This document shows, one piece after another, positions 1 to 64,000 of a DNA stretch of 64,000 nt; the stretch's first letter is position 1; every line of letters starts with the position of its first letter. The stretch covers positions 3,142,492 to 3,206,491 of the forward strand of contig WLWX01000001.1 in the NCBI GenBank assembly GCA_012103375.1, written 5' to 3'. A program made the position numbers and the translations under genes. Origin of the DNA: Paracoccaceae bacterium. GTDB lineage: Bacteria > Pseudomonadota > Alphaproteobacteria > Rhodobacterales > Rhodobacteraceae. Under the pieces are notes generated by a model. The model was not told where the DNA came from and ran no database searches. It was given only the letters and a program-made list of their open reading frames with translations.

Positions 1-394
1 TGAACGTGAAATCCTGCGCGGCGGCCACGATCGGTGTGCGCCCCATCTCGCCTTCGACAACCAGCATCGCCTCGGCCTCGCCCGTCGATTTGCGGGCGTC
101 TTTCATCCGTTGCGGATAGGCCTTCTGGTCGCGGAAATGCAGCGGGTCTGCCAGCGGTTCGGGGACTTTGACCTCGACAAAGACGCCGCCGTCGAACAGG
201 GCCGTGAACCGGTCCCGGGGCAGCAATTGCATGTGATGATCGCAGTTGGTGCAGACATGCTGGCTGTCGTGCAATTCGCGGTGGAACAGCATGGTGCCGC
301 ATTCGGGACATTTGCTCCACAAGTTCTCTGGCACCTCGCGGCGCGAAAACAGAGAGTTGATCTTGGGCCGGACGTAATTCGAAATCCAGTTCAT
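1..394 (-). CDS. accD: Acetyl-CoA carboxylase carboxyltransferase subunit beta (partial)
   Basis: Reads right to left and runs off the left edge, so only about the first 131 residues are present. The start MNWISNYVRPKI is typical of AccD, and a four-cysteine zinc ribbon is visible (C29, C32, C48, C51 in CPEC and CTNC). The enzyme transfers CO2 from carboxybiotin to acetyl-CoA, the second half-reaction of malonyl-CoA synthesis in the cytoplasm. The partner genes accC and accB lie far away at about 34-35.8 kb, the usual split arrangement. The CPBP gene ends 64 bp upstream on the same strand. Confidence 0.95.
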   Translation of the reverse strand, partial: MNWISNYVRPKINSLFSRREVPENLWSKCPECGTMLFHRELHDSQHVCTNCDHHMQLLPRDRFTALFDGGVFVEVKVPEPLADPLHFRDQKAYPQRMKDARKSTGEAEAMLVVEGEMGRTPIVAAAQDFTF

Positions 395-458
395 CGGCTG
401 GGCTGCCCCTGCAATTTGGTCTGATCGATGACTTAGGCGCAGGCGCGCGCAAATGCAA

Positions 459-1382
459 TCAGCGCCGCACCGCGCGCCGACACAGGACCCAGGCCAGGAC
501 TGTCGTGACAAGATCGATGGCGAATGTACTGGCGAGCGGGGCGTCATTAATGCTGTAGGGCGTCAGGTAGAGCGCCAGCCCCGGTTTTGTCCCCTCGGTC
601 GACAGGATCAGGATCGCCAGAGCGTTGTTGGCAAAATGAAACCCCCAGGCCGCGCCGATACTGCCCGACACGCGGGTCAGATCTGCTGCCGCCAGCCCGA
701 ATGCCGTCGCCCAGATTACCACCATCCAGCGGCTGAATGGTGCGACCTCGGGCTGATAATGCAACGCTCCGAAGGCAATCGCGGTCACGGACATCCAGAC
801 CCAGGGCCTGGCGAACCGTGCCGCCAATTGCTGCGCCAGATAGCCGCGAAAGGCGATTTCTTCGGCGCCGGTCTGCAACAGGATGCCCGCCACCGAAAGC
901 GGCAGGAGCGTGATCCAAATCTGCGGCGGGACATTCGGGATCGCGTCAAAGCTGGCCGACCAGACGCCCAGCGACAGCGCCATGATCGCCGCGACGATCA
1001 GGCCCGTCACACAAAAATCCCGCGCCGCCAAACGCATTGGCCCGATCACGGATAGGAACGCCCGTTTGTGCAGAATTCTGGCCGCCAGCATCGGCCCCAG
1101 TGCCATTCCGGCGAATGTCAGCATCAGAAACAAGGTCCCTGCCGGGCTGAGCGCATTGACGAGTTGATCCATCCAATCGTTGAATGCGCCCGCACCGACG
1201 ATCCAGAACACCACACCGATCTGCAATGCGACCAGCAGCACCATCGTCGCCGCGATCAGGAGAATTCCAAGAATCAGCCGCCATAGTTGCGGATAGGCGC
1301 GGGCCGGGGCGATGAAAGCCTCGAATACGCCCCGATTTGTCGGCGTAAGGGTTTGGGGCGGGTCTTCTGGCGTGGCGTACAT
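459..1382 (-). CDS. CPBP family intramembrane metalloprotease
   Basis: A 307-residue polytopic membrane protein with about eight hydrophobic segments. It carries the three CPBP (Abi/CAAX protease-like) motifs: EExxxR at E174-E175-R179, FxxxH with H208, and HxxxN at H249-N253, expected to form the glutamate/histidine metal site inside the membrane. The start at 1382 (MYATPEDP) was chosen because the in-frame extension further upstream looks like non-coding sequence and no good ribosome site supports it. The substrate is unknown; family members process prenylated proteins or bacteriocin-like peptides. It is co-directional with accD and divergent from ilvD across a 212-bp gap. Confidence 0.85.
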
Positions 1383-1594
1383 GGGGAGCTGCCTGTGTTT
1401 CACGGCACAGGTTAGACAGGGCGCGCCCGGGGATGCAATCTGAACACGCAGGCTTTGCGCGTGGCAAATGCCGGTTGCTTCTTGGTCTGTGGCGCATCGC
1501 AGCCTGGATGCACCCGGCCCAAACGCACCTTGTATCACGGGGGGTCGCACACTATTCCCAATGGCGATCAACACGATGCACGTGCGAGGACCAG

Positions 1595-3358
1595 ATGCTG
1601 AAGAACAAGACCGACAAATCCAACCTGCCCAGCCGCCATGTGACCGAAGGCCCCGCGCGTGCGCCGCACCGGTCGTATTTCTATGCGATGGACCTGACTG
1701 AAGAGCAGATCAATCAACCCTTCATCGGCGTTGCGACCTGCTGGAACGAGGCTGCGCCCTGCAACATCGCGCTGAACTGGCAGGCGCAATCGGTGAAGAA
1801 GGGCGTGTTGGCGGCCAATGGCACGCCGCGCGAATTCACCACGATCACCGTGACCGATGGCATTGCGATGGGGCATGAAGGCATGCGGTCTTCACTGGCC
1901 AGTCGCGAAGCGATTGCCGACACTGTGGAGCTGACCATGCGCGGCCATTGCTATGACGCGATTGTCGGGCTGGCGGGTTGCGACAAGTCGCTGCCGGGGA
2001 TGATGATGGCGATGGTGCGGCTGAACACGCCCTCGGTCTTTATGTATGGCGGTTCGATCCTGCCGGGCAAAGTGCCCGAAGGCGCCGATGTTCCGGCTGA
2101 ATTTGCGAACCGTGATCTGACGGTTCAGGACATGTTCGAAGCGGTCGGACGCTATCAGGCGGGTGAGGTTTCGGACGCCGAACTTGCCATTCTGGAACGC
2201 GTTGCCTGCCCCAGTGCCGGGGCCTGTGGTGGTCAGTTCACCGCCAACACCATGGCCTGCGTGAGTGAGGCGATTGGCCTGGCACTGCTGAATTCCTCCG
2301 GTATGCCGGCGCCTTATGAAAGCCGCGGCGAATACGGCGTTGCCTCGGGTCAGGCGGTGATGAACCTGCTGGATAAAAACATCCGCGCGCGGGACGTGGT
2401 AACCCTGAAATCGCTGGAAAACGCCGCGCGTGTCGTCGCGTGTACGGGCGGGTCGACCAATGCGGGCCTGCACCTGCCCGCCATTGCACATGAGGCCGGG
2501 ATTGATTTCACGCTTCAGGACGTTTGCGAGATCTTCCGCGACACGCCCTATTTCGTCGATATGAAGCCGGGCGGGCAGTATGTGGCCAAAGACCTTTATG
2601 AGGTGGGCGGCGTGCCGGTGGTGATGAAGGAATTGCGCAAGGCGGGTCTGATGCACGAAGACTGCATGACAGCCTCGGGCCGGACCATGGGGGAAGAGCT
2701 GGACCGCGTGACTGGCGAGGCTGATGGCCGCGTCATCCACTCGGTCGCTAATCCGATCACCAAGACCGGCGGTGTGGTCGGGTTGATGGGCAATCTGGCC
2801 CCCGATGGGGCCATCGTGAAGGTCGCCGGGATGAGTGAGGAACAGCAGGTCTTCACCGGCCCGGCCCGCGTGTTTGAATGCGAAGAGGATGCGTTCGAGG
2901 CCGTTAAAGCACGCACCTACGAAGAAGGTGAGGTTCTGGTGATCCGCAACGAAGGCCCCGCCGGAGGGCCGGGGATGCGCGAGATGCTGGCGACCACCGC
3001 CGCCCTGTCCGGGCAGGGCATGGGCAAGAAAGTCGCGCTGATCACTGACGGGCGATTCTCGGGCGCCACACGCGGTTTCTGCGTTGGGCATGTCGGGCCA
3101 GAGGCGGCGCATTGCGGGCCAATCGCATTGGTGGAAAATGGTGACATGATCACCATCGACGCGATCAAGGGTGAGATTTCGGTGGATGTCAGCGACGCCG
3201 ACATGGCCAAGCGGAAAGAGGCCTGGGGTGGTGCGCGCGAAACCATCTATGCCTCGGGCGCGTTGTGGAAATATGCGCAGCTTGTCGGGCCGACGCGACA
3301 GGGCGCCGTGACCCATCCGGGGGCCGAGGCCGAGCGTCACGTCTATATGGACCTGTAA
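1595..3358 (+). CDS. ilvD: Dihydroxy-acid dehydratase
   Basis: A 587-residue IlvD/Edd-family enzyme that dehydrates 2,3-dihydroxy-3-methylbutanoate (or -pentanoate) to the 2-keto acid, the penultimate step of valine and isoleucine synthesis. The Fe-S cysteines are visible at about C49 (VATCWNE), C129 (GCDKS) and C211 (GACGG). The C-terminal half has the usual [15 protein letters not shown] signature. The ATG at 1595 is preceded by a GAGGA ribosome site; upstream in-frame sequence is not conserved-looking. The downstream DUF6478 gene begins 12 bp after the stop and may be co-transcribed. Confidence 0.96.
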
Positions 3359-3370
3359 GGCGCGACGGCG

Positions 3371-4348
3371 GTGGGGACCGGCCTCAGACAGGTGGTGTCA
3401 CGGCGCGTTTTGGCGCGCTGGGCACGCGCTGCTGATGCCGCACCGACGATGCCGCTGGGCCGATTGTGTTGAAAAACTCCGTTTTAGGGCCTGAACGATG
3501 ATTTTTCTTTCCATGCAGCCCGATCCTAAATTTTTGGCGCGGGGGTCGGCCCAAATCGCCTACATGCGCTCACGCGCAGCCATGCGCTGTCTCGTGGTCA
3601 AAGCTTTCCGACTATTTCGCTTCATAGGTTTTCGCAAGAAATCCGCGACGCTCTGATTTCGGAGTTTTTCAACACAATCGGCCGATTGCGGTTGTTGCGC
3701 GCGCTGGCACAGGAATTGCGCGTGCGGCTGGACCGGCTGATCACCAGCGCCGATGCGCGTCTGGGGGGCGTTGCGTCCTCGCCGATTTCGGCCCCGCTCA
3801 ACACCGATTGGACCTGGCGTCCGGCTGCATGGAGCGTTCCGATCCGGCCCGCGACCCTTGGCGAAGTGCGCGACAAGACCGCCTTCGGCCCCGAGGTGAC
3901 GGTTTTCCACGATGCGCAGCTCTCCAACATCCTGTTGCGCCAGACAGCAGAAAATGGCCCCGAAGCGACGGCCCCGTTTCACCTCTCAGTCGCGGCATTC
4001 GACTTTGACGGAACCTATCTGTCGCTGGTCTTTGATCTGCCCGAGGCGGCGACCGCCGGGTTAAACCGGCGCTATGTTCTGCGCATGGTCCCGACGATCG
4101 AGGCCGAGCACCCGACCGAGGTTTTTGCCCGCCTCAACATCATCCACGGCCCGAACACCGAACATATCGTCCGTGAAATTCCGATGGCGGCGGCGGATAA
4201 AGCGGTGGAATTCGATCTGGCCTATACCAAGGTCAACGAAAAACGGGTGGACCGGCTTTGGCTGGACTTCATCATCGGTCAGCCGCGCATGAACCGGGTC
4301 ACGATCCGCGATCTGACCTTCAGTCGCCGACCGCGCGCCGAATTGTGA
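3371..4348 (+). pseudogene. DUF6478 family gene interrupted by a 218-bp MITE
   Basis: Removing the insertion at 3462-3679 and one 4-bp target copy (222 bp in all) restores a single frame from a GTG at 3371 to the stop at 4348. The result resembles the Rhodobacteraceae-restricted DUF6478 family: an Arg/Leu-rich N-terminal helix, then a region ending in MNRVTIRDLTFSRRPRAEL. As it stands, translation from 3371 hits TGA at 3470, nine bases into the element. A TTG at 3686 could restart a 220-residue product lacking the N-terminal helix. Function is unknown. The 381-bp gene downstream starts 8 bp after this stop. Confidence 0.8.
3462..3679 (+). mobile_element. 218-bp MITE, copy 1
   Basis: Non-coding element bounded by perfect inverted repeats (GATTGTGTTGAAAAACTCCG and its complement). 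It is flanked by GGCC on both sides, a likely target duplication. It matches copies at 8125, 29173 and 56946 base for base as far as I can compare by eye. It is inserted inside the DUF6478 gene. Confidence 0.9.
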
Positions 4349-4356
4349 GGGGGGAC

Positions 4357-6829
<2,473 letters not shown>

Positions 6830-6871
6830 AGATGCCTTGCAAGGGATCGCAGCATCCCACAGGGTCGCGGA

Positions 6872-7783
6872 ATGGTTTTCAGCAGCATTCTTGTAGGGTT
6901 GGTCCCCAGTTTCCTGATGGTCATTCTGGGCCGCTTCGTGCGCGGGCGATTGTCAGCCAACGCATGGCAGGGGCTGGATAAGCTGAACTTCGAAGTTCTG
7001 TTTCCGGCGCTGTTGTTCACCGCTGCAGCCTCGCGACCCATTGATCCGGCAAAGGTGGCGACAATCGGTCCCGCGGTTTGGCTGATTCTGTTTCTTGGGC
7101 TGGTCGCAGGCTATGGGGCGCGACGATTTGGGCCGTCTGCATTCCTCGATTTCGCAGGGTCCTGGCAATGCGCGTGGCGGTTCAACACCGCGATGGGCTT
7201 TGTGGCGGTGGCGACGCTGACCAAGGCGGACACCGCGTTGATGGCGGTTGTGGCCGGGCTGGCGGTGCCGGTGGCGAATGTGTTCGCCGTTTCCGCGCTG
7301 GGTCGGGGCAGCCATCTTGGGCTTTCCGGCACGTTGCACAAAATCGCCCTGAACCCGTTCCTTCTGGCCAGTCTTGCGGGGGTTCTTGTCGGGCTGTCAG
7401 GACTGCAGATTCCCGGGCTGATCCTGGCCCCGCTGCAACTGCTGGCGCAGGCGGCGATTCCGATTGCGCTGATATCGGTTGGGGCGACCATGAATTGGGG
7501 CGCTCTGGCGAAGTTGAACCTGTTTTCGGCCACAATCACGGCAACCAAGCTGATCCTGCTGCCACTGGCGGCATGGGCGGTTGCCATGACGCTTGGCATG
7601 CAGGGCGCGACCCCGTCTGTGCTGGTGGTGTTTGCGGCCCTTCCGACCGCTTCTGCGGCGCATGTTCTGGCCGCAGGATTCGGCGCCGACCGGACGCTTG
7701 CGGCCACATTGGTTGCGCAGTCCACCTTGCTGGCCGCCATATCACTGCCACTATGGATCATGCAGATAGAGTTAAGTTTTTAG
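6872..7783 (+). CDS. AEC family (auxin efflux carrier-like) transporter
   Basis: A 303-residue integral membrane protein with about ten hydrophobic segments and the split five-plus-five layout of AEC/MdcF-type carriers. The N-terminal half includes LNFEVLFPALLFTAA. The C-terminal half includes the gly/ala-rich FAALPTASAAHVLAAGFGAD, which matches the conserved second crossover region. Family members move malonate, malate or other organic anions; the substrate here cannot be read from sequence. An IS1182-like element is inserted 85 bp downstream. Confidence 0.85.
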   Translation: MVFSSILVGLVPSFLMVILGRFVRGRLSANAWQGLDKLNFEVLFPALLFTAAASRPIDPAKVATIGPAVWLILFLGLVAGYGARRFGPSAFLDFAGSWQCAWRFNTAMGFVAVATLTKADTALMAVVAGLAVPVANVFAVSALGRGSHLGLSGTLHKIALNPFLLASLAGVLVGLSGLQIPGLILAPLQLLAQAAIPIALISVGATMNWGALAKLNLFSATITATKLILLPLAAWAVAMTLGMQGATPSVLVVFAALPTASAAHVLAAGFGADRTLAATLVAQSTLLAAISLPLWIMQIELSF

Positions 7784-7938
7784 GCAAAAATCTGGTTTCC
7801 ATTCCCAAGACAGTCGCACCAGCACCCTCGTATTGTCGGGCAATCTCCGCAATTCCGCCTAAGTTCGGATACTGTTGAAGAAGTCGATGTTTTGGTCGGC
7901 GCGTTGTTGAGCGAGAGGCGGCCGCGCGCCGTTTTCTT

Positions 7939-9532
7939 TCACGTTGGCACTGTTGCTGGCACCAACTTCGCCAGTTTCCGGAGGTTTTGAGCTGTTGCTG
8001 CGAGTTGGAACTGTTCGGTTGCGCCTTTGGGTCCTCGAAGCCGCATCATCTGCACGCCGATGTATCGTTTCAGGTGGGCAAAGAGCATTTCAACCTTCCG
8101 CCTTTGGATGAACGACGTCATGTAGATTGTGTTGAAAAACTCCGAAATCAGAGCGTCGCGGATTTCTTGCGAAAACCTATGAAGCGAAATAGTCGGAAAG
8201 CTTTGACCACGAGACAGCGCATGGCTGCGCGTGAGCGCATGTAGGCGATTTGGGCCGACCCCCGCGCCAAAAATTTAGGATCGGGCTGCATGGAAAGAAA
8301 AATCATCGTTCAGGCCCTAAAACGGAGTTTTTCAACACAATCATGTAGGCATCTGTTTTTCGGATATCGCGAGCGACGTCTCGGGCGGCTTCGTGAACGG
8401 ACCGCATAAGGCGTCTGCCGTCGTCCTTCGGACAGCATTGCGACTTCAGAGGGCATGCGTCGCAATCGTGCTTTGAGGCTCGGTATCTGATGAACCCGTC
8501 TTTGCTGCCATTGGGCTTTCGCGGTTTTGAGAAGTTCCGCCGATATGTTTGCAAGGCTTTGCCGGTCGGGCAAGTATAGCTGTCGGTCGCCGGGTCGTAG
8601 ACAAAGTCTTCGCGTGAGAATGTGCCGTCAGTTCGTTTTGACTTATCCCAGACCGGAATGTGGGGTTCGATTTGACGTTCGTCCACAAGCCAGCCCAACA
8701 TCTCGGCTGATCCGTAACCCGTATCACCCACAAGCTTGTCAGGTTTGATGCCAAACCGCTCATGTACACGATCGATCATCTCCCTTGCTGCCCGCGCCTC
8801 TGCAGGCCGGATCGGAGCCGTCGGCTCGACGTCCACGATGACTGCATTATCCAAATCGACCATATAGTTAGTGGAATAGGCAAAGTAGGCGGCTCCCCCG
8901 TCAGCCCCAGTCCAACGCGCTGCTGGATCAGCCGGTGAGATGTATTTGGGGACGACCTTGGTCGCAGCACCGAAGGCCACATCATCCAGCGTCTCGAGAT
9001 ATTCGTCGACGGCACGGGACGTCAGATCTGCTGGCAGTCCGTCTTTGCTTTCAACGCCGCGCGTCTGGTTTGCATTCGCGGGGATCAGACTGGCATCAAC
9101 ACCAAAGCTGTGGCCGCCAACCAGCCCCTCATCCATGCAGCGCTGCAAAACGACCTCGAACAAATGTCGGAACAAACCGCTCTCGCGGAAACGGCCATGC
9201 CGGTTCTTAGAGAATGTCGAATGGTCGGGCACTGGATCAGCCAAATCAAGCTTACAAAACCAACGATACGCCAGATTGACATGAACCTCTTCGCAAAGCC
9301 GTCGCTCGGAACGGATGCCCTGACAATAGCCCAACAACAGCATGCGGATCATCAGTTCAGGATCAATCGAAGGGCGGCCATTGGCACTGTAGTATGAAGC
9401 GAGCAAGGGGCGCACACCTGTCAGATCAAGGAAGCGATCAATTCCCCGGACGGGATGATCCTTCGGCACAAAACTCTCGATCGAGAACTCATAGAACAGC
9501 GCGCCTTGCGCAACTTGCCTTGGACCCATCAT
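7939..9532 (-). pseudogene. IS1182-family transposase, split by MITE copy 2
   Basis: The DDE transposase starts at 9532 (MMGPRQVAQGALFYEF) and runs to KTDAYM, where the element at 8125-8342 interrupts it. The C-terminal 60 residues (MTSFIQRRKVEMLFAHLKR to VPATVPT) resume beyond the insertion and end at 7939. The CxxC-containing insert typical of this family is present (CDACPLKSQC). Removing 218 bp plus the 5-bp ATGTA duplication rejoins the frame exactly. The resident copy cannot make a full-length enzyme. Confidence 0.9.
8125..8342 (-). mobile_element. 218-bp MITE, copy 2 (inside IS1182 transposase)
   Basis: Same element as at 3462 but in inverse orientation. The flanking target duplication is ATGTA. 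Its terminal repeat (GATTGTGTTGAAAAACTCC) resembles the ends of the IS it sits in (GATACTGTTGAAAAAGTCC). Confidence 0.9.
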
Positions 9533-9654
9533 CGCCGAACCCTCCACCCTCAAAACAAGTGAATCAGAGCGTGCGCGGCCAATCAACGGACTTTTTCAAC
9601 AGTATCTTCGCGGCCATACCATTGGGAACTGGGGGCGCATTAGCGAGTACTGCA

Positions 9655-10560
9655 ATGGATAGACTGACTGAAATGGAAGCCTTTGCGACGGTTGTGGACC
9701 AAGGTGGGTTCACAGATGCCGCGCGAAAAATGGGGATCTCCAAATCTGCCGTGTCCAAACACGTTTCTTCGCTTGAAGCGCGCCTTGGCGCACGGCTGCT
9801 GAACCGCACCACCCGCCGGGTTTCGCCGACCGAGATCGGGCTGGTGTACTATGACCGTGCCCGCCGGGTGCTGAATGACGCGGGCGAAGCGGATTCGCTG
9901 GTCACGGCGATGCAATCGGCCCCGTCCGGGCTGCTGCGCATTTCGGTCGCAACCGACTTTGGAGCCAACCACCTCAGCCCGGTGATCGGAGAGTTCTTGC
10001 AGTCCTATCCCGACATCACCGTCAACATGGTGCTGAACAACCGGTACGTCGAGTTGATCTCGGAAGGGTTCGACATGGCCGTCCGGATCGGAGAATTGGA
10101 AGATTCGACGCTGCGCGCGCGAAAGCTGACCGAAACGACGCGACGGATGATTGCCGCGCCGAGTTATTTTGAGGCGTATGGCCGCCCCAAGAAAATTGAC
10201 GATCTGAACGAACACAAGCTGCTGCATTATTCCAATCAGGCCAATGCCGCCGTGTGGAAACTGACCGCGCCATCGGGTGAGAAACGTCAGGTGCGCACCG
10301 CCGGGTGGCTGACGGTCAATGACGGGCAATCGCTTCTGAATGCTGCCATTTCGGGCCTTGGGATCGCCTATCTGCCGTCTTTCCTGTACGAGGATGCCAT
10401 GGCCGAAGGCCTGGTCGAAGAGGCGATTCCCGATCTTCCCATCGAAACGCAGGGTATCTATGCGGTCTATCCGCCGGGCCGGTTCACCCAGCCCAAGGTC
10501 CGCGCTTTCATCGACTTCCTGGTCGGCGCATTTTCGGAACAGAAATCCGTGGCCGCCTGA
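9655..10560 (+). CDS. LysR family transcriptional regulator
   Basis: A 301-residue regulator. The N-terminal winged helix-turn-helix lies at about residues 1-60 (FTDAARKMGISKSAVSKHVSSLE), followed by a periplasmic-binding-like effector domain. The C-terminus matches the CrgA/DsdC-like subgroup that often regulates neighbouring oxidoreductase or efflux genes. The start at 9655 (MDRLTEMEAF) is standard; in-frame sequence further upstream belongs to the IS1182 end. The IS end lies only about 50 bp before the start, so the native promoter has probably been replaced or split from its original target gene. Confidence 0.9.
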   Translation: MDRLTEMEAFATVVDQGGFTDAARKMGISKSAVSKHVSSLEARLGARLLNRTTRRVSPTEIGLVYYDRARRVLNDAGEADSLVTAMQSAPSGLLRISVATDFGANHLSPVIGEFLQSYPDITVNMVLNNRYVELISEGFDMAVRIGELEDSTLRARKLTETTRRMIAAPSYFEAYGRPKKIDDLNEHKLLHYSNQANAAVWKLTAPSGEKRQVRTAGWLTVNDGQSLLNAAISGLGIAYLPSFLYEDAMAEGLVEEAIPDLPIETQGIYAVYPPGRFTQPKVRAFIDFLVGAFSEQKSVAA

Positions 10561-10581
10561 GCGGGCGAGCGGAATTCAAAC

Positions 10582-10743
10582 CTAATACGCCATCGCCCCC
10601 TGGATGAGCGGCAACAGGGCTGACGCGATCACGCCGACGACCGCGCCAATTCCCAATCGCACTGGCAGTGCGCCAAGTTTCGGCCCGGCTGCGCCCAAAA
10701 GGCCGCATACGATGGCGTAAAAGCCCATAGTGATCGGTTCCAT
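10582..10743 (-). CDS. Small conserved membrane protein
   Basis: A 53-residue protein, MEPITMGFYAIVCGLLGA to LLPLIQGAMAY. It has two hydrophobic helices separated by a short basic loop (PKLGALPVRLG). Codon use is typical of the genome and the length is right for a two-helix membrane protein. It is convergent with the LysR gene (22-bp gap) and divergent from the caspase-like gene. The function is unknown; a similar small gene beside a caspase-like gene is, to my recollection, recurrent in Rhodobacteraceae, but that needs checking. Confidence 0.65.
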   Translation of the reverse strand: MEPITMGFYAIVCGLLGAAGPKLGALPVRLGIGAVVGVIASALLPLIQGAMAY

Positions 10744-11024
10744 GTTGCGACGATACCATGCGACCGGGATTTGTGAAGCCTGCGGCATCATCAACAATGT
10801 GCAATTGCACCTGACTTTGGCGGGTGATCGGCGGCAAAATGACTGTCCGCTTGGAAACCGCCGCCCAAGATGCCACGATACGGGGGCAAATGGTTCTCGA
10901 ACACGCTCAAAAAAATGCGCGGTGCAGTCGAACTGGTGCGGCCGGGGGATGCCTCCGGGACGGATTGGTGATCGAGGATTTTTGGGAGAATCGACTAACA
11001 CCGCGTCGCCGAAGGGAGGCGACC

Positions 11025-12665
11025 ATGACGACCCATCCGCTGAAACTGGCCCTGGCGGGCCTGCTGCTGACCTGTGCCGCGCCGCTTTGGGCGGCTGATA
11101 TTGCCCTGGTCATTGGCAACGAAAACTATGAAGAAATCCGCGATTTGCGGCGTGGCGACAATGTCGTGTCGGCCGCTTCGGCACTGGACCGGGCCGGGAT
11201 TGATGTGGTTGGCGCGCGAAATGCGGATCTGTCCGAGATGCAGTCCTCTGTCGCCCAGTTTGTTCAGATGGCGCCCAACGCGGATGGGTTGATCGTTGTT
11301 CTGTCGGGGCGGTTCATGCATTCCGCGACCGATACCTATCTGCTGCCTGTCGATTCCGACCGGCCCGGCATTGCGCGCCTCAGCTTCAATGCGCTGCCGC
11401 TGTCCACGGTTCTGGCGGTCCTGTCGGCCAGCCCGGAACGCGCCGTTCTGGTGCTGGTTGGGGATGGGGAATCCGATCAATATGGCGCGTATCTGCGGGC
11501 TGGAATCGGCCAGCCAACGATCCCCGAAGGCGTCACGATCGTCAGCGCGAACACCCGCGAAGGCGCTGGATTCATGCGCGATGTATTGGCCGAACCCGGC
11601 GCGTCGATTCCGGATGCTGTCGTGGCGACACGCGGTATGCGGGCGGCGGGATACTTACCCGACAACTATGCGTTTCTGACGCCCGAAGCGGTCGTGGATG
11701 AAGCCGAGGTCGGCTATTGGGAGCTGGTTCAGGAACTGGACACGCTCAATGCCTATCGCCGGTATCTGGAACGCTATCCCAACGGGGCGCATGCGGATGA
11801 GGCACGCCAACGCGTCGAGTCTTACACGGATGAGCCGAACCGGCGCGCGCGTCTGGCCGAAGAAGCGCTGAACCTGACGCGGGAAAACCGTCAGCAGATC
11901 CAGCGGGCGCTGACGATCCTCGATTTTCGTCCGCGCGGGATCGACGGGATTTTCGGCCCCGGAACGCGGGGCGCGATTTCGCGCTGGCAGGACGCGAATA
12001 ACCTGCGCGTCACAAGCTATCTGAATGTCGCGCAAATCAACCGGCTGCTTCAGCAGGGCCAGGCGCGGGCCGAGGAACAGGCCGCTGAAGCCGAAGCGCG
12101 CCGGCTGGAGCTTGAACGCCAGGACCGCGATTATTGGAGCCGCACCGGCCTCAACGGGGGCGAGGAAAATTTCCGCGCCTATCTGCAACGCTATCCTGAC
12201 GGGCTCTATGCCGAGATTGCCAATGCACGCCTTGCGGCAATTGATGAACGCAAGCGAAACCGGGCCGAGCGGCGTGACCGGCGGGCCTGGGAACAGGCGC
12301 AGGAGTTGAATTCGCTGCAGGGCTATCGGGTGTACCTGAGCGCTTTTCCAAACGGCGTCTTTGCCGACGAAGCGCGGGCGCGGATTGCGGTGTACGAAGA
12401 AGAAGCCGCCAATGCCGCCATTCTGGAGCGCGCGCGGGCCGAGGAAGAATCGCTTGGTCTGAACCGCGTCACCCGGCAGTTGGTCGAACGTCGCCTGAAC
12501 GTGCTGGGGTTAAAGCCGGGCCGGGTGGACGGCGAATTCAATGATCGCACACGGCGGGCGATTCGCCGGTTCCAGGACCGTCGAAATCTCGAGGTGACGG
12601 GTTATCTGAACGAAGCGACGATGGTGCGTCTGCTGGCGGGGGGCATAATCTCGCTGTTCGAATAG
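11025..12665 (+). CDS. Caspase-fold protein with peptidoglycan-binding-like repeats, catalytic dyad missing
   Basis: A 546-residue exported protein with a signal peptide at residues 1-23 (LALAGLLLTCAAPLWA). The caspase-like domain (about 24-210) begins ADIALVIGNENYE. The strand that should read SGHG reads SGRFMH, and the strand that should end in DxCR reads LVLVGDGES, so both the catalytic His and Cys are absent. Three SPOR/TPR-like repeats of the form YRxYLxxYPNGxxADEA follow. Interleaved are two PG-binding-1-like modules (QRALTILDFRPRGIDGIFG and ERRLNVLGLKPGRVDGEF). It is probably a non-enzymatic envelope scaffold. GGAGG precedes the ATG. Confidence 0.8.
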   Translation: MTTHPLKLALAGLLLTCAAPLWAADIALVIGNENYEEIRDLRRGDNVVSAASALDRAGIDVVGARNADLSEMQSSVAQFVQMAPNADGLIVVLSGRFMHSATDTYLLPVDSDRPGIARLSFNALPLSTVLAVLSASPERAVLVLVGDGESDQYGAYLRAGIGQPTIPEGVTIVSANTREGAGFMRDVLAEPGASIPDAVVATRGMRAAGYLPDNYAFLTPEAVVDEAEVGYWELVQELDTLNAYRRYLERYPNGAHADEARQRVESYTDEPNRRARLAEEALNLTRENRQQIQRALTILDFRPRGIDGIFGPGTRGAISRWQDANNLRVTSYLNVAQINRLLQQGQARAEEQAAEAEARRLELERQDRDYWSRTGLNGGEENFRAYLQRYPDGLYAEIANARLAAIDERKRNRAERRDRRAWEQAQELNSLQGYRVYLSAFPNGVFADEARARIAVYEEEAANAAILERARAEEESLGLNRVTRQLVERRLNVLGLKPGRVDGEFNDRTRRAIRRFQDRRNLEVTGYLNEATMVRLLAGGIISLFE

Positions 12666-12767
12666 GGTGGATGGAACGGCCCCGGCCTGACGGGGCGGGG
12701 CCGGTGTGCCGGTTTATGATCGGGTACGCCGGAAAACTGGGCGTATTGCGCAGCGCCGTCCGGACAC

Positions 12768-12805
12768 GAAGACGCCCGCCGCGGAAGACCGTGGCGGGCG
12801 TCTTC
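12768..12805. terminator. Strong hairpin between caspase-like gene and rpmJ
   Basis: A 13-bp perfect stem (GAAGACGCCCGCC and its complement) with a 12-nt loop between two convergent genes. There is no long U-tract, so it may terminate either transcript or both. Confidence 0.6.
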
Positions 12806-12842
12806 GTTCAAACAGGACAGCCAGCGGCCGCCCGAAACGGGT

Positions 12843-12968
12843 TTAACCCTGACGGGCCTTGAACCGTTTCTGCGTCTTGTTGATCACATAGACGCGGCCC
12901 TTGCGGCGCACGATCTGGCAATCGCGGTGCCGGTTCTTCAGCGAACGCAGCGAGTTTCTGACTTTCAT
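12843..12968 (-). CDS. rpmJ: 50S ribosomal protein L36
   Basis: A 41-residue, highly basic protein, [20 protein letters not shown] to KRFKARQG. This is the long, C-minus-like L36 form found in alphaproteobacteria: only one cysteine (C17) remains and the zinc-binding CxxC...CxxxxH set is absent. It is a component of the large ribosomal subunit. The gene stands alone between a hairpin and tRNA-Val on the same strand. GAAAGAC precedes the ATG as a ribosome site. Confidence 0.95.
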
Positions 12969-13021
12969 CGCGTCTTTCCTTCGTATCGTCGGGGCCACCC
13001 GCGCGGGCGGCAAAAACGTCA

Positions 13022-13096
13022 TGGTGGGCGATACTGGGATCGAACCAGTGACCCCTTCGATGTCAACGAAGTGCTCTACCGCTGAGCTAATCACCC
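13022..13096 (-). tRNA. tRNA-Val (GAC)
   Basis: The minus strand folds as a complete cloverleaf: acceptor GGGTGAT pairing with ATCGCCC, D-arm GCTC...GAGC, anticodon stem CTTCG/CGAAG with loop TTGACAT (anticodon GAC), and T-arm ACTGG-TTCGATC-CCAGT. CCA is encoded at the 3' end. Confidence 0.95.
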
Positions 13097-13257
13097 ATGT
13101 CCCCCGGAAACCCGGCCTGCCCGAAAAGAACAGGGCGCGAGGGAGGCCCCCGCGCCGGTCGAGAGGTCTATAAAAGGATGGCGGGGCCGGTTCAAGGGGT
13201 TTTGAGTGCAATGATGCCACCATATGTTAGAGTGAGGCGACGAATGTTGGAGCTGGT

Positions 13258-14118
13258 ATGCCCAAGCCTGCCTATACCCTGACGTTGCCGCAGGACCGCA
13301 CTACGGCGGTTGTGTTTGCCTCGCCCCATTCCGGGCGCGACTATCCGGCGCGGTTTTTGCGCCGCTCGGTCCTGCCGACACGGTTGCTGCGCAGTTCCGA
13401 GGATGCCTTTGTTGACCTGCTGTTTGGCGCAGCCCCGCGTTTGGGTGCGCCGCTGCTGGCGGCGCTGGCACCGCGCGCCTGGGTCGATCTGAACCGGGCC
13501 GAGGATGAGCTGGACCCCGCGTTGATCGAAGGGATGGCGCGGGGCGCGCCGAACCCGCGCGTGAACTCGGGCCTTGGGGTGGTGCCGCGGGTGGTGGCCA
13601 GCGGGCGCGCGATCTATTCGGGCAAGCTGAATCGGGCCGAGGCCGAGGCGCGTATCGCCGATGTCTGGCACCCCTATCACGCCGCGTTGCAGGGGCTGCT
13701 GGATGAAAGCCTGGCACAATTCGGTCAAGCGATCCTGATTGACTGCCACTCGATGCCGCATGAGGCGATCGAAGCGGCGTGCGGTGCGCATCGGGACCGC
13801 CCTGACGTTGTCTTGGGCGACAGGTTCGGGGCCGCATCAGACGGCGCCATCGTCGAGCGGATCGAGGCGGCGTTTTCGGCCGCCGGGCTGAAGGTTGCCA
13901 GAAACGCGCCATTTGCGGGGGCCTTCATCACCCAGAAATACGGCAGACCGCGCGCCGGGCAGCATGCGGTCCAGATCGAGATTGATCGCAGCCTTTATAT
14001 GCACGAAGCGCGGGTCGAGCCGAACGCGCGGTTCGACGATATGCGACGGTTGGTCAGCGGAGTGGTCGCCGAGATCTGCGCAATAGGTCGCGCCGAGGTT
14101 GCAGTCGCCGCCGAATAA
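13258..14118 (+). CDS. N-formylglutamate amidohydrolase family protein
   Basis: A 286-residue FGase-fold zinc hydrolase. Visible family motifs are FASPHSGRDYP near the N-terminus, DLNRAEDELDP at about 80, IDCHSMPHE at about 160 and GAFITQKYGRP at about 220 followed by QIEIDRSLYM. The characterised enzyme hydrolyses N-formyl-L-glutamate to glutamate and formate in histidine degradation. No hut genes are adjacent, so this may act on another formylated or acylated amino acid. The gene is monocistronic, between the tRNA and the Hint-domain gene. Confidence 0.9.
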   Translation: MPKPAYTLTLPQDRTTAVVFASPHSGRDYPARFLRRSVLPTRLLRSSEDAFVDLLFGAAPRLGAPLLAALAPRAWVDLNRAEDELDPALIEGMARGAPNPRVNSGLGVVPRVVASGRAIYSGKLNRAEAEARIADVWHPYHAALQGLLDESLAQFGQAILIDCHSMPHEAIEAACGAHRDRPDVVLGDRFGAASDGAIVERIEAAFSAAGLKVARNAPFAGAFITQKYGRPRAGQHAVQIEIDRSLYMHEARVEPNARFDDMRRLVSGVVAEICAIGRAEVAVAAE

Positions 14119-14250
14119 CCAGCCAAATTGTTGCACATTTCACAACATTGGGGCGGAATCGCGCCATAGAATCCTCATTTTCCGGGTTTAATCGCACCGG
14201 GCGCTGCTATTGCAGGGCCATCCATCTTGTTGCGTTGCCGGAGTTGTTGG

Positions 14251-16392
14251 TTGCCTACTTATACAGTCCGATTTTATGACCAGAATCCCGGTGGCGGCAA
14301 TTTCACGAACACTGTCGGTGGGATTAGCACCTATAACGGACCCGCTGTTGCGACGGGGATCGCGGTCATCGACGATGCCGACATTGGTGCGGGCGCCTAT
14401 GTTCTGACAGATGACAACGGCAGCGGGGTTTTTGACGAGTCGGGAACCACAGGCAATGTCACGGTTGATGGTGACACGTCCTTTGGCGGCGCTGTCCAAA
14501 ACGAAAGAACCTGGACGGTGCAGGACACCGTCACCCTGGAAATTTTCGAAGTTGTCATGCTGCGTGTCATTGGGGGCGACGCGGCTGGTCGCTATACCTT
14601 GTCAGAAGTGCCGCTGGTGGTTGGCCGTGATTACGAGACTCTGGCCCATGACGGCAATCCGGGAAACAACCCCGGCGACGCAAACTTTTCTTTCGCCGAC
14701 TACGATGCATCCGTCAACGATGTGGATGTCGTGTCGGGGGATGGCACCGACAACACGATAGATGTCGACTATACCGGAGATCCGGAAGGCGACATGGTCG
14801 ACAGTTCGCCGGCACCGACCGCCTTGAACCTGTCGTGGATCGATGATTTTGGCGGTGACGGGGACAATCTTGAAGGTGCCAACGCAGCCGTAGACGTCGG
14901 CGGCATCGAAGTCACGGTGACGATTACTGACGACGGCGGATTGGATGTCGCCGAAGTCGATGACGATGACAATTCTCAATACGTTGCGGGCGGTGAGCCT
15001 TTTGACCCCGATTCGTCGCTGTTTCTGGACGGTGGTGCCGGGTCAACGCAAACCGCAACCACGACGATAGAGTTCGCGTCCGTCACCGGCTCGGGCTTCG
15101 AAGATATGGTCCAGAACGTCACGTTCCGGCTGAACGACGTCGATATCGGCAGCTGGACGGATATCATCCGGGTGCGCGCTTACGACGAAAACGGCAATGA
15201 AATCGAAGTGGTCCTGACCGCTGATGGCGACGACACAATCGGTGCTGGTGCGGATTCAAACCAGGTCACCGGCGTCGGTTCGGACAATCCTGACGAAATC
15301 GGCGGGTCCGTTCTTGTCGAAATTGCCGGACCAGTGGCACGTATTGAAATCGACTATGACAATTCGGCCGCAAATTCCCAGCAATGGGCCTGGGTCACCG
15401 ACATTCATTTCGAAGCCGTGGCCGAAGGGTCCTGGGATGACATTGTCAAAGCGGGCGATGGCGATGACACGATTGATGCCGGACATGGGTCCGACACGGT
15501 CTTTGGCGAAGGCGGCGACGACACGATTTATGTCGGTAGCGGAGACATCGCCGTTGGTGACTATTCAGCCGGTGACGGCGTCGGCGGCAACAACAACGAC
15601 GGTGACGATACTTTCATAATCAACCCCGACCAGCTGATCGGTGGCGGCGGGGCCATTGCGATTCACGGCGGCGAAGCCGACGACGATAGCGACTATGACA
15701 TCCTCGACTTCAACGGACAGCTGGTCCTGGGTTCGATCGTCTACACCGAAACGGACGATGCGGCGGGCGGGCTTAGCGGGTACGGCGAATTGCTGGATGG
15801 CACAATCGTCACCTTCACCGGCATCGAGGAAATCATCTGTTTCGCTCGCGGTACCAACATCCTGACGGACAGGGGCGAGGTTGCCATAGAAGACCTTCAG
15901 CCCGGACAGATGGTTGCCACGCTGGATCATGGGATGCAGCCGCTGCGCTGGATCGGATCTCGCGTGGTTTTGGCCGAAACTCGGCTTGCCCCGATTGTGA
16001 TGCGCGCCGGGGTGCTTGGGAATACCCGTGATTTGCGGGTGTCGCCGCAACACAGGATGCTGATTCGCGGGGCACAGGCGCAATTGTTGTTTGGCGAGGA
16101 TGAGGTTCTGGTCGCCGCCAAACATCTGACGAACTGGGATGGTGTGTTTGCTGAAACCGGTGGCGAGGTCGAGTATTTCCACATGCTGTTCGACAGCCAC
16201 CAGATCGTTTTCGCCGATGGCGCAGAATCCGAGAGCTTTCATCCCGGGACTGTCGGAATGGGGGCGCTGGAACAGGCGGCCCGCGACGAAGTGCTGGACC
16301 TGTTCCCGGAACTGGCCGCTGATCTGGGAGCTTATGGGTCGACGGCGCGCATGTGCCTGAAACAGTACGAAGCGCGACTGCTGGTTCACTGA
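14251..16392 (+). CDS. Hint domain / RTX-like secreted protein
   Basis: A 713-residue acidic protein starting at TTG 14251 (reads PTYTVRFYDQ, the usual start of this Roseobacter family), with GGAG 8 bp upstream. It has no classical signal peptide. A long Asp/Gly-rich region with RTX-like calcium motifs (GDGDDTIDAGHGSDTVFGEGGDDTI, split here as GDGDDTID and GEGGDDTI) covers about 400-470. The C-terminus, from about residue 530 (CFARGTNILTDRGEVAIEDL), is a Hint_2 domain with PLRWIGSR and SPQHRML. Such proteins are probably exported by type I secretion. Hint domains can self-process, but whether this one does is unknown. Confidence 0.85.
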   Translation: MPTYTVRFYDQNPGGGNFTNTVGGISTYNGPAVATGIAVIDDADIGAGAYVLTDDNGSGVFDESGTTGNVTVDGDTSFGGAVQNERTWTVQDTVTLEIFEVVMLRVIGGDAAGRYTLSEVPLVVGRDYETLAHDGNPGNNPGDANFSFADYDASVNDVDVVSGDGTDNTIDVDYTGDPEGDMVDSSPAPTALNLSWIDDFGGDGDNLEGANAAVDVGGIEVTVTITDDGGLDVAEVDDDDNSQYVAGGEPFDPDSSLFLDGGAGSTQTATTTIEFASVTGSGFEDMVQNVTFRLNDVDIGSWTDIIRVRAYDENGNEIEVVLTADGDDTIGAGADSNQVTGVGSDNPDEIGGSVLVEIAGPVARIEIDYDNSAANSQQWAWVTDIHFEAVAEGSWDDIVKAGDGDDTIDAGHGSDTVFGEGGDDTIYVGSGDIAVGDYSAGDGVGGNNNDGDDTFIINPDQLIGGGGAIAIHGGEADDDSDYDILDFNGQLVLGSIVYTETDDAAGGLSGYGELLDGTIVTFTGIEEIICFARGTNILTDRGEVAIEDLQPGQMVATLDHGMQPLRWIGSRVVLAETRLAPIVMRAGVLGNTRDLRVSPQHRMLIRGAQAQLLFGEDEVLVAAKHLTNWDGVFAETGGEVEYFHMLFDSHQIVFADGAESESFHPGTVGMGALEQAARDEVLDLFPELAADLGAYGSTARMCLKQYEARLLVH

Positions 16393-16405
16393 GTGGGCTT
16401 GCCGG

Positions 16406-16445
16406 CTTGGGGGGGCAGCCCCCCAAGACCCCCCGGAGTTTTTTT
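16406..16445 (+). terminator. Rho-independent terminator of the Hint gene
   Basis: CTTGGGGGGG pairs with CCCCCCAAG around a CAG loop. A second C-run and TTTTTTT follow. It ends the long Hint gene 14 bp after its stop. Confidence 0.75.
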
Positions 16446-16529
16446 GGCGAAAAGACGACGGTTGACGTCGGTCAGCGGTGGGGTTGGCCGCATCTGCGCG
16501 ATTTGTCGTGAAACACGGTCACGCGCATC

Positions 16530-16644
16530 TATAGCGGTTCGCGTTTTACTTGAGACATCGCATATCAGAAATCGCGTTCTAAATCAGCAACTTGCCGATT
16601 GAGAGGCGGAGAACTCTGATTCAGGTTAAACGCGAACTGCTTTA
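16530..16644. mobile_element. 115-bp IS630-like mini-element
   Basis: About 25-bp imperfect inverted ends are bounded by TA on both sides: TATAGCGGTTCGCGTTTTAC on the left and the complement of TAAAGCAGTTCGCGTTTAAC on the right. The left end then reads TTGAGAC and the right end CTGAATC, echoing the right and left ends of the IS630 element at 49068-50124. It has no coding capacity. Its right TA overlaps the dinB stop codon. Confidence 0.65.
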
Positions 16645-17895
16645 ACGCAGCGCGCGGCCTTTCACGATTGCATCCTTTCCGAAACGGGCCCTGATTGCGT
16701 CAGCGGCCCGTTCGGCCTGCGCCCGCTGACCGGCCTGGGGGTCCAGCAGGTCGCCCGAGATGTCAGCCTCGGTCGCGCTGACCAGATCGCTGAGCCCGAC
16801 ACCGATCAACCTGTAGGGGCCTTCTTCGCCGACCCGATCGAACAGGTGCCGCGCCGTGCGATATATTCGGTCCGCAACCTGGGTGGCGTCGCCCAGGCTG
16901 GTGCGGCGGGTCAGCGATGTGTGGTTGGCGCGCTTCAGTTTCAGCGTCACGATCCGCCCGGCCTTGTCCTTCGCCTTGGCGCGGTCGGCGATCTTTTCGG
17001 ACAGTCGCCAGATGTGGCCATCGAGGATGTCCGGGTTCGCGGTATCCTCGAAGAAGGTCGTTTCGTTCGAGATGCCCTTGACCGGCGCATTGGCCGACAC
17101 GCGGCGGCGATCTTCGCCCCGTGCGAGGTGCCAGAGGCGGTCGCCCATTGCCCCGAACCGCGCGCCGAGGTCCTTACGCTCCCACCGTCTTAGGTCGGCG
17201 AAGGTGCGGATGCCGACGCGCTCTAGGTTGGCCTGCGCGGCGGGACCGATGCCCCAGATCATGCGGACTGGTTTTTGGGTCAGGAAGTCGTGGGTTTCGC
17301 CTTTGCCGATGATCGAAAATCCGCGCGGTTTATCAAGGTCACTGGCGACCTTGGCCAGAAACTTGTTGTGGGAAAGGCCGATGGATCCGCCAAGGCCCAA
17401 CTCGTCCTGCATCCGGTTCACCAGCCGCGCCAGCATCACGGCAGGCGGCGCGCCGTGCAGTTTTTCGGTCCCGCTGAGGTCCATGAACGCTTCGTCAAGG
17501 CTGAGCGGTTCGACGACGGGCGTCAATTCGTCCATCATCGCGCGGATCGCCTTGGAGGCTTCGACATAAGCGCTCATCCGGCCTTTGACGACCGTCGCTT
17601 CGGGGCAAAGCTTCAGCGCCTGGAACATCGGCATGGCCGAACGCACGCCCTTGATCCGGGCGATGTAGCAAGCCGTGGTGACGACGCCGCGCCGTCCGCC
17701 ACCGACGATGACGGGTTTGTCGCGCAAACTGGGGTCGTCGCGCTTTTCGACCGAAGCATAGAATGCGTCGCAGTCCATATGGGCGATGGTCAGACTGAAC
17801 AGTTCCGGGTGCGAAAGGATGCGCGGGCTGCGGCAGCTGGGGCAGCGGGCGGCCTGATCGAAAGGGGTCAGGCAATCTCGACAAAGGCTCGGCAT
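16642..17895 (-). CDS. dinB: DNA polymerase IV with N-terminal zinc ribbon
   Basis: A 417-residue Y-family polymerase for error-prone translesion synthesis. After an N-terminal four-cysteine ribbon (CRDC and CPSC, residues about 4-22) comes the palm domain with MDCDAFYASVE and the catalytic SLDEAFMDLS. The HhH region (VRMIWGIGPAAQANLERVGI) and a little-finger domain ending in AIVKGRALR follow. The N-terminal ribbon is an addition absent from E. coli DinB. The start at 17895 (MPSLCRDC) keeps the ribbon and drops a long unlikely extension. The TAA stop overlaps the end of the 115-bp mini-element. Confidence 0.93.
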   Translation of the reverse strand: MPSLCRDCLTPFDQAARCPSCRSPRILSHPELFSLTIAHMDCDAFYASVEKRDDPSLRDKPVIVGGGRRGVVTTACYIARIKGVRSAMPMFQALKLCPEATVVKGRMSAYVEASKAIRAMMDELTPVVEPLSLDEAFMDLSGTEKLHGAPPAVMLARLVNRMQDELGLGGSIGLSHNKFLAKVASDLDKPRGFSIIGKGETHDFLTQKPVRMIWGIGPAAQANLERVGIRTFADLRRWERKDLGARFGAMGDRLWHLARGEDRRRVSANAPVKGISNETTFFEDTANPDILDGHIWRLSEKIADRAKAKDKAGRIVTLKLKRANHTSLTRRTSLGDATQVADRIYRTARHLFDRVGEEGPYRLIGVGLSDLVSATEADISGDLLDPQAGQRAQAERAADAIRARFGKDAIVKGRALR

Positions 17896-18040
17896 GGGGA
17901 CCAGTTTACCGAATATCGCGCGGCGCGCCCAGAGGGCGGCGTGTGGTTGGTGACATGCAAATGATCGGGTCAATGATCGGGTCGCGCTTTCGCATTTTGC
18001 GATATTTCGCTAGGCTGCTGGCCGGATGAAAGGCTTTGCG

Positions 18041-18340
18041 ATGGAACAGAAAATCGAATGCCATACACCGAACCAGGACCGCCCGGGCACGACGCGGATT
18101 GCGAAGTGGAAATATGATCTGCTGCGCAGCGCAATTTTGGCGACTTTGGACGGGTCTGGCGACGATGGTCTGACCTTGGCTGAACTGAAGGACGCGGTGC
18201 GTGACAGGATCGATCCTGAAGACCGAAATCGCCTTGGATCGCTTGGCTGGCACCTGACAACCGTCAAGCTGAACATGGAGGTTTCGGGCGAAATCGGGCG
18301 TGTCAAAAACAGCGCACCGCAACGGGTGGTTTTGGGCTAA
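18041..18340 (+). CDS. DUF6958 family protein
   Basis: A 99-residue cytoplasmic protein beginning MEQKIECHTPNQDRPGTTRI, with a helical middle (YDLLRSAILATLD), a LTLAELKDAV segment and a C-terminal GWHLTTVKLNMEVSGEIGR. The overall pattern is of a small winged-helix-like fold, and the length fits the family. The start at 18041 follows AAAGG at a good distance; an alternative ATG at 18026 would add five residues. It is divergent from dinB across 145 bp. The function is not established. Confidence 0.75.
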   Translation: MEQKIECHTPNQDRPGTTRIAKWKYDLLRSAILATLDGSGDDGLTLAELKDAVRDRIDPEDRNRLGSLGWHLTTVKLNMEVSGEIGRVKNSAPQRVVLG

Positions 18341-18398
18341 CCCTTTAAATTCGCTCGCTCATACCCCATGTGAATGCCGATAGTTTTGGGAGAATTGC

Positions 18399-19310
18399 AT
18401 GAACATCGAAGACATCCTGTTGAATTTCCTTGGCCAGAACATCGTTCTGTTGCTGCTGGCCGCGCTGATCATCATCAGCGTTCTGCTGGGCGTGCGAATC
18501 CTGCTGGGCGTGCGAATCGTGCCGCAGTCGATGAAATTCGTCGTGGAACGCTTCGGGCGATTGCGCAGCGTGCTTGGGCCGGGGATCAACTTTATCGTCC
18601 CGTTTCTGGACCGGGTTGCGCATAAAATCTCGATTCTCGAGCGTCAGTTGCCGACACACAGTCAGGATGCCATCACTGCCGACAACGTGTTGGTACAGGT
18701 GGAAACCAGCGTGTTTTACCGCATTATCGAGCCGGAAAAGACGGTGTATCGCATTCGCGACGTGGATGCGGCGATTGCCACGACTGTCGCCGGGATTGTG
18801 CGGGCTGAGATCGGCAAGATGGAGCTGGACGAGGTTCAGTCGAACCGCGCACAGTTGATCGTGCAGATCAAGTCTCTGGTTGAGGATGCCGTCGACGACT
18901 GGGGGATTGAGGTGACGCGCGCCGAAATCCTTGACGTCAATCTGGATCAGGCGACGCGTGATGCGATGCTTCAGCAGTTGAATGCGGAACGTGAACGGCG
19001 TGCTGCAGTGACCCGGGCCGAAGGTGAAAAGCGTGCGGTGGAACTGAATGCGGACGCCGAGCTTTACGCCGCCGAACAGGCCGCCAAGGCGCGGCGGGTT
19101 CAGTCCGACGCGGAAGCCTATGCAACCGGCGTTGTGGCGGCCGCCATTCAGGCCAACGGACTGGAAGCGGCGCAGTATCAGGTGGCGCTGAAACAGGTCG
19201 AGGCGCTGGCCGCATTGGGTGACGGTGAGGGTAAGCAGACTGTTGTCATCCCCTCGGCCGCGATCGATGCCTTTGGCGATGCGTTCAAACTGCTGCGGGG
19301 GAACAAATGA
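18399..19310 (+). CDS. SPFH/Band 7 membrane protein (stomatin-like)
   Basis: A 303-residue protein with one N-terminal membrane helix (residues about 10-35, IVLLLLAALIIISVLLGVRI). The Band 7 domain (about 40-200) begins VPQSMKFVVERFGRLRSVLGPGINFI. A long charged C-terminal helix rich in Ala and Glu (ERRAAVTRAEGEKRAVEL) probably drives ring assembly, as in HflK/C and QmcA-type proteins. It overlaps the NfeD-like gene by 4 bp (ATGA); this pairing is the classic SPFH-NfeD operon that organises membrane microdomains or protease access. Confidence 0.92.
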   Translation: MNIEDILLNFLGQNIVLLLLAALIIISVLLGVRILLGVRIVPQSMKFVVERFGRLRSVLGPGINFIVPFLDRVAHKISILERQLPTHSQDAITADNVLVQVETSVFYRIIEPEKTVYRIRDVDAAIATTVAGIVRAEIGKMELDEVQSNRAQLIVQIKSLVEDAVDDWGIEVTRAEILDVNLDQATRDAMLQQLNAERERRAAVTRAEGEKRAVELNADAELYAAEQAAKARRVQSDAEAYATGVVAAAIQANGLEAAQYQVALKQVEALAALGDGEGKQTVVIPSAAIDAFGDAFKLLRGNK

Positions 19311-19591
19311 TCTGGGCAACCTGGTGGACCTGGGGCGCGGTGGCGCTGGGGCTGGCAATTCTGGAAGTTCTGATGCCGACGCAGATTTTCCTGGGTTTCG
19401 CGATTGGGGCGGCGCTTGTCGGTGGGGCCTTCGCGATTGATTGGCCGCTGGCCGCCTTCATGGCGAATTCGCTTCCGTGGACACTGGTGATTTTCGCGGC
19501 GTGTTCCCTGGTATCCTGGCTGGTTCTGCGGCGGTTTTTTCGGCTGCGTACGGGCAGCGTGAAAGTCTGGGAAAGCGACATTAACGACTGA
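19307..19591 (+). CDS. NfeD-like membrane protein
   Basis: A 94-residue protein with three membrane helices (VALGLAILEVLMP, FAIGAALVGGAFAID, LVIFAACSLVSWLVL) and the PTQIFLGFAIGAALVGG motif of the short NfeD class. It lacks the N-terminal ClpP-like protease of long NfeD proteins, and its soluble OB-fold domain is reduced to a short tail. Translation is coupled to the SPFH gene through an ATGA overlap. It is likely a partner subunit of the SPFH ring. Confidence 0.85.
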   Translation: MIWATWWTWGAVALGLAILEVLMPTQIFLGFAIGAALVGGAFAIDWPLAAFMANSLPWTLVIFAACSLVSWLVLRRFFRLRTGSVKVWESDIND

Positions 19592-19773
19592 CGGACAGGT
19601 CGCCTCGGGCGGTTCGCACCCGCCGGTATTTGGCAGCACCACCACCATCGTCAGGATCAGACTGTCGCGGCATTCCCGCGCGCCCGCAAGCCGCGCGGGA
19701 TCGGTCGAACGGTTGCCGCCCGCAGACTCTGCTTTTAGGGTCCGCCCGGGGCGCACAATCGAACAGGCGAATA

Positions 19774-20676
19774 ATGGCAGGCATCAATGGCAGGGCGACG
19801 CGGGATCTGGACGATCTGTTCTGTCGGCTGGCGGATCCCGTTGCTGCAACCGAAAAGGTGTCGGATGCCGATATTCCCGAGCTGGCGAAGATGGCGTCAT
19901 CGCATAATGTTTCGACGATCCTGTATCGAAAGATAGGCGGTGCGCGTCTGGCAGCGCTGGCACCCGAGTTGGTGGCCGAGGTCGAAGGGCTGACGGCCAT
20001 GACGCTGCGCCTGGAATCGCTGCTTCCGGGATTGCGCGCTGCCTTTTCCAGCCGCGGGGTTGACCCGATAATCGTCAAAGGACCGGTCTTTGCCGAACGC
20101 CTTTATCCCGACCCGGCTGATCGCCCTTTCACCGACATTGATATTGTAGCCAGCCCAGACGACTTTGATGCAATTGGCGAAATCCTGACCGATCTTGGTC
20201 TGTATCAGCATGTGAAGGATCGGTTCGACCGGTCCGAGGCCAATCAGGAACAGAAATGGATCAGCGATGCAGACCCAAATCTTCTGATCGAGTTGCATGG
20301 CGATCTGGTTCATTATCCGGGCCTGCGCCGACGGGTGCGGCTTGGTCATGGCGAACTGATGTCGCTTGGGCCCGGGTCTGCGACGGCCCTGTTTCTGACG
20401 GCAGTGGCGCATGGGGCGCTTGGGCATAAATTTCACACTCAGCGCCTGCGCTGGCAGGCTGGCTGGATTCGGGAAATCGGATCGTTGCGGCGGTGTTTCC
20501 TGCACCGACGCGGCGCCGCGTCCAACGCTCCCTTAGGTACGACCGGCCAGGATCAATCTGGTCCACTGCCGGTATCCTCAGGCGGAATGCGCCAGATGCC
20601 GAGGTTCACTTTGTCCCGGTCCCCGGGCACGAGGGCGCGACTACGAACTTGCTGGAAAGGCTTAAGCCGGATCTGA
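19774..20676 (+). pseudogene. Nucleotidyltransferase-fold protein (NTP_transf_5-like), C-terminally truncated
   Basis: From ATG 19774 the protein reads as a family-5 nucleotidyltransferase. It has a helical N-terminus, then VDPIIVKGPVFAERLYPD and the active-site strand RPFTDIDIVASPDDF, with LLIELHGDLVHYP further on. Homology-like sequence ends near HGALGHKFH (about 20,435). Beyond that the same frame runs to 20676 through sequence that encodes a formyltransferase in another frame. The last third is therefore missing. Relatives occur next to PqqD/B2/HprK-type genes in RiPP loci, as here. The stub may be stable but is probably inactive. Confidence 0.65.
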
Positions 20677-21365
20677 TCATTTCTTCGATCTGGATGCGGA
20701 AGTTTCCGGCCAGCCATCTTTCACTGGCGCGCCTTGGTGGCGTCAATATTCACCCGGCACTGCTGCCGCTGTATCGCGGTCCGGACCCGATCAACGGCAT
20801 GATCATGGCTGGCGATATCGAAAAAGCCGGGGGTGCCACGCTGCACCTGATGAGCGAGGTTTTCGATGATGGCCCGATCATCGCAAAGATTCCGCTGCCG
20901 CTGCCGTTGTGGCGTGACCAGCCGACGATGCGGGTGGCGATGGGCAGCGCGATGTATCAACTGGTTCGCGATGATCTTTCCGGTTGGCTGTCAGGGGCAG
21001 TGACGCCGCACCACCAGCCGCCTGGCCATTGGCACAGCAAACACGACACCCTGACTGATCTGAGGTCCGATTGGCCCGCCGAGCGGTTGTTGGCAATCTC
21101 TCGCCTGTTGCTGGCCGGTTCTCGTCGGCGTCGGACGCTGAAGACACCGACGGGCGAATTCGCGCTTCCGCAGATCCTGCGGCGCATGGGCCCGCCGACC
21201 GGCGCCACTGCAAACCGGCTGAGGTTTGATTGCGCCGATGCGCGGATTGAGGCGACCGGGCGCAATTTGGCCGCCATCGCGCTTCAGCAGCACCGCAACA
21301 AATTGGCGCTTAGGCGCAGTGATCCGTTGACCGGGCTGCGATCCATCCAAGCCGGATCAGATTGA
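20430..21365 (+). pseudogene. Formyltransferase family protein, N-terminally truncated
   Basis: The frame opens after a TAA at 20427 and reads PALAGWLDSGNRIVAAVFP, consistent with the early part of a formyltransferase. It continues through KPDLIISSIWMRKFPASHL to the hallmark GGVNIHPALLPLYRGPDPI (family Asn-His region, followed by EVFDDGPIIAK). The natural start codon and first residues are gone; the first usable start is GTG 20493. It overlaps the stop of the convergent kinase gene by 9 bp. The acceptor is unknown, but the family uses 10-formyltetrahydrofolate. It is probably non-functional unless restarted internally. Confidence 0.7.
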
Positions 21366-22388
21366 GCGGTGCGGCGTCGCCTTGGCCAGCGTCGCACCAA
21401 ACACCTTTGCCGCGGATGCCAGGCCATCGGCGCCTTCGGGAACCAGCAACTCATAGGCCGGAACCGTTCGGATCAACTCGGTCAGGCGATCAAGTGCGGC
21501 AAGGTCGCGGGCTCCAAGCCCCTGCGCGCTGTGGCGCACATTGTCCGACACCAGCCGCGCCAATGCCTCGGCAGGCGGAATCTCACGCGCCTCGGCATCA
21601 GGGCCTGCCCCGCGCGCCAATGAGAATACCGCCCCGACGGGACGGCGGACATGGGGCGAGATTGGCATGTGATCGGCGAGCTTTGCGAGGGGCACCGAAC
21701 GTTCCTCACGTCTGGACCAATCCGCCAGACCATCAAGCCAGGGCAGCATCGCGACGGTCTTGCGGTGCACATTCGGATCGCGGGCCAACCCCCAGACGGA
21801 CAATCCGCCGCCGCCTTCGGTGCCTGACAGGACGGCGGCATCGTCGTTGGCCATCGCGTGCCCGGCGTGCGCCAATGACAGAGTTGTCGTCGTCTTGCCG
21901 GTGCCGCTGGGCGCGAAGATCAACCTATAGGTCTTGCCTGCAAGATCCGCCAGGCAGGCGGCATGAACCAGCGTTTGCCCGGTCAGCGCGATGGCTGAAT
22001 CCAGCACATGCATCGACATATTGAAGCTGTCGGACATGCGCGCCTGGTCGATCAGCACGATCTCGGCCGTTCCGGACGCCTCATCCACTTTTAGCGAGAC
22101 TAGGCCGGGTTGAATGAACCAGGTCACTGAACCGGCATTGTAAACGGCCACCGGTTTGCCATCTTCGCCAAAACCATCGTGCAGCAGATCTGCGCCCGCG
22201 TCCGGGGCCATCGGCGCACCGCGCCTAAGCGTCAGGGTCATCGCGACAGAAGCTTGCGTTGCCGGATCGTGCGGCTGCAACATGCCGTCATAGACGGCGG
22301 CGGCCCAATCGGGCGGACCACACACATCGAGTGTTGCGTTAACCAGATCAAATCGGGCACGGACAGGCAATCGTTCGGGGGCGGTCAT
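21357..22388 (-). CDS. HprK-related kinase A-like protein
   Basis: A 343-residue protein. An N-terminal unknown region leads to an HPr-kinase-like P-loop domain. Walker A is FAPSGTGKTTTTLSLA at about residue 170, after LVHAACLADLAGKTYRLI, and is followed by MANDDAAVL, matching the HprK fold. Kinases of this type lie in PqqD-containing cassettes and, in the paeninodin lasso peptide pathway, phosphorylate a peptide serine. The start overlaps the B2-like stop as ATGA, so this is the third gene of a minus-strand operon. The true substrate is unknown. Confidence 0.8.
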   Translation of the reverse strand: MTAPERLPVRARFDLVNATLDVCGPPDWAAAVYDGMLQPHDPATQASVAMTLTLRRGAPMAPDAGADLLHDGFGEDGKPVAVYNAGSVTWFIQPGLVSLKVDEASGTAEIVLIDQARMSDSFNMSMHVLDSAIALTGQTLVHAACLADLAGKTYRLIFAPSGTGKTTTTLSLAHAGHAMANDDAAVLSGTEGGGGLSVWGLARDPNVHRKTVAMLPWLDGLADWSRREERSVPLAKLADHMPISPHVRRPVGAVFSLARGAGPDAEAREIPPAEALARLVSDNVRHSAQGLGARDLAALDRLTELIRTVPAYELLVPEGADGLASAAKVFGATLAKATPHRSI

Positions 22389-22822
22389 GCAGGTGTGGGC
22401 CTCGGGAATTCCATCAGGTCGGTCATGCCGTCCTCACGGTCGCTGATCACCGGCGTGTCATTCAGACAGACCCAGCAATGGGCATCCAGCTTTTCAGTGG
22501 CAAGCGATTTTTCGACCAATGCGAATTTGAGCACCGGATCAAACCCTGCCTTGCGCAGGTACTTGAAACCCAGCAGCCCGCCACGCATGCAACGGCGATG
22601 CCGCATCAGGATCGGGTGTTTGACCGAACGGCGCACCCGGCGGACGATGAAGTCAGCGCTGACACCGTTCCAGCGCGGGTCAGGTGCAACATCGGCCCAA
22701 GCCAGCGCAACGCTCAGGTCCGTGTCGCCGATCTGATAGGGCAGTTTGCGCGCGTCCAGCCAGATGTCCCATCCCAACGCGATGCGGCGCGCGAAGGGCA
22801 ATTGACCGGATCCCTCAGGCAC
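22385..22822 (-). CDS. Lasso peptide biosynthesis B2-type protease (transglutaminase fold)
   Basis: About 145 residues from GTG 22822, which overlaps the PqqD stop by 8 bp; an ATG at 22861 would add 13 residues. The second half holds the B2 triad pattern: Cys in HRRCMRGGLLGFKYLR, His in DAHCWVCLND, and Asp in PVISDRED. In lasso peptide pathways this domain cuts the leader from a precursor delivered by the PqqD-like B1 domain. No lasso cyclase (asparagine synthetase-like) or obvious precursor gene is adjacent, so the peptide being cut is unknown. Confidence 0.75.
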   Translation of the reverse strand: MPEGSGQLPFARRIALGWDIWLDARKLPYQIGDTDLSVALAWADVAPDPRWNGVSADFIVRRVRRSVKHPILMRHRRCMRGGLLGFKYLRKAGFDPVLKFALVEKSLATEKLDAHCWVCLNDTPVISDREDGMTDLMEFPRPTPA

Positions 22823-23102
22823 CTGCGCCGACGACAACGCCGTCCTTGGCCAGCGGTGCAATCATCTCGATCAGATCCGGGATCAGGATGTCCGGCGTAA
22901 CCTCAAAATCATCCGTCATCCGGGTGGCGATGTCAGACAGGCTTGACGTTCCATCCAGTCGACCAAGAAAATCCATCGCCGTTTCGTTGCAGGTGTAAAT
23001 CTCGCCCGTTGTCGTCATCAGAACGACGCCCGTTTCGCCGACCGCGCGCATCGTGGCACTTGGCGAAAGGCTGAGAACCGAGGTTTCGGCGATCTGGGTC
23101 AT
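22815..23102 (-). CDS. PqqD-family peptide chaperone (RRE domain)
   Basis: A 95-residue protein with the PqqD winged-helix pattern: VVLMTTTGEIYTCNETAMDF, then LDGTSSLSDIATRMTDDF and a C-terminal helix. PqqD-like domains bind leader peptides of ribosomally made precursors and present them to modifying enzymes. It is first in the operon with B2 and the kinase, with AGGAGA before the ATG. It is divergent from the ligase gene across 69 bp, a shared promoter region. The arrangement fits the HPr-rel-A type of cassette. Confidence 0.75.
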   Translation of the reverse strand: MTQIAETSVLSLSPSATMRAVGETGVVLMTTTGEIYTCNETAMDFLGRLDGTSSLSDIATRMTDDFEVTPDILIPDLIEMIAPLAKDGVVVGAGA

Positions 23103-23171
23103 TGCGGGTCTCCTTGTCGGCGGGAACTTATCCAAGCCCCTTGCGTCTGGCCAGTCACAAACGCACCCAAT

Positions 23172-24620
23172 ATGGTTGGCGTTCAATCAAAGGTTTCGGA
23201 TCGGGATGCTGTGACGCTGAATACGGGAATTGAAGGCTTGCTGGGCCCCGGTTGCCGGCTGAGCGACCATCGCACCAGGCGCGCGCTGGATCGCGATGCG
23301 CTGTTGGCGCGGTCGCAAGCCTGTGCAGCCGGATTGCTGCAAAACGGCTGCCAGCGCGGTGATCGGGTTGTGATCGCAGTGGCTGATCCGCTGGCCGTGA
23401 TCGTCGCGCTGTTTGCCTGTTGGCGGGCCGGTTTGATTGCGGTGCTGGTCAATCCCGCGATTGTCGCGGCTGAGCGGCACCGCGTGACCGCGGCGACTGG
23501 CGCGGCCCTTTGGCTGGATACCGACGATGATCTGGGCGGCACTTCAGCCGCAACAATGGAGCCACTTGAACCGCACGATCCGGCGTTGATCCTGATGACA
23601 TCGGGAACCACCGGCGTGCCGAAGGGTATCACGCTGACGCTTAGCGCGCTGTTTGCGCGGGTTCACAGCAATGGCTCGCAAATCGGCGCGCCGACGTTAG
23701 CGCGTACATTGTCCGTCCTGCCTGTGTTTTTCGGGCACGGGCTGATCGGGACAATCATGACGCCACTGGCGGCGGGCGGTCATGTCATCTTGTGGCCGAC
23801 GCCCGCGCTTGGCGAAGTGGCGCAATTGGGCGACGTTCTGGATCAGACACAGGCCGGGTTCCTCAGCGCGGTTCCGAGTTTCTGGAGGATGGCACTGCGC
23901 CTGTCCCAGCCGCCCGGAACGGCGCTGAAACAGGTACACGTCGGTTCGGAAGTGCTGAGTGCGGAACTTTGGCAGGGTATCGCGGACTGGTCCGGAACGC
24001 GCAACGTTCTGAACATGTACGGGTTGACCAAAACCGCAAACTGGGTTGGCGGCGCGGGTCTGGATCAGGCGGCCGGGAAAACCGGCTTCGTTGGCCGCCC
24101 CTGGCTGGGGGATATGGCCGTTCTTGATGAGGCTGGAGTGATCCACGTATCCGGTACAGGAGAGGTTCTGTTGCGCAGCGACGCCTGCATGGCTGGCATC
24201 TGGGGCGATCCGAATGCGACCGAGGCCGCCTTTTTCGATGGCTGGCTTCGCACCTGTGACCTGGGGGAATTGGACGACGCGGGTCTGACGCTGAAAGGGC
24301 GGTTGAAGTCGCTGATCAACCGGGGCGGCGTCAAAATTCTGGCCGAAGAGATCGAGCAGATGCTGGAGCGCCACCCCGATGTGATCGAAGCTGCAGCCTT
24401 TGCCTTGCCCGATCCGGTGTCAGGCGAAGCGGTCGGCGCCGCCGTCGTCATGCGCAAGGATGCGGACCTGCCCGCGGATGCGCTGCGCGATTGGTGTCGC
24501 GGCGAAGTCCGGGCCGAGGCCGTTCCGTCACGGATTGCCATTCTCGATACGCTTGTGCGAAATGATCGTGGTAAACTCATGCGGGATGCGACGCGCGATC
24601 TGGTTCTGGACACCGGATAG
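23172..24620 (+). CDS. AMP-forming acyl-CoA/acyl-ACP ligase
   Basis: A 482-residue ANL-superfamily adenylating enzyme. Visible core motifs are the P-loop LILMTSGTTGVPKGITLT at about 140, the A5-like NMYGLTKTANW at about 280, TCDLGELDDAGLTLKGRLKSL (A7/A8) at about 360 and a C-terminal lysine in RNDRGKLMRD (A10). It would activate a carboxylate as acyl-adenylate and hand it to CoA or to the ACP encoded two genes downstream. The substrate is not predictable by eye. It heads an operon with GNAT and ACP, divergent from the PqqD cassette. Confidence 0.85.
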   Translation: MVGVQSKVSDRDAVTLNTGIEGLLGPGCRLSDHRTRRALDRDALLARSQACAAGLLQNGCQRGDRVVIAVADPLAVIVALFACWRAGLIAVLVNPAIVAAERHRVTAATGAALWLDTDDDLGGTSAATMEPLEPHDPALILMTSGTTGVPKGITLTLSALFARVHSNGSQIGAPTLARTLSVLPVFFGHGLIGTIMTPLAAGGHVILWPTPALGEVAQLGDVLDQTQAGFLSAVPSFWRMALRLSQPPGTALKQVHVGSEVLSAELWQGIADWSGTRNVLNMYGLTKTANWVGGAGLDQAAGKTGFVGRPWLGDMAVLDEAGVIHVSGTGEVLLRSDACMAGIWGDPNATEAAFFDGWLRTCDLGELDDAGLTLKGRLKSLINRGGVKILAEEIEQMLERHPDVIEAAAFALPDPVSGEAVGAAVVMRKDADLPADALRDWCRGEVRAEAVPSRIAILDTLVRNDRGKLMRDATRDLVLDTG

Positions 24621-24664
24621 TTGGGTCAGCGGCCCTGCTGGCTTCGAAAGCAACAGACTGACCG

Positions 24665-25249
24665 ATGAGCTGGATAAACAAACCCCGTGACCTGCACTTT
24701 GATCAGGCGCTGCAGACCGACAGGTTCGAGTTGCGCCCGCTCAGCCTGTGGCAGGCCTGGCGGCTTGGTGCAAACAACTGGCTGGACGATCCCGAACTGG
24801 CAAGCGCGATCACGGCGGCGCCTTTGCGGGGGTCGCAATGGCGATTGTTTCGGCGGATGGCAAAGCCAAACGGGCGAACGCGGTTCACATACGGGATATT
24901 CCCGCATGGCTCGGACCACGCGATCGGGGTCGAATCGGTGCAGCTGCGCAATTATCGGACTGCCCATCTGGCGGTCTTGATTCATAATCGTGACTGGTGG
25001 GGCAAAGGCGTGGTGGTCGAAGTGCGCGGACGCGTTATTCCTCATCTATTCGAAAGTGATCGTGTGGGGCGCATTCAGGGCCAGGTTGAGGGACGGAATT
25101 TCGCGTCGATCTTCAACTATCGCAAACTTGGTTTCGACCATGTCGGAACCTTCCACCAATGTATCTGGAGCACGGCTGAAGGCGCCCCGGCCGATCATCT
25201 GCTGTTCGAGATGATGGAAGACAATTGGCACAAGCGGGGCGCGGCATGA
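24665..25249 (+). CDS. GNAT family acyltransferase
   Basis: A 194-residue RimJ/RimL-like N-acyltransferase. The N-terminus reads TDRFELRPLSLWQAWRL. Middle strands give GVESVQLRNYRTAHLAV, and the acyl-CoA-binding loop lies around NRDWWGKGVVVEVRGRVIPHLF. The C-terminal motif B region reads GRIQGQVEGRNFASIFNYRKLGF, the usual NxxSxxxxxKxGF pattern. Its place between ligase and ACP genes suggests it transfers an acyl group from the carrier protein rather than from acetyl-CoA, but that is inference. It ends in an ATGA overlap with the ACP gene. Confidence 0.8.
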   Translation: MSWINKPRDLHFDQALQTDRFELRPLSLWQAWRLGANNWLDDPELASAITAAPLRGSQWRLFRRMAKPNGRTRFTYGIFPHGSDHAIGVESVQLRNYRTAHLAVLIHNRDWWGKGVVVEVRGRVIPHLFESDRVGRIQGQVEGRNFASIFNYRKLGFDHVGTFHQCIWSTAEGAPADHLLFEMMEDNWHKRGAA

Positions 25250-25461
25250 GCGTCGACGCCGCGCAAGCCCTGGTGGCCGGGGCGCTGGGCCGCGATGGTG
25301 TCGCGCCGACCGATGGAATTGCCACGCTGGCCGAGTGGGACAGCCTGGGCCATATGCACATCGTTCTGGCGATCGAGGCTGCGCGCGGGCAGCAGCTTTC
25401 GCCCGAACAGATCGTCTCGATCGGGACTGTGTCGGATGTGGCGGCCTGCCTTGATGAGTGA
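25246..25461 (+). CDS. Acyl carrier protein
   Basis: A 71-residue acidic helical protein carrying the phosphopantetheine attachment motif EWDSLGHMHIVLAIE, with the serine at about residue 35. It is shorter than housekeeping AcpP and has a different surface pattern, so it is a pathway-specific carrier. The start overlaps the GNAT stop by 4 bp and the gene ends 8 bp into the next small ORF. It is expected to be loaded by the upstream ligase. No phosphopantetheinyl transferase gene is nearby, so a cellular one must act on it. Confidence 0.85.
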   Translation: MSVDAAQALVAGALGRDGVAPTDGIATLAEWDSLGHMHIVLAIEAARGQQLSPEQIVSIGTVSDVAACLDE

Positions 25462-25552
25462 TTTCCGCAATCGTCCGTCGTGTCCTTGCTGGACACCGCA
25501 AGGCAGCTGGGTCATGGATTGGGGTGTCTTTTACGAAATCTTTAGTAGGTGA
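25454..25552 (+). CDS. Candidate 32-residue peptide ORF overlapping the ACP gene
   Basis: ATG 25454 overlaps the ACP stop by 8 bp and opens a 32-codon frame (begins MSDFRNRPSCPCWTP, ends FYEIFSR). It ends 8 bp before the glpD ATG. The product is unusually rich in Cys, Trp, Phe, Tyr and Pro. The overlap would allow coupled translation from the ACP gene. It could be a small peptide substrate of the neighbouring cassette, a leader for glpD, or a chance frame. I have no family match. Confidence 0.3.
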   Translation: MSDFRNRPSCPCWTPQGSWVMDWGVFYEIFSR

Positions 25553-25560
25553 CCCGCCGC

Positions 25561-27129
25561 ATGGCCGAAATGACGGATCCGGTTGACATCTTCATCATCG
25601 GTGGCGGCATCAACGGCTGTGGCATCGCACGTGACGCCGCCGGTCGCGGCCTGAGTGTTGCACTGGCCGAAATGAACGATCTTGCATCAGCCACGTCTTC
25701 CGCTTCGACCAAGTTGTTTCATGGCGGTTTGCGGTATCTGGAATACCTTGAATTCCGGCTGGTCCGTGAGGCGCTGATCGAGCGTGAGAATCTGCTGGTT
25801 GCGATGCCGCATATCGCCTGGCCGATGCGCTTTGTCCTGCCCTATCACAAGGACATGCGGTTCGAGGGGGAGACGCCGGTATCGCGGATGCTGTCGGTCG
25901 TGATGCCCTGGTTAAAGGGGCGTCGCCCCGGTGCAATGATCCGGGCGGGGCTGTTCCTTTATGACCATCTGGGCGGGCGAAAAATCCTGCCCGCGACGAA
26001 AACGCTGAACCTGCGCAGCGATCCTGCTGGTGCGCCGCTGCAGGATCAATTCGTCAAAGCCTATGAGTATTCCGACTGCTGGATCCAGGATTCGCGGCTG
26101 GTGTCACTGAACGCGCGGGACGCGGCAGAGCGCGGCGCACGGGTTATGACGCGCACCAAGGTCACTGCGGCCGAACGTGTGAGCGACCTGTGGCAGGTCA
26201 CGCTGCAGCACGAAGATGGCAGCGCCGAAACGCTGAGCGCCCGCGCGTTGGTCAATGCGGGGGGGCCGTGGGTCGAGGACGTGATCCGCAACACGGTGCG
26301 CATCAACTCGACCGAGGGCGTGCGGCTGGTGCGGGGCAGTCATATCGTTGTGTCGAAGCTTTATAATCATGACCGCTGCTATTTCTTCCAGGGCACCGAC
26401 GGGCGGATCATCTTTGCGATACCCTATGAGGATGAATTCACCCTGATCGGCACCACCGACCAGGATCAGGAGGGGCCGCCGGGCCCGGTCGAGATTACCG
26501 AAGCCGAGGTCGCGTATCTGTGTAATTTCGTCTCGGGCTATCTGAAGGTGCCGGTTGTGCCGGACGATGTGGTGTGGACCTATTCCGGGGTGCGGCCGCT
26601 TTATGATGACGGGGCGAAATCGGCGACGGCGGCAACGCGGGATTATGTGTTGTCGCTGAACACGGACGGGCCTGCGCCGCTGCTGAACGTCTTTGGCGGC
26701 AAGATCACGACCTATCGGAAACTCGCCGAGCATGCGTTGGAAAAACTGGCAAAGCAGATGGGGTTCCCGCAGGCGGGCTGGACGGCGCGAGTGCCCTTGC
26801 CGGGCGGGGATTTCCCGGTGGATGGTGTGGCGGCGCTGCGCGCGAAACTGCTGGAGGAATATCCGTTTCTTGGCAGTGAGCGCGTGAACCGCTTGATCCG
26901 GGTCTACGGCACGGATGCCTGGGCGATGCTGGGCAAGGCGACTTCGGATGCCGATCTTGGTCGTGATTTCGGCGGTACAATCACCGAGGCCGAAGTCCGC
27001 TGGCTGATGACGCATGAATTTGCCAAAGGTGCTGCGGATGTGGTCTGGCGGCGCACCAAGCGGGGGCTGCGGATGAGCGCGGATCAGATTGCACAGTTGG
27101 GCGATTGGATGCGTGACGCGCGGCGTTGA
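25561..27129 (+). CDS. glpD: Aerobic glycerol-3-phosphate dehydrogenase
   Basis: A 522-residue FAD enzyme oxidising glycerol-3-phosphate to dihydroxyacetone phosphate and passing electrons to quinone at the membrane. The N-terminal dinucleotide fold reads FIIGGGINGCGIARDAAGRG and is followed by SSASTKLFHGGLRYLE. GTTDQDQEGP and YSGVRPL mark the substrate domain, and the C-terminal helical domain ends in RRTKRGLRM. AGGTG before the ATG at 25561 supports this start; a GTG at 25549 is an alternative. It is followed by glpK and is likely co-transcribed with it, possibly also with the ACP operon because no terminator is visible between them. Confidence 0.95.
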   Translation: MAEMTDPVDIFIIGGGINGCGIARDAAGRGLSVALAEMNDLASATSSASTKLFHGGLRYLEYLEFRLVREALIERENLLVAMPHIAWPMRFVLPYHKDMRFEGETPVSRMLSVVMPWLKGRRPGAMIRAGLFLYDHLGGRKILPATKTLNLRSDPAGAPLQDQFVKAYEYSDCWIQDSRLVSLNARDAAERGARVMTRTKVTAAERVSDLWQVTLQHEDGSAETLSARALVNAGGPWVEDVIRNTVRINSTEGVRLVRGSHIVVSKLYNHDRCYFFQGTDGRIIFAIPYEDEFTLIGTTDQDQEGPPGPVEITEAEVAYLCNFVSGYLKVPVVPDDVVWTYSGVRPLYDDGAKSATAATRDYVLSLNTDGPAPLLNVFGGKITTYRKLAEHALEKLAKQMGFPQAGWTARVPLPGGDFPVDGVAALRAKLLEEYPFLGSERVNRLIRVYGTDAWAMLGKATSDADLGRDFGGTITEAEVRWLMTHEFAKGAADVVWRRTKRGLRMSADQIAQLGDWMRDARR

Positions 27130-27177
27130 CAGCGGGCGCGCCAGGGCGGATTTTCCGATGACATGGCGGAGGACAAG

Positions 27178-28677
27178 ATGGCCAATCATATTCTGGCGAT
27201 AGATCAGGGAACCACATCCAGCCGGGCCATCGTGTTCGACGCTGATCTGAAAATCGTCGCCTCGGCGCAGGAGGAGTTCGAACAGCACTTCCCGGCCTCG
27301 GGCTGGGTCGAGCATGATCCCGGTGATCTGTGGTCAACGGTGCAGTCGACCTGTCGTGCGGCGCTGGACAAGGCCGGGTTGGCCGCGACGGACATTGCCG
27401 CCATCGGCATTACCAACCAACGCGAAACCGTGGTGGTCTGGGACAAGACCACCGGTGCGCCGATCCATAACGCGATCGTCTGGCAAGACCGCCGTACAGC
27501 CGCGCTGTGTCGAGAGTTGGTGGAGGCCGGTCACGAGCCGATGGTCACGGAAAAAACCGGCCTGCTGCTGGACCCGTATTTTTCCGGCACCAAGCTGAAG
27601 TGGTTGCTGGATGAGGTCGAGGGCGCGAGAGGAAAAGCCGAGGCCGGTGACCTGTTGTTCGGCACCGTCGACAGCTTTCTGATCTGGAAGATGACCGGCG
27701 GCGCGCGTCATGTAACGGATGCGACCAACGCGGCGCGCACGCTGCTCTATAATATCCGCGCGGGACAATGGGACGCCGATATTTGCGACCTGTTGGGTAT
27801 TCCGATGGCGATGCTGCCCGAGGTTCTGGATTGCGCGGCTGACTTTGGGGTGGCAGGCGCCGATCTTATTGGGGCCGAGGTGCCCATTCTGGGCGTGGCG
27901 GGCGATCAGCAGGCGGCGACTGTCGGGCAGGCCTGTTTCCAGGCCGGGATGCTGAAATCCACCTATGGGACGGGCTGTTTCGCGTTGCTGAACACAGGCG
28001 ATACGCTGGTAACCTCGCAAAATCGGCTGTTGGGGACGATTGCCTATCAGTTCGACGGGGTGCCGACCTATGCGCTGGAAGGCTCGATCTTTGTGGCCGG
28101 GGCGGTGGTGCAATGGCTGCGCGATGGCTTGCAGATCATTGCCGATGCGAAAGAAACGCAGCCGCTGGCAGAAAGCGCCGACGCGGGGCAGGACGTTGTT
28201 CTGGTACCCGCATTTACCGGCATGGGCGCGCCCTATTGGCAGCCGGAATGCCGGGGTGCTGTCTTCGGGCTGACGCGGGCCACGGGCCCGGCCGAGATGG
28301 CGCGGGCTGCGCTGGAAAGCGTCGGCTATCAGACCCGCGATTTGCTGGAGGCGATGCAGGCGGATTGGGCCGACAGCCAGGGGGATGCGGCGCAATCGGC
28401 ACTGCGGGTCGATGGCGGGATGAGCGCCTCTGACTGGGCGATGCAGTTCCTGTCGGACATCATCGACGCGCCGGTTGATCGGCCGGAAGTGCTGGAAACG
28501 ACCGCGCTGGGCGCCGCCTGGCTGGCCGGAATGCGCGCCGGGATTTACCCGGATCAGGCAGGGTTCGCGAAGACCTGGGCGCTGGAGCGTCATTTTGAGC
28601 CGCAGATGGATGACGCGACCCGGGCCGAGAAATATGATCGTTGGGGGCGGGCGGTTCAGGCGACTTTGGGCGTTTGA
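27178..28677 (+). CDS. glpK: Glycerol kinase
   Basis: A 499-residue FGGY kinase converting glycerol to glycerol-3-phosphate. The N-terminus [16 protein letters not shown] and the phosphate motif [13 protein letters not shown] are clear. The FGGY signature 2 region [21 protein letters not shown] is intact and the C-terminal ATP site reads [25 protein letters not shown] lies just before ATG 27178; the in-frame ATG at 27163 is less well placed. It is paired with glpD for glycerol use. No glpF or glpR is visible nearby. Confidence 0.96.
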
Positions 28678-28716
28678 GCGGTGTGGCATCGCTGCCGGAA
28701 GCGCGGGTTGATAGAT

Positions 28717-28740
28717 GCGCCTCCGGCGGGGATATTTTTG
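28717..28740 (+). terminator. Rhodobacteraceae-type GC hairpin with T-run after glpK
   Basis: GCGCCTCCGGCGGGGATATTTTTG contains a short CCTCCGGCGGGG hairpin followed by TATTTTT. A near-identical motif follows preA at about 39,070. It probably acts as a terminator. Confidence 0.5.
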
Positions 28741-28759
28741 GGTCAATGATGTTCCGAGG

Positions 28760-29433
28760 TTATTCGGCAGCCGATTTGAAACGGTCGCAGAGGACGTAAT
28801 CCCAGCCGGTTGAATAATGGCTGCGGGCGGCCTGCGCGGCTTGCGGGATTGCGTTCCAGCCATCGTGGATCAGCGTGACGCGGGTGCCGGTTCCGTCCGG
28901 GTCGAAATTGATGGTGAGGTATGTGACCTCATCCTCGGGGCGGTCCAATTGCCAGGTCATGGCGAAGGATTTGCCGGGCTGCCAGGTGACGACCTTGCCC
29001 CAGACAACTTCGGTGCCGTCATGTTTGGTCTCGGTCACGTTTCCGCCGACCTCTGGCGATATGCGCACGTCGCGGGCCACCTTGCCGTCGCCCGCGGACA
29101 GCGAATGCTTGTCGAGCGGCCACCAACTGGACATGCGGTCTGTGAACAGATCGAAGGCGCGATCTGGGCTCTGATTGTGTTGAAAAACTCCGTTTTAGGG
29201 CCTGAACGATGATTTTTCTTTCCATGCAGCCCGATCCTAAATTTTTGGCGCGGGGGTCGGCCCAAATCGCCTACATGCGCTCACGCGCAGCCATGCGCTG
29301 TCTCGTGGTCAAAGCTTTCCGACTATTTCGCTTCATAGGTTTTCGCAAGAAATCCGCGACGCTCTGATTTCGGAGTTTTTCAACACAATCGGCTGAGCGG
29401 GACGACGAGGGTTTTTTCAATCGGGGCGGTCAT
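28760..29433 (-). pseudogene. SRPBCC (AHSA1-like) protein interrupted by a MITE
   Basis: The gene begins at 29433, overlapping the ArsR stop as ATGA, and reads MTAPIEKTLVVPLS before the 218-bp element stops it at TGA. Beyond the element it resumes as PDRAFDLFTDRMSSWWPL and continues to YVLCDRFKSAAE at 28760, a START-like ligand-binding fold. ArsR-AHSA1 pairs are common; the AHSA1-type partner is often of unknown function. A downstream fragment from ATG 29134 could still be made but lacks the first strand and helix. Confidence 0.8.
29173..29390 (+). mobile_element. 218-bp MITE, copy 3
   Basis: Same orientation and sequence as copy 1. GGCT lies on both sides (with two extra bases, CT, between the left copy and the element), consistent with a target duplication within the SRPBCC gene. 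Confidence 0.9.
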
Positions 29434-29738
29434 CGGGGGGTCCTTCCTTGGCAAGGTCGTGCCTTGGCAAGGTCGTGGGCAGCGCGCGCAAATGCGTCGA
29501 GCGCGTCATCCCAAAGTGTGTTCATCCAGTCGCGCATGTCACGCATCCGGTCGGGGTTCAGCGCATAAATGCGGCGGGTGCCTTGCGGTGTGACGGTCAG
29601 CAGCCCCGCATCGCTGAGCACTTTGAGATGTTGCGAGATGGCCGGGCGGCTGATCGCAAACCCCTGCGCCAGACGGGCAACATTCTGCGGCCCCATGCGC
29701 AGCCGGGTGATGATCGCCTGGCGGGTCGGATCGGCCAT
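29430..29738 (-). CDS. ArsR family transcriptional regulator
   Basis: A 102-residue winged helix-turn-helix repressor. ADPTRQAIITRLRMGPQNVA is the usual ArsR start and FAISRPAISQHLKVLSDAGL the recognition helix. It has no metal-binding cysteines in the alpha3 motif, so it belongs to the non-metal group typically paired with AHSA1 genes. It is co-transcribed with the MITE-broken SRPBCC gene. A symmetric array of GTAAG half-sites just upstream is the probable autoregulatory operator. In-frame sequence upstream (YEKKLAA) looks native but has no start codon, so 29738 is the best start. Confidence 0.88.
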   Translation of the reverse strand: MADPTRQAIITRLRMGPQNVARLAQGFAISRPAISQHLKVLSDAGLLTVTPQGTRRIYALNPDRMRDMRDWMNTLWDDALDAFARAAHDLAKARPCQGRTPR

Positions 29739-29755
29739 TGCGGCGAGTTTTTTTT

Positions 29756-29790
29756 CGTAAGGCGTGACTTACGGTAAGTGATTGCTTACG
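29756..29790. promoter_or_regulatory. Symmetric operator upstream of arsR
   Basis: CGTAAG, 5 bp, ACTTACGGTAAGT, 5 bp, CTTACG: a nested palindrome centred at 29773, 18 bp from the arsR start. It is a likely ArsR binding site for autoregulation. Confidence 0.65.
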
Positions 29791-29896
29791 ATTCGGTCAA
29801 GACAAATTATCGGGCGCTGCCCTTGCAGCCCCCTTAACGCGACCCTAAGATTCTTGGGACACTAGCAAATCACCCCAAATCGCAGGCAGGCCCCCG

Positions 29897-30526
29897 ATGA
29901 GAGATCCCGTTGAAACCTACATGAACCTTGTGCCGATGGTGGTCGAACAGACCAGCCGGGGCGAACGTGCCTATGACATCTTCTCGCGCTTGCTGAAGGA
30001 ACGGATCGTGTTCATCAACGGCCCGATCCACGATGGCATGTCGCATCTGATCGTTGCGCAGCTGTTGCATCTTGAGGCGGAGAACCCGTCCAAGGAAATC
30101 AGCATGTACATCAACTCTCCCGGTGGTGTGGTGACCAGCGGGCTGTCGATCTATGACACGATGCAGTACATCAAGCCCAAAGTCTCGACCCTCGTGATGG
30201 GAATGGCGGCCTCGATGGGATCGCTTCTGTCGATGGCGGGCGAAAAGGGCATGCGGTTTTCGCTGCCCAATGCGCAGATCATGGTGCACCAGCCTTCGGG
30301 CGGTTTTCAGGGGCAAGCCTCCGACATTCTGATTCACGCGGAAAACACCATGAAACTGCGTGAGCGGCTGTACAGCATCTACGTCAAGCATACCGGTCAG
30401 ACGATGAAAAACGTCGAAAAAGCACTGGAACGGGATCGTTTCATGACCCCGCAAGAGGCGCTGGAATGGGGTCACATTGACGAGATCGTCGAGAACCGCG
30501 GCAAGCTTGAAGACGATACAAAATAA
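29897..30526 (+). CDS. clpP: ATP-dependent Clp protease proteolytic subunit
   Basis: A 209-residue serine protease that forms the two-ring ClpP chamber. The catalytic triad regions are intact: [14 protein letters not shown] (Ser), [14 protein letters not shown] region (His, in MVHQPSGG) and the later Asp in [15 protein letters not shown], seen as ERDRFM. The start at 29897 follows an unremarkable leader; no long propeptide is present. It is followed 152 bp later by clpX, its unfoldase partner, in the usual order. Confidence 0.96.
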
Positions 30527-30678
30527 GCGATTCCAAGCACAAACTGCCGTTGCAGCAACTGCATCGGATGCAGTGCACTTTCGCATTGTGTCCGACTTTG
30601 CGCTGTCTTAGGCTTGGCAGCAGTGTTTCTGGCCCGAAATTTTGCCGTGTCTGCGGCGGTTTTCAAAGGATGTAGGCG

Positions 30679-31941
<1,263 letters not shown>

Positions 31942-32024
31942 TTGCCGCGCAGGTGGTCCGGGATTGACTGGACCTTCTGGTCCGGCTGCGCCATATCTGA
32001 CACAGCAATCGGCAAGGGTCTGAC

Positions 32025-32408
32025 ATGGGCATCATCAAATCAGTTCTGCGTCTGGCCACCTGGTGGAACGGATCAACGTTGGGCACGTCGCTGTTCACCG
32101 CCATGAAGGGCCGCAAGGTCGGCGAAGATGCCGCCGGGAACGTCTTCTACACCTCCAAGAACGGTCAGCGCCGCTGGGTGATCTATAACGGAGAGCCTGA
32201 GGCGAGCCGCGTGTCGCCCGACTGGCACGGCTGGCTGCATCGCACCTTTGACGAATTGCCGACCGACAAGCCGCTGCCCCACAAATCATGGGAGCAGCCG
32301 CATCAGGCGAATCTGACCGGATCGGCAGCCGCCTATGCGCCGGCCGGGTCAATCCGGCGCGCGGCCCCTGCGGATCGTGCCGACTATGAGGCGTGGCAAC
32401 CGGAGTAA
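32025..32408 (+). CDS. NADH:ubiquinone oxidoreductase NDUFA12-type accessory subunit
   Basis: A 127-residue homologue of the mitochondrial complex I B17.2 subunit, typical of alphaproteobacteria. The signature [33 protein letters not shown] (shown here split: [10 protein letters not shown] and [13 protein letters not shown]) is followed by [15 protein letters not shown]. It probably assists assembly or stability of complex I at the cytoplasmic membrane. It is placed 3 bp before mlaD and forms one transcription unit with mlaD and the DUF2155 gene. Confidence 0.93.
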
Positions 32409-32411
32409 CCC

Positions 32412-32864
32412 ATGGCCGAAGATGTGACAGAACTGCTGACCGGGGGCGTTGTCATCGCGGTGGCGGCCGGGTTCCTGTTCTATACGGCGCAGACCGCAGG
32501 GATCGGCGGCGGGCCGTCTGGTTCCTATCCGCTGACCGCGTCTTTCCGTTCGATCGAGGGCGTGCAGATTGGCACCGATGTGCGATTGGCGGGGGTAAAG
32601 ATCGGCGCCGTCAGTGATCTGGAACTGAACGCCGAAACATTTCGCGCCGACGCGACTTTCGCCATCCGCGATGGGGTCGACCTGCCGGTTGATACGGCTG
32701 TTATCGTCGCCTCGGAAGGGCTGCTTGGCGGCAACTATATCGAGCTTCTGCCGGGTGGTATGCTGGACAATTTGCAGGCCGGTGATGAGATTGAGGATAC
32801 CCAATCCAGCATCAGCCTGATTAACCTGCTGTTGAAATTCGTCAGCGGAGGGGACTCGGAATGA
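32412..32864 (+). CDS. mlaD: Phospholipid transport protein MlaD
   Basis: A 150-residue MCE-domain protein with one N-terminal membrane helix (LTGGVVIAVAAGFLFYTA). The MCE core reads FRSIEGVQIGTDVRLAGVKIG and is followed by ASEGLLGGNYIELLPGG. It forms the periplasmic hexamer of the Mla retrograde phospholipid pathway, or its alphaproteobacterial equivalent. The other mla genes are not in this window. The stop overlaps the DUF2155 start as ATGA. Confidence 0.9.
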   Translation: MAEDVTELLTGGVVIAVAAGFLFYTAQTAGIGGGPSGSYPLTASFRSIEGVQIGTDVRLAGVKIGAVSDLELNAETFRADATFAIRDGVDLPVDTAVIVASEGLLGGNYIELLPGGMLDNLQAGDEIEDTQSSISLINLLLKFVSGGDSE

Positions 32865-33331
32865 AATTCTGGCGCGCCCTTGTCCTGTTGATGGCACTGC
32901 CCTTGCCGGTTCTGGCGCAGAGCGATGGCACATTGGGTGTGATCACCGAAGAGCTTTTGGATGACGAACTGGAACGTTTTGATCCGACATCGGTGATTGG
33001 CGACGTCATTACATCGCGGGCCGAGGCGGGGCGTGTGGCGAATGCATCCGGTGCAGTCCTGCGAACCCTCGACAAGATTTCGGGCGCTGTCGAAGATGTC
33101 TCGGTTGCGACCGGGCGTACCGCCACGGTGGGACGGATCGACGTTGTGCTGGGGGAATGCCGCTATCCGGTCAACAACCCGTCGGGCAATGCCTTCGCCT
33201 ATCTTGAGGTTTATGACGCTGGTGAAACCTCCCCCGCATTCCGGGGCTGGATGGTGGCAGATTCGCCCGCGCTCAGCGCGTTGGATCACGCGCGTTATGA
33301 CGTCTGGGTGATGCGCTGCACAACGTCCTGA
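32861..33331 (+). CDS. DUF2155 domain-containing periplasmic protein
   Basis: A 156-residue protein with a signal peptide ending at about residue 20 ([11 protein letters not shown]). A spacer is followed by the DUF2155 core: [14 protein letters not shown], then [10 protein letters not shown] and [27 protein letters not shown]. The two cysteines are well placed for a disulfide. It is a conserved alphaproteobacterial envelope protein of unknown role, translationally coupled to mlaD. Its last 37 bp overlap the 3' end of the convergent aat gene. Confidence 0.85.
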
Positions 33332-33948
33332 CCTGACGCTGCGGGTAAGGTCGCGTCAAACACCGCGTGACTGCGAAGTGCTGCGGCCAGACGCCGGTGA
33401 TAAGCCTCGCGGCTGATTTCAACCGCGCCAAGGTTGGCCAGATGCGGGGTGATGAACTGCGTATCAAGCAAGGTAAAACCGCAGCGGTTCAGCCGGTCCA
33501 CCAGATGCGCCAGCGCCACCTTCGACGCATCCCGCGCGGTTGAAAACATTGATTCCCCGAAAAACGCGGCACCAAGGGTGACGCCATAGACGCCGCCAAC
33601 CAGATCGCCGCCTTTCCAGACTTCGACAGAATGCGCCGCGCCGCGCTGATGCAATTCCAGGTACAGGGCGCGGATAGTGGCGTTGATCCAGGTATCATCA
33701 CGGTCCGCGCAGCCGTCGACCACGGCGGCGAAAGCCGTGTTGTAACTGATCGCATAGGTGTCGCGCCGCTGCGTCCGTCTTAACGAGCGTGACAGATAGA
33801 AACCATCCAGGGGCAAGACGCCGCGCCGGTCTGGATCAACCCAGAACAGCGTTGGATCGTCGCGGCTTTCCGACATCGGAAACACGCCGCTGGCATAGGC
33901 GTGCAGCAGAAGTTCGGGCGTCACCGATGGGGCATCATCGCGGGACAC
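33295..33948 (-). CDS. aat: Leucyl/phenylalanyl-tRNA--protein transferase
   Basis: A 217-residue N-end-rule enzyme that adds Leu or Phe to proteins starting with Lys or Arg. Family motifs are present: [17 protein letters not shown] near the start, [33 protein letters not shown] and [22 protein letters not shown]. Products are sent to ClpAP, which connects loosely with the clp genes nearby. It follows accC on the minus strand by 15 bp and overlaps the DUF2155 gene tail-to-tail. Confidence 0.95.
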
Positions 33949-33963
33949 TTGGGGCCTTCCTGG

Positions 33964-35310
33964 TCAACCCAGATTGGTTTCCAGCCATTTTTCCAGCCAG
34001 TGGATATCATAGCTGCCGTCCTGCACGGCGGCCTCATCCAGAAGCGCGCTGAACAGGGGAACCGAGGTGTCGATGCCGTCGATAATCAACTCTCCCAGTG
34101 CGCGGCGCAGGCGGGCGAGTGCCTCGGGGCGGTCGCGGCCATGGACGATCAGCTTGCCGATCAGGCTGTCGTAATAAGGCGGGATCGAATAGCCATCGTA
34201 AAGCGCGCTGTCCATGCGCACGCCAAGGCCACCGGGCGCGTGATACTGGCTGATCCGACCGGGAGAGGGGGTGAAGTTCGGCAGTTTCTCGGCGTTCAGG
34301 CGCACCTCGATCGCGTGGCCGTTGACCACCAGATCGTCCTGGCTGAATTCCAGCGGCAGACCGGCGGCGACGCGGATTTGTTCGCGCACAAGGTCGACGC
34401 CAAAGATCGCCTCGGTCACCGGGTGTTCGACCTGCAGGCGGGTGTTCATTTCGATAAAATAGAACTCTCCATCCTCGAACAGGAATTCGACCGTACCTGC
34501 GCCGATATAGTTGATCTTGGCGACCGCGTCGGCGCAGATGCCGCCGATTTCGGCGCGCATTTCGGGCGTGATGACCGGGCCGGGGGCTTCTTCGAAAACC
34601 TTCTGGTGGCGGCGTTGCAGCGAACAGTCGCGTTCGCCCAGATGCACCGCTTTGCCTTTGCCATCGCCAAACACCTGCACTTCGATATGGCGCGGTTTCT
34701 GCAGGTATTTTTCGATATAGACTTCGTCGTTGCCAAAGGCGGCCTTGGATTCCGAGCGTGCCGTGCGGAAGGCGACTTCCAGGTCTTTGGCGGTTTTGGC
34801 GACTTTCATGCCGCGCCCTCCGCCCCCGGCGGTGGCCTTGATGATGACCGGATAACCCATGCCTTCGGCAACGCTGCGCGCGCTGTCCAGATCGGGCACG
34901 CCACCTTCTGAACCCGGCACAACCGGAATCCCAAGGTTCTTGGCGGTTTCCTTGGCGGTGATCTTGTCGCCCATGACGCGAATATGTTCGGCCGTTGGGC
35001 CGATGAACGTAATCTCGTGATCTTCCACCGCTTGAACGAAATTCGCGTTCTCGGACAGGAAGCCATAGCCGGGGTGGATCGCCTGTGCGCCGGTGATTTC
35101 ACAGGCCGAGATAATGGCGGCCGTGTTCAGATAGCTTGCGGTGCTTGGCGGCGGGCCGATGCAGATGCTTTCATCCGCCATGCGCACATGCATTGCGTCG
35201 GAGTCTGCGGTGGAATGCACCGCGACTGAGCGGATGCCCATTTCGGCGCAGGCGCGCACGACGCGCAGCGCAATCTCACCCCGGTTGGCGATCAGGATTT
35301 TGTCGAACAT
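33964..35310 (-). CDS. accC: Acetyl-CoA carboxylase biotin carboxylase subunit
   Basis: A 448-residue ATP-grasp enzyme that carboxylates the biotin on AccB. The N-terminal domain starts [20 protein letters not shown]. The glycine-rich ATP loop reads [13 protein letters not shown], and active-site [16 protein letters not shown] is intact. It is placed 3 bp downstream of accB in the same operon; aat follows. Together with AccD and AccA it makes malonyl-CoA. Confidence 0.97.
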
Positions 35311-35313
35311 GGC

Positions 35314-35808
35314 TTACGCGACGATCATCAGAAGGCTGCCGAATTCGACCGCAGCGCCGTCTTCGACAAGGACACGCTTGACGGTGCCGGAATGCGGGGC
35401 AGGGATGTGGTTCATCGTTTTCATCGCCTCGACAATGCACAGCGTCTGGCCTTCTTCGACGGTGTCGCCAACCTTGACGAAAACATCGGCGCCCGGTTCT
35501 GCCGACAGATAGGCGGTGCCGACCATGGGTGAAGGAACCGCGCCTGCATGCGCAGCGGGGTCCTCGGCGCTGTCTGCGGCTTGCGGTGCTGCCGCCGGGG
35601 CCGGGGCAGGGGCTGCGGGTGCAGCGGCGACAGGTGCCGGTGCAGATGCCGCCGGGGCCGCGGTTTGCATCCGGCTGACCCGGACATTCAGCGAGTCATC
35701 CTCGCCATAGTCCCGTTTGACCTGCAATTCGGTCAGGTGGTTTTCATTCAGCAATTCGGCCAATGCCCGGATGAATTCAACATCCTTGTCGTGCGGGTTT
35801 TTGGTCAT
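35314..35808 (-). CDS. accB: Acetyl-CoA carboxylase biotin carboxyl carrier protein
   Basis: A 164-residue protein. An N-terminal helix (VEFIRALAELLNENHLTELQV) leads to an Ala/Pro-rich flexible linker at about 50-85. The biotinyl domain contains CIVEAMKTMNHI, where the lysine is biotinylated. The start at 35808 (MTKNPHDK) was chosen over an upstream frame. It is divergent from preT across about 200 bp and first in accB-accC-aat. Confidence 0.96.
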   Translation of the reverse strand: MTKNPHDKDVEFIRALAELLNENHLTELQVKRDYGEDDSLNVRVSRMQTAAPAASAPAPVAAAPAAPAPAPAAAPQAADSAEDPAAHAGAVPSPMVGTAYLSAEPGADVFVKVGDTVEEGQTLCIVEAMKTMNHIPAPHSGTVKRVLVEDGAAVEFGSLLMIVA

Positions 35809-35930
35809 TGCGGTCCCTCGTGCCTGTTGTTCCCCCAACTCGGCGGTTGGGCGTTTGATTAGCTATACGCCAGCCTGACACGGCTGAAAAGCGCTCAGCT
35901 TGCGTGGAAAGTGACGGATGAGTCGATTTT

Positions 35931-35965
35931 TTGACCATCCAAAAAAATTTACCGTTTGATAAAAT
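35931..35965 (+). promoter_or_regulatory. AT-rich promoter candidate of preT
   Basis: TTGACC at 35931 is followed 18 bp later by TTTGAT and then by TAAAAT. The TTGACCA also matches half of a RutR site, but the second half is not recognisable. It is the most AT-rich stretch between accB and preT. Confidence 0.4.
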
Positions 35966-36014
35966 TTCAGAATGTGGCATTCTATGTGCAACATTTGCGG
36001 CTTGGGAGGGCCAG

Positions 36015-37355
36015 ATGGCCAACGATCAGTTCACACCCGGAGTGGTTTCAGGGCGTTTGGACGCCGAACAACTGGCAGAGAATTTCGGCGACCTGCATCC
36101 GCCGCTGGACTCGCATGAAGCGCAGGTTGCGGCTGATCGCTGCTATTTCTGCTATGACGCGCCCTGTATCACGGCCTGCCCGACGTCGATCGACATCCCG
36201 CTGTTCATCCGCCAGATCTCGGCGGACGGGACCGAGGGCGCGGCCAAGACGATTCTGGAACAGAACATCCTGGGCGGCATGTGCGCCCGCGTCTGCCCGA
36301 CCGAAACGCTGTGCGAAGAGGCTTGCGTGCGCGAAGCCGCCGAAGGCAAGCCGGTTGAGATCGGGCGCCTGCAGCGTTTTGCGACCGATGCGCTGATGGC
36401 AAAGGGCGTGCATCCGTTTTCGCGCGCTGCATCGACGGGCAAGCGTGTGGCCGTTGTCGGAGCGGGGCCGGCGGGTCTGGCCTGCGCACATCGGCTGGCC
36501 ATGCACGGGCATGACGTCGTGATGTTTGATGCGCGCGCCAAGTCCGGCGGGCTGAACGAATACGGCATTGCCAGTTACAAGACTGTCGAGGGTTTCGCGC
36601 AGTCCGAAGTGGACTGGTTGATGAAGATCGGCGGCATCACGGTCGAGCATGGAAAGGCGCTGGGCGACGGGCTTTCGCTGGACGGGCTGAGCGCGGACTA
36701 TGATGCGGTGTTCCTTGGGATCGGTCTGGCGGGCGTGAACGCGCTGCGGGCCGAGGGCGAAGACAAGGACAACGTCGACGACGCGGTGAACTTCATTTCG
36801 GATTTGCGGCAGGCAAGCGACCTTTCCTCCCTGTCGGTCGGCCGCAATGTGGTGGTGATCGGCGGCGGCATGACCGCCGTCGACGCCGCCGTGCAGTCCA
36901 AACTGCTGGGCGCGCAGAATGTCACCATGGTCTATCGCCGGGGCAAGGAACGGATGAGCGCTAGCGTTTATGAACAGGATCTGGCCACCCAGAACGGTGT
37001 GCGCATTATCTATGGCGCGATGCCGGTGGCGGTTCACGGAAACGGCGCCGCGCAGGATGTGGAGTTCGAATATACCCGCGATGCGGGCGGCAAGCTGGAA
37101 GGCACGGGCGAGACGTTCCGCATTGCGGCGGATCAGGTGCTGAAGGCCATCGGCCAGACGCTGGATGGCGTGCCCGACGGGCTGAAGCTGGATGGCGGCA
37201 AGATCGCGGTGACGGGGACCGGGCAAACCTCGGTCGCGGGGGTTTGGGCCGGGGGGGATTGCGCCTCTGGCGGTGATGATCTGACGGTGACGGCGGTGGC
37301 CGAGGGGCGTGACGCCGCCGAGGATATTCATGCCAGTTTGATGGGTGCCGCGTAA
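36015..37355 (+). CDS. preT: NAD-dependent dihydropyrimidine dehydrogenase, PreT subunit
   Basis: A 446-residue flavoprotein. An N-terminal four-cysteine 4Fe-4S domain (CYFCYDAPCITACPT, then GGMCARVCPTETLCEEAC) precedes an FAD motif ([17 protein letters not shown]) and an NAD motif (NVVVIGGGMTAVDAAVQ). With PreA it reduces uracil and thymine to the 5,6-dihydro forms, step one of reductive pyrimidine degradation. GGGAGG precedes ATG 36015. The stop overlaps the VOC gene's start by one base. Confidence 0.93.
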   Translation: MANDQFTPGVVSGRLDAEQLAENFGDLHPPLDSHEAQVAADRCYFCYDAPCITACPTSIDIPLFIRQISADGTEGAAKTILEQNILGGMCARVCPTETLCEEACVREAAEGKPVEIGRLQRFATDALMAKGVHPFSRAASTGKRVAVVGAGPAGLACAHRLAMHGHDVVMFDARAKSGGLNEYGIASYKTVEGFAQSEVDWLMKIGGITVEHGKALGDGLSLDGLSADYDAVFLGIGLAGVNALRAEGEDKDNVDDAVNFISDLRQASDLSSLSVGRNVVVIGGGMTAVDAAVQSKLLGAQNVTMVYRRGKERMSASVYEQDLATQNGVRIIYGAMPVAVHGNGAAQDVEFEYTRDAGGKLEGTGETFRIAADQVLKAIGQTLDGVPDGLKLDGGKIAVTGTGQTSVAGVWAGGDCASGGDDLTVTAVAEGRDAAEDIHASLMGAA

Positions 37356-37744
37356 TGGCGATCAAGCGCGTCAATTTCGTTTCCATTCCGGTGACGGATC
37401 AGGATCGGGCCCTGGTGTTTTATCGGGATCGGCTTGGCCTGCGGGTTCAGACCGATGCCGCCTATGCCGACGATTGGCGGTGGATCTTTATCGAAATACC
37501 TGGCGCGGAAACGCTGATTCAATTCAGCAAGGCGTCTGATCTGTCGATGTCGGCCAACATCCCGGTGCTTTGCCTTGTCAGCGATGACGTGGATGGCGAA
37601 GTGGCGCGGTTGAAAGACGCCGGTGTTGTGGTCCGCGACGGACCAGCCGATGCGCCCTGGCACGACGCAGTGCGCTATGCCCTTATCGAAGACAGCGAAG
37701 GCAACCTCGTCCTTTTGCAGTCCAGCGACCTGGAAGGAAACTGA
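37355..37744 (+). CDS. VOC family (glyoxalase-fold) protein within pre operon
   Basis: A 129-residue protein with two beta-alpha-beta-beta-beta units of the vicinal-oxygen-chelate fold. It starts VNFVSIPVTDQDRALVFYRDRLGL and ends with the metal-side strand IEDSEGNLVLLQ. It is sandwiched with 1-bp overlap after preT and a 1-bp gap before preA, so it is certainly co-expressed with them. A role in handling a pyrimidine breakdown product or reactive aldehyde is possible, but no substrate can be read from the sequence. Confidence 0.85.
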   Translation: MAIKRVNFVSIPVTDQDRALVFYRDRLGLRVQTDAAYADDWRWIFIEIPGAETLIQFSKASDLSMSANIPVLCLVSDDVDGEVARLKDAGVVVRDGPADAPWHDAVRYALIEDSEGNLVLLQSSDLEGN

Positions 37745-37745
37745 T

Positions 37746-39047
37746 ATGGCCGATCTCTCTAGCAATTTCGTCGGGATCAAATCCCCCAATCCGTTCTGGC
37801 TGGCAAGCGCGCCGCCGACGGACAAGGAATACAATGTCCGCCGCGCGTTCGAGGCTGGATGGGGCGGCGTGGTATGGAAAACCCTCGGGCTTGACCCGCA
37901 TGTCGTCAACGTCAACGGGCCGCGTTACGGCGTCGTCTATGGGGCCGACCGGCGGGTGCTGGGGATCAACAATATCGAGTTGATTACCGATCGCCCGCTG
38001 CAGACCAACCTGGATGAGATTACCGCCGTCAAACGTGACTATCCGGATCGCGCGGTTGTCGTCTCACTCATGGTGCCGTGTGAGGAGCCTTGCTGGAACG
38101 AAATCCTGCCCAAGGTCGAGGCGACCGGGGCCGACGGGATCGAGCTGAATTTCGGCTGCCCCCACGGGATGAGCGAACGTGGCATGGGTGCTGCCGTCGG
38201 GCAGGTGCCCGAATACATCGAAATGGTGGCGCGTTGGTGTAAGGCTGCGACCCGGATGCCGGTGATCGTCAAGCTGACGCCGAACATCACCGATATCCGC
38301 TATCCGGCGCGTGCGGCCAAGGCTGGCGGGGCGGATGCGGTCAGCCTGATCAACACGGTGAATTCAATCACCTCGGTGAACCTTGACACGATGAGCCCGG
38401 AACCCTCGATTGACGGCAAGGGATCGCACGGTGGTTTTTGCGGTGCGGCGGTCAAACCGATTGCGCTGAACATGGTGGCCGAGATTGCGCGCGACGCTGA
38501 AACCGCCGGCCTGCCGATCAGCGGCATTGGCGGGGTCACGACCTGGCGCGATGCGGCCGAATTCCTGGCGCTGGGCGCGGGCAACGTGCAGGTGTGCACG
38601 GCGGCGATGGTCTATGGCTTCGAGATCGTGAAAGAGCTGAAGGCCGGGCTGTCCGATTGGATGGACAGCGCCGGGTATGACTCGGTGGCGTCGGTGTCAG
38701 GACGTGCGGTGCCCAACGTGACCGACTGGCAGTATCTGAACCTGAACTATATCGCCAAGGCCAAAATTGATCAGGACGCCTGCATCAAATGCGGTCGCTG
38801 TTATGCGGCGTGCGAAGATACCTCGCATCAGGCGATTTCCATGGGCGAAGGCCGCGTGTTCGAGGTGATCGACGAGGAATGCGTTGCCTGCAACCTGTGC
38901 GTCGATGTCTGCCCGGTCGAAGATTGCATCACCATGGAGCAGATGGCCCCCGGCACCGTCGACCCGCGTACCGGCAAGGTGGTTGAAGACGGTTATGCCA
39001 ACTGGACCACGCACCCAAACAACCCGGCGGCTGTTGCGGCGGAGTAG
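37746..39047 (+). CDS. preA: NAD-dependent dihydropyrimidine dehydrogenase, PreA subunit
   Basis: A 433-residue catalytic subunit. A dihydroorotate-dehydrogenase-like FMN barrel contains ELNFGCPHGMSERGMGAA and LINTVNSI. The C-terminal two-cluster ferredoxin domain reads CIKCGRCYAACED and CVACNLCVDVCPVEDC at about 345-395. The catalytic cysteine loop (PCEEPCWNE) is present. It acts with PreT on uracil and thymine. ATG 37746 sits right after the VOC stop. A hairpin terminator follows the stop. Confidence 0.94.
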   Translation: MADLSSNFVGIKSPNPFWLASAPPTDKEYNVRRAFEAGWGGVVWKTLGLDPHVVNVNGPRYGVVYGADRRVLGINNIELITDRPLQTNLDEITAVKRDYPDRAVVVSLMVPCEEPCWNEILPKVEATGADGIELNFGCPHGMSERGMGAAVGQVPEYIEMVARWCKAATRMPVIVKLTPNITDIRYPARAAKAGGADAVSLINTVNSITSVNLDTMSPEPSIDGKGSHGGFCGAAVKPIALNMVAEIARDAETAGLPISGIGGVTTWRDAAEFLALGAGNVQVCTAAMVYGFEIVKELKAGLSDWMDSAGYDSVASVSGRAVPNVTDWQYLNLNYIAKAKIDQDACIKCGRCYAACEDTSHQAISMGEGRVFEVIDEECVACNLCVDVCPVEDCITMEQMAPGTVDPRTGKVVEDGYANWTTHPNNPAAVAAE

Positions 39048-39090
39048 AGATTTTCCTGTCGAAAATCTGGGCTCCGGCGGAGATATTTTT
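39048..39090 (+). terminator. Terminator after preA
   Basis: AGATTTTC-CTGTC-GAAAATCT forms a perfect 8-bp hairpin at 39048-39068. It is followed by CTCCGGCGGAGATATTTTT, the same GC-hairpin plus T-run motif seen after glpK. Confidence 0.65.
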
Positions 39091-39108
39091 GACAAGAAGA
39101 TCGCCCGT

Positions 39109-39723
39109 TTAGCCGTGGCTGAGGGCGCGCCGATATAGCGTTGAAAGAAAATCCGCGGCATCGTCCAGATGACCGTCGCCTTCGGGCCGAAGAATCCCCC
39201 GCACCTGCACCTCGAAGTCGGCGTAGTGTTGTGTGGTGGCCCAGATCGAGAAGATCAGGTGATACGGGTCAAGATCGGCGATTTTTCCGGCCTCGGACCA
39301 GCCCCGGATTACCGCTGCCTTTTCGTCCACCAGCGTTTTCAGCGGGCCGGTGATTTCGTCGATCATCCGCAGCGCGCCCTGCACAATCTCATTGGCGAAC
39401 AGGCGGCTTTCGCGGGGGAAGGCGCGGCTCATCTCTAGCTTGCGCAGCACATAGCCGGTGATCTCGTCCACCGGATCGCCGTTGGCGTCCAAGGCGCGCA
39501 AAGGATCCAGCCAGGTATCCAGCAGGCTGGTCAGAAGTTCGGCGTGGATCGCCTCTTTCCCGGCGAAGTAATACAGCAGGTTCGGTTTGCTAAGGCCTGC
39601 TGCCGACGCAATTTGATCCAGGGTTGATCCGCGGAATCCGTTGGCGGAAAAAACCTCTAACGCGGTATCCAGAATTGTCGCCCGGTTCTTCTGCTGAATG
39701 CGCGTATTCGGGGACGGGGCCAT
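39109..39723 (-). CDS. rutR: TetR-type pyrimidine regulator RutR
   Basis: A 204-residue TetR repressor. The helix-turn-helix reads TLDQIASAAGLSKPNLLYYFAGKE at about 35-58. The C-terminal domain carries the RutR-like stretch YHLIFSIWATTQHYADFEVQV. E. coli RutR binds uracil and recognises TTGACCANNTGGTCAA; such a site lies 62 bp upstream. The start at 39723 (MAPSPNTRIQQKN) was chosen over a longer frame. It is divergent from the cupin-hydantoinase operon and convergent with preA, so it sits in the middle of the pathway it should control. Confidence 0.9.
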   Translation of the reverse strand: MAPSPNTRIQQKNRATILDTALEVFSANGFRGSTLDQIASAAGLSKPNLLYYFAGKEAIHAELLTSLLDTWLDPLRALDANGDPVDEITGYVLRKLEMSRAFPRESRLFANEIVQGALRMIDEITGPLKTLVDEKAAVIRGWSEAGKIADLDPYHLIFSIWATTQHYADFEVQVRGILRPEGDGHLDDAADFLSTLYRRALSHG

Positions 39724-39785
39724 TGATTTCCTTTGCCAACCGGCCCGCCACGCTTGACGTGCCATGCGACTCTGCTAGCGTGTTC

Positions 39786-39801
39786 CTGACCATTTGGTCA
39801 A
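39786..39801. promoter_or_regulatory. RutR-type operator
   Basis: CTGACCATTTGGTCAA contains the perfect palindrome TGACCA-TT-TGGTCA and differs from the RutR consensus at one outer base. It lies between rutR and the cupin gene, 22 bp before the cupin ATG, and could repress both directions. Confidence 0.85.
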
Positions 39802-39822
39802 ACTATTTCCGGAACCGGACCA

Positions 39823-40107
39823 ATGCGCGAAACCGCCGTAGCAACCCAGATGATCGACGACGACAGGGTGCGTGTGACACGGTTTGATTTCGCACCGGGC
39901 GCACAAACGGGCTGGCACACCCACGTGTATGACTATGTCATTACGGCGCTGACCGACTGCCACATGGCCCTGGAAGAACCCGGCGGAGAAACCCGGAAGG
40001 TTTTGGTGCCGGCGGGTGAAAGTTATCGGCGGATGCAGGGCGTCGAACATAATGTCATCAATGACGGCGACGAACCGATGCGCTTCGTCGAGGTCGAACT
40101 GAAGTAG
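39823..40107 (+). CDS. Cupin domain protein of the pyrimidine cluster
   Basis: A 94-residue single-domain cupin. The metal-site motif reads GAQTGWHTHVYDYVITAL (two His), and the second cupin motif EHNVINDGDEPMRFVEVEL has one more His. It is the first gene after the RutR operator and is followed 10 bp later by the amidohydrolase gene. A catalytic or sensing role in pyrimidine degradation is unknown; many such small cupins are co-expressed with catabolic operons. Confidence 0.85.
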   Translation: MRETAVATQMIDDDRVRVTRFDFAPGAQTGWHTHVYDYVITALTDCHMALEEPGGETRKVLVPAGESYRRMQGVEHNVINDGDEPMRFVEVELK

Positions 40108-40117
40108 GAGGGGGCCG

Positions 40118-41368
40118 ATGGCTGCACCTGGCGAGAACATGAAGATCGACGCGGATCGGCTGTGGGACAGCCTGATGGAGATGGCCAAGATCGGCCCCGG
40201 TGTGGCAGGCGGCAACAATCGCCAGACGGTCACCGATGAAGACGGCGAAGGGCGCAAACTGTTCGAGGTTTGGTGCAAGGCGGCGGGATGCTCGATGGGC
40301 CTCGACACTATGGGCAACATGTTCGCGCGCCGCGAGGGCAGTGACCCAGACGCGCTGCCGGTCTATGTCGGCAGCCATCTGGACACGCAGCCGACGGGTG
40401 GCAAGTACGATGGCGTGCTGGGCGTGCTCGGCGGGTTGGAGATTATTCGCAGCCTCAACGATCTGGGCGTGAAAACGAAGCACCCGATTGTCGTGACCAA
40501 CTGGACGAACGAAGAAGGCACACGGTTTGCCCCGGCAATGTTGTCGTCGGGTGTTTTCGCGGGGATGCACACGCAAGACTGGGCATATGACCGGACCGAC
40601 GCCGAGGGTAAGAAATTCGGTGACGAACTGGCGCGGATCGGCTGGCGCGGAGACGAGGACGTTGGCGACCGCAAGATGCATGCGTTCTTCGAGCTGCATA
40701 TCGAACAAGGCCCGATCCTGGAGGCTGAGGGCAAAGACATCGGCGTCGTCACCCACGGACAGGGGCTAAGCTGGACGCAGGTGACAATCACCGGCAAGGA
40801 TTCGCACACAGGCTCGACCCCGATGCCGATGCGAAAGAATGCGGGTTTGGGAATGGCGCGGGTGCTGGATCTGGTGGACGAGATTGCCTGGTCGCACAAA
40901 CCCCATGCGGTCGGCGCGGCCGGGCATATCGATGTCTATCCGAATTCACGCAATGTGATCCCCGGCAAGGTCGTGTTCACCGTCGATTTCCGCTCGCCCG
41001 ATCTGAGTGTGATCGAAGACATGGAGGCGCGGCTGAAGACCGGTGCCCAGAAAATCTGTGATGACAAGGGGCTTGGCGTAGAATTCGAAAAGGTCGGCGG
41101 CTTTGATCCCGTCACCTTCGATCCCGACTGTGTGGCGGCTGTTCGGGGGGCGGCAGAGCGCCTCGGCTATTCTCATCGTGACCTTATCTCCGGGGCAGGG
41201 CATGATGCATGCTGGATCAACCGCGTCGCGCCCACGGCGATGGTGATGTGTCCCTGCGTCGATGGCCTGAGCCATAACGAGGCAGAGGAGATCAGCCGCG
41301 AGTGGGCCGAGGCCGGTGCCAATGTGCTGATGCATGCCGTCGTTGAAACGGCCGTCATCGTAGAATGA
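40118..41368 (+). CDS. N-carbamoyl-beta-alanine amidohydrolase-type enzyme (Zn-dependent)
   Basis: A 416-residue M20-family amidohydrolase of the hydantoin/carbamoylase subgroup. Metal-site motifs are YVGSHLDTQPTGGKYDGVLG (His, Asp), NWTNEEGTRFAP (Glu-Glu) and ELHIEQGP (His). DSHTGSTPMPMRKNAG marks the dimerisation lid, and the last metal His lies in GAGHDACWI. In this context it would hydrolyse N-carbamoyl-beta-alanine (or the methyl form from thymine) to beta-alanine, CO2 and ammonia. AGGAGG is well placed before ATG 40118. Confidence 0.88.
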   Translation: MAAPGENMKIDADRLWDSLMEMAKIGPGVAGGNNRQTVTDEDGEGRKLFEVWCKAAGCSMGLDTMGNMFARREGSDPDALPVYVGSHLDTQPTGGKYDGVLGVLGGLEIIRSLNDLGVKTKHPIVVTNWTNEEGTRFAPAMLSSGVFAGMHTQDWAYDRTDAEGKKFGDELARIGWRGDEDVGDRKMHAFFELHIEQGPILEAEGKDIGVVTHGQGLSWTQVTITGKDSHTGSTPMPMRKNAGLGMARVLDLVDEIAWSHKPHAVGAAGHIDVYPNSRNVIPGKVVFTVDFRSPDLSVIEDMEARLKTGAQKICDDKGLGVEFEKVGGFDPVTFDPDCVAAVRGAAERLGYSHRDLISGAGHDACWINRVAPTAMVMCPCVDGLSHNEAEEISREWAEAGANVLMHAVVETAVIVE

Positions 41369-41383
41369 ACGGGGGAAACGTGA

Positions 41384-41716
41384 ATGTTCTATGTGCCAAA
41401 AGCTGTTGTTATCACAGCGTTAATTTCGGTTGTCGGCGTCGCCGCCTGCGACACGGAGGCCATCAATGCCGAGGTTGAGCGCGTCATAGCGCCCATTGAG
41501 GACAAGGCCAATGAAGTCTTCGGACGTGTCGGAGGCATACGCAAACCGGCGGTGGTTCCGACCAACGTCAAGGCCAACCTGCCTGCTGGCATCCCCGAAT
41601 CGATGGTCGTTCAGAACGGGCGCGGTTGCTATGGCTGGACGATCGAAACCGGCTCTACCGACATCATTCCGGTGAAAGATGAACAGGGGCGGGCGATCTG
41701 CGGCGCAGCAAGCTGA
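41384..41716 (+). CDS. Small predicted lipoprotein
   Basis: A 110-residue protein. The N-terminal signal ends in a lipobox (VGVAAC, cysteine at about 22), so the mature part should be lipid-anchored in the periplasm. The rest is short and polar, with a VVQNGRGCYGWTIETGSTDI stretch and two more cysteines. It sits 15 bp after the amidohydrolase gene and before the dihydropyrimidinase gene in the same direction. I do not recognise a family; its position suggests a link to uptake or to the envelope side of this pathway. Confidence 0.65.
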   Translation: MFYVPKAVVITALISVVGVAACDTEAINAEVERVIAPIEDKANEVFGRVGGIRKPAVVPTNVKANLPAGIPESMVVQNGRGCYGWTIETGSTDIIPVKDEQGRAICGAAS

Positions 41717-41780
41717 GGGAACCGCGACGTCACCGGTGGGCGGCAATGATCCGCGGGACGCACAATAAGGGAGTGGTTGG

Positions 41781-43244
41781 ATGAGCAAAGTCATCAAAGG
41801 CGGCACCGTTGTCACGGCAGACCGTCAGTGGCAGGCCGATGTGCTGATCGAGGGCGAGAAGATCGCCGCCATTGGCGAGGGGCTGAAAGGGGATGAAACC
41901 ATCGACGCCGAAGGCGCCTACGTCATCCCCGGCGGGATCGACCCGCACACCCATCTGGAAATGCCGTTCATGGGCACCACCGCGGCGGAAACCTTCGAAT
42001 CCGGCACCTTCGCAGCGGCGGCGGGCGGCACCACGATGCTGGTCGATTTCTGCTTGCCGGGCGCGGATGGCAGCCTTTTGAACGCGATTGACGAATGGGA
42101 TCGCAAGTCCAAGGATCAGATCTGCACCGACATTTCCTATCATATGGCGATCACCGGCTGGTCCGAGCAGATTTTCAACGAAATGGCCGACGTCGTGAAC
42201 AAGCGCGGCATCAACACCTTCAAGCATTTCATGGCCTACAAAGGCGCGCTGATGGTGGAAGATGACGAGATGTTCGCCAGCTTCAAGCGCTGCGCCGAAC
42301 TTGGCGCGCTGCCGCTGGTCCATGCCGAGAATGGCGATATCGTCGCCGCCAAACAGGAACAGCTGATCGCGGACGGCATCACCGGACCGGAAGGCCACGC
42401 ATACTCTCGCCCGCCCGAGGTTGAGGGCGAGGCCGCGAACCGCGCGATCATGATCGCCGATGCGGCCGGGACGCCGCTCTATATTGTGCATGTGTCTTGT
42501 GAGCAGGCGCATGAGGCGATCCGCCGGGCGCGCCAGAAAGGCATGCGGGTTTATGGAGAGCCGCTGATCCAGCATCTGACGCTGGATGAAAGCGAGTATT
42601 TCAACAAAGATTGGCAGTATGCCGCGCGCCGGGTGATGTCTCCGCCGTTCCGCTCCAAAGACCATCAGGACAGCCTGTGGGCGGGGCTGGCGGCAGGGTC
42701 ATTGCAGGTGGTGGCGACGGACCACGCGGCGTTCAATGACGAACAAAAACGCATGGGTGTGGACAACTTCACCATGATCCCCAACGGCACCGGGGGCCTG
42801 GAGGAACGCATGGCGATGCTATGGACTCGGGGCGTGGAAACCGGGCGGCTGACGCCTGAGGAATTCGTCGCAGCGACATCCACCAACATCGCAAAAATCC
42901 TCAACATCTATCCGATGAAGGGCGGGATCAACCTGGGTGGGGACGCCGACGTGGTGGTCTGGGACCCGACGATTTCCAAGACCGTAGCGGTCAGTACGCA
43001 GAAATCCATCATTGATTACAACGTGTTCGAGGGGATGGAGGTGACGGCGCAGCCCCGATATACGCTCAGCCGGGGGGAGGTCATCTGGGCCTACGGCCAG
43101 AACAGCCAGCCCCAGCCGGGACGCGGGAAGTTCGTGCGCCGGGCTCCGTTTGCGAGTGCGTCACAGGCGTTGAGCAAGTGGAAGGCGCTGACCACGCCAA
43201 GGAAAATCGAGCGCGATCCATTGAATATACCGAGTGGTGTTTGA
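41781..43244 (+). CDS. hydA: Dihydropyrimidinase
   Basis: A 487-residue cyclic amidohydrolase. The metal motif GGIDPHTHLEMPFMG and the carboxylated lysine in FKHFMAYKGALMV are clear. Later His sites lie in YIVHVSCEQAHEA and ATDHAAFNDEQK. It opens 5,6-dihydrouracil or dihydrothymine to N-carbamoyl-beta-amino acids, the step between PreTA and the carbamoylase. The stop and the next gene's start share one base. GGGAG lies before the ATG. Confidence 0.94.
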   Translation: MSKVIKGGTVVTADRQWQADVLIEGEKIAAIGEGLKGDETIDAEGAYVIPGGIDPHTHLEMPFMGTTAAETFESGTFAAAAGGTTMLVDFCLPGADGSLLNAIDEWDRKSKDQICTDISYHMAITGWSEQIFNEMADVVNKRGINTFKHFMAYKGALMVEDDEMFASFKRCAELGALPLVHAENGDIVAAKQEQLIADGITGPEGHAYSRPPEVEGEAANRAIMIADAAGTPLYIVHVSCEQAHEAIRRARQKGMRVYGEPLIQHLTLDESEYFNKDWQYAARRVMSPPFRSKDHQDSLWAGLAAGSLQVVATDHAAFNDEQKRMGVDNFTMIPNGTGGLEERMAMLWTRGVETGRLTPEEFVAATSTNIAKILNIYPMKGGINLGGDADVVVWDPTISKTVAVSTQKSIIDYNVFEGMEVTAQPRYTLSRGEVIWAYGQNSQPQPGRGKFVRRAPFASASQALSKWKALTTPRKIERDPLNIPSGV

Positions 43245-43735
43245 TGAGAGCAATGTTCGCGGCGACGGACCTGTTTGTTGCCACCATTCAATCAGCGATA
43301 TTATTGTGCATCGTGGTTTCCATTGATCGCTGGGACCAGAGCTTGTTCAGGACTGAGTCAAACCAGAGTGCCGGGTTCCTCATGGCACTTCTGCTGATTT
43401 TTGTTCTAACAGTCTTTCCGGCCGCGCTTGGGCTTCGTATACTTATGGCATTGCTCAAAGTTAAAAAGATGACAACCTACGCTGCATGGGGTGTACTGCT
43501 TGCCGTTGCAATGCTCTCTTTGAGGGCCGAGTTACTGTTGTGCGACCCGCCATTTCCCTACAGTTGTTCTACTGGCTTCACTTTTCTTACAAGCTATATT
43601 GCTTGGCTGGTATGCGCAGCATTTCTTGGTGCGTTGGCAGGGTTCACGTCGTGGCGATTAGAGTTATGGTTGGGGCTCCGGTATCTAAGTTCGAATGCGC
43701 GGATCGAGCAGCAACTCGAAGTTCGCAATGGATAG
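43244..43735 (+). CDS. Four-helix membrane protein of unknown function
   Basis: A 163-residue protein with four hydrophobic segments: LFVATIQSAILLCIVVSI, FLMALLLIFVLTVFPAAL, AAWGVLLAVAMLSL and FLTSYIAWLVCAAFLGALAGF. Base composition is clearly more AT-rich than the neighbours, which suggests separate origin. It starts on the last base of the dihydropyrimidinase stop and its stop overlaps the ATPase start by 8 bp, so it is firmly inside the operon. I do not recognise the family; an accessory part of the importer is one possibility. Confidence 0.7.
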   Translation: MRAMFAATDLFVATIQSAILLCIVVSIDRWDQSLFRTESNQSAGFLMALLLIFVLTVFPAALGLRILMALLKVKKMTTYAAWGVLLAVAMLSLRAELLLCDPPFPYSCSTGFTFLTSYIAWLVCAAFLGALAGFTSWRLELWLGLRYLSSNARIEQQLEVRNG

Positions 43736-44507
43736 TGTCATCTCCGCCCAATCCCTGGACCTCACCTTCCAGACCAACGACGGTCCGGTCCATGCGCTGA
43801 AGGACGTCACGCTCGACATTGCCAAGGGCGAGTTTGTCAGCTTCATCGGCCCCTCGGGCTGCGGCAAGACGACATTCCTCAGGTGCATCGCCGCGTTGGA
43901 GGACCCGACCGGCGGCAGCCTGTCCGTCAATGGCATGACCCCGGACGAGGCGCGGCGCGCCCGCGCCTACGGCTACATCTTCCAGGCCGCCGGCCTCTAC
44001 CCCTGGCGGACCATCGCCGGGAACATCAAACTGCCGCTTGAAATCATGGGCTTTTCGAAATCCGAACAGGCCGAGCGGGTGGAGCGTGTCCTCGACCTCG
44101 TCGAGCTGTCCGGTTTCGGAAAGAATTTTCCCTGGCAACTGTCCGGCGGCATGCAGCAGCGCGCCTCGATCGCCCGCGCCCTGGCCTTCGATGCTGACAT
44201 CCTGCTGATGGACGAACCCTTCGGCGCACTGGACGAAATCGTGCGCGACCACCTGAACGAACAACTGCTCAGCCTCTGGGCGCGGACCGAAAAGACCATC
44301 GGCTTCGTCACCCACTCGATCCCCGAGGCGGTGTATTTGTCCACCAAGATTGTCGTCATGTCGCCGCGACCGGGCCGGATCACCGATGTGATCGACAGCC
44401 CGCTGCCGCGCGAACGCCCGCTGGATATCCGCGACAGCGCCGAATTCATCGACATTGCCCACCGGGTCCGCGATGGTTTGCGCGCCGGGCACAGTGATGA
44501 TGTGTAA
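43728..44507 (+). CDS. ABC transporter ATP-binding protein (pyrimidine/thiamine-precursor type)
   Basis: A 259-residue ATPase of the nitrate/sulfonate/thiamine-precursor group. Walker A is GPSGCGKTTFLR, the signature LSGGMQQRASIARAL and Walker B ILLMDEPFGALDE, with switch His in FVTHSIPEA. It drives the importer formed by the two downstream permeases and the NMT1-type binding protein. Within this RutR-controlled cluster the cargo is probably a pyrimidine or hydantoin-like compound rather than thiamine precursor. The start overlaps the preceding gene. Confidence 0.92.
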   Translation: MDSVISAQSLDLTFQTNDGPVHALKDVTLDIAKGEFVSFIGPSGCGKTTFLRCIAALEDPTGGSLSVNGMTPDEARRARAYGYIFQAAGLYPWRTIAGNIKLPLEIMGFSKSEQAERVERVLDLVELSGFGKNFPWQLSGGMQQRASIARALAFDADILLMDEPFGALDEIVRDHLNEQLLSLWARTEKTIGFVTHSIPEAVYLSTKIVVMSPRPGRITDVIDSPLPRERPLDIRDSAEFIDIAHRVRDGLRAGHSDDV

Positions 44508-44534
44508 TCCCTATTTTCAGGAGCTTGTAAGCAA

Positions 44535-45134
44535 ATGACGCGACCCGAAACGCCTTGGTATTCCGCCGCAAACCGCAGTTTGCGCGCAATGGCCGCCTTT
44601 GCCTTGACGACCCTGCTGCTGGCGGCTCCGCAACCAATATCAGCGCAGGAACAAACCGATGGCGATGCCGCCGATCAGGAATTCACACTGGTCCCTGCCG
44701 CCCAGGGCGAGGCCAACGGATTTCGCGCCTTGGCGGTCATCACTTCGGATGAGGATTGGTTGGAGAAATTCCAGAACGCAGGCGCAGACGGGCCCGAGTT
44801 TCTGCTGACCCCCGGAATTGCCATTGGCAAACCGGCGCGCCTGTTGCTGTTCTTCGCGGGGGCATTCCCGCAGGACGGCAAAGTGAACGTCCTCTGCTAT
44901 CTGCGTCTGTACGAGGATGATGAGGTTGTCCACGAAGTCGACACCACCCAATGCAGCAACGCCGATGACCCAGGTGATATCACGCGGCTGATGCTGGCCG
45001 ACACCACGCTTGTTGTCACCCCGGAAGAGGCTGACGCTGGCAAGATCCTGCGGATCGAAGTCGAAATAACCGACGGGTTTCGCAGTGAAGTGGTGCCGAT
45101 TGAAGTGTCGGTGTTCTATGGCGGCGCTGGATGA
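44535..45134 (+). CDS. Secreted protein encoded inside the ABC importer operon
   Basis: A 199-residue protein. The N-terminal signal sequence (AAFALTTLLLAAPQPISA, cleavage about residue 37) predicts export. The mature part is acidic and beta-rich, for example ARLLLFFAGAFPQDGKVNVL and RIEVEITDGFRSEVVPIEV, with two cysteines about 20 residues apart. It lies between the ATPase and first permease genes and overlaps the permease start by 4 bp. No known ABC importer family I recall has such a component. It could be an extra periplasmic substrate-handling factor. Confidence 0.7.
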   Translation: MTRPETPWYSAANRSLRAMAAFALTTLLLAAPQPISAQEQTDGDAADQEFTLVPAAQGEANGFRALAVITSDEDWLEKFQNAGADGPEFLLTPGIAIGKPARLLLFFAGAFPQDGKVNVLCYLRLYEDDEVVHEVDTTQCSNADDPGDITRLMLADTTLVVTPEEADAGKILRIEVEITDGFRSEVVPIEVSVFYGGAG

Positions 45135-46060
45135 GGTCAATCCTGCCGATCCTGACGGTCCTGCTGGCCATTGTTGCGCTGTGGTATGCCGCAGCCATAC
45201 CCATGAACATCCGCGCAGCTTTGACCCAGGCCGAAAGGGACGGGGCGATTGTTACACCGGCCACGGCTGTCGAACGTCGTGATGCTAATGCCATCGGTCT
45301 GGCGCTGAAGAACCCGGCGCAAATATGGGCAACGCTGGATCAGGAACGCGCCCGCCTGCCCACACCGCACAGGGTGTTCGCCGAGTTATGGGACACGACC
45401 GGCGCCAAGGTGCTGGCCGGAAAGGCGATGTCGAAACGGTCGCTGATTTTCCACGCCTGGACCACGCTGTCGGCCACCCTGTTGGGCTTTGCGATCGGCG
45501 CAATCCTCGGCATCGCGCTGGCGGTTGGTATTGTCCACAACCGCGCGATGGACATGAGCGTCATGCCCTGGGCCATCGCCTCTCAGACCATTCCGATCCT
45601 TGCCATCGCGCCGATGATCATCGTGGTGCTGAACTCGGTCGGGGTGCAGGGGCTGCTGCCCAAGGCGATGATCAGCGCCTATCTGAGCTTTTTTCCGGTT
45701 GTCGTCGGCATGGTGAAGGGGCTGCGCAGTCCCGATGCGATGCAGTTGGATCAGCTGCGCACCTATTACGCCAGCCGTGCACAGACATTCTTCAAGTTGC
45801 GGCTGCCCGCCTCGGTCCCCTACCTGTTTACCTCGCTCAAGATCGGCGCGGCCGCTGCACTGATCGGGGCCATCGTCGGCGAACTCCCGACCGGGGCGGT
45901 CCGGGGCCTCGGCGCGCGCCTGCTGGCGGGAAGCTACTATGGCCAGACCGAACAGATCTGGAGCGCCCTGTTCGGGGCCGCCATCGTCGCGGCCTGTCTG
46001 GTTGGGGCCATCGGGCTGATCCAGCGGTTCACCATGAACCTGATGGGGTTCAACCGATGA
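45131..46060 (+). CDS. ABC transporter permease (first)
   Basis: A 309-residue inner membrane subunit with an N-terminal helix, a long periplasmic loop and a BPD-transport core of five helices. The EAA loop lies around AMQLDQLRTYYASRAQTFFKLRLPASVPY. The sequence AIASQTIPILAIAPMIIVVLN matches the nitrate/taurine/thiamine-precursor permease group. It overlaps the upstream secreted-protein gene and the second permease gene by ATGA, and probably forms a heterodimer with the second permease. Confidence 0.9.
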   Translation: MRSILPILTVLLAIVALWYAAAIPMNIRAALTQAERDGAIVTPATAVERRDANAIGLALKNPAQIWATLDQERARLPTPHRVFAELWDTTGAKVLAGKAMSKRSLIFHAWTTLSATLLGFAIGAILGIALAVGIVHNRAMDMSVMPWAIASQTIPILAIAPMIIVVLNSVGVQGLLPKAMISAYLSFFPVVVGMVKGLRSPDAMQLDQLRTYYASRAQTFFKLRLPASVPYLFTSLKIGAAAALIGAIVGELPTGAVRGLGARLLAGSYYGQTEQIWSALFGAAIVAACLVGAIGLIQRFTMNLMGFNR

Positions 46061-46905
46061 TCTGGCTGGCCTTCGCCGCGGCCTTCTGGGCCGGTGCCTG
46101 GTGGCTGAACAGCCGCATCGCGAATTCGCCGCTGGCCAGGCAACGCTGGGCGCAGTTGTTCGTGCCGGTCCTGTTTGGCGTCACCATTCTGGTGGTGTGG
46201 GAGTGTGTGGTGCGTGGCCTGCAAGTCCCGCTGGTCATCCTGCCCGCACCCAGCGCCATCTCGGCGAAATTTGCCGCAGAAGTTCCTACCCTCTGGGCCG
46301 ACTTTTTGGAGACCTTTGTCAAAGGCGCGTTGTCTGGATACGTCATCGGCTGCGGCTCCGCTTTCGTTTTCGCAATCATGGTGGATCGATCGAAATTCCT
46401 GCAGCGCGGTTTGCTGCCGGTCAGCAATTTCATGGCTGCATTGCCCATCGTCGGAACCGCGCCAATTCTGGTTATGTGGTATGGATTCGGCTGGCAGTCC
46501 AAAGCGGCCGTCGTCGTCGTGATGGTGTTTTTCCCGATGCTGGTAAACACAGTGCAGGGCTTGTCCGAGGCGAGCGCCATGCAGCGCGACCTGATGCGCA
46601 CTTACGGGGCCGGATATTGGCATTCGTTAATAAAACTACGCCTACCTGCGGCCATGCCATTTATTTTCAACGGCCTGAAAATCACGTCGACGCTGGCGCT
46701 CATCGGTGCAATCGTGGCTGAATTCTTCGGGTCACCCATTGTCGGCATGGGATTTCGAATTTCTACATCGGTCGGGCAACTTGCACTTGATATGGTCTGG
46801 GCGGAGATTACCGTGGCAGCAATTGCCGGTTCATTGTTTTATGGGGCTGTCGCCCTGATTGAACGTGGTGTCACCTTTTGGCACCCGTCGCAAAGACGGA
46901 ACTGA
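46057..46905 (+). CDS. ABC transporter permease (second)
   Basis: A 282-residue membrane subunit of the same family as its upstream neighbour. It has LILPAPSAISAKFAAEVP, the transmembrane core VSNFMAALPIVGTAPILVMW, and an EAA loop around SAMQRDLMRTYGAGYWHSLIKLRLPAAMPF. It is expected to pair with the first permease in the inner membrane. The start overlaps the first permease stop by 4 bp, and the binding-protein gene begins 25 bp after the stop. Confidence 0.9.
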   Translation: MIWLAFAAAFWAGAWWLNSRIANSPLARQRWAQLFVPVLFGVTILVVWECVVRGLQVPLVILPAPSAISAKFAAEVPTLWADFLETFVKGALSGYVIGCGSAFVFAIMVDRSKFLQRGLLPVSNFMAALPIVGTAPILVMWYGFGWQSKAAVVVVMVFFPMLVNTVQGLSEASAMQRDLMRTYGAGYWHSLIKLRLPAAMPFIFNGLKITSTLALIGAIVAEFFGSPIVGMGFRISTSVGQLALDMVWAEITVAAIAGSLFYGAVALIERGVTFWHPSQRRN

Positions 46906-46930
46906 AAAACGACAATAAGGGAGTTACGAT

Positions 46931-47932
46931 ATGAACAGACTGATTGCAGGGGCACTTGCCCTGGGACTGACTACCGGGCTGGCGCAGGCCGCCAGCCATG
47001 CGGATGAGGTCACTCTGCAGCTCAAGTGGGTCACTCAGGCACAGTTCGCTGGTTACTATGTTGCCAAGGACAAGGGCTTTTATGAAGAAGAGGGACTTAA
47101 CGTCATTATCAAACCCGGTGGCCCGGATATCGCGCCGGAACAGATTATCGCCGGTGATGGCGCTGACGTCATTACGACCTGGATGGCTGCGGGCCTTGCA
47201 GCGCGTGAGCGCGGGATACCACTGGTCAACATTGCCCAGCCGTTCAAAACTGGCGGTTTGCAGGTCAATTGCCTGAAGTCCACCGGTGTTGAAACGCCGG
47301 ACGATTTCGCGGGCAAGACCATGGGCGTTTGGTTTTTCGGCAATGAATACCCTTTCTATGCCTGGATGGCATCGCTCGGGTTGGAAACCGATGGTGCGGA
47401 CGAAAACGGCGTGACGGTGATCAAACAGGCGTTCTCAGCTGACCCGCTAATTCAAGGCCAGGCCGATTGTATTTCGACAATGACGTACAATGAGTATCGC
47501 CAGATTTTGCAGTCTGGCATCACTGAGGACGAACTTGTTACGTTCAATTATCTGAACATGGGTTTCGGCATGTTGGAAGATGGATTGTACGTCAAAGAAG
47601 ATCGGCTGGAAGATCCAGAATTCGCGGACAAAATGGTACGCTTCGTCCGTGCAAGCATGAAAGGCTGGAAATACGCTGAGGAGAACCAAGAAGAGGCTGC
47701 CGAGATCGTTCTGGAGAACGACGAATCCGGTGCGCAAACCCTGGATCATCAGATCTATATGGTCGGAGAGGTGGCCAAGTTGACTGCTGGCTCAGATGGT
47801 GCGCTCGATCCTGCGGACTATGAACAGACAGTGGCAACGCTGCTCTCAGCGATCTCCGCTGAAAACGCCGCAATCACCAAAGAGCCCGAAGGGGCCTGGA
47901 CGCATGCGATCACCGATGCGGCGCTGAACTAA
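46931..47932 (+). CDS. ABC transporter substrate-binding protein (NMT1/THI5-like)
   Basis: A 333-residue periplasmic protein with a signal peptide cleaved near residue 20 (LALGLTTGLAQAASH). The NMT1-type start LQLKWVTQAQFAGYYVAKDKGFYEEEGL is clear and is followed by KTMGVWFFGNEYPFYAW. It would capture the substrate for the two permeases. The THI5-like fold binds pyrimidine-like rings, in keeping with the pathway. It is the last gene of the operon; a good terminator follows. Confidence 0.92.
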   Translation: MNRLIAGALALGLTTGLAQAASHADEVTLQLKWVTQAQFAGYYVAKDKGFYEEEGLNVIIKPGGPDIAPEQIIAGDGADVITTWMAAGLAARERGIPLVNIAQPFKTGGLQVNCLKSTGVETPDDFAGKTMGVWFFGNEYPFYAWMASLGLETDGADENGVTVIKQAFSADPLIQGQADCISTMTYNEYRQILQSGITEDELVTFNYLNMGFGMLEDGLYVKEDRLEDPEFADKMVRFVRASMKGWKYAEENQEEAAEIVLENDESGAQTLDHQIYMVGEVAKLTAGSDGALDPADYEQTVATLLSAISAENAAITKEPEGAWTHAITDAALN

Positions 47933-47952
47933 ACCGATCAATTGAACAGAAG

Positions 47953-47983
47953 GGGCGCGGATCGCAGGGTTCGCGCCCTTTTT
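47953..47983 (+). terminator. Rho-independent terminator of the pyrimidine operon
   Basis: GGGCGCG pairs with CGCGCCC across a 12-nt loop and TTTTT follows immediately, 21 bp after the binding-protein stop. Confidence 0.85.
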
Positions 47984-48019
47984 GCTGGCTGATGCGTTGC
48001 AACCCGGCGTCTGGATTTC

Positions 48020-49069
48020 TAGAGCGCCGTCCTTGAAATCTGAATCGATGGGATTCCCAGAGGTCTGATTTTGTGATTCACCGAATGTGGAGGTGGATCA
48101 TGGGGAAATCACTGTCTTTGGACATTCGAGAGCGCGTCGTCGCGCTGGTAGATGAAGGACTTTCCTGCCATGAGGCGGCCCGGCGTTTGCGGATATCGGT
48201 CGCGAGCGCGGTGCGGATCATGCAGCGCAAAAGGCGAACCGGCGGCGTGAAAGCTGCGCCTCAAGGACGGCCTCGACGCAGCAAGTTGGACGCGGCGTCC
48301 GAGTGGTTGAAATTACGCGTGCAAGCTGAACCGGACATCACCATGCCGGAGCTGGCCGAAGCGTTGAAGCAGGAGCATGACCTAATCGCCACACCGGCGA
48401 TGCTCTCACGTCACTTGCTTCATCGCCTTGGGTTCACATATAAAAAAATAGCTGATCGCAACGGAAAGGCTGCGCAAACGGGTTCGCGCCGCGCGATACG
48501 AGTGGCGGCGTCGGATGCCGAGGATGCGCCGTGAGCCGCATAGGCTGGTGTTTATCGACGAAACCGCCGTCACCACCAAGATGACACGCCTGCGGGGCCG
48601 ATCCCTCCGGGGGACTCGGCTTGAGGCGGACGCGCCCTTCGGCCACTGGCGCACGCAAACCTTCATCGCCGGGCTGCGGATGGATGAACTCAGCGCACCC
48701 TGGGTTCTGGACGGCCCCATGAACCGCGCCGCCTTCGACATATACATTGAAACCCAATTGGTTCCGACCTTGCAGCCAGGTGACGTCGTGATCGCTGACA
48801 ACCTGTCGTCCCACAAATCCGCAAAGGCACAGGCCATCCTGAAAGCGCAGGGAAGCTGGCTCCTCTTCCTGCCGCCCTACAGCCCCGACCTGAACCCTAT
48901 CGAAATGGCATACGCCAAGCTCAAAGCACATCTGCGACGGCTGAAAGCACGTACCTTCGACGCGCTGTTCCAATCCGTCGCACAAACCTGCGACCTCTTT
49001 CCACCAGAAGAATGCAGAAACCTCTTCAAGGCTGCCGGATATGTTGCAGATTAAATGGACCATGCTCTA
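48020..49069 (+). mobile_element. IS630-family element A (degenerate)
   Basis: TA-bounded element with weak inverted ends: TAGAGCGCCGTCC on the left and TAGAGCATGGTCC as the complement of the right. Its right TA is shared with the left end of element B. It carries one transposase gene that is frameshifted. Confidence 0.8.
48100..49054 (+). pseudogene. IS630 transposase A, frame disrupted
   Basis: Two frames cover the protein. The first (MGKSLSLDIRERVVALVDEG) has the helix-turn-helix and reaches LGFTYKK. The second holds the DDE catalytic part: VFIDETAVTTKM, VIADNLSSHKS and LPPYSPDLNPIEMAYAKLK. The A7 tract is at 48442-48448, but compared with element B one base is missing just after it. A -1 shift therefore runs into TGA and the needed frame has a TAG. 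It is probably inactive. Confidence 0.8.
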
Positions 49070-50124
49070 AAGCGTTTCGTCTTGAACCTGAATCGCGAGG
49101 GATTCCCTTGAGACCTGATCTGTGATTCATCCTGTTTGGGAGGATGGATCATGTCAGCACCTTTGCCATCTGCGCTTCGGATACGGTTTCAGAGATACAT
49201 TGAAGAAGGGTTGAGCGGGCGCGCGGCGGCGTTGCGGTTGAAGCTGTCGCCTGCCACAGGCGCGCGGTGGGCGCGTCAGGTGAGGATGAAGGGTCATGCG
49301 GAACCTGCCCGGCAGGGACCGCCGCGCGGCAAGGGAAAGCTGGCTCCGCATCGGGAATTCTTTGAGGAGTTGATCGCACAAGACCCTGACATCACGCTCT
49401 TTGAGTTGCGTAATGCGCTGGCCGATGCAGAGGGTGTGCGGGTGCATCACTCCTCCATCGCCAACCTTCTGTCCCGGCTCGGCTTCACGTACAAAAAAAG
49501 TCGCTGGTCGCAACCGAGCGCCGCCGCGCCAAGGTAAGGCAGCAACGGGCCGACTGGTTCAGATACCGCTCGCCAGCCATTGCGACCTTTCCTGAGCGCG
49601 TTGTCTTTATTGACGAAACCGCAGTGAAGACAAACCTCACGCGCCTACGCGGCAGAGCCAAGCGCGGTAAGCGCCTGACGATGGATGCGCCCTTCGGAAG
49701 CTGGGGAACCCAAACCTTGATCGCGGGCCTGACCCAAGGCGCGCTGATCGCACCTTGGGTCATCAAGGGAGCGATAGATGGCCCCGCCTTCGCGGCCTAC
49801 ATCCGCGAAGTGCTGGTCCCCGAGATCAACCCCGGCACTGTCGTCATTCTCGACAACCTGGCAACCCACCGGAATAAGGAGGCGACGCAGGCTTTACGCA
49901 ATCACGGCTGCTGGTTCCTTTACCTGCCACCGTACTCGCCCGACCTGAATCCCATCGAGCAGGCCTTCTCTAAACTGAAAGCCCATTTGCGACGGATCGG
50001 GGCCAGGTCCTTTACCCAGGTCTTCGAAGCAATCGGAGCAATCTGCGATCTCTACGACCCAGTAGAATGCTGGAACTACTTTAAGGCCGCCGGATATGTC
50101 TCAGGTTAATGTCGAAACGCTTTA
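49068..50124 (+). mobile_element. IS630-family element B
   Basis: About 1,057 bp, bounded by TA. Inverted ends are TAAAGCGTTTCGTCTTGAAC and the complement of TAAAGCGTTTCGACATTAAC, continuing CTGA. It lies directly against element A in the same orientation. A further copy of its right end lies at 63818-64000 on the opposite strand. Confidence 0.9.
49151..50109 (+). CDS. IS630 transposase B (programmed -1 frameshift)
   Basis: ORF A starts at 49151 (MSAPLPSALRIRFQRYIEEG) and has the helix-turn-helix. It meets an AAAAAAAG slippery site at 49493-49500. A -1 shift there gives YKKSLVATERRRAKVRQQ and joins the DDE part, VFIDETAVKTNL, VILDNLATHRN and LPPYSPDLNPIEQAFSKLK, to the stop at 50109. This is the usual way IS630 transposases are expressed. 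The unshifted frame ends at 49537. The copy looks intact and is potentially active. Confidence 0.85.
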
Positions 50125-50349
50125 GTGCACGTTCACCGGCGCAAAATCATTCTCTCGCGCCAGGAAGAATGCCAGCTTGCGGTCGCGCTCCAGCGCCAGA
50201 CGTTCGCCCGCAGCGGAATGGACGGCGAATAATTCTTCGATATCCCCGGCTTCGGCGCGTACCTCTTCGGGCAGATCTTCCACGGCAACCGGGCGCACAT
50301 AGACGATGTTGCGGTCGTGTTCCGGTGCGAAATCGAACTTGGTTTTCAT
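50122..50349 (-). CDS. DUF1150 family protein
   Basis: A 75-residue alphaproteobacterial protein, MKTKFDFAPEHDRNIVYVRP to AFFLARENDFAPVNVH. The pattern VYVRPVAVEDLPEEVRAE then ALERDRKLAFFLARENDFAPVNVH matches DUF1150, which is regularly found next to small heat-shock genes. It starts 2 bp after the Hsp20 stop. The stop codon TAA includes the TA duplicated by IS630 element B, so the insertion just spared the coding sequence. The role may be in heat-shock regulation, but is not established. Confidence 0.85.
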   Translation of the reverse strand: MKTKFDFAPEHDRNIVYVRPVAVEDLPEEVRAEAGDIEELFAVHSAAGERLALERDRKLAFFLARENDFAPVNVH

Positions 50350-50351
50350 TG

Positions 50352-50768
50352 TTACTGCCCTTTCCCGATCTTGATCGTCTGCACCACTTTTTCCGGCACG
50401 GCGCGTTTCAGATCGACGTGCAGCAGCCCGTTTTCGGCCGCCGCGCCCGCAACCTCGACCCCGTCAGCCAGAACAAAGCTGCGCTGGAACTGTCGCGCGG
50501 CGATGCCACGGTGCAGGAACAGACGCTCGGCCCCGTCCTCGGGACTTTTGCCGCGGACGATCAACTGGCGATCCTCGACCGTGATCGACAGGTCATCCTC
50601 GCCAAATCCGGCCACCGCCAGGGTGATGCGAAACGACGTGTCCGAGGTTTGTTCGATGTTATAGGGCGGGTATCCGTTCTGATCGGATTTGGCAGTGCGT
50701 TCCACCAGCCGTTCCAGACGGTCAAAGCCCAGCAGGAAGGGATGCGATCCCAGAGTCATTTTCGTCAT
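50352..50768 (-). CDS. Small heat-shock protein, Hsp20/IbpA family
   Basis: A 138-residue holdase. The N-terminal PFLLGFDRLERLVER segment precedes an alpha-crystallin domain that reads PPYNIEQTSDTSFRITLAVA, then LSITVEDRQLIVRGKSPED and GLLHVDLKRAVPE. This sort of protein binds unfolding clients without ATP. ATG 50768 was chosen since the in-frame extension looks non-coding. It is first in the minus-strand unit with DUF1150. I see no ROSE-type RNA thermometer in the leader, but did not model it. Confidence 0.9.
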   Translation of the reverse strand: MTKMTLGSHPFLLGFDRLERLVERTAKSDQNGYPPYNIEQTSDTSFRITLAVAGFGEDDLSITVEDRQLIVRGKSPEDGAERLFLHRGIAARQFQRSFVLADGVEVAGAAAENGLLHVDLKRAVPEKVVQTIKIGKGQ

Positions 50769-50946
50769 GGCGGCGTCCTTCCACTTAAGCGACGACGGGG
50801 CGGGGTTCCGATTTCGGCAACCCCTGCTGTAATTGATATGGTGTCGCGCAGCGCCGTTCGCAAGCCTTTGAGGTATTTGGTCCATTGGGTGGGCGGGAAA
50901 ATCGCGTTAAGGTTGACAGGCTGCGGAAATCTGCTGAAAGAACTGC

Positions 50947-51165
50947 ATGAATTCTTCGTCCGAAATGAAAAAGACCGAGGTTTTGCGCGTCGAACTGGAA
51001 GTGTTTCGCCGCGAACATCGTGACCTTGATGACACGATCGAGGCGTTGGAGGCTTCGGGGCGTGGCGATCAGCTTGCGTTGCGCCGCCTCAAGAAGCAAA
51101 AGCTGGTGCTGAAGGATCGGATCGCCAAGATCGAAGACCAGCTGACCCCGGATATCATTGCCTGA
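50947..51165 (+). CDS. YdcH/DUF465 family protein
   Basis: A 72-residue, fully helical, charged protein: TEVLRVELEVFRREHRDLDDTIEAL, then RLKKQKLVLKDRIAKIEDQL. This is the DUF465 pattern of a short helical hairpin. An alternative start at 50965 would drop six residues. It precedes purE by 27 bp on the same strand and may be its operon mate, as is common in Rhodobacteraceae. The function is unknown. Confidence 0.8.
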   Translation: MNSSSEMKKTEVLRVELEVFRREHRDLDDTIEALEASGRGDQLALRRLKKQKLVLKDRIAKIEDQLTPDIIA

Positions 51166-51192
51166 TCCCCGACCAACAGGAGCTTCCGCCAG

Positions 51193-51678
51193 ATGAGTGC
51201 TGATGTCGCGATTGTCATGGGCAGCCAGTCGGATTGGCCGACAATGCAGGCCGCCTCAACGGTGCTGGACGAGCTTGGCATCGGGTTCGAAGCGCGGATC
51301 GTTTCGGCCCATCGCACGCCGGATCGACTGTGGGAGTTTGGCAAGACCGCCGCGGCACAGGGCTTTCGGGTGGTGATCGCCGGGGCGGGCGGTGCGGCGC
51401 ATTTGCCGGGGATGCTGGCCTCGAAGACCATACTGCCGGTGATTGGCGTGCCGGTGCAGACACGCGCGCTGGGCGGGCTCGACAGCCTTTATTCCATCGT
51501 CCAGATGCCACGCGGCTTTCCTGTGGCGACCATGGCCATCGGCGAAGCGGGCGCAATGAACGCAGGGCTGATGGCGGCGCAGATACTGGCGCTGGGCGAT
51601 CAGGCCCTGGCCGGGCGGCTGGCGGAATGGCGCGCCGCACTCAGCGCTTCGATCCCGGAGGTCCCGACAGATGGCTGA
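51193..51678 (+). CDS. purE: N5-carboxyaminoimidazole ribonucleotide mutase
   Basis: A 161-residue class I Pur[15 protein letters not shown] at the start holds the conserved serine-aspartate pair. [15 protein letters not shown] has the catalytic His, and [14 protein letters not shown] is the binding loop. It converts N5-CAIR to CAIR in purine synthesis. It overlaps purK by 8 bp. Confidence 0.97.
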
Positions 51679-52744
51679 GGCGCTGCCGCAAGGCGCGGTC
51701 ATTGGGATTCTGGGCGGCGGGCAGCTGGGGCGCATGCTGTCGGTTGCCGCGTCGCGTCTGGGGTACCGTTGCCACGTCTATGATCCGGGCGATGCGCCGC
51801 CTGCCGGGCAGGTTGCCGAACGGGTGACGACGGCGCCATGGGACGACGCGCAGGCCCTGACGCAATTCGCCAGTTCGGTCGATGTCGTCACCTATGAATT
51901 CGAGAATGTCCCGGCAGACGCGCTTGACGTGATCGAGGCGATCGTGCCGGTGCGCCCGGGCCGTGCTGCGCTGGAAACCAGCCAGGACCGGCTGACCGAG
52001 AAGAATTTTCTTGCCAACCTGGGGCTTGGCACCGCGCCGTTTCAGCCGGTCGATGATTTGGCCGGGCTGGAGGCAGCCTGCGATCGCATCGGCGTGCCCG
52101 CGTTCCTGAAAACCAGGCGCTTTGGCTATGACGGCAAGGGGCAGGCGCGGTTGACGGGTGCCGAACAGGCCGCCGACGTCTGGCAATCTGTCGGGCAGGT
52201 CCCCAGCATTCTGGAAGGCGCGGTGGCATTTTCGTCCGAGGTTTCGGTGATCGCGGCGCGTGGCTTGACCGGTGATGTGGCGGTCTTTGATCCGGGCCAG
52301 AACACCCATGTTGACGGCATTTTGCGCACCACACTCGTGCCTGCCCCCCTAAGCCCCGAACACGGTGCCGATGCGCGCCGGATCGCCGGGGCGATCCTTG
52401 ACGCGCTGGATTATGTCGGGGTGATCGGGGTGGAGCTGTTCGTGACGCCGGATGGCCTGCTGGTGAATGAATTTGCACCGCGCGTCCATAATTCCGGCCA
52501 CTGGACGCAAAACGCCTGTGTTGTTGACCAGTTCGAGGCGCATATTCGCGCCATCACCGGCATGCCGCTGGGCGATCTGGTGCGCCATGCGGATGTCGAG
52601 ATGACCAACCTGATCGGCGAAGACGTGAACGATCTGCCCCGGCTGGCGACCTCACCAGGTGTGGCCGTCCACCTTTATGGCAAGGCCGAGGCGCGACCGG
52701 GTCGCAAGATGGGGCACGTGAACCGGGTGATCCGGCGCATTTAG
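51671..52744 (+). CDS. purK: N5-carboxyaminoimidazole ribonucleotide synthase
   Basis: A 357-residue ATP-grasp enzyme that makes N5-CAIR from AIR, bicarbonate and ATP. The start [16 protein letters not shown] and the core [15 protein letters not shown] are standard. [23 protein letters not shown] is the metal-binding active site. The product is passed to PurE, which is encoded upstream with an overlap. Confidence 0.97.
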
Positions 52745-52846
52745 GGTCAGAACCCATTTTGACGCCACGAATGTCCGGGGGCAAAGGCCCGTCCTTGGCC
52801 AGGCGCGGGCCACTCCGACAGCTGATCAGTTGTTCGGGATGGCCCC

Positions 52847-53563
52847 TCAGCTGCCATCGCCGCGGTCAAACCGCCCGTTTTTCAGGAACGCGATTGTCTG
52901 TAGCACCACATCGGCGTTCAGCATCATCAGGGTATGGGATACCGGCAGGATGACATGGTCGTCCATCCCGCGCAGGGCAGTCGAGGTGATGGCGACCTTG
53001 CCATCATCCGGTCCGGCAATCACCGCGGAATACAGTGGGTTGAAGGACCGCGACCCGGCGATCACCCCAAGTTCAAAGCGCGCCGCGCCCAATTGATTCG
53101 GTACCGAATCCGCGTCGGTGCCAAGCTGAATTCCCGCCGGTCCGATCAACCAATCGAACGCGCCAAGCTCTCCGTAGAAATCAATCAGCTCCGACCCTTT
53201 GTTGGGCGGCGCCATCATCACAACCCGGCCCATATCACCGGGCCGGTTCTGGGACAGCCAGGCACGGGCAAGTATGCCGCCCATGGAGTGGGTCACGAAA
53301 TGCACCTTGGTATCGCCGCAGGCTGCAACCGCCGGGGTGACAGCGATATCCATCAACTCTTGAATCGGTGCCTTGGTCGACGGATAGCCGAGATTGACGA
53401 TTCTGTACCCGGCCAGTTCTAACGCATCGCCCATGACCCGCATTGACGACGGGCTGCGCCAGAGGCCGTGAAGCAGGACCACACACTCCCTCTGAGTGGC
53501 CGCGCTCACAGGTGGGGCCGTGGCTAAAAAAAGCAGGGTCAGGATCAAAGCCAGGTGTCGCAT
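52847..53563 (-). CDS. Exported alpha/beta hydrolase (lipase-like)
   Basis: A 238-residue protein with a signal peptide ([18 protein letters not shown]). The catalytic domain has [15 protein letters not shown] (oxyanion HG), the nucleophile elbow [16 protein letters not shown] and a late His in [11 protein letters not shown]. It belongs to the PGAP1/lipase-like group. The natural substrate, perhaps a lipid or ester, is unknown. The start at 53563 fits the signal peptide; a longer frame upstream overlaps the NUDIX promoter region. Confidence 0.85.
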
Positions 53564-53678
53564 GGCACCGAACTTATGGTCCCCGATCCGCGACGACGAG
53601 GGGGGCGGGGCGATTTTTTTATCGGACATTGCGTCGCCTGCGCTTGTGCGCGGCGAAAGCTCGGGCCACGCTGCGCCG

Positions 53679-54143
53679 ATGAACACTCGTCCCGTCCGTC
53701 TGGCTGTCCGCGCGCTGATCCTGCATCGCGACCTGCTGTTGCTGGTCAACGCCTGGCCTGGCCGGCAGAGCGATCTGTGGTGCGCGCCCGGTGGCGGCGT
53801 TGATCCGGGCCAAAGCCTGCCCGACAACCTAATCCGCGAGGTGACCGAGGAGACCGGGCTTCATGTCACGGTTGGCGCGCCGGTTCTGGTCAATGAATTC
53901 CATGACCCGACACGCGGATTTCATCAGGTCGATGTGTATTTCCGCTGCGACGTGGCCGATGCGCGCATTGATCCTGAATGGTGCGACCCCGAAGGCGTTG
54001 TTAATCGCCATCGTTGGGTGACTCAGGCAGAACTTGCAACGCTCCGCGTCAAGCCGGACAGCCTTAGGTCGGTGGCATGGAACGACACCCCGGAAAACGC
54101 CGGGGCCATCACTTATGACCCACTGGAACTGATCCAGCGCTGA
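53679..54143 (+). CDS. NUDIX hydrolase
   Basis: A 154-residue protein with the Nudix box starting at [20 protein letters not shown] and ending ETG, which binds the metal and holds the catalytic glutamates. The N-terminal strand is [18 protein letters not shown]. The substrate class (nucleotide sugar, dinucleotide or oxidised nucleotide) is not readable. The gene is divergent from the lipase-like gene and convergent with the diguanylate cyclase gene. Confidence 0.88.
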
Positions 54144-54190
54144 GGCGTGTTTTGCAATGGCGCCGCTGTCCCCCGGCGCGGATCGCCCGA

Positions 54191-55042
54191 TCAGGCCGCC
54201 TGGGCGGGTTTGTCGTGGCGCACCAGGTTGCGACCGTCCGATTTGGCCTGATACAGCGCCCGGTCGGCGGCCACGAACGCTTGGTCGAAAGCCTCGCCGC
54301 CGCTGTGCGGCGCAACACCGATTGAAATCGTCACCTCTGGCCCGACCTCGGCCTGGTCAATGGCGATGGCTTCGCGCAGGCGGTTGGCAATTGCTCCGGC
54401 AAGTGCCGGTGGTGCGCCGGGCAGGAAAATCACAAACTCCTCACCGCCCCAACGCGCCAGCAGGTCCTTCTTGCGCAGCATCTCGGTCGCGGTGTCGGCC
54501 ACATGGCACAGCACCCGGTCACCGACCTGATGACCATAGCAATCGTTGACGGCCTTGAAGTGATCGAGGTCCAGCAGCAGCAACGCGCCGGCCTCGGTCC
54601 CGCGCATCTGGCGCGAAAATCCGCGCCGGTTCAGCAAGCCGGTCAACGGGTCGGTGTCGACCTGACGGCGATGACTGGCGCGTTGCCTGTTGGCCTCGGC
54701 CGCCATCTGGTTGATGCGCCGCATGATACGCCCGACGTCATCGTCATAACCGTCCGGCAGCGGGTCAATCGACTTGTGCGCGATCCATGAATCGGCCGCT
54801 TCCAGAATGATCCCGACCGGCGATAGCGCCGCCCGCAACGCGCGTGCGGTTATCGACGCCGTTCCCAGCCCAACCAATGCGATTGCGGCAGGCGGTATCC
54901 AGGAGCCATCGCGCAACAACAGGATGCAGGCGGCGGCTGTCGGCAGAAGAATGCCGACACAGGCCAGTGCCGTGATCTTGGCCGAAAAGCTGCCCGGAAA
55001 CAGCTGTGCCATCAAATGGTAAAGACGCACCAGAACCCCCAT
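54191..55042 (-). CDS. Membrane-associated GGDEF diguanylate cyclase
   Basis: About 283 residues from ATG 55042 (MGVLVRLYHLM); an ATG at 55096 is also possible. Two N-terminal membrane helices (ITALACVGILLPTAAACILLL, PPAAIALVGLGTASITA) and a linker with a helical segment lead to the GGDEF domain. Its active-site loop is intact as RWGGEEF, with DPLTGLLNRRGF and LLDLDHFKAVND upstream, so it should make c-di-GMP. An RxxD inhibitory site was not evident. It is probably monocistronic. Confidence 0.88.
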   Translation of the reverse strand: MGVLVRLYHLMAQLFPGSFSAKITALACVGILLPTAAACILLLRDGSWIPPAAIALVGLGTASITARALRAALSPVGIILEAADSWIAHKSIDPLPDGYDDDVGRIMRRINQMAAEANRQRASHRRQVDTDPLTGLLNRRGFSRQMRGTEAGALLLLDLDHFKAVNDCYGHQVGDRVLCHVADTATEMLRKKDLLARWGGEEFVIFLPGAPPALAGAIANRLREAIAIDQAEVGPEVTISIGVAPHSGGEAFDQAFVAADRALYQAKSDGRNLVRHDKPAQAA

Positions 55043-55179
55043 TAACCGGATCAAGTGTCCCGATGTGCCGGAACGTGGCAGGGCCGCATTGCGCAAACGT
55101 TAACAGCGCACCTTCCGCGCCGTTCTTAATGCGTCGAATTTGTTGCAACCTGCCGCGCGGCACGCCAAAGATTGCGGCC

Positions 55180-55575
55180 ATGGAACACCTGACACCCGGA
55201 TTGACCGGTACAGCCGAGATGATTGTCGGCAGCAACGACACCGCCCCGCGCGTCGGCTCGGGCCGGATCGCGGTTCTGGCGACGCCGGTGATGATCAACC
55301 TTGTCGAGGAGGCCGCTCTTGCAGCCTTCGAACACCTGCTGGACGCGGGCCAACAGTCACTGGGCACACATCTTGATATCAGCCACATCGCGGCAACGCC
55401 CACTGGCATGCGGGTTGAGGCGCAGGCCGAATTGACGTCGGTTGACGGGCGCAAGCTGACATTTACCATCCGCGTCCATGATGAGGTTGACCGCATAGCA
55501 GAGGGCACGCACACGCGCGTCGTCGTTTCGGCCGCGCGATTTCAGGACCGCGTGGACGCCAAGGCCACGCGATAG
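55180..55575 (+). CDS. Thioesterase superfamily protein (FlK-like)
   Basis: A 131-residue hot-dog fold protein. The strand GSGRIAVLATPVMINLVEEAAL (with the catalytic Glu in the hot-dog helix) and the QQSLGTHLDISHIAATPTGM segment match the fluoroacetyl-CoA thioesterase-like family. It probably hydrolyses small or toxic acyl-CoAs; the true substrate is not known. ATG 55180 was chosen by domain length. Its promoter region is shared with the divergent GGDEF gene. Confidence 0.82.
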   Translation: MEHLTPGLTGTAEMIVGSNDTAPRVGSGRIAVLATPVMINLVEEAALAAFEHLLDAGQQSLGTHLDISHIAATPTGMRVEAQAELTSVDGRKLTFTIRVHDEVDRIAEGTHTRVVVSAARFQDRVDAKATR

Positions 55576-55635
55576 GGCCGCTAGGGCATCATCCATTGAT
55601 CTGCAAAGATGCCCGACGGCGAACACCCGTCCCGA

Positions 55636-55779
55636 GCAGGACGCGCGCCGGACCGGCGGGCTGGCGCAGCAACGGTTGAGGGGCATGATTTATGGAGAGG
55701 TGTTAGCCGTCAACTATCCCGGATGTGCCCACCTCGAACCGACGCCGGACCGGTTGGGCCGGTCCGGCGTGCGCCCTGC
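55636..55779 (-). repeat. 144-bp inverted-repeat element, copy 1
   Basis: Ends read GCAGGACGCGCGCCGGACCG and, on the opposite strand, GCAGGGCGCACGCCGGACCG. The interior aligns along its whole length, in opposite orientation, with 63660-63803, including CCATAAATCATGC and AGTTGACGGC. It has no coding capacity. An inner palindrome around GCCGGACCGGTTGGGCCGG lies at the right end. Confidence 0.75.
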
Positions 55780-55839
55780 ACCTGCGGCGCGCACCGGGCG
55801 CAGGCAATTCCAAAAGCGATTCAGGCTTTCAGGATGCCA

Positions 55840-56238
55840 CTAGTGTTGCGGCACCCAAATCAGCTCGACACGGCAGCCGCCGGGTTCGCGGATCATCGCG
55901 TGGAAGCGCGGGCCGCCGCCCAGGGATTCGGGCATGAATTCCACCTCGACACCCGGCCATGCGGCGACCTTATTGGCCAGGTCGTCCAATGCAGATTCGG
56001 AGTCGACGCCGATGGCGACGTGATGCAGGCCGATGTTGGCGTGCCGGTCAAAGGCGACCGGTTCGGCAGCCTTCGCCTGCCAAAGCGTCAGGCGGGCGTG
56101 ACCGTCGGTAACCGCAGCATAAGGGTAATCGGGATTGCCACCCGCCACGGTCCAGCCCAGCGCGCCGGTGAAAAAACCGACCGATTGATCCAGATCGCGG
56201 ACTGTCAGGCCAAGGTGGTTGATGCCAATGGTGGTCAT
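55840..56238 (-). CDS. VOC family (glyoxalase-fold) protein
   Basis: A 132-residue protein starting MTTIGINHLGLTVRDLDQSV with the two-repeat VOC pattern; NIGLHHVAIGVDSE begins the second half and ends CRVELIWVPQH. Metal-site residues are present as H8, H69 region and the C-terminal Glu. The substrate is unknown. A degenerate copy of its first 20 codons seems to lie at about 57,295-57,350, so a related gene may once have stood there. Confidence 0.85.
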   Translation of the reverse strand: MTTIGINHLGLTVRDLDQSVGFFTGALGWTVAGGNPDYPYAAVTDGHARLTLWQAKAAEPVAFDRHANIGLHHVAIGVDSESALDDLANKVAAWPGVEVEFMPESLGGGPRFHAMIREPGGCRVELIWVPQH

Positions 56239-56352
56239 TCTTCGGTCCCGGGTTTTGTGCCATCAAGGCGGCGCCCCGATCAGATCCAGCCACGGCGCTT
56301 CAATCCGCGACATGACCGGCAGCGTCCGTCTTCCTGAAGTCAGGATGCCAAA

Positions 56353-56397
56353 GCCCTCCGACAATAAAAAGGGGCAAATGCAGCATTGTCGGAGGGC
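56353..56397. terminator. 13-bp hairpin between VOC gene and SnoaL-like remnant
   Basis: GCCCTCCGACAAT pairs perfectly with ATTGTCGGAGGGC over a 19-nt loop rich in A and G. It probably terminates the minus-strand SnoaL-like gene. Confidence 0.6.
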
Positions 56398-56415
56398 GCT
56401 TGGGTCAATCGGTCG

Positions 56416-56670
56416 TCAGAACATACCGTTGTCATGAGAAAATTCGGCAGGAACCTCCTGCATCGTGTCCCAATGCTCGGCCAGTTGGCCGTCTTCAAAG
56501 CGCAGCACGTCAAAGAATACTTTCGGGCCGAAGAAATCGACTTCGCGCTGCATCACGACAAGGTCACCTTCGCTGAAGCTGCGGATGATCATTGACGTCA
56601 CGGGCGCTTCGAGCGTTGCAAATAAATCGACATAGCCCAGGACACCCGCGCCCCGGTGCAGCGTTGGGGT
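56416..56670 (-). pseudogene. SnoaL/NTF2-like protein, N-terminus lost
   Basis: The C-terminal part is clear: SEGDLVVMQREVDFFGPKVF then FEDGQLAEHWDTMQEVPAEF and DNGMF, a SnoaL-like (NTF2 superfamily) pattern. The first third of the domain is absent. Reading further upstream on the minus strand runs into antisense of the HxlR gene, so the frame to 56739 is not native. It is probably the relic of a gene that was divergent from the HxlR gene. Confidence 0.65.
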
Positions 56671-56671
56671 T

Positions 56672-56956
56672 ATGCGGGATGATATCCTGCGCGAAGGCTC
56701 GCAGCGGATTTCGGAAATCAACCGGGCGATACCCGACATCTCTCAGCGGATGCTGACCCAGACATTGCGCAAGCTGGAACGCGACGGTTTGGTGTTGCGC
56801 AGTGTCACACCCAGCATCCCGCCGCGCGTCGATTATGAGATCACCGAATTGGGGCGCTCATTGTTTGAGGCGATCACGGCCATGGAAAAATGGGCAGTCC
56901 GGAAAAAACCCGCGATCCTGCGCGCGCGAAAGGCCTTCGATATAGGATTGTGTTGA
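56672..56956 (+). pseudogene. HxlR family regulator, N-terminus lost
   Basis: From ATG 56672 the product begins inside the winged-helix domain ([20 protein letters not shown]) and reads [18 protein letters not shown], then [15 protein letters not shown]. The usual 25-35 N-terminal residues, including the CPV/GGKW start, are missing. The C-terminus was changed by MITE copy 4: KAFDI now ends GLC instead of the natural AH. The product of 94 residues would lack the first helices of the DNA-binding fold and is probably inactive. Confidence 0.7.
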
Positions 56957-57163
56957 AAAACTCCGAAATCAGAGCGTCGCGGATTTCTTGCGAAAACCTA
57001 TGAAGCGAAATAGTCGGAAAGCTTTGACCACGAGACAGCGCATGGCTGCGCGTGAGCGCATGTAGGCGATTTGGGCCGACCCCCGCGCCAAAAATTTAGG
57101 ATCGGGCTGCATGGAAAGAAAAATCATCGTTCAGGCCCTAAAACGGAGTTTTTCAACACAATC
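56946..57163 (-). mobile_element. 218-bp MITE, copy 4
   Basis: Same sequence as copy 2, inverse to copies 1 and 3. It is flanked by ATAG on both sides and inserted in the final codons of the HxlR gene. Confidence 0.9.
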
Positions 57164-57415
57164 ATAGCGCATTGAGCGTTCGCAATCGGCCAGCAGACCG
57201 CCATTCGCGCGGTATTCGAAACCGGCCGTCGGGGTGAAACGCGCCCCGACGCGGGCCGAACCCAGATCAGCCCCGCCACGCGGCCAGTGAAATGCCGACC
57301 GGCTGATCCAGATCGCGGCCCGCCCGCTCAATCTGGATGATGCCAAGGTGGTCCTGGGATTTGACCGGTCAGATTAATCGGGGCCGACAAGATGGGCACG
57401 TTATCGACTATAAGC
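57164..57415. other. Degenerate intergenic stretch
   Basis: No convincing gene. On the minus strand a short frame reads GSARVGARFTPTAGFEYR without a family match. The segment at about 57,295-57,350 resembles the start of the VOC gene at 56,238 (a CCGACCG-CTGATCCAGATCGCGG-like stretch), so this looks like decayed coding DNA. Confidence 0.5.
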
Positions 57416-58459
57416 TCAGATGATTTCATCCTCATCGAACATCGGGTCGTCAGACAGCTGTGACGAATGGTCGTCCATCGCGTTCTCGGCTTTCTTGACA
57501 GAGTGGACGCGGGCCAGATGGAATACCGCGTCCCCCTCATTGACCACGGGCAGTACAGCCCGTCCCACGATAATGCCGTCGAACGGGACGGTGACGTCGA
57601 TCTCTTCCTCGCCAAACGGATCGGAAACCACCCCAAGCACATCGTTCTTGCTCGCCGGATCGCCATCGGCCTTCAGGCTGCGGAACAGACCACCCATCGG
57701 CGCGCGCAGCCATTTGCTGGACGGACAAAACTGCGGCATCGCCTTGGCCGGGGCAACGCCACGTCCCGATATCATGTCGAGCGATTTCATCACCCTGAGG
57801 ATGCCAGCTTGCCCTGCACGGACCGAAACTTCGTCAAATCGCAAGCCTTCCCCGGCCTCGTAGAGCAGAACCGTTTTCCCCAGCTCTTTTGCCGACCCCC
57901 GCAAAGACCCCTCGCGCACAGGGGATTCCATGATGATTGGTGCGCCAAAGCCATCCGCCATTTCACGGGCGGCCAAGTCATCCGGCGAGACACGGACCTG
58001 CGGATAATTGATCCGATGGATAGCGGCCGAGTGAAGATCGATCCCGACATCGGACCGCGCCACGATCTCTTTCAAAAACAGATGGGCAAGGCGCGCGGCG
58101 AGAGAGCCGCCCTCGCTCCCCGGGAACGACCTGTTCAGATCGCGCCTGTCAGGCAGATATCTGGACCTGTTGATGAACCCGAAGGAATTCACGATCGGAA
58201 CCACGATCAGCGTGCCCCTGATGCCACGCAAAGCCGGGGATTTCAGCAAGCGCCGGACAATTTCAATGCCGATCACCTCGTCCCCGTGAACGCCGGCGCT
58301 TACAAAGAACACAGGTCCGTCGGTTTTTCCCTGGATCACATGTGCGGACATGGTGACCGGGGTATGGTCCGACAGCGAACTGACCGGCAGGTCCACGGTG
58401 CGCCGGGTGCCGGGCAGGATCACTTCCCCGCCAATTTCAAAACCCGGACGTTTCAGCAT
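57416..58459 (-). CDS. Succinylglutamate desuccinylase/aspartoacylase family protein
   Basis: A 347-residue M14-like zinc hydrolase. Zn motifs are SAGVHGDEVIGIEI (His-xx-Glu) and GIDLHSAAIHR (His), with an RDLNRSFPG substrate motif and ELGKTVLLYEAGEG near the catalytic Glu. The last 80 residues form a beta-rich domain. It overlaps the rimK stop by one base and is the third gene of rimB-like, rimK, aspartoacylase. This trio is a known RimK-associated arrangement, so the enzyme may trim or remodel glutamate tails or related amides. Confidence 0.85.
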   Translation of the reverse strand: MLKRPGFEIGGEVILPGTRRTVDLPVSSLSDHTPVTMSAHVIQGKTDGPVFFVSAGVHGDEVIGIEIVRRLLKSPALRGIRGTLIVVPIVNSFGFINRSRYLPDRRDLNRSFPGSEGGSLAARLAHLFLKEIVARSDVGIDLHSAAIHRINYPQVRVSPDDLAAREMADGFGAPIIMESPVREGSLRGSAKELGKTVLLYEAGEGLRFDEVSVRAGQAGILRVMKSLDMISGRGVAPAKAMPQFCPSSKWLRAPMGGLFRSLKADGDPASKNDVLGVVSDPFGEEEIDVTVPFDGIIVGRAVLPVVNEGDAVFHLARVHSVKKAENAMDDHSSQLSDDPMFDEDEII

Positions 58460-59364
58460 CAGCCCTTGCCTTTCGTCTTGGTCTTGCCGGGCTTGGCGTT
58501 CTTCTCGATGAACTCGATCATCTTGCCGGCCACATCAAGGCCCGTCGCCTTTTCGACGCCTTCCAGGCCGGGTGAAGAGTTGACCTCCATGACGACAGCC
58601 CCGTGATTGGCACGCAGCATGTCCACGCCGCAGGCATTCAGACCCATTGCTTTCGCAGCCCGCACAGCGGTTGACCTTTCTTCCGGCGACAGCTTGATCA
58701 GTTCTGCGGATCCGCCGCGGTGCAGGTTGGACCGGAACTCGCCCTCAGTGCCGGTGCGTTTCATCGCTGCAATAACGCGGCCCCCAATGACAATCACACG
58801 AATGTCTGTACCGCCCGCTTCCTTAATGAACTCCTGAATAAGAATGTTGGTTCCGGAGGCGCGGAAAGCTTCGATCACGGATTTCGCCGAACGATCCGTA
58901 TCCGCCAGAACAACGCCAAGCCCCTGCGTGCCTTCCAGCAGTTTGATCACCAATGGCGCGCCGCCTGCAAGTGCCAGCACTTCTTCGGTCTGCTTGGGAT
59001 CGTGGGCAAATGTTGTCACAGGCAAGCCGACACCATCGCGGGCAAGCAGTTGCATCGAGCGTAGCTTGTCGCGCGACCGCCCGATGGCCACACTCTCATT
59101 CAGCGGATAGACGCCCATCATCTCGAACTGGCGCAGCACGGCCATGCCGTAGAACGTAATCGAGGCACCGATCCGGGGTATAACGGCGTCGTAGCCTTGC
59201 AGCTTTTCCCCATTATAATAAATCTCTGGCCGCCGGGACGCGATGTTCATGTAACAGCGCAGCGTATTGATGATGTCGAGCTGATGACCGCGTTCCTCGG
59301 CGGCCTCCAAAAGCCGCCGGTGCGAGTAAAGGCTGGCGTTTCTGGCAAGCATCGCGATTTTCAT
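58459..59364 (-). CDS. rimK: RimK-type alpha-L-glutamate ligase
   Basis: A 301-residue ATP-grasp ligase. The N-terminal domain begins [20 protein letters not shown]. The ATP loop region is [17 protein letters not shown], and [20 protein letters not shown] with [16 protein letters not shown] completes the metal site. It adds glutamate residues to the C-terminus of ribosomal protein S6 in E. coli, probably also here. It overlaps the upstream RimB-like gene by 4 bp and the downstream hydrolase gene by one base, so all three are translated together. Confidence 0.92.
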
Positions 59365-59816
59365 GGTAATTTCCTTTTGCCAGCTTTTGCGGCGGTTGAC
59401 CTCGGAGTGGTAAGATTGCGCTTTCGCGGATTGACCAGGATCGAATGCCTACGCAGGGCGGTGCGTCCGACGATCATGCGGAACTTCATCTTGGTGCGCT
59501 CTGTAAGCGACAGGTCGATGTTCCATAGGCGGTCGGAAATGCGGAACTTGGTCCGGATAACGATGCGACGTTCCGGAATTCCGCTTGTGTTCTTGATTTC
59601 ACGTTGATCGTGGATCGGACATTCGACATCGGTGTCGTGGGCGTCGTCGTCAAACCGTGTGTGAAACCGGACCCACGGGACGCCATCGCGTTCGAAGGTC
59701 TCGATATCGGTGGCATGAAGTGCCGAAGTGCGCGCACCGGTATCAATTTTCGCCTTGAGGTTCTTAAGACCCAGAAGCGGAAGATCAACCCGCTCTTGCC
59801 AGCCAACAACGAGCAT
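59361..59816 (-). CDS. RimB-like retropepsin-type protease (ATP-dependent zinc protease family)
   Basis: A 151-residue protein. The aspartic-protease-like core [20 protein letters not shown] has a single DTGA, as in retropepsin-like RimB. A second region, [12 protein letters not shown], matches the family's C-terminal motif. RimB-type proteins cut glutamate tails added by RimK. The start at 59816 is used because no upstream ATG fits, and the gene ends in an ATGA overlap with rimK. A sequence-independent name such as Zn protease is often given; no Zn motif is visible. Confidence 0.8.
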
Positions 59817-59967
59817 ATGAGTTGTCTCCAGTATTCCTTAGATCGTCCTGTATTACATCTTATGAACGATTAGCCAAATGTGCCCACCGCCCTTGCAAAG
59901 CTGTCATTCGTACCCATGGCTCCTGGGTCCGTTCCGTCCGCATGCCAGACACTTTAACAGCAGAACC

Positions 59968-59998
59968 AAAAAAAAGGGGCCGCCCGAAGGCAGCCCCT
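59968..59998 (-). terminator. Rho-independent terminator of groESL
   Basis: On the minus strand GGGGCTGCC-TTCG-GGCGGCCCC is followed by eight T. It lies about 95 bp after the groL stop. Confidence 0.85.
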
Positions 59999-60091
59999 GA
60001 ACTTGTCAAAGCGGTTTGGGTTCTCGGCAATTGGCCCTTGGGCCAAACGCCTGTCACCCACGTCGATTTTGCAAGCGCAAAGTCGACGGTC

Positions 60092-61750
<1,659 letters not shown>

Positions 61751-61783
61751 CTAGAATTTCGTGTGTGGTGGGGGAAGCGTCGC

Positions 61784-62071
61784 TCAGCTGATGGTGCCGA
61801 GGATGTCGCTTTCCTTCATGATCAACAGCTCTTCGCCGTCCAGCGTGATCTCGGTGCCGGACCATTTGCCGAACAGGATCTTGTCGCCAGCTTTGACGCT
61901 GGGCGCGATCAGCTCGCCACTATCTTTGCGGGCGCCTTCGCCTACGGAAATGATTTCGCCTTCAGCGGGCTTTTCCTTGGCGCTGTCGGGAATGATCAGG
62001 CCGCCTTTGGTTTTTTCGTCGCCTTCAATGCGGCGGACCAGAACCCGGTCGTGCAGCGGTGTGAATGCCAT
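61784..62071 (-). CDS. groS: Co-chaperonin GroES
   Basis: A 95-residue co-chaperonin. [20 protein letters not shown] and the mobile loop [13 protein letters not shown] are standard. It caps the GroEL ring. It is first gene of the groESL operon and has a CIRCE operator 38-64 bp upstream. Confidence 0.98.
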
Positions 62072-62108
62072 CTCGGAACGCTCCTTCGTTGGTCGTTTCT
62101 ATTGGGTG

Positions 62109-62135
62109 TTATCACTCACCCATGGCGAGTGATAA
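62109..62135. promoter_or_regulatory. CIRCE operator (HrcA site) of groESL
   Basis: TTATCACTC, nine bases, GAGTGATAA: a perfect inverted repeat matching the CIRCE consensus TTAGCACTC-N9-GAGTGCTAA except for a compensated G-to-T change in each arm. Located just upstream of groS. Confidence 0.93.
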
Positions 62136-62340
62136 CGGAGCGGAAATAGGCAGGTGGCGGCCCCGAGTCAACACGCGCGGGCGGATTAATTCCTTGTGCG
62201 GTTGACGTGGTGGCAGTATGAAATCCGCCACCAACTGAGGAGCGCCCTGCCAGTGATCAAGTAAGCCCGGTCATCCCTGACCAGATCCCCGCCTTCCCTG
62301 CGAAGGCAATCTGCTTACATATCACGAACAGGAGCATTTC

Positions 62341-62868
62341 ATGCCCGATATAATCTATGACGTCGCCGTTTCGGCGGACGGATACATCTGTGGTCCCGAC
62401 GCCGATATATCGGCCTTTCCAGCCGAGGGGCCGCATGTGGAGGCGTATCTGGAGCGCGTTGCCAGCTATGGCACGGTTCTGATGGGCCGGCGGACTTACG
62501 AATTCGGCTATGGCTTTGGCTTGCCAGTGGGCGCAAACCCCTACCCCCATGCCCAGGCGTTGGTGTTTTCCGCCAGCATCGACCTGCCGGGCGACGCGGC
62601 GGTTACTGTGGTGCGTGACGATTGGCACGCCCGGATCAATACGCTGAAGACCTCGGCCACAGCGCATATCTGTCTCTGCGGCGGTGGGGCCTTCGCCGGT
62701 TGGATGCTGGACCAGGGGTTGATTGACCGGCTGCGCCTGAAACGCGCGCCGGTGGTCCTTGGTGACGGGGTTCCGATCTTCGGGGCCTCGGCGAAGCCGG
62801 TTATCGGGCAGGTGACCGCGTCCGAAACCTGGCCCAATGGCGTCGCTTATTGTGAGGTTCGCCTGTGA
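62341..62868 (+). CDS. Dihydrofolate reductase-fold protein (RibD C-terminal type)
   Basis: A 175-residue protein. The start IIYDVAVSADGYICGPDADI, then VLMGRRTYEFGYGFGLPVG, and ICLCGGGAFAGWMLDQGLID (the nucleotide-binding turn) match the YyaP/RibD_C group. It should bind NADPH. Whether it reduces dihydrofolate, a pterin or a deazaflavin is not known; it is not a typical FolA. It is monocistronic and convergent with the DUF2161 gene (16-bp gap). Confidence 0.85.
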   Translation: MPDIIYDVAVSADGYICGPDADISAFPAEGPHVEAYLERVASYGTVLMGRRTYEFGYGFGLPVGANPYPHAQALVFSASIDLPGDAAVTVVRDDWHARINTLKTSATAHICLCGGGAFAGWMLDQGLIDRLRLKRAPVVLGDGVPIFGASAKPVIGQVTASETWPNGVAYCEVRL

Positions 62869-62884
62869 TCCTCGCCGCTGCTGG

Positions 62885-63568
62885 TCACGGCTTGACCGGC
62901 GGCGGCACCTGATAATCCTTCAGGCCCTGTGCCCCTTTCGGCGTCAGACCGTAGACGCCCTTTTCAACCCGTTCGAACCAGCCGTAGTGATCTGTCGCCA
63001 TCAGCCGGGTCGCTTGCGGAACACCCGTGGCCTTGGCCACCAGCGCGCCTTTGGTTGGGCCCGCTTCGGACAGATGCGCCGCACAGCGAAGGGCGTCCTG
63101 CCGGTATGCGGTGACAAGGCCGCTGCGGGTGGCACCTCCGGTACTTGGGTCACCGACACGGCGCGCAAACTCGCGCAGCAGGCGGGTCTTTCGGCGCGCC
63201 GATTTACGGGGTTTGAACGGCGCCGGGTCGCAATGGATTTCGACCAGCCCGTCGCGCAGCCGCACGGTGATCAGCCCCAGCCCAAGGCGCTTGCACAAGC
63301 CGATGTTGTCTTTCAGCGCCTTCCAGGCGACCCGCCCGGTCTTGCGGGGGATGACGAGGTAAACCGCATCGCTGATCGACTGTCGGGCGATACCCTGATG
63401 AACCAGGGCCAGCGCGAAGGCGGTCTTAAGTTCGACAATCACCGGGTCTTCATCGCCGCGGATGGCGACGACGTCCGCCTCGGCAACCTCGCCCTTCACT
63501 GCATACCCCTGCCCTTCCAGCAGGGCCTTGATCGGCGGGTAAAGGTCGGTTTCGCGGATCGCGGTCAT
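62885..63568 (-). CDS. DUF2161 family protein with PD-(D/E)XK-like core
   Basis: A 227-residue protein. The N-terminal half has EADVVAIRGDEDPVIVELKTAF, a PD-(D/E)XK-like nuclease signature with Asp and ELK; it is split here for length as EADVVAIRG and VIVELKTAF. A basic middle (PRKSARRKTRLL) and a C-terminal winged-helix-like tail (GVYGLTPKGAQGL) suggest DNA contact. The family is annotated as putative phosphodiesterase; no activity is proven. The start at 63568 is well supported by domain length. Confidence 0.8.
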   Translation of the reverse strand: MTAIRETDLYPPIKALLEGQGYAVKGEVAEADVVAIRGDEDPVIVELKTAFALALVHQGIARQSISDAVYLVIPRKTGRVAWKALKDNIGLCKRLGLGLITVRLRDGLVEIHCDPAPFKPRKSARRKTRLLREFARRVGDPSTGGATRSGLVTAYRQDALRCAAHLSEAGPTKGALVAKATGVPQATRLMATDHYGWFERVEKGVYGLTPKGAQGLKDYQVPPPVKP

Positions 63569-63659
63569 GCGGGGTGTTTAATGGGATTGGGATGAGGATG
63601 CTAATGGTCTGGAACAGACATTGGCAGTTTGTCCCCGCGCCCGGTGCGCGCCGCAAGGC

Positions 63660-63803
63660 GCAGGGCGCGCGCCGGACCGGTCCCGCCGGTCAGGCGCTGG
63701 CCTGAACTTGGCGCGTCCAAGCGAGTTGACGGCCAGACCTGAGCCATAAATCATGCAAACTCAATTACGCAGCGCCAGCCCACCGGTCCGGCGCGCGCCC
63801 TAC
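63660..63803 (+). repeat. 144-bp inverted-repeat element, copy 2
   Basis: Terminal inverted repeats GCAGGGCGCGCGCCGGACCG and the complement of GTAGGGCGCGCGCCGGACCG. The whole 144 bp aligns in reverse with 55636-55779. It lies 14 bp from the IS630 copy at the window end. Confidence 0.75.
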
Positions 63804-63817
63804 TTGCGATGCACTGC

Positions 63818-64000
63818 TAAAGCGTTTCGACATTAACCTGAGACATATCCGGCGGCCTTAAAGTAGTTCCAGCATTCTACTGGGTCGTAGAGATCGCAGA
63901 TTGCTCCGATTGCTTCGAAGACCTGGGTAAAGGACCTGGCCCCGATCCGTCGCAAATGGGCTTTCAGTTTAGAGAAGGCCTGCTCGATGGGATTCAGGTC
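63818..64000 (-). mobile_element. IS630-family element, second copy of B (partial)
   Basis: Starts at TA with TAAAGCGTTTCGACATTAAC, then matches the last 183 bp of the element at 49068-50124 on the opposite strand, with no difference seen by eye. It continues past the window. Confidence 0.92.
63833..64000 (-). CDS. IS630 transposase, C-terminal part (window-truncated)
   Basis: Encodes the last 55 residues of transposase B: DLNPIEQAFSKLKAHLRRIG through to FKAAGYVSG, ending at TAA (63833-63835). The catalytic Glu lies in NPIEQ. The rest is beyond the right edge. Confidence 0.9.
   Translation of the reverse strand, partial: DLNPIEQAFSKLKAHLRRIGARSFTQVFEAIGAICDLYDPVECWNYFKAAGYVSG

Follow-up and report, generated by a model that had tools for sequence, protein, structure and literature searches.

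Do a ligase, an N-acyltransferase and a carrier protein encoded opposite a peptide-modifying cassette act on the peptide that this cassette handles? The question is raised by a locus within a 64,000-nucleotide stretch of alphaproteobacterial DNA (hereafter the window). A sequence-only reading had described the three genes, at 23172-25461, as an overlapping operon sharing a 69-bp region with the PqqD gene of the facing cassette. Coordinates and domain matches confirm the ligase, GNAT and ACP genes (the trio), and the shared region is exactly 69 bp long (Table 1). Overlap is limited to the GNAT and ACP genes, which share 4 bp (ATGA); the ligase and GNAT genes are 44 bp apart. With a probability of about 0.6, we consider the locus to be a cassette that matures small linear RiPPs, with an optional acylation module attached.

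Table 1. Features of the locus, in window coordinates.
Feature	Position	Strand	Evidence
NTP_transf_5 nucleotidyltransferase (PsmN-like)	19774..20676	+	PF14907 4e-23; homology stops near 20438
Junction of 349-bp deletion relative to congener G001	20437..20438	+	blastn blocks
Formyltransferase-like gene, N-terminus missing	20493..21365	+	PF00551 4e-17; L016 comparison
HprK-like kinase, 343 aa	21357..22388	-	Alignment; weak Hpr_kinase_C and HprK_rel matches
B2-like leader peptidase (Transglut_core3); start codon uncertain	22385..22861	-	PF13471, alignment
PqqD-family protein, discrete RRE (lasso B1-like), 95 aa	22815..23102	-	PF05402 3e-10, alignment
Divergent intergenic region PqqD/ligase, 69 bp	23103..23171	.	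Sequence
AMP-forming ligase (ANL superfamily), 482 aa	23172..24620	+	PF00501 E 4e-47, PF13193 3e-14; relatives' alignment
GNAT N-acyltransferase, 194 aa, RimL/RimJ/SpeG-like fold	24665..25249	+	PF13302 4e-12, AlphaFold2, Foldseek
Acyl/peptidyl carrier protein, 71 aa, phosphopantetheine serine 33 in DSL	25246..25461	+	PF00550 5e-6

Alignments with relatives showed that Cys91 and His128 of the B2-like peptidase are invariant; this protein scored 32.9 bits against NF033537, just below the cut-off of 33. His142, Lys165, Asp182 and Asp183 of the HprK-like kinase are also invariant and are the His-Lys-Asp-Asp residues of lasso kinases. On the trio side, the DSL motif of the carrier protein is invariant across aligned relatives. 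The AlphaFold2 model of the GNAT (pLDDT 92.5) had as its nearest Foldseek matches RimL, RimJ, SpeG and a lasso-peptide acetyltransferase (PDB 9iy3, TM 0.66-0.68), enzymes whose targets are amines of peptides or small molecules. Since the ligase and the carrier protein share an operon with the GNAT, it is natural to propose that the ligase loads an acid onto the carrier protein and that the acyl group is then transferred to an amine. The Trp112-Gly113 pair of the GNAT is near-invariant and its canonical loop is lost only in part; the loop motif was therefore not used as an argument that ACP, and not CoA, is the donor. Such loop variants are found in CoA users too. A search of viral contigs for GNAT relatives found none, and no transporter was recognised for the locus.

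Candidate substrates emerged when the short reading frames around the cassettes were compared all against all, which brought out peptides of roughly 27-40 residues. Enlarged with a profile, the family has 172 unique precursors, with a lasso-type leader (Y-17xxP-14xL-12) followed by a short core. Y-17 is present in 166 of the 172, P-14 in 158, L-6 in 146 and A-1 in 140; the leader consensus is KxYxKPxLxKxxxLxx[VI][TVA]A and its spacing is that of BsfA. The median core length is 10 residues, where the -1 site was set by a pattern rule and the core boundary may therefore be off by one if the leader has an insertion. In 97-100% of precursors a serine occurs among core positions 1-8, and 88 have it at core position 5 compared to 26 by shuffling. 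Tandem precursor copies are under purifying selection. Two arrays hold nine or ten precursor genes (L122:4446-6247 and L051:6319-7813), the second with an almost identical core (GANFSGKK) in every copy. When compared with curated families, no leader or core rose above a cut-off, and only the S74 domain of a fused precursor did.

No precursor was found inside the 64-kb window or beside the cassette of its congener (G001). The window genome (G000) as a whole encodes at least five: VKKPYAKPAVARRDSLSAITQ-TKSSGDR, one with core GGPSKKKV fused to an S74 domain, and three others with cores DKISIRRRIPT, IECSLKSCEK and CCTSKGCC. Occurrence of the family tracks that of the kinase. A six-frame whole-genome search detected precursors in 29 of 31 kinase-positive trio genomes and in 0 of 19 kinase-negative ones; the profile had been built from some of these first 50 genomes, excluding G000 and G001. 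A second genome set, chosen by kinase alone and likewise excluded from the profile, gave 10 of 11 kinase-positive versus 0 of 39 kinase-negative genomes with precursors.

In some loci the precursor core runs directly into a Peptidase_S74 (endosialidase chaperone) domain (L113:5372-5677, L117:5585-5911, L118:5779-6144, L064:11441-11842, L155:5357-5752, L181:162-501). The 7-11 residues that precede SDxRLK in these fusions correspond to the length of the free core. Self-cleavage of the S74 domain could give the core a defined C-terminus.

In the pathway that we propose, the PqqD protein (RRE) would recognise short precursors, made from genes at other sites in the genome, by the YxxP motif of their lasso-type leader. 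The HprK-like kinase would phosphorylate a core serine, as PadeK, BsfK and LppK do (PMC9266682, PMC10368454, PMC13381572), and NTP_transf_5 would elaborate the phosphoserine; PsmN, which it resembles, adds hexose to phosphoserine, or is required for that step (PMC9266682). The B2 peptidase would cleave after residue -1, mostly Ala, to release a core of about ten residues. For BsfA, B1 enhances phosphorylation as well as removal of the leader (PMC10368454). The ligase would adenylate a carboxylic acid to be loaded on the carrier protein, from which the RimL/SpeG-like GNAT would pass the acyl group to a peptide amine, at the new N-terminus or on a lysine. Phosphorylation, cleavage, the identity of the acyl group, its acceptor and the order of the steps are what we infer from the genes and their predicted products.

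The acceptor could alternatively be the amine of a sugar that NTP_transf_5 puts on the phosphoserine, in which case the trio would modify the peptide indirectly. The hexose transfer that involves PsmN would fit such a route, and so would the cassette-free trios that, judged by eye, lie near PseC-like aminotransferase, NeuB/PseI-like and glycan-like genes (L083, L085, L093, L099). Core lysine is commoner in trio genomes (mean 0.68 vs 0.19 per genome, kinship ignored), which speaks for a peptide acceptor. Some trio genomes have no lysine in any core (L030, 16 cores), which favors a sugar. However, the trios linked to a cassette have no recurring amino-sugar gene, and the free peptide N-terminus is a simpler acceptor that is present on every core. 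We regard the sugar acceptor as unlikely, and keep it under consideration because of those cassette-free relatives amid amino-sugar and glycan-like genes. Acylation of the peptide itself, the preferred reading, was also the proposal of the sequence-only reading. The idea is plausible and, with 172 precursors, a substrate for it has been found; that the acyl group lands on the peptide is inferred from the company that the genes keep.

How firmly the trio belongs to the cassette was judged from both sides. A ligase-alignment scan of genome contigs returned 372 relatives, the best 80 of which were kept and, together with the window, make 81 loci. The GNAT is present in 76 and the ACP in 73 of these, nearly all adjoining the ligase, and the ligase-GNAT-ACP order is retained in related genomes; the association of these genes exceeds chance, and the trio is thus a module in its own right. 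Its commonest other neighbours, not named in advance, were the HprK-like kinase and NTP_transf_5, followed by B2 and PqqD. Profile searches located PqqD, B2, kinase and NTP_transf_5 within about 8 kb of the trio in 22-23 of the 81 loci, and 31 of 50 trio genomes have the kinase somewhere in the genome. Trio and cassette are combined in four arrangements: divergent as in the window; fully co-directional; co-directional with NTP_transf_5 following the ACP gene; and trio plus NTP_transf_5 convergent with the kinase operon. Mapped on a ligase tree, cassette presence changes 4 times, versus 15.5 by shuffling, and is thus clustered, yet trios with and without cassette are interleaved.

As the 80 loci had been picked by similarity to the window ligase, a sample of genomes from one order was also taken. 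Among its 298 genomes, 13 have the kinase, 5 the trio ligase and 3 both, when 0.2 would be expected (p = 6e-4; dropping the genome that defined the order gives 0.009), and in these three the kinase and the trio always lie within a few kb of each other. Seen from the cassette, the link is weak: 10 of the 13 kinase-positive genomes are without the trio, which makes it an optional module of the cassette. Rare co-occurrence of the two operons, which would have refuted the sequence-only reading, was not what the trio side showed; starting from the cassette, both occur in only 3 of 13 genomes. Of 249 genomes in the window's own family, the window genome and its congener were the only two in which the kinase turned up. 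A class-wide kinase search of 385 genomes found only the window genome, and was insensitive because few candidates were scored per genome.

These numbers bear on whether the two operons are adjacent merely by shared mobility or genome position, the trio product being an unrelated acylated small molecule. The many genomes with a trio and no cassette would be expected in that case, as would the cassettes without trio in most of the order sample. It is harder to reconcile with four gene orders that retain both partners, including co-directional runs and NTP_transf_5 between or after the trio genes, or with the excess of genomes that have both in the order sample. Mere adjacency of this kind appears to us decidedly improbable, and a functional, if optional, association of trio and cassette is the reading that we retain.

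Other neighbours of the trio are less regular. Clustering of neighbours across the 81 loci placed a formyltransferase near it in six, and an ABC transporter cluster in 10, mostly without cassette. In one kinase-positive genome of the order sample (G600, L157:4940-5953) the cassette is accompanied by a formyltransferase and not by the trio, a hint that the peptide may be tailored by formylation instead. By eye, genes related to the trio, or to its ligase alone, also occur amid amino-sugar, nonulosonic-acid and glycosyltransferase-like genes (L083, L085, L086, L088, L093, L099), and in G037 (L018 5407-15021) the trio is flanked by a TolC-like gene on one side and by type I secretion ABC transporter/adaptor genes on the other.

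The nearest described kind of system is that of the linear polyphosphorylated peptides (LPP), said to be confined to Bacillota (Popov et al., 2026; PMC13381572). LPP clusters and the cassette have in common a discrete RRE, an HprK-like kinase, an NTP transferase, a YxxP leader, a core serine and the lack of a macrolactam cyclase. The combination of RRE, kinase and NTP transferase without cyclase that distinguishes LPP is thus found here, with the NTP transferase of the window truncated. There are also differences. LPP clusters use an SpI-like leader peptidase and an MsbA-like transporter, whereas the cassette has a B2 peptidase, and neighbour clustering found no SpI-like gene among the recurrent neighbours of the trio, B2 taking its place in cassettes. 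LPP precursors are longer than those found here, differ from them in core length and have a longer leader motif (YxxPxVLxHQxIxFETxxS), which our leader consensus does not match. Finally, acylation genes are not reported for LPP, in contrast to the ligase, GNAT and ACP of this locus.

The second comparison is with phosphorylated lasso peptides. Paeninodin, pseudomycoidin and Bsf clusters share with the cassette B1 (RRE), B2, a His-Lys-Asp-Asp kinase, a nucleotidyltransferase and the leader pattern Y-17xxP-14xL-12 with T-2 (PMC9266682, PMC10368454). The pairing of discrete RRE and B2 leader peptidase typical of lasso clusters is present as well (PF05402, PF13471, invariant Cys/His). In contrast to these lasso types, the cassette loci lack a lasso cyclase gene and G000 has only one 26-bit partial match to Asn_synthase (PF00733), no full lasso cyclase. 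Full Asn_synthase proteins are present in some cassette genomes, and about 13 of 35 have no full PF00733 match. The cores also depart from the lasso pattern, with Gly1 in 14% and 8% and an acidic residue at positions 7-9 in 17% and 8%. An ordinary lasso peptide with acyl decoration, closed by one of those Asn_synthase proteins as an unlinked cyclase, would account for the paeninodin/Bsf-type genes and leader and is nevertheless scarcely credible, and was set aside, given that a full match is missing from G000 as well as from a dozen or so further cassette genomes and that cores with a median of 10 residues have the wrong composition. For the same reasons the product is probably linear, which is the best reading of these genomes and cores.

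Dlt and AlmEFG resemble the proposed acylation route, as in both a stand-alone carrier protein receives a small acid from an adenylating ligase and a transferase hands it on. Their transferases are not known to be GNATs, and the acid ends up on envelope polymers or lipid A. Acylation of a ribosomal peptide has been seen before, since selidamides (e.g., phaeornamide) are RiPPs acylated by a GNAT on an amine, that of Lys or Orn, one example being alphaproteobacterial (PMC9505594). Selidamides differ in having an NHLP-type precursor, a cluster with lanthionine synthetase and arginase, and an acyl group taken from primary metabolism; no dedicated ligase or carrier protein is listed for the phaeornamide cluster, unlike the trio. 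Lasso-peptide acetyltransferases (PDB 9iy3; albusnodin AlbT, PMC9266682) are likewise GNATs whose substrate is a peptide from a lasso-type pathway, but they perform CoA-dependent acetylation without ligase or carrier protein. We found no report, in open-licence PubMed Central papers, of a lasso-type RRE/B2/kinase cassette combined with a dedicated ligase and carrier protein. The novelty proposed for an acylated-peptide system would thus narrow to this union of ligase/carrier and cassette, GNAT-acylated RiPPs being already known.

The trio beside the cassette points to a new family of acylated, phosphorylated linear peptides. The more specific picture, of alphaproteobacterial, very short linear RiPPs with a phosphorylated and capped serine, dispersed or S74-fused precursors, and a ligase and carrier protein feeding an acylating GNAT, seems to us about evenly poised between right and wrong. 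If true, it would add Alphaproteobacteria to Bacillota as a source of linear phosphorylated peptides, put lasso RRE/B2/kinase machinery to work on tiny cores without a cyclase, and provide a ligase-carrier-GNAT route to an acylated ribosomal peptide. The 172 precursors are concrete substrates with which the functions of the PsmN-type nucleotidyltransferase and the kinase are directly testable.

The copy in the window appears to be partly degraded. Blastn blocks align window positions 19805-20438 with L016 7860-8493 and 20437-20896 with L016 8841-9300. Relative to G001, the resulting 349-bp deletion removes the end of NTP_transf_5 and the N-terminus of the formyltransferase and joins the two out of frame, so that both are truncated and the part of NTP_transf_5 beyond about 20438 is out of frame. 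This deletion may be a sequencing or assembly error. The ligase has two unusual substitutions, E287K in the YGxTE motif and G362C in the TGD motif, at positions that are otherwise near-invariant among relatives; neither replacement is present in any other of the 81 sequences. The Glu of YGxTE and the Gly of TGD are catalytically important in the ANL superfamily. Relatives retain TSGTTGxPKG, YGxTE, TGD and the terminal Lys, the last of which (Lys468) is also retained in the window copy. Judged from these damaged-looking ligase, NTP_transf_5 and formyltransferase genes, the window module is probably impaired, and the strain may no longer perform the acylation step. Decay, if real, is recent, because the cassette genes have a dN/dS of 0.04-0.19 wherever this was computable. 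A transposase-like gene at window positions 8303-9586 and a short frame at about 28817-29212 have the same ending (VLKNSVLGPER), which suggests that insertion-sequence remnants lie near the locus.
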